Positions 1 through 20,183 of a DNA stretch of 20,183 nt are shown here, piece by piece. The notes under the pieces are model-generated. The model had not been told where the DNA came from, searched no databases, and saw only the letters and a list, made by a program, of their open reading frames with translations. Made by a program: the position numbers and the translations under genes. This DNA comes from a virus. How positions within the stretch are numbered: position 1 is the first letter of the stretch; each line of letters starts with the position of its first letter. The stretch is from positions 1 through 20,183 of IMG/VR virus record IMGVR_UViG_3300046028_003733, one strand, 5' to 3'.

Positions 1-246
1 ATAATTATCTCGTAAGAATATATTTCTTCTATTGGGGCGATACATACGATCTGGCAATTTTATATATCTTTTAAGCACCACAACTTTAGGCACTTGAAAT
101 TTCTCACCAGAACCCGACATGATCTCGTAATCTTGATAGTACTCTATAACAATTACTTTATCTGCCATACAGAGTTTCATGCCCCGTTTCCAAGATACAA
201 CCTTTAGGTGTGTATAATTACTATTGAGTATTGTAGTATTTTTCAT
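1..246 (-). CDS. HNH endonuclease, N-terminal part (runs off left edge)
   Basis: The minus-strand frame is open from an ATG at 246 to base 1, giving 82 residues with no stop. The translation carries the N-terminal signature of a phage/bacterial HNH nuclease family: ILNSNYTHLKVVSWKRGMKL at residues 6-25, then VPKVVVLKRYIKLP, then RPNRRNIFLRDNY at residues 70-82. In this family that last block directly precedes the first zinc CxxC of the HNH domain, so the Cys pairs and catalytic His should lie just outside the window. A later ATG at 180 would lose the conserved first block, so I prefer 246. A weak GGA lies upstream. The gene is divergent from the plus-strand cluster, with start codons only 12 bases apart. 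It may be a free-standing homing-type or packaging-associated nuclease. The identification rests on remembered family motifs; the active site is not visible. Confidence 0.8.
   Translation of the reverse strand, partial: MKNTTILNSNYTHLKVVSWKRGMKLCMADKVIVIEYYQDYEIMSGSGEKFQVPKVVVLKRYIKLPDRMYRPNRRNIFLRDNY
209..218 (+). promoter_or_regulatory. Candidate phage late promoter, copy 1 (TGTGTATAAT)
   Basis: TGTGTATAAT contains a perfect -10 hexamer TATAAT (213-218) and no convincing -35 box at normal spacing. It lies about 40 bases upstream of the first plus-strand start (259) and shares the TGTGTATA core with sites at 5389, 7554 and 10584. Unlike those sites it lies inside the coding sequence of the divergent HNH gene. 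Function as a promoter is inferred from recurrence and position. Confidence 0.5.
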
Positions 247-258
247 AAGGATTCCAAT

Positions 259-471
259 ATGCAAAAAAGAGAACCGACAAGTATAGGTAGTTCATTAGAT
301 ATCGTCCCATCGCCAGACCTCGCGAAAAGTGTCGCCCAAGACTTATCCATTCCCGACCCTACAGGTATTATAGCAAAATCGCAAAGGAAAGCAAATGAAA
401 ATTCCAAAAAATATGACAGAGGAACAAGTAGTGTCCACGATTACCCTGATCTCTTCACGCCTTGCAAGTAA
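259..471 (+). CDS. Small hypothetical protein, 70 aa
   Basis: I do not recognise this protein. I chose the ATG at 259 because AAGGA (247-251) sits at good Shine-Dalgarno spacing; the frame stays open upstream to a GTG at 208, but that codon falls at the candidate promoter and has no ribosome binding site. The product is hydrophilic, starts MQKREPTS, is Ser/Pro/Asp-rich in the first half and Lys/Asn-rich in the second, and shows no signal peptide or membrane segment. Its last 77 bases overlap the start of the sigma-like gene in another frame, an unusually long overlap even for a phage. It is either a genuine small late protein or a translated leader that feeds ribosomes to the sigma gene. Reality as a functional protein is uncertain. 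Confidence 0.45.
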   Translation: MQKREPTSIGSSLDIVPSPDLAKSVAQDLSIPDPTGIIAKSQRKANENSKKYDRGTSSVHDYPDLFTPCK

Positions 472-904
472 ATATACATTCCCCAATTATGAGGTGGACG
501 ATATCACCCAAGAAGCTTTCATTATTGGAATGGAGGCGATGAATCGTTATGATGGGATTAGGCCACTCGAAAACTTTCTTTCGATTCACATAAAAAACCG
601 ATTAAGAAACTTTAAAAGGGATAATTATTACAGGGCCGACGAGGGGAAAGCCGAGCAAATCCAACAGGGCAAGAAAAAATTACTAGATGCCACCAGTATA
701 GATGATATTCGGTTTTTTATCACAACATCACAGCAATCGGATGACCTTGAAACCCGTGAACTAATTGAATATATAGATATTCGGTTACCTGCTAATATGA
801 GATCGGACTATCTAAGATTTAAAAATGATCAAACCCTCACAAAAACTAAAAAAGCCCATCTCATTTCTGAGCTGCGAATAATTTTGGAGGATTTCTATGC
901 GTAA
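395..904 (+). CDS. Sigma-70 region 2-like late transcription factor (gp55-like), 169 aa
   Basis: Probably a phage-encoded RNA polymerase sigma subunit that redirects host polymerase to late promoters. Residues 31-80 look like sigma-70 region 2: acidic YEVDDITQEAF, then an amphipathic helix, then RPLENFLSIHIKNRLRNFKR followed by DNYYR, the part that binds core polymerase and reads the -10 element. No convincing region 4 with a -35-reading helix-turn-helix is seen. The C-terminal helical part (about 121-165, with LPANMRSDYLRFKND) resembles the tail of short sigma-like proteins in environmental phages. The length is close to T4 gp55, a sigma factor that needs only a -10-like late promoter. The start has AAAGGAAA just upstream. 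The gene overlaps the next one by 8 bases, and its product would be a natural partner of the repeated TGTGTATA motif. Confidence 0.8.
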   Translation: MKIPKNMTEEQVVSTITLISSRLASKYTFPNYEVDDITQEAFIIGMEAMNRYDGIRPLENFLSIHIKNRLRNFKRDNYYRADEGKAEQIQQGKKKLLDATSIDDIRFFITTSQQSDDLETRELIEYIDIRLPANMRSDYLRFKNDQTLTKTKKAHLISELRIILEDFYA

Positions 905-1688
905 AGGGCGACTAGATCTAAATGAACAGAAATACATTAAGGATAATATTAAAAATATGTCCTATGAAAATATATCTACTGTTCTTGATCGTGACCCCAA
1001 ATCCATACTAGAGTGGATAAAACAAAATATCGGTGTAAACGCTAGTGATCGCCGCGAAGTTGAAGCCCTTAACGAACTCAAGCAAAAGGCTTATTGGTAT
1101 GATTTAGAGGGGCAATTTACACAAGATGAACTGGAGATGTTTCTTTTTCACTGGAAAAAAATGTGGTCCCAGTTCCGCGACGATGTGTTCCACACAGAAG
1201 AGATTCAAATTGTGGATACTATTAAATTAGAAATTCTTATGAATCGCTGTTTAAGATCGCAAAATGAAAATATCAAAGCGCTCTCTAATATGGAACAAGT
1301 TATCATAGAAGAGAAGAACCAAGATAAGGCCACTATTGATTGGGATTTAGTTCTTAATCTAGAGCGCCAATCAGCAGTTCTTCGGGCCTCTCAAGAAGCC
1401 CTATCAAGAGATTATAAAGATTTGCAGACTAAAAAATCCGCAATGATTAAAGATCTCAAGGGTACTAGAGAGCAGCGGATCAAAGCTATCGAAGACTCTA
1501 AGATTACTTTCTCTGCACTTATTAAGAAAATTATCTTAGATGGGGATTTTCGTCACCAAGCTGGAACGGATATGGAAAAGATGAGACTGGCTATGGACGC
1601 TGAGAGAGATAGGCTTTCAGCGGCCCATACTTTTGAAGACGGAAGTACAGACCAACCCTTTTTAACAAGTCAAACTGCGGAGGATTAA
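897..1688 (+). CDS. Probable terminase small subunit, 263 aa
   Basis: Likely TerS, which recognises the phage genome and delivers it to the large terminase subunit. Residues about 8-45 (from LNEQKYIKDNIKNMSYENI to the ILEWIKQNIG segment) look like a helix-turn-helix of the kind at the N-terminus of terminase small subunits. The remainder is almost wholly helical and highly charged (a long Glu/Lys/Arg/Gln-rich stretch about 90-240), which suits the coiled-coil oligomerisation core of a TerS ring. The C-terminal 20 residues are Thr/Ser/Asp-rich and probably disordered. The start has a strong GGAGG 7 bases upstream and overlaps the sigma gene by 8 bases. Position upstream of TerL, with two nucleases and Gmd between, supports the role. 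The primary sequence alone is not decisive; another DNA-binding packaging or regulatory protein is possible. Confidence 0.6.
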   Translation: MRKGRLDLNEQKYIKDNIKNMSYENISTVLDRDPKSILEWIKQNIGVNASDRREVEALNELKQKAYWYDLEGQFTQDELEMFLFHWKKMWSQFRDDVFHTEEIQIVDTIKLEILMNRCLRSQNENIKALSNMEQVIIEEKNQDKATIDWDLVLNLERQSAVLRASQEALSRDYKDLQTKKSAMIKDLKGTREQRIKAIEDSKITFSALIKKIILDGDFRHQAGTDMEKMRLAMDAERDRLSAAHTFEDGSTDQPFLTSQTAED

Positions 1689-2723
1689 ATGAAGACAGCA
1701 ATAGTTACGGGCGTTACAGGACAAGACGGTTCATATTTATCTGAGTTGTTAACTGCTAATAAATATAAAGTGTATGGCATATATAGAAGAACCTCTAGTC
1801 TTAATTTTTCTAGACTGCACGATGTTATAAAACATAAGAACTTCCACTTATTAGAGGGGGATATCTGCGACCCCTATACTGTGGCTCGAATTCTAAAAGT
1901 TATAAAGCCCGATGAATATTATAATCTTGCTGCCCAGTCACATGTGGCGACCTCTTTTGAGCAACCCTCATATACGTGGGATGCAACAGCTAAGGGGGTT
2001 TTGAACGCTCTTGAGGCAATTCGCAATGAGAGTGCTGATACTAAATTCTATCAAGCAAGCTCTAGTGAAATGTTTGGAAAAAACTATACTACTGTGTATG
2101 ATGACTCTGGGGAAAACCCAATTAAGTTTCAAAATGAAGACACTGCATTTTACCCACAGTCGCCCTATGCGATTGCTAAACTTGCGGGGCATCATTTAGT
2201 TCGTAATTATAGAGACTCTTATAATATTTTTGCATGTTCTGGAATACTTTTTAACCATGAGAGTGAACGCAGGGGCGAAAACTTCGTGACCCGTAAGATC
2301 ACTAAGTGGTTGGGGGAATTTATAGCAAGTGAAAAAGATAAAAAATTTCCTAAGTTGCGTCTTGGCAACCTTGATGCTCATCGTGATTGGGGCCATGCGC
2401 AAGATTATGTCAAAGCTATGTGGTTAATGCTTCAACAAGAAAATCCCGATGATTATGTTGTTGCCACTGGTAATACATACACTATTAAAGAATTTCTAGA
2501 AATCGCATTCTCTCGCTATGATTTAAACTGGGAAAAGTATGTAGTTATTGATCCTAAGTTTTATCGTCCTGCCGAAGTCGAATTTCTTCGCGGAAGCCCC
2601 AAAAAGGCCAAGGACAAATTAAAGTGGTCGCCTGAAATATCTTTTTATCAGCTCGTAGAAAGAATGGTAGAGAATGACGTGGCCGAAGCGAGATTATCAA
2701 GACAATCACTTCAAACAATTTAG
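1689..2723 (+). CDS. gmd: GDP-mannose 4,6-dehydratase, 344 aa
   Basis: Converts GDP-D-mannose to GDP-4-keto-6-deoxy-D-mannose, the precursor of GDP-fucose, GDP-rhamnose and related sugars. It is a complete short-chain dehydrogenase of the extended type. The NADP-binding loop TGVTGQDGSYL is at residues 7-17, GDICD at 57-61, SSSEMFG at 124-130, the catalytic YxxxK at Tyr160/Lys164 within YPQSPYAIAK, HESERRGENFVTRK at 190-203, and the C-terminal substrate region RPAEVEFLRG at 293-302 followed by LKWSPEISF. No key residue is missing and length is near normal. GGAGG precedes the ATG, which abuts the TerS stop with no gap. The last 17 or so residues run past the usual end and overlap the next gene by 50 bases. 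The gene is an auxiliary metabolic gene embedded in the packaging cluster, with no partner reductase or epimerase in this window. Confidence 0.95.
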   Translation: MKTAIVTGVTGQDGSYLSELLTANKYKVYGIYRRTSSLNFSRLHDVIKHKNFHLLEGDICDPYTVARILKVIKPDEYYNLAAQSHVATSFEQPSYTWDATAKGVLNALEAIRNESADTKFYQASSSEMFGKNYTTVYDDSGENPIKFQNEDTAFYPQSPYAIAKLAGHHLVRNYRDSYNIFACSGILFNHESERRGENFVTRKITKWLGEFIASEKDKKFPKLRLGNLDAHRDWGHAQDYVKAMWLMLQQENPDDYVVATGNTYTIKEFLEIAFSRYDLNWEKYVVIDPKFYRPAEVEFLRGSPKKAKDKLKWSPEISFYQLVERMVENDVAEARLSRQSLQTI

Positions 2724-2955
2724 GAGTGAAGTTTTAAAACGCGATAAGCACACCTGTCAAATGTGCAAGAGTAGAAAACGTAAAGAGTTACAGGTCCACC
2801 ATCTCAACAGGTGGGCCGACTCTCCTACTATGAGATACGAACCCAAGAATGGCATATGTTTATGTAAAGCTTGCCATAAATCTATTACGGGTTTTGAACA
2901 ATGTTATGAAGCATACTTTTTTGAGATAATAAAACGAAATGAAAAAAGAACCTGA
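2674..2955 (+). CDS. HNH endonuclease, 93 aa
   Basis: A small HNH nuclease of the type often coded next to phage terminase genes, where such proteins can assist cleavage during packaging. Visible residues: CQMC zinc pair at about 29-32, the central HH of VHHLNRW at about 42-48, then NGICLCKACHK at about 64-74 carrying the second zinc pair and the final His. The N-terminus PKRDYQDNHFKQFRSEVLKRD matches the usual start of these proteins, so the ATG at 2674 is preferred even though it lies inside gmd (50-base overlap). The 3' end overlaps the ERCC4-type nuclease gene by 17 bases. It is the second HNH gene in the window, and the two bracket the sigma-TerS-gmd block. Confidence 0.88.
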   Translation: MTWPKRDYQDNHFKQFRSEVLKRDKHTCQMCKSRKRKELQVHHLNRWADSPTMRYEPKNGICLCKACHKSITGFEQCYEAYFFEIIKRNEKRT

Positions 2956-3421
2956 ATTTACTATTATTAAAGATACTAGAGAGCAAACCCCATGGCTGTT
3001 CGATTTCGAGCATACGGTTGCTGAAGAAATAGGCACTATAAAAACCGGGGACTATACAATCAAGGGCATGGAAGACAAGATTTGTATTGAGCGAAAAGGG
3101 TGTATAGAAGAGCTTGCTGGTAATTTAGGCAAGGATTTTTCTAGATTCTCCAAGGAGTTAATTCGCATGGATCAATTCCCCCACTCGTTTATTATTTGTG
3201 AATTTGCCCTAAAAGATTTAATTGAATACCCCTTCCATATGAACAATGTTAAACTTCAACAAACTGCAAAAATGAGTGGTAAGTACTTACTAAAATTAAT
3301 CATGGAAATTCAACTACAGCATAATGTAAAAATTATGTTCTGTGGAAATAAATTCTATGCCATGAAAACAGCCCTTTCATTAATGAAGAGAGTCCATGAG
3401 CGATATAGACAAACTACTTAA
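2939..3421 (+). CDS. ERCC4-type (XPF/Mus81-like) nuclease, 160 aa
   Basis: A single-domain structure-specific endonuclease with the ERCC4 active-site layout: IIKDTREQTPW with Asp12 and Glu15, TGDYT at 36-40, and ICIERKG with the ERK triad at 51-53. It lacks the helix-hairpin-helix and helicase parts of eukaryotic XPF. In phages such nucleases may act on branched replication intermediates; here it lies between an HNH gene and TerL, overlapping both (17 and 26 bases), so a part in resolving DNA ahead of packaging is plausible but inferred. The ribosome binding site is weak, so translation probably couples to the preceding gene. Confidence 0.85.
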   Translation: MKKEPEFTIIKDTREQTPWLFDFEHTVAEEIGTIKTGDYTIKGMEDKICIERKGCIEELAGNLGKDFSRFSKELIRMDQFPHSFIICEFALKDLIEYPFHMNNVKLQQTAKMSGKYLLKLIMEIQLQHNVKIMFCGNKFYAMKTALSLMKRVHERYRQTT

Positions 3422-5387
3422 AGACGCTTGGTTAAATATAGATGTTGATGAAAACCAACTATTCAATCCATTAGACTATATTTATGATATGTGTGGCGAA
3501 GATAAAACCCAAATCATTAATAACTTAGCTTGGTTAATGACACGCCCTGAGTATTTCTCATTTGTCTGCAAATATATATTCAATATAGAAATATCACCAG
3601 TACAAGCACTTATTTTACATGACATGTGGAATAGAAAGTTCCCTATGCTGGTGGGGTCGCGGGGGTTTGGTAAATCATTTATTTTATCATTATATTGTAT
3701 GTTAAGAGCATTCTTCTTGCCTGAGCGTAAGATTGTAGTGGTGGGCGCAGCATTTAGACAATCTAAGGTCCTGTATGAGTATGCTGAAACTATTTGGCGT
3801 AATGCTCCAGTCTTAAGAGACTTGTGCGATCAGTCTAGCGGAACTACAAGAGACGTGGATAGATGTACAGTTCGTATAAATAGAGGAGTTATTACTTTCT
3901 TGCCATTGGGCGATGGACAAAAGATTAGAGGTCAGCGCGCTAATGATATTGTAGCTGATGAATTTGCATCTATTCCTAGAGAAATTTTTGAAAATGTTGT
4001 GGCTGGTTTCGCCGCCGTTGCAAGTTCGCCTATTGAAAAAGTTAAAGCCAGAGCCAAAGAGAAAAGAGCGAAAGAGCTTGGAGTACAATTAGAATATGTC
4101 GATGCAAATCTGGACTTCTACAGATCCAATCAGATTATATTATCTGGTACAGCTTATTATGATTTTAATCATTTTGCAGAATATTGGAAGAAATATCATG
4201 CAATTATAAAGACCAAGGGGATTCAGCATAAATTAGAAGAAGTATTTAATGGTGAAGTTCCTAATGATTTTAACTGGGAAGACTATGCCATATATCGAAT
4301 ACCTGTAGAACTACTGCCTCCGGGGTTTATGGATGATGGTCAGATATCTAGATCTAAAGCCACAGTACACGCTGGTATTTATCAGATGGAATATGGAGCA
4401 TGTTTCTCTACAGACAGCAAAGGATTCTTCAAACGAAGTTTGATAGAATCATGCGTTTGTTCTGAGAAAAAGGCTATCGTATTAGCATCTGGGGAGGTAT
4501 TTTTTGAAGCTAGCACAAGAGGAAACCCGAATAAACAATATGTAATTGGTGTTGACCCAGCATCCGAAGTCGATAATTTTTCTATTGTAGTTCTTGAGAT
4601 TAATGAAGATCATAGAAGAGTAGTCTATTGTTGGACAACTACCAGAGAACGCCACAGAGAAAGCGTAAAGGCCCATCTAACGGAAGATAATGATTTTTAC
4701 GGATATTGCGCTAGAAAAATCAGAACCCTCATGAAAATCTTTCCAACCGTAGAAATTGCAATGGACCCCCAAGGTGGTGGTATAGCAGTTATGGAATCTT
4801 TACACGATAAAGATAAACTTCAAGATAAAGAGGTTGCTATATGGCCCAAAATTAATCCCGAAAAATCAGCCCCCACAGACGATGAACCCGGAATGCATAT
4901 CATTGAAGTTTGTAATTTTTCATCTGCTCAATGGACTGGCGAGGCAAATCACGGGCTTAGAAAAGACATGGAAGACAAAGCTATTATATTCCCTTTCTTT
5001 GACGCTGCAACTCTAGGTCTTTCTCTTGAAGAAGATAAACGAAATAATAGAATGCACGATACCTTAGAAGATTGCGTTATGGAAATTGAAGAGCTTAAAA
5101 ACGAATTATCTTTAATTGTTATTTCTCAAAGCCAGAGTGGAAGAGAAAGATGGGATACCCCAGACACTCGTAGTGGCAAGAAAAATAAATTACGCAAAGA
5201 TAGATATTCAGCACTAATTATGGCAAATCACGCTGCTAGATTGTTGAACTCTAAGGCTAGAACTATTGAATTTGAAGAGGAATACTATAAAAATGTGGGA
5301 TTTGCTCAAACTTATGTTGGTGAAAAAGGGAATGATTTTTTCTCTGGTCCTCAGTGGTTTTCAGAGAATGCTAAATATATGTATTGA
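3396..5387 (+). CDS. terL: Terminase large subunit, 663 aa
   Basis: The packaging motor: an N-terminal ATPase that pumps DNA into the prohead and a C-terminal RNase H-like nuclease that cuts the genome. The Walker A motif GSRGFGKS is at 87-94 and the Walker B segment DIVADE at 184-189. An acidic nuclease centre is suggested by VIGVDPASE (Asp387), AMDPQGGG (Asp457) and KLRKDRYSALIMAN (Asp602). The length fits the larger TerL types. An extra charged helix at about 213-235 (Lys/Arg/Glu-rich) lies in the ATPase-to-nuclease linker region. The start overlaps the nuclease gene by 26 bases with GAAGAGAG upstream. The stop is immediately followed by candidate late promoter copy 2, so the portal gene may begin a new transcription unit. 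Confidence 0.96.
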   Translation: MSDIDKLLKDAWLNIDVDENQLFNPLDYIYDMCGEDKTQIINNLAWLMTRPEYFSFVCKYIFNIEISPVQALILHDMWNRKFPMLVGSRGFGKSFILSLYCMLRAFFLPERKIVVVGAAFRQSKVLYEYAETIWRNAPVLRDLCDQSSGTTRDVDRCTVRINRGVITFLPLGDGQKIRGQRANDIVADEFASIPREIFENVVAGFAAVASSPIEKVKARAKEKRAKELGVQLEYVDANLDFYRSNQIILSGTAYYDFNHFAEYWKKYHAIIKTKGIQHKLEEVFNGEVPNDFNWEDYAIYRIPVELLPPGFMDDGQISRSKATVHAGIYQMEYGACFSTDSKGFFKRSLIESCVCSEKKAIVLASGEVFFEASTRGNPNKQYVIGVDPASEVDNFSIVVLEINEDHRRVVYCWTTTRERHRESVKAHLTEDNDFYGYCARKIRTLMKIFPTVEIAMDPQGGGIAVMESLHDKDKLQDKEVAIWPKINPEKSAPTDDEPGMHIIEVCNFSSAQWTGEANHGLRKDMEDKAIIFPFFDAATLGLSLEEDKRNNRMHDTLEDCVMEIEELKNELSLIVISQSQSGRERWDTPDTRSGKKNKLRKDRYSALIMANHAARLLNSKARTIEFEEEYYKNVGFAQTYVGEKGNDFFSGPQWFSENAKYMY

Positions 5388-5388
5388 C

Positions 5389-5398
5389 TGTGTATATT
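5389..5398 (+). promoter_or_regulatory. Candidate phage late promoter, copy 2 (TGTGTATATT)
   Basis: TGTGTATATT begins one base after the TerL stop codon, in the 51-base gap before the portal gene. It has the same TGTGTATA core as the sites at 209, 7554 and 10584, again with no convincing -35 box. The remaining gap holds a short AT-rich leader and an AAGGG ribosome binding site before the ATG at 5439. Confidence 0.55.
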
Positions 5399-5438
5399 AA
5401 TATGATTACCAATACTATTACATAAGGGAACAATACTA

Positions 5439-7553
5439 ATGAGCGAAATGTATTCTACGTGGATTGATGATTCTTCTAAAGAAAAAGCTTTGGCAGATGC
5501 GAATGAAGCCTATACCGATAACGCTCCTGTGCAAAATGATAAAGCTTTAGGGTATAGCTACAGAACATATATTGATGTTGAACCCAATCGATCCGTTAGA
5601 ACGAGTATGACGCGAAATGACTATTATCGATTTCGCCCAGAAGAAGCCATACCTACTCGACAAAAAAGAGTTATGAAAATGTGTATGGATGCATATGATA
5701 GAGTGGGCATCGTTAGAAATGTTATTGATTTAATGGGTGACTTTGGTTCTCAGGGGATTGATATTGTTCACCCTAACAAGGCAATCGAAAGATTTTATAG
5801 AAAGTGGTTTTCACAGATAAATGGAATTGAAAGATCTGAAAGATTTTTAAACTATCTTTACAGAACTGGCAATGTCGTTATAAAGAGAAGAACAGCAAAA
5901 ATTAGCCCTTCAAAAGAAGAAGAGCTTAGAAAAGCTGCTGGAGCAGCAGATATTGAAATCGTAAATACTAAAATTGCTAAAAGAGAAATACCTTGGCAAT
6001 ACGATTTTTTAAATCCACTCTCTGTAGATGTATTAAATTATTACAACGGAATGTTTATTGGTGATCCAATATATGTTTTGAATTTATCAAAAACCACATA
6101 CGACTCTTTTACCTCATCTAATGTTACTAGTAGAAGTGGTTTTTCTAAACTTCCTCCAGATATTCAAAAGCAAATAACAGAAGGAAAAAGGCAGATACCA
6201 CTCGACAAAGAAAAAATTGAAGTCTTCTTTTATAAAAAAGACGATTGGCTGATTTGGGCCAATCCTATGCTTTATTCTATTCTAGATGACCTTGTGATGT
6301 TAGAAAAAATGAAATTAGCAGACTTAGCAGCTCTAGATGGTGCTATATCTCAAATTAGATTGTGGAGAATTGGAAGCCTTGATCACAAAATTATTCCAAA
6401 GAGAGATGTTATTAATAAACTGCGAGATATTTTAGCCAGTAACACTGGCGGTGGTACTATGGATCTTGTATGGGGTCCAGAAATTGATTTTAAAGAAAGT
6501 CAATCTCAAGTTTATAAATTCCTTGGAAGTGAAAAATACCAACCAGTATTAACTTCTATTTATGCTGGACTAGGAATTCCTCCTACTCTAACAGGTGCTG
6601 GTGGCTCAAGTGGTGGGTATTCAAATAATTATGTTTCATTAAAAACCCTTATCGAAAGACTTGAATATGGCAGACATGTATTAACTCAATTCTGGAAAAA
6701 AGAAATTGAAATAGTGCAGAAGGCTATGGGTTTTAGACTTCCTGCCCAAATTAGATTTGATAATATTATCTTATCTGACGAGTCCGCAGAGAAACAACTT
6801 TTAATTAATCTTGCAGATAGAGGTATACTTTCAGATCAAACAATACTGGAAAGATTCGGAGAAATGCCTGATATTGAAAAAACTCGCGTTAGAAGAGAAG
6901 AACAAAGTCGTAGAAATGATAATTATACGCCATTCAAAGCTAGTCCATATCATAATCCAAACATTAGATCTGACGTGGCAAAAATACTTGTTACCAAAGA
7001 TGGGGTTGATGATTCATATTATGAAGATGAACTAGGTCTTCCAAAAATAGATATTCCAATTCCTGCTCCAAAACCTTTTGGTGGGGGTTCGTCAACTCCA
7101 GCTAAATCTGTACCAAGTCCTCAAGGCGGCAGACCTGTTAATCAAAAAGATAAAATCAAAAGGAAAACTAAAGTTGTACAGCCAAAATCCAAAGAGGCTA
7201 CCGCAGTCTTATGGGCTTATAATATTCAAAAATCTATAGCAGATGAAGTTACTCCAATGATGTTAGATTTTTATAATAAAAAGAATGTTAGGAGTTTAAC
7301 CAAAGCTGAATTTAGTCAATTAGAATATTTAAAACTATGTTTATTAACTGGATTAGAACCGTTTATAGAATTAAACCCAGAAATAATTAAAGACCTTATT
7401 GAAAATGGACACAAGCCATCGCATGAATTTTTAGAACAAGTTGCAGAAGAAATGGAAAGTTTTGTGTATAGTAATTCAAGAAAACCAACAGTAGACGAAA
7501 TGAAATATATATACGCTTCTGTGTTTATAGATTTGTCATCTATTGAAGATTAA
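5439..7553 (+). CDS. Portal protein, 704 aa
   Basis: Forms the dodecameric ring at one capsid vertex through which DNA enters and to which the tail attaches. Family features are the early MCMDAYDRVGIVRNVIDLM helix and FGSQGIDIVHP segment, then FYRKWF and FLNYLYRTGNVVI (about 115-150), and the stretch YQPVLTSIYAGLGIPPTLTG with a Gly/Ser-rich loop and a long helix after it (about 360-425), which fits the tunnel-loop and stem area. A disordered Pro/Gly/Lys linker (about 535-590) separates the core from a helical C-terminal tail of roughly 115 residues ending SSIED. Position between TerL and the prohead protease supports the call. Arginine is mostly AGA, unlike the capsid gene. Confidence 0.92.
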   Translation: MSEMYSTWIDDSSKEKALADANEAYTDNAPVQNDKALGYSYRTYIDVEPNRSVRTSMTRNDYYRFRPEEAIPTRQKRVMKMCMDAYDRVGIVRNVIDLMGDFGSQGIDIVHPNKAIERFYRKWFSQINGIERSERFLNYLYRTGNVVIKRRTAKISPSKEEELRKAAGAADIEIVNTKIAKREIPWQYDFLNPLSVDVLNYYNGMFIGDPIYVLNLSKTTYDSFTSSNVTSRSGFSKLPPDIQKQITEGKRQIPLDKEKIEVFFYKKDDWLIWANPMLYSILDDLVMLEKMKLADLAALDGAISQIRLWRIGSLDHKIIPKRDVINKLRDILASNTGGGTMDLVWGPEIDFKESQSQVYKFLGSEKYQPVLTSIYAGLGIPPTLTGAGGSSGGYSNNYVSLKTLIERLEYGRHVLTQFWKKEIEIVQKAMGFRLPAQIRFDNIILSDESAEKQLLINLADRGILSDQTILERFGEMPDIEKTRVRREEQSRRNDNYTPFKASPYHNPNIRSDVAKILVTKDGVDDSYYEDELGLPKIDIPIPAPKPFGGGSSTPAKSVPSPQGGRPVNQKDKIKRKTKVVQPKSKEATAVLWAYNIQKSIADEVTPMMLDFYNKKNVRSLTKAEFSQLEYLKLCLLTGLEPFIELNPEIIKDLIENGHKPSHEFLEQVAEEMESFVYSNSRKPTVDEMKYIYASVFIDLSSIED

Positions 7554-7563
7554 TGTGTATATT
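7554..7563 (+). promoter_or_regulatory. Candidate phage late promoter, copy 3 (TGTGTATATT)
   Basis: TGTGTATATT starts at the first base after the portal stop codon, in the 31-base gap before the protease/scaffold gene. Only about 20 bases separate it from the ATG at 7585, enough for a short leader with GAGG. The first ten bases are identical to copy 2. Confidence 0.55.
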
Positions 7564-7584
7564 TTTACGAGGTAAAATAGCACT

Positions 7585-8997
7585 ATGAATATATTTAAGT
7601 CAGAGATTAAAGATGGTATAGCGGAATTAGTTAAGAGTAATGCTTCTATTGCATTTTGCTCTGAAGCTTCCCCCTATATACCAACACAGGTTGAAATCAA
7701 TAGCTGCAAAGCATTTGCTGAAAATAAAGATCAAATCGATTTATATTATATTAAATCTATCTTAGCTAGCGCTGGATGGAATAAAAACGATGATGTATTC
7801 GATGCTGCTGAGATGTGGAATGCTAGGTCCACTCCAGAAGATAAGCAATTTAATTATATGCACGATGAAAAAGATATTATTGGGCATATAACTGGAAGCT
7901 ATGTAATTGATCAAGAAGGCAATAGGATAGATGATATTAATGATGTATCTCAATTACCTGCCTACTTTGATATTTCTATTGGATCTGTATTATATACTAG
8001 CTGGTCAGATCCAGAATTAAAATCTCGCATGAGAGATATTATATCTGATGTTGAAGCTGGCAACACTTGGCATGTTTCAATGGAGTGTTTATTTCCATCA
8101 TTTGACTATGCTTTAATTGACTCTAAAGGCTCACAAAAAGTTGTTAGAAGAGAAGAAACTTCTGCTTTTTTAACTAAGCATTTAAGAGCTTATGGCGGCA
8201 AAGGTGAATATAATGGGTATAAAGTAGGTAGACTATTACGTAACATTTCTTTTTCTGGTGTTGGTCTTGTTAAAAAGCCCGCTAACCCTCGTAGTGTAAT
8301 TTTAAACAAACAACATTCTACTGTTTTTAATGAATCGAAAGCTGAGGAGATTATTATGCAAGATGATTTAGAAATTCTAAAGGCCGAACTTGCCGAAGCA
8401 AAAGAAGCCACTGATAAGATGAAAGATAAGATGAAAGAAGAAGCTGGCAAGATGAAAGAAGAAGCTGAAAAAGCCAAGAAAGCTAAGTCTGAAGCTGAGG
8501 CCACTGTTGCTGATCTTCAAGCTCAACTTTCTGAAGCTCAAGAAGCTCTTGCTGCTGAAAAGACAGACAAGCAAAAAATGTTTGAAGAAATGATCAAAAT
8601 GAAAAAAGAAAAGCAAATGAGCAAGCGCAAAGCTGATCTTTCTAATGCTGGTTTGAGTGAAGCTGAAGTTGAAGAAACTTCTGTCCAATTCGAATCTTTG
8701 GCTGATGAAGTATTTGAAAGTGTTGTTGCTGCATTAGCTAAAGCCAAGATGGGCGCTCCTACAGAAATGAAGGAAGGCGAAAAGCCAGCCGCTCCTAAAG
8801 GCGAAAAAGCTAAAAAGAATGCAAAGGCCGAAGATGAAATTGATGCAAATGAAGTTGACGCTAGCGAATTAGATTCAGCAGAAGCAGATTTAACAGACAT
8901 TCCTATGGCCGAAACAGCCGAAGAAGAGTCAATTAGATCTTTTGCAAGTGACTGGTTTGACAAGAATGTTCTTAAAACTACAGCTAATATTAAGTAA
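7585..8997 (+). CDS. Prohead protease fused to scaffold, 470 aa
   Basis: A capsid maturation protease joined to an assembly scaffold. Residues 1-240 are the protease-like part: WNKNDDVFDAAEMW at 65-78, FNYMHDEKDIIGHITGSY at 89-106 with a candidate catalytic His93, and TWHVSMECLF at 161-170 with a candidate Ser165, followed by ISFSGVGLVKKPANPRS at 221-237. Residues from about 258 change abruptly to a Lys/Glu/Ala-rich coiled coil, then an acidic Ala/Glu/Asp-rich tail, typical of scaffolds. A His/Ser pair is what the family would use; I cannot see the third residue with certainty. The gene lies between portal and decoration/capsid genes, the usual place. An internal ATG with a strong ribosome binding site marks the domain border (separate entry). 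Confidence 0.87.
   Translation: MNIFKSEIKDGIAELVKSNASIAFCSEASPYIPTQVEINSCKAFAENKDQIDLYYIKSILASAGWNKNDDVFDAAEMWNARSTPEDKQFNYMHDEKDIIGHITGSYVIDQEGNRIDDINDVSQLPAYFDISIGSVLYTSWSDPELKSRMRDIISDVEAGNTWHVSMECLFPSFDYALIDSKGSQKVVRREETSAFLTKHLRAYGGKGEYNGYKVGRLLRNISFSGVGLVKKPANPRSVILNKQHSTVFNESKAEEIIMQDDLEILKAELAEAKEATDKMKDKMKEEAGKMKEEAEKAKKAKSEAEATVADLQAQLSEAQEALAAEKTDKQKMFEEMIKMKKEKQMSKRKADLSNAGLSEAEVEETSVQFESLADEVFESVVAALAKAKMGAPTEMKEGEKPAAPKGEKAKKNAKAEDEIDANEVDASELDSAEADLTDIPMAETAEEESIRSFASDWFDKNVLKTTANIK
8356..8997 (+). CDS. Possible free scaffold protein from internal in-frame start, 213 aa
   Basis: The codon for Met258 of the protease/scaffold gene is preceded by a perfect GAGGAG (8344-8349), six bases before the ATG, much better than the site at the gene's own start. 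It falls exactly where the protease-like sequence ends and the coiled coil begins. Initiation here would give a stand-alone scaffold in excess over the fusion, as phage lambda does with Nu3 inside gene C. The product is Lys/Glu/Ala-rich with a long coiled coil, then an acidic tail, and ends with a helix (SIRSFASDWFDKN) that could bind the capsid protein. It is the same reading frame as the parent gene; separate expression is inferred from the ribosome binding site. Confidence 0.55.
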   Translation: MQDDLEILKAELAEAKEATDKMKDKMKEEAGKMKEEAEKAKKAKSEAEATVADLQAQLSEAQEALAAEKTDKQKMFEEMIKMKKEKQMSKRKADLSNAGLSEAEVEETSVQFESLADEVFESVVAALAKAKMGAPTEMKEGEKPAAPKGEKAKKNAKAEDEIDANEVDASELDSAEADLTDIPMAETAEEESIRSFASDWFDKNVLKTTANIK

Positions 8998-9014
8998 TTA
9001 AGGAGCTTATTAAA

Positions 9015-9494
9015 ATGGCATTAAAAAGTGATCGTTACGAATTCCAAACAGATGTTTCATTTTTCATGAATGAAGTAGCTGAAAGAGGCGGCATTGTTAC
9101 GCTCGCCACTGGTAGCACCCCTTCAGGCGCTGCTATGGATTCTTCATTAAATGTTGTTACATATGTTGCTAATCCTTCTGGTAAGGTTGCAATGGGTGTT
9201 CTATTAAATGATATGGTTAATATTGACTTAACACGTCAGCACATTAACTGGCACAAAGATGAGATTCAAAAGGGCGGCAAGGTTACAGTTCTTCGTAAGG
9301 GCTATGTTCTTACAAATAGAATCTCAACATCTGGTACTCCAGCCGCTGGGGATGCAGCCTATGTTGCGGAAAGTGGATTAATTTCTACCTCTGGCAAAGC
9401 TGTTTCCTTGGATTCAGGCGCTGTAAGAATTGGTCGTTTCTTATCAGCTAAAGATGGTGATGGCTATGCTAAAGTTGAAATTAACCTTCCATAA
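9015..9494 (+). CDS. Capsid decoration/stabilisation protein (probable), 159 aa
   Basis: A small beta-rich protein between the scaffold and major capsid genes, where lambda gpD-like and similar cementing proteins are normally coded. It has no Cys, many Gly/Ala/Val/Thr residues, and short strands separated by Gly-containing turns (GGIVTLATGSTPSG near 25-38; GKVTVLRKGYVLTNRIS near 88-104; GAVRIGRFLSAKDGDGYAKV near 136-155). The pattern of a controllable-value beta barrel ending in a VEINLP strand fits decoration proteins seen beside HK97-fold capsids. AAGGAG precedes the ATG. The exact family is not certain from sequence alone; an alternative is a minor head protein. Confidence 0.7.
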   Translation: MALKSDRYEFQTDVSFFMNEVAERGGIVTLATGSTPSGAAMDSSLNVVTYVANPSGKVAMGVLLNDMVNIDLTRQHINWHKDEIQKGGKVTVLRKGYVLTNRISTSGTPAAGDAAYVAESGLISTSGKAVSLDSGAVRIGRFLSAKDGDGYAKVEINLP

Positions 9495-9520
9495 TTAATA
9501 GAAAATAGGAGAATATCAGA

Positions 9521-10522
9521 ATGTTAACACGTCCAAGTAATGAATTTATCGAACTTCTCAAGCGTTCTGGCAATTCAGACAAGTCTGTTGCCCTTGATGC
9601 ACAGAGAGAAATTGCCAAAGCTCTTGAACTTCCTTTGAGAAAAGGAATCATGTTTGGAGATGTCGTCACGGGTATTTATGAGAAGATGGTTCTTGAACCC
9701 GGCGCTTCTCCTGAATTTCCTCTTGACCTTTTAGCTCCCGGCACAGAACGCGATTATACCGCTTACACCAATCCGGGCCATGGTCGTATTCCTGAAAAGC
9801 ATGTTGAAGGCGATTACGTCATGGTTAACACCTATGGCATCACCAACAGCATTGACTTCCTTCTTCGTTATGCTCGCGAAGCTCGCTGGGACATCGTAGC
9901 CCGTGCTATGCAAGTTCTTGAAGCTGGTTTCGTTAAGAAGATTAACGACGATGGCTGGCACACGATTCTTGCCGCTGCTGTTGACCGCAATATTCTCGTC
10001 TATGACGCAGATGCTGCTGCTGGTCAATTCACCAAGAGATTAATCTCATTGGCAAAGACTGTCATGTTACGTAATGGTGGCGGTAACAGTGTTACAGCTA
10101 CAGGTCGCTTAACTGACTTCTACCTGTCACCAGAAGCCATTGAAGACGTTCGTAACTGGGGTATTGATCAACTTGACGACACATCTCGTCGTGAAGTTTA
10201 CCAATCAGCAGATGGCGGCGCGCCAATTACCAGAATTTTTGGTATTAATCTGAACGGCTTGTTTGAATTTGGCGATGGCCAAGAATATCAAACATTCTTC
10301 ACCAGTGACCTCGGTGGATCTATTGGTCCTAATTCTGACGTAGAACTGATCGTTGGCTTGGACCTCAATGCTAGAGATAGCTTTGTCATGCCAGTCAAGA
10401 GAGAAGTTGAAATCTTCGAAGACGAAGGTCTTCACAGAAGTCAACGTCAAGGCTACTATGGTTGGGCCGAAATTGGATTTGGCGTCTTGGACAATCGTAG
10501 AGTCCTTGCTGCTAGCTTCTAA
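9521..10522 (+). CDS. Major capsid protein, HK97 fold, 333 aa
   Basis: The main shell subunit. Recognisable capsid features are the N-terminal helical arm (about 1-45), the extended-loop-like EPGASPEFPLDLLAPG (about 58-73), a spine-helix-like segment around YAREARWDIVARAMQVLEAG (about 116-135), the YLSPEAIEDVRNW peripheral-domain motif and a C-terminal block VGLDLNARDSFVMPVKREV then GYYGWAEIGFGVLDNRRVLAASF. Order after protease/scaffold and decoration protein supports the call. The gene uses more CGT/CGC arginine and more C-ending codons (GAC, AAC, GTC) than the AGA-rich portal and fibre genes, as expected for the most highly expressed protein. AGGAGA lies just upstream, and a strong terminator follows the stop. 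Confidence 0.95.
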   Translation: MLTRPSNEFIELLKRSGNSDKSVALDAQREIAKALELPLRKGIMFGDVVTGIYEKMVLEPGASPEFPLDLLAPGTERDYTAYTNPGHGRIPEKHVEGDYVMVNTYGITNSIDFLLRYAREARWDIVARAMQVLEAGFVKKINDDGWHTILAAAVDRNILVYDADAAAGQFTKRLISLAKTVMLRNGGGNSVTATGRLTDFYLSPEAIEDVRNWGIDQLDDTSRREVYQSADGGAPITRIFGINLNGLFEFGDGQEYQTFFTSDLGGSIGPNSDVELIVGLDLNARDSFVMPVKREVEIFEDEGLHRSQRQGYYGWAEIGFGVLDNRRVLAASF

Positions 10523-10550
10523 TTTTAGAAGATTTACAATAATTAAAAAT

Positions 10551-10581
10551 AGAACGGGTTTAATCGCCCGTTCTTTTTTTT
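10551..10581 (+). terminator. Intrinsic terminator after the capsid gene
   Basis: AGAACGGG (10551-10558) pairs perfectly with CCCGTTCT (10567-10574) around an 8-base loop, which a T-G wobble may shorten to 6. A run of eight Ts (10574-10581) follows directly. It ends the head-gene transcription unit and lies three bases before candidate promoter copy 4. Confidence 0.93.
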
Positions 10582-10583
10582 AT

Positions 10584-10594
10584 TGTGTATAAAA
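10584..10594 (+). promoter_or_regulatory. Candidate phage late promoter, copy 4 (TGTGTATAAAA)
   Basis: TGTGTATAAAATA follows the terminator at once and precedes the surface-protein module. It contains TATAAAATA, close to the T4 late box TATAAATA. A promoter is expected here because the terminator would otherwise silence the fibre genes, so this is the best-supported copy. About 35 bases of AT-rich leader with AGGAGA lead to the ATG at 10629. Confidence 0.65.
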
Positions 10595-10628
10595 TATTGA
10601 ATAATACATTTACATGTAGGAGAAATAT

Positions 10629-11051
10629 ATGGGCGCTCTTAGTAATTATCTTGAATCTGGAATATTAAATCATATTTTTAAACAAGTGCCATACGTGGCC
10701 CCTTCTAGTTTATATATAGGGCTAAACAAGAGTTTTATAGTAAACGATCTAGAGTCTGGAATTGCGGACGAACCAACCACAGGGTCATATGCTAGACAGC
10801 AGTACATATCTAGTGGCAATAGATGGGCTAATCCATATCAATTAAATTCTAGCATGGCAATTCATAATAACTATGCTATAGAGTTTCCGTTAGCAACAGC
10901 TGCAATAGGACTAATATCTGGAGTTTTTATATCAGATGCACCAACCAGTGGAAATATATTATTTTTTGCAGCCTTGTCATCTTCAAGGAATATAAGAGAG
11001 GGCGACCAGTTCACAATTCCAAGCGGATCATTAAAAGTTACACTAGACTAA
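10629..11051 (+). CDS. Small phage structural protein, 140 aa
   Basis: Resembles a widespread family of small beta-rich phage proteins found near fibre genes. Shared layout: an N-terminal YLESGILNHIF helix, SLYIGLNKS strand, GSYARQQY (about 52-59), WANPYQ (about 66-71), IEFPLATAAIG (about 84-94), a GVFISDAPTSGNILFFAAL block (about 98-116), and a closing GDQFTIPSGSLKVTLD strand. Such proteins are often labelled tail or fibre-associated; I cannot say which particle part it occupies here. It has AGGAGA before the start and is the first gene after the terminator/promoter pair. It may be the base or adaptor for the long fibre coded next. Confidence 0.6.
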   Translation: MGALSNYLESGILNHIFKQVPYVAPSSLYIGLNKSFIVNDLESGIADEPTTGSYARQQYISSGNRWANPYQLNSSMAIHNNYAIEFPLATAAIGLISGVFISDAPTSGNILFFAALSSSRNIREGDQFTIPSGSLKVTLD

Positions 11052-11078
11052 TGTTTGTCTATGCTATAGGGAAAAATA

Positions 11079-14929
<3,851 letters not shown>

Positions 14930-14933
<4 letters not shown>

Positions 14934-15628
14934 GTTTTTCTATACCAACACTAAGAGCATATAGAATTACTACGGGCGGTATAACCCCAGCAGCCCCAAC
15001 TTTTAGTGTTGGGGTATCATGCAATGGATCTTCTAGTGTATTAAATGGATTTTTTAGCACTGCAACTGCTGGATCTTCTTTAGTATATACGACAAATGGA
15101 AGCGATCCAGTTTATGGGTCTAATGGAACTACAATTCCATGCGCAACTGGTTATTTTGTTACTACAACTCCTACATCATGTGAACAACAAAATATTGGGG
15201 CCGCTATATGCTCTTCTGGAACAACAACTATAAAAGCTATTGCATATTTAAGTGGACAATCAAGTAGTGTAGCTACTACTACAGCATGTAGAACTTGTCC
15301 GGGTAGTTTAACAGCTCCAACTTCTATTACATCGAGTTGTCCATTAGGTGGAGGAATGGGATGTAATGGTGGACAAATCTCATTTACAATTTCTGGAGGT
15401 GGAGGAGGATGTGCAGTGCTTAGATATACAATCGCAGAAGGATCTGCTCCTGCTGATCCAACAATAAGTAGCAATAGCGCAACAGAGGGAACTGCGTTTA
15501 TTTACTACGGAACAACTCCAGCTACTTTCCCTCCAGTGCAAGTATACATAAAAGCAGCATGGTTTGATCCAAGTTGCAGTTTAGTATCGGCAATTACATC
15601 TGCTCAGAATGGATATGTTTATCCTTAA
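14930..15628 (+). CDS. Cysteine-rich beta-sandwich virion protein, 232 aa
   Basis: Residues about 45-118 match the pattern of a chitobiase/beta-hexosaminidase C-terminal (CHB_HEX_C-like) domain: [19 protein letters not shown] followed by [20 protein letters not shown] second, weaker copy runs about 150-222 ([18 protein letters not shown], then [15 protein letters not shown]). These are small immunoglobulin-like sandwiches often attached to carbohydrate-active or adhesion proteins. Ten cysteines (31, 71, 84, 94, 120, 123, 137, 145, 161, 216) are unusual for a phage structural protein made in the cytoplasm; CRTC and nearby Cys could bind metal or form disulphides after release. There is no signal peptide. 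The ATG overlaps the fibre stop as ATGA, so translation is coupled and the protein is probably part of or near the fibre. Specific function unknown. Confidence 0.7.
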
Positions 15629-15646
15629 TTAAAAAAGGCGAAGCCC

Positions 15647-16291
15647 ATGGGAACCTCATATAATCCTAAAATAGTAACAGATGGACTAGTCCTTAATTTA
15701 GATGCTGCAAATAGAAAAAGCTATTCGGGGTCTGGGGCTAATTGGGTTGATTTAAGTAAAAATAATAGAAATGGCACAATTGTAAATGCAGTTTGGAGTT
15801 CAGCAAATGCTGGTATATTTACTATGAACACCTCTCAATACATAACAATTGCTAATACTGATTTTAGAACTGGTACATATACTATTATAGTTGCAAGTAG
15901 ATTAACGGGTGGCGCAAATTACAGAATTGTAACGGGTGCATCTAATAATTATTTACTTGGAACTTGGAGTGGACGCACAGACGAATATTTTTCTGAAGGT
16001 TGGGTAAGTCCAGAGTATAATGTTCTAGCAGATACTAACTGGAGAATACATGTTGGAACAGTAGATACTGGAGCCGACAATTATCAGCTATATTCTAATG
16101 GAATTTTAGTCTCGTCAAATAATGGTGGATCGCAAGGACCATATGGTATTAATATTAATACCGGATACTATGCTTATAATACTGAGAAGTCTAATTGTGC
16201 TATATCATTTATTCTTGGATATAATAGAGTATTAACTCAAGCGGAAATAGTAAAAAATTATAACGCATTAAAAGGAAGGTTTGGTCTATGA
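15647..16291 (+). CDS. LamG/concanavalin A-like virion protein (single domain), 214 aa
   Basis: One LamG-type jelly-roll domain filling the protein: the opening strand PKIVTDGLVLNLDAAN (7-22), WVDLSKNNRNGTI (33-45), YTIIVASRL strand, WRIHVGTVDTG and YQLYSNGILVSSNN strand pair, and the closing helix-like AEIVKNYNALKGRFGL. Such domains bind glycans or surface proteins, so an adhesion role is likely. It is the short member of three neighbouring paralogues sharing the DAANxKSY start and KGRFG end. AAAGGCG precedes the ATG. The codons for KGRFG contain AAGGAAGG (16272-16279), which also serves as ribosome binding site for the next gene; the two genes overlap as ATGA. Confidence 0.85.
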   Translation: MGTSYNPKIVTDGLVLNLDAANRKSYSGSGANWVDLSKNNRNGTIVNAVWSSANAGIFTMNTSQYITIANTDFRTGTYTIIVASRLTGGANYRIVTGASNNYLLGTWSGRTDEYFSEGWVSPEYNVLADTNWRIHVGTVDTGADNYQLYSNGILVSSNNGGSQGPYGININTGYYAYNTEKSNCAISFILGYNRVLTQAEIVKNYNALKGRFGL

Positions 16292-17643
16292 GTTTATCAC
16301 ATCACCCTAGTATAGTTAAGAATGGATTAGTTGCATATTTTGATGCGGCAAATCCCAAGAGTTATCCTGCGGGTCAAGACCCTTTTGTTAATAATGTGAG
16401 TTTAATGCTTGATGGCGAAAGCCTAATTGACAAAAGCGCAAATGCAAGAACTTTCACTGCCTCGGCAGGAGCGTCGATTAGCACCGCAAATAAGAAATAT
16501 GGAAATTCTAGTATATATTGTAATGGAAGTAATAGTTATATTTATAACAGTTCATTTAATAGCTCTTTTAGTGGTGATTTTACTATTGAATTTTGGGTTT
16601 ATTTTAATGCATTGAGTTCGATAAATAATTTAATTTTTATAGGAAATGAATCATCAGGAAGACATGGTATTTTTATTAATTCAATTGGAAAACCAGCAAT
16701 AGATTTATATTTTACTGGAACTATAGTAACTTTTAATTCAACAATTACAACAGGCTCTTGGGTGCATCTTGCTTTTGTTAGAACTGGAACAACAGTAAAA
16801 TTATTTGTCAATGGGGTTCAAGATTCAACAACTGGAACTATATCTGGAACATATGGAAACGCAAATGGAGTTTATATTGGCTCAGATTCCAATGCAATTT
16901 ATTCAACTAATGCATATTTTGATGACATAAGAATAACTTCGGGAATTTCAAGATATACGGCAAGTTTCACTCCTCCAACAGCTCCGCTATCTTTACCCGG
17001 AGTGGTAACTGATTTAACTAAGAATAGAGTAGTTGGCACTCTTACCAATGCTCCTACTTATAATTCTGGCAACGGCGGCAGTATAGTATTTACAAGGGCT
17101 AGCAATAACTATGTTAGTGTGGGAGCTTTATCTGGATCTTTTGCTTCATTTTCAGTAATCGTATGGTTTTATGCAACGAATATTGCAAATTATGAAAACG
17201 TATTAGATTGTAATTATGCATATAATGGCACTACCGGAAATATTGGACCAAGACTTGAGATGAATGCGGCTGGAAATTTAGGTTGGGTATATTCAAATAT
17301 TACAAATAATAATGACTCGCACTATTCGCATCCGGTTATTGATAGTGGGATGACTGCAAATTCTTGGCGTTGTGTCGGAATTAGTTATAATAGCAATGGT
17401 AATTCTTCTGTCACTTATTTAAATGGTTTAAACACTGGAAAATCTAGAGTAACCAATGGTTCCGCTACCGGATTTATAGCGACCATGAACAATCTAAGAA
17501 TTGGTCAAGGATTTAATTTAGATTCATATACACAAAGAGGATTTGATGGTAGAGTGTCTATGGTTCAAATTTACAACAGGACTTTAACAGCGGCTGAAGT
17601 TCTTCAAAACTACAACGCCACAAAAGGAAGGTTTGGTTATTAA
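16288..17643 (+). CDS. Double LamG virion protein with nested domain, 451 aa
   Basis: Second LamG paralogue. It opens like the single-domain neighbour (PSIVKNGLVAYFDAANPKSY, 7-26), then a whole extra LamG domain follows (about 30-239: VNNVSLMLDGESL, GDFTIEFWVYF, WVHLAFVRTGTTVKLFVNG, FDDIRITSGISRYT), and only then does the first domain resume (VTDLTKNRVVGTLTNAP, 240-256) and run to NYNATKGRFGY at the end. The outer domain is therefore split by the inner one. A carbohydrate- or surface-binding role in a fibre is inferred from the fold. Start: ATG overlaps the previous stop, with a Shine-Dalgarno inside the upstream KGRFG codons. Confidence 0.87.
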   Translation: MSLSHHPSIVKNGLVAYFDAANPKSYPAGQDPFVNNVSLMLDGESLIDKSANARTFTASAGASISTANKKYGNSSIYCNGSNSYIYNSSFNSSFSGDFTIEFWVYFNALSSINNLIFIGNESSGRHGIFINSIGKPAIDLYFTGTIVTFNSTITTGSWVHLAFVRTGTTVKLFVNGVQDSTTGTISGTYGNANGVYIGSDSNAIYSTNAYFDDIRITSGISRYTASFTPPTAPLSLPGVVTDLTKNRVVGTLTNAPTYNSGNGGSIVFTRASNNYVSVGALSGSFASFSVIVWFYATNIANYENVLDCNYAYNGTTGNIGPRLEMNAAGNLGWVYSNITNNNDSHYSHPVIDSGMTANSWRCVGISYNSNGNSSVTYLNGLNTGKSRVTNGSATGFIATMNNLRIGQGFNLDSYTQRGFDGRVSMVQIYNRTLTAAEVLQNYNATKGRFGY

Positions 17644-17662
17644 ACGATGAACGGAGTGAATC

Positions 17663-18967
17663 ATGGGTAATTCTGCTGGACCTAAAATAACTAAAGATGG
17701 ATTAGTGCTTGACTTTGATGCAGCAAATCCCAAGAGCTATAATTTCTACGCCGACTCTTATGCTAGTAATGTTAGCTTATACCTTCAGATGAATGGGGCT
17801 AATGGGTCAACTACTTTTACAGACTCTAGCCCGAATGCATTGGCGGTGACTGCGGTTGGTAATGCTCAAATTAGCACAACTCAAAGTAAATATAATGGCA
17901 CAAGTGCGTATTTTGATGGGACGGGAGATTATTTGTCAATTGCAGCAAACTCAGCTATAGACTTAGGTTCAGGTGATTTTACAATTGAATTTTGGGTTAG
18001 ACCCGCCGCTAAAACTAATGCTGTCGATGCAGTTTTTGGTTATGGAAATTATGCATGTATGTTCTATCACAATGGGACAAATTGGACACTAGAAATGTCC
18101 TCAACAGGCTCTTCAAATCAATTAGTTATAACTTGTGCTGTAACATTAAATACATGGCAACACATAGCAATTGTTAGAAATGGTAGTAGCATAGTTGTTT
18201 ATAAAGATGGCGTGTCATCTGCAACCGGAACTTTTACTGGGACAGTAACCACTAATGCTAGAACTTTAAGGATTGGAGACAATGGAAATAGTCAAAATAT
18301 CAACGGCTATATCGACGAATTAAAAATCACAAAAGGCGTAGCTCGCTATACATCAGCATTCACATCTCCTCCCATTCCTTCTACTTGTACAGATTTAACT
18401 AGAAGTAAAAACGTAGGAACTTTAACTGGTGGAGTTGATTATAATTTTTCTAATGGTGGGAGTTTAGTATTTGATGGAACTAATGACTACATAACATCTC
18501 CAACTTCAACCCTGTTTAATTTCGGAACTGGAGATTTTACTATTGAAATGTGGGTTTATCCAACTTCAGTTAAGACTTTTTCATTATTAGACTTTAGAAT
18601 TAATGAGACTAACCCGAATGGCAACGCTTTTGTTATTGGAACGAGTGCTTCAAATTTTTGGGTCGTTTATCAAAATGGAAACCAAATAACTGGCCCAACT
18701 GTAGTAGCTAATCAATGGGTGCAACTTGTTGTAAATAGAGTTGGAACTGCTGTAAAAATGTTTTTAAATGGGGTTCAAGCTGGATCAACTTGGACAACTT
18801 CAAATACCTTTACAGATGGCGCTTTTGTATTAGGTACTGATTATCCATTAAATGCAAGATTTTTTCAGGGTAATGTATCATCAGTAAAAATATATAAAGC
18901 TAAAGGGTTAACTTCAACAGAAGTATATAATAACTTCGTAGCTAATCGTGGCCGTTTTGGTGTATAA
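17663..18967 (+). CDS. Double LamG virion protein with nested domain, 434 aa
   Basis: Third LamG paralogue, built like the second. The opening strand PKITKDGLVLDFDAANPKSY (7-26) is followed by an inserted LamG (about 28-240: ASNVSLYLQMNG, TFTDSSPNALAVTAVG, GDFTIEFWV, WQHIAIVRNGSSIVVYKDG, GYIDELKITKGVARYT). Then the outer domain resumes (CTDLTRSKNVGTLTGGVDY, 242-260; GDFTIEMWVYP; WVQLVVNRVGTAVKMFLNG) and ends NNFVANRGRFGV. The inserted domain is of a type very common in phage structural proteins. CGGAG precedes the ATG. The stop overlaps a GTGTATAAT sequence that may be a fifth promoter copy. Confidence 0.87.
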   Translation: MGNSAGPKITKDGLVLDFDAANPKSYNFYADSYASNVSLYLQMNGANGSTTFTDSSPNALAVTAVGNAQISTTQSKYNGTSAYFDGTGDYLSIAANSAIDLGSGDFTIEFWVRPAAKTNAVDAVFGYGNYACMFYHNGTNWTLEMSSTGSSNQLVITCAVTLNTWQHIAIVRNGSSIVVYKDGVSSATGTFTGTVTTNARTLRIGDNGNSQNINGYIDELKITKGVARYTSAFTSPPIPSTCTDLTRSKNVGTLTGGVDYNFSNGGSLVFDGTNDYITSPTSTLFNFGTGDFTIEMWVYPTSVKTFSLLDFRINETNPNGNAFVIGTSASNFWVVYQNGNQITGPTVVANQWVQLVVNRVGTAVKMFLNGVQAGSTWTTSNTFTDGAFVLGTDYPLNARFFQGNVSSVKIYKAKGLTSTEVYNNFVANRGRFGV

Positions 18968-18968
18968 T
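18960..18968 (+). promoter_or_regulatory. Weak candidate late promoter, copy 5 (GTGTATAAT)
   Basis: GTGTATAAT matches nine bases of copy 1 (210-218) including TATAAT, but lacks the leading T of the TGTGTATA core and straddles the stop codon of the LamG gene. It lies just before the 37-base gap upstream of the next gene, which has a strong AGGAGG. Listed because of position and match; weaker than the other four. Confidence 0.3.
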
Positions 18969-19004
18969 ATAATAGAAAAATCTTTTTAGGAGGTGCAATC
19001 GCAC

Positions 19005-19967
19005 ATGGCTATACTTTCAATTTACATTCCCGATGATAGCGCAACTCGCGTGTTTGATGCTATTGCGGCGAATTATCGTTATCAACCAACTGTGTCCAAT
19101 CCAGTTGCAGGACAAAATATAATCACATGGGCGAGTGATACGGGCGTTTTGTTATCGCTTGCGAGCGGGGTTGGTTATGTGGGCGATCTGCCCGGAACCA
19201 AAGCTCCAGATTACACAATATACCCAGACTCTGGAAATTTACTTGGCGTTGGTCAAAGTGCTGGATATGCTGGAAGTGGTTTGCCCGATCCTATTGAGCT
19301 ACCATTTGTTTATAACTCTACGACATCCGCTACGGGCGTTATCATTCCGGGGCCAATTACACCAGTAGTTAATCCTTTTACATTGCAATATGGGCCAAGT
19401 GGACAAATCGTTGGAACTGGTGTTATCACTGGCCAGCATCCACAAATGATATCAAATCCCGAAACTAAAGCTATGTTCGCAAATGGGATAGTTCGTGGAT
19501 TCTTAGCAGAGCATACACAAGTTTATGAGTTAGACTTAGCTCGTAAAGCAGCAGAAGCAGTTGCAAATGGGGCAAGCTCAGTGTCAGTAGATGATGGGGC
19601 CACAGCAACCGTTTATGATTACCTTATGGTTTGCTTACAGCCAGCCAAGGCCCAATACGATGGACTCGCTTCTATTATCTCGCCGGGCAACTCATTTAGC
19701 ATTCCTTTATCTGCAACTGGATCTTCTCCAGCTACCCACTACGGTTTAGCGGCTGGTATCACAGAAACTGCTCGTCAACAACTATTAGTTCTTGAATTAG
19801 CTGGTGGCACAACTACTGGTGGCGTTCAAACTATGTTTTACGTGAGATGTGACCCCCAAACTCATATCGCCCAAGCGACTAATATATCGGGCTTTGATAT
19901 AGTTGGCAAGAATTGTACATTCTCTGGTCTATTAGCCCATCTTGGACTTAAAGAAATATCGGAATAA
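19005..19967 (+). CDS. Unclassified virion-associated protein, 320 aa
   Basis: Start chosen at ATG 19005, since AGGAGG (18988-18993) lies 11 bases before it; the frame also has a GTG at 18993, but that overlaps the ribosome binding site. I cannot assign a function. Residues 2-28 (AILSIYIPDDSATRVFDAIA then NYRYQPTV) and about 147-182 (a SNPETKAMFANGIVRGFL segment and a Glu/Ala-rich helix) recall the two halves of a small phage protein common beside structural genes. Here about 115 Gly/Pro/Ser/Thr-rich residues lie between them, and a further C-terminal domain (about 190-320, with SIPLSATGSSPATHYG and FYVRCDPQTHIAQATN) follows. No membrane segment or signal peptide. Context suggests a fibre or tail component. 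Confidence 0.6.
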   Translation: MAILSIYIPDDSATRVFDAIAANYRYQPTVSNPVAGQNIITWASDTGVLLSLASGVGYVGDLPGTKAPDYTIYPDSGNLLGVGQSAGYAGSGLPDPIELPFVYNSTTSATGVIIPGPITPVVNPFTLQYGPSGQIVGTGVITGQHPQMISNPETKAMFANGIVRGFLAEHTQVYELDLARKAAEAVANGASSVSVDDGATATVYDYLMVCLQPAKAQYDGLASIISPGNSFSIPLSATGSSPATHYGLAAGITETARQQLLVLELAGGTTTGGVQTMFYVRCDPQTHIAQATNISGFDIVGKNCTFSGLLAHLGLKEISE

Positions 19968-19970
19968 ATA

Positions 19971-20183
19971 ATGATAAAAGATCGCGTTAAGGTAGATACC
20001 TATACAACAGGCTCTGGAACACTTAGTATAGATTTCGTATATCCCGGATTTCAAGGGTTTAGTTCTCTTGGCAGTGGGAACATACAAACTTATTATACAG
20101 TTACTTCTGGTGGATCTGATGATTGGGAAACAGGCATTGGAACATACTCCTCTTCCTTAAACACACTTTCACGCGATACAGTT
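19971..20183 (+). CDS. Tail/fibre structural protein, N-terminal part (cut by right edge)
   Basis: Open for 71 codons from ATG 19971 to the last base. Residues 4-20 (DRVKVDTYTTGSGTLSI), the FQGFSSLGSGNIQTYYTV strand pair, and DDWETGIGTYSSSLNTLSRDT at 51-70 match a well-known N-terminal module of phage tail and fibre proteins. The module normally precedes longer C-terminal domains, which lie outside the window. GGA lies about 8 bases upstream and the gene follows the previous stop by three bases, so it is co-transcribed with the surface-protein module. Confidence 0.8.
   Translation, partial: MIKDRVKVDTYTTGSGTLSIDFVYPGFQGFSSLGSGNIQTYYTVTSGGSDDWETGIGTYSSSLNTLSRDTV

Follow-up and report, generated by a model that had tools for sequence, protein, structure and literature searches.

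Putative phage adhesins in which a laminin G fold is interrupted by whole domains at one loop

The window analysed here, that is, the whole stretch of DNA under study, is an IMG/VR virus contig of 20,183 bp. It carries a head-and-packaging block, with the terminase at 3396 and the portal at 5439, followed by a gp80-like fibre protein (10629), a collagen-like fibre of 1,284 residues (11079) and three tandem genes encoding laminin G (LamG) proteins, named P1, P2 and P3 (Table 1). A nucleotide-sugar epimerase gene, whose product resembles GDP-mannose 4,6-dehydratase in sequence, is located at 1689-2723; with an ERCC4-type nuclease and the large terminase encoded immediately downstream, this is an unusual location for a sugar gene. 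The collagen-like fibre (11079-14933) has long repeats of the GxTGATG type. In the related locus L005 its C-terminal part is 99% identical, and its gene looks split or rearranged in three other loci (L004, L088 and L124). The 232-residue protein encoded at 14930-15628 has a weak Fn3_assoc match just under the Pfam cut-off and is 100% identical in L005, despite the strongly variable genes adjoining it. Rfam returned no match in the window.

Table 1. Positions of the LamG genes and of their parts in the window
Feature	Position	Strand	Basis
P1, plain (empty-socket) LamG protein, 214 aa	15647-16291	+	ORF list, three-protein alignment; groups with plain form
P1 empty socket: 6-residue loop SGSGAN, strand A (GLVLNLDAANRKSY) to WVDLS	15725-15742	+	three-protein alignment
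80-nt arm, P1 end through P2 strand A	16270-16349	+	identical in empty-allele phage L005
P2, LamG-in-LamG protein, 451 aa	16288-17643	+	ORF, Pfam, alignment, AF2
P2 residues 1-26: N-segment with outer LamG strand A	16288-16365	+	empty allele L005:3244-3978; AF2 strand 14-19
P2 residues 27-240: inserted LamG and linkers (strands 37-218)	16366-17007	+	alignments, allele comparison, AF2, profile-profile
P2 residues 241-451: remaining outer LamG (TDLTKN ... KGRFGY)	17008-17640	+	94.3% nt identity over 636 nt to empty allele
P3, LamG-in-LamG protein, 434 aa	17663-18967	+	ORF, Pfam, alignment, AF2
P3 residues 1-26: N-segment with outer LamG strand A	17663-17740	+	alignments; AF2 strand 15-18, pLDDT <50
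P3 residues 27-242: inserted LamG and linkers (strands 37-224)	17741-18388	+	alignments, AF2
P3 residues 243-434: remaining outer LamG	18389-18964	+	core up to 80% identical to plain proteins L013, L014

The alignment of the three proteins reveals a common N-terminal segment of 26 residues (DAANRKSY or DAANPKSY). In P1, this segment continues through a 6-residue loop to W-VDLS, as the first-pass annotation had noticed, and in P2 and P3 approximately 214-216 extra residues enter at the same alignment column. The claim that both inserts share one entry site therefore stands. We refer to this position as the socket, which is empty when it holds the short loop and filled when it holds a domain. 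The insert takes the place of the usual loop (consensus PGSGTTW) and is thus not a clean addition; in the locus L093, by contrast, it is a pure addition. Pfam Laminin_G_3 (PF13385) matches two stretches in each of the longer proteins (109.3 bits for P2 and 144.4 bits for P3, against a cut-off of 27.6). P1 gave no Laminin_G_3 match in Pfam at E values up to 1, and it was placed through its alignment with the plain family. Foldseek searches with the models of P2 and P3 returned laminin LG4-5 pairs as the best PDB matches (E ~1e-11 to 1e-12), with low global TM scores, so that the match is to be read domain by domain. Clostridial neurotoxin receptor-binding domains also appeared among the fold matches and as a weak Pfam match; they were set aside as sharing only the lectin fold.

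The comparison with close relatives carries most of the weight in deciding how these domains are arranged. L005 (IMGVR contig 3300042907_000878) is nearly the same phage, with protein identities of 100% for the upstream gene and 97% for the downstream gene. Its LamG genes are, in order, filled, empty and filled, whereas those of the window are empty, filled and filled. At the P2 site, the two phages share an identical 80-nt tract that spans the end of P1 and strand A. The insert then follows in the window, and the short loop KKSYLGTGTVWTDLT in L005; beyond this point they are again 94.3% identical over 636 aligned nt. In L004, whose terminase is 87% identical, all three LamG genes are filled. 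The Pfam LamG counts, six in the L004 record and five in the L005 record, are as expected. The presence of the insert thus varies between near-identical strains. The insert of P2 is nearest to the inserts found in the P1 gene of the relatives L005 and L004 (~79% nucleotide identity over the first 775 nt), and the module is therefore not bound to a single gene. A second, independent pair is provided by a gene of Synechococcus phage S-SKS1 (L256, empty) and its filled counterpart in L093. Here 242 residues are inserted, with 96% identity over the 102 nt before the site and 95% over the 200 nt after it. The nested arrangement is not a matter of chance, since empty and filled orthologues have flanking DNA that is 94-100% identical.

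Read in this light, residues 1-26 of P2 and P3 form the first strand of the C-terminal (outer) LamG, with a complete second LamG of ~210 residues lying between this strand and the rest of the domain. The empty alleles, which link residues 1-26 directly to the C-terminal part, are the main evidence for this topology, and the AF2 models are supporting. A profile-profile comparison (hhalign) of the plain domain with the insert gave 99.6% probability and an E value of 2e-23, with strand A placed on strand A. Each of the two domains therefore possesses a first strand of its own, and the outer domain is entered just after its strand A. The AF2 model of P2, built on a 37-row alignment, has a pLDDT of 84.5 and a pTM of 0.67. 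It predicts a strand at residues 14-19 (block pLDDT 86), insert strands between 37 and 218 and outer strands between 239 and 429, plus a C-terminal helix. Because the 37 rows were picked so that the plain sequences set the N-segment at the N-terminus, this model is not independent evidence of topology. For P3, a shallow neutral alignment of nine nested sequences gave a mean pLDDT of 71, and residues 1-27 fell below 50.

It is conceivable that residues 1-26 are a free linker or belong to the first LamG, in which case the two LamGs would simply be consecutive, as in the tandem LamG arrays that are frequent in phage proteins. The poor prediction of the N-segment in the shallow P3 model is consistent with such an arrangement, and L-INS-i alignments can set this segment either way. 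Larger MAFFT runs set it beside the C-terminal part instead, and a deep alignment of plain, nested and insert-only sequences did the same or else matched the plain domains to the insert; only the 37-row selection was free of this. A plain tandem is nevertheless very unlikely. It conflicts with the direct joining of the N-segment to the C-terminal part in the empty alleles, with the confident strand at 14-19 in P2 and with the wide distribution of the inserted subfamily, whose members have a strand A of their own and occur in the absence of this N-segment. Thus the first-pass proposal of a LamG nested in a LamG in both P2 and P3 is borne out by the empty alleles, with which hhalign and AF2 agree. 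The intermediate forms among relatives that it had suggested looking for exist as empty alleles.

The socket is not special to the P2 and P3 paralogues, and in other phages it takes different domains. We scanned all fetched loci separately for the N-segment and for the C-terminal part, which yielded approximate counts of ~150 plain (empty) and ~20 filled cases; the gap was exactly 6 residues in 122 of the 150 plain ones. CBM-like jelly rolls (of the 'ENLLLYSEDFSNAYW', 'NLVN' and 'NLIPNSEDF' types) occupy the socket in L086 (two genes), L127, L091 and L263 (two genes). They are also found in the 735-kb uncultured phage LR756501, in gene 221 of Flavobacterium phage immuto and in the cyanophages S-MbCM7 (gene 179, annotated as a structural protein) and S-RIM44. 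Pfam returned no match for these inserts, which we take to be CBM-like from their sequence character, such domains being known in phages. The socket of L199 holds an F5/8-type-C-like domain (E 2.5e-4, under the Pfam cut-off) and that of L129 a Gly_rich_2 domain (82 bits). A domain of ~140 residues (GLSVSGTVRIYVTFG...) without a Pfam match is present in L015:3744-4817 and L193:42-1112. The scan of bacterial and archaeal genomes found 10 distant relatives, none of them seen filled. A search with a degenerate pattern for the DNA junction matched only three contigs, all already among the known loci.

The inserts of P2 and P3 belong to one subfamily and share one site, and in L004 all three genes are filled. 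These observations could be explained by a single ancient insertion followed by gene duplication to give P2 and P3, with the empty genes as secondary losses and no reusable socket. We consider this unlikely, on account of the unrelated domains found at the same site in other phages, of the L093 insert, which constitutes a separate empty/filled pair, and of the tree of the outer cores. In this tree, P2 and P3 do not group with each other; P2 joins the empty L005 gene and P3 joins the empty genes of L013 and L014, both groupings being starred. A starred clade of eight comprises five empty, two other-filled and one LamG-filled member, and the starred branches force at least five changes of state. 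P1, on a long branch, is unplaced. The tree overcounts insertions, because core swapping alters the labels; as seen for P3 and L013, an exchange of cores can turn a filled label into an empty one, or the reverse, without any insertion.

A pattern that such an exchange would leave is seen when P3 of the window is compared with that of L005. Identity is 83-100% in residues 1-84, 217-264 and at the C-terminus, whereas in both cores (about 121-204 and 265-408) it falls mostly to 8-38%. This alternation of variable binding cores with nearly invariant arms suggests exchange by homologous recombination. Hypervariable cores with conserved flanks in genes of the receptor-binding type could also point to a diversity-generating retroelement or a similar targeted mutator acting on the LamG loops. 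We regard that explanation as highly improbable. Whole cores differ, with insertions and deletions and not scattered substitutions, and no reverse-transcriptase match (PF00078) was found in the related contigs of 155 kb, 91 kb and 14 kb, which may be incomplete. The hypervariability of both cores does make it plausible that the nested proteins present two binding faces, as the first-pass annotation had suggested. Its further proposal of a rigid two-point link is speculative, the pTM of the P2 model being 0.67.

Nesting also occurs at further sites of the fold. In SWZG_00005 of S-SKS1 (L269:114-2996; 960 residues, hypothetical protein), three pieces match the outer LamG profile in collinear order, namely residues 5-124 (profile 2-120), 378-409 (134-165; weak, 7 bits) and 906-960 (171-225). 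The stretches between these pieces hold one whole plain LamG (138-359) and two LamGs of the insert type (421-651 and 660-903). When the outer pieces are joined, the whole profile (2-225) is matched at 142 bits. L093 (168-3704) has the same arrangement with an additional LamG in the first socket. One LamG thus appears to be in three pieces (four in L093), with up to three interruption sites that together hold three or four complete LamGs, and similar cases are found in L038 and L043. We had read L038, L043 and L093, with gaps of more than 245 residues, as tandem; this reading was dropped, as the S-SKS1-type gene (L038, L043, L093, L256 and L269) is truly interrupted further on. L227, also with a gap of more than 245, remains tandem. 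A crude screen for insertions elsewhere gave none; it was confounded by the inserted LamGs and was replaced by the later analysis that found the S-SKS1-type sites. The LamG jelly roll may accordingly serve as a recursive docking scaffold with at least three usable loops (in SWZG_00005 and L093), whose domains would be added, removed and swapped via the conserved arms as a cassette system without a dedicated recombinase. We see this broader view as evenly balanced between right and wrong.

Taken as a whole, the observations are best explained by paralogous LamG adhesins with a loop socket, whose modules are exchanged via the arms and bind glycans from the virion, a reading to which we assign a probability of roughly 0.78. 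In the model that we propose, P1, P2 and P3 are paralogous phage adhesins, each constructed around a LamG (concanavalin-A-like) jelly roll. The loop that leads from its first strand (GLVxxxDAANxKSY) to the following conserved segment (W-xDLS/T) would be the socket, able to hold either the 6-residue loop of P1 or a complete second domain. The inserted domain is expected to have its N- and C-termini next to each other, which would allow the outer fold to close although it is split in sequence. The plugged-in domain of P2 and P3 is a LamG of another subfamily, and elsewhere it is CBM-like, F5/8-C-like, glycine-rich or of another type. Homologous recombination between the arms of paralogues or of co-infecting phages would add, remove or swap the binding modules, possibly with a gain in host range. 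The proteins would be carried on the virion and bind glycans of the host surface. Their role as a virion adhesin is likely, because the annotations of relatives name structural or fibre proteins and the genes lie behind the collagen-like fibre.

The closest known kind is the evolved Dit, the distal tail protein of siphophages, which exists in classical empty and evolved filled forms, with phages of both kinds coexisting (PMC10688798, PMC6669499). In the filled form, the N- and C-terminal parts can be aligned to the complete empty form, and the insert is a carbohydrate-binding module shown to change adsorption (PMC10688798, PMC6669499). The LamG proteins likewise occur as empty and filled alleles whose N- and C-terminal parts align, and by analogy it is likely that glycan-binding modules can be added or swapped in them. 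The scaffolds differ, being Dit itself in the siphophages and, here, a LamG jelly roll whose gene lies in a cluster that follows a collagen-like fibre. The PHROGs matches are to LamG-type virion, baseplate-wedge or unknown families and none is to a distal tail protein, and the proteins are at most Dit-like in action. Additionally, the insert in the LamG proteins can match its scaffold in fold. A single site takes several domain types, and in some genes as many as three sites are interrupted.

In a broader perspective, 20% of multidomain proteins contain an insertion, and in 65.8% of insertion events the partners come from different homologous groups, hence about a third fall within one group (PMC13114784). 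Together with the filling of the same loop in many phages, these figures do not support the first-pass description of such nesting as uncommon. As in A1-B-A2 insertions generally, where inserted domains have close termini (PMC13114784), the insert is compact, should be capable of folding alone and is expected to have its termini close together. Inserts are usually smaller than their hosts (PMC13114784), but here the insert is similar to its host in size and fold, and its presence varies between strains. Nesting itself is not rare; the wider finding is a reusable and sometimes recursive socket of phage LamG proteins. Among the papers searched, none joined laminin G, domain insertion and phage. 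One outer adhesin domain that is empty, LamG-filled or CBM-filled in related phages, even with nearly identical neighbours, amounts to a natural experiment, and the contribution of the inserted module to host recognition becomes testable. A loop that tolerates whole domains may also be of use in protein engineering.

The cyanophage proteins SWZG_00005 to SWZG_00008 of S-SKS1 (PF13385) contain the same two LamG subfamilies as the window. S-SKS1 carries the first socket as an empty allele; elsewhere in the same gene, whole LamGs cut into the LamG. These proteins are recorded as hypothetical, with no mention of nesting, and most phage LamGs are tandem or single. An annotation of tandem LamGs in a phage genome can conceal split domains. 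By eye, the core of P1 (SGRTDEYFSEGWVSP, GGSQGP) resembles that of SWZG_00007 and of L038.
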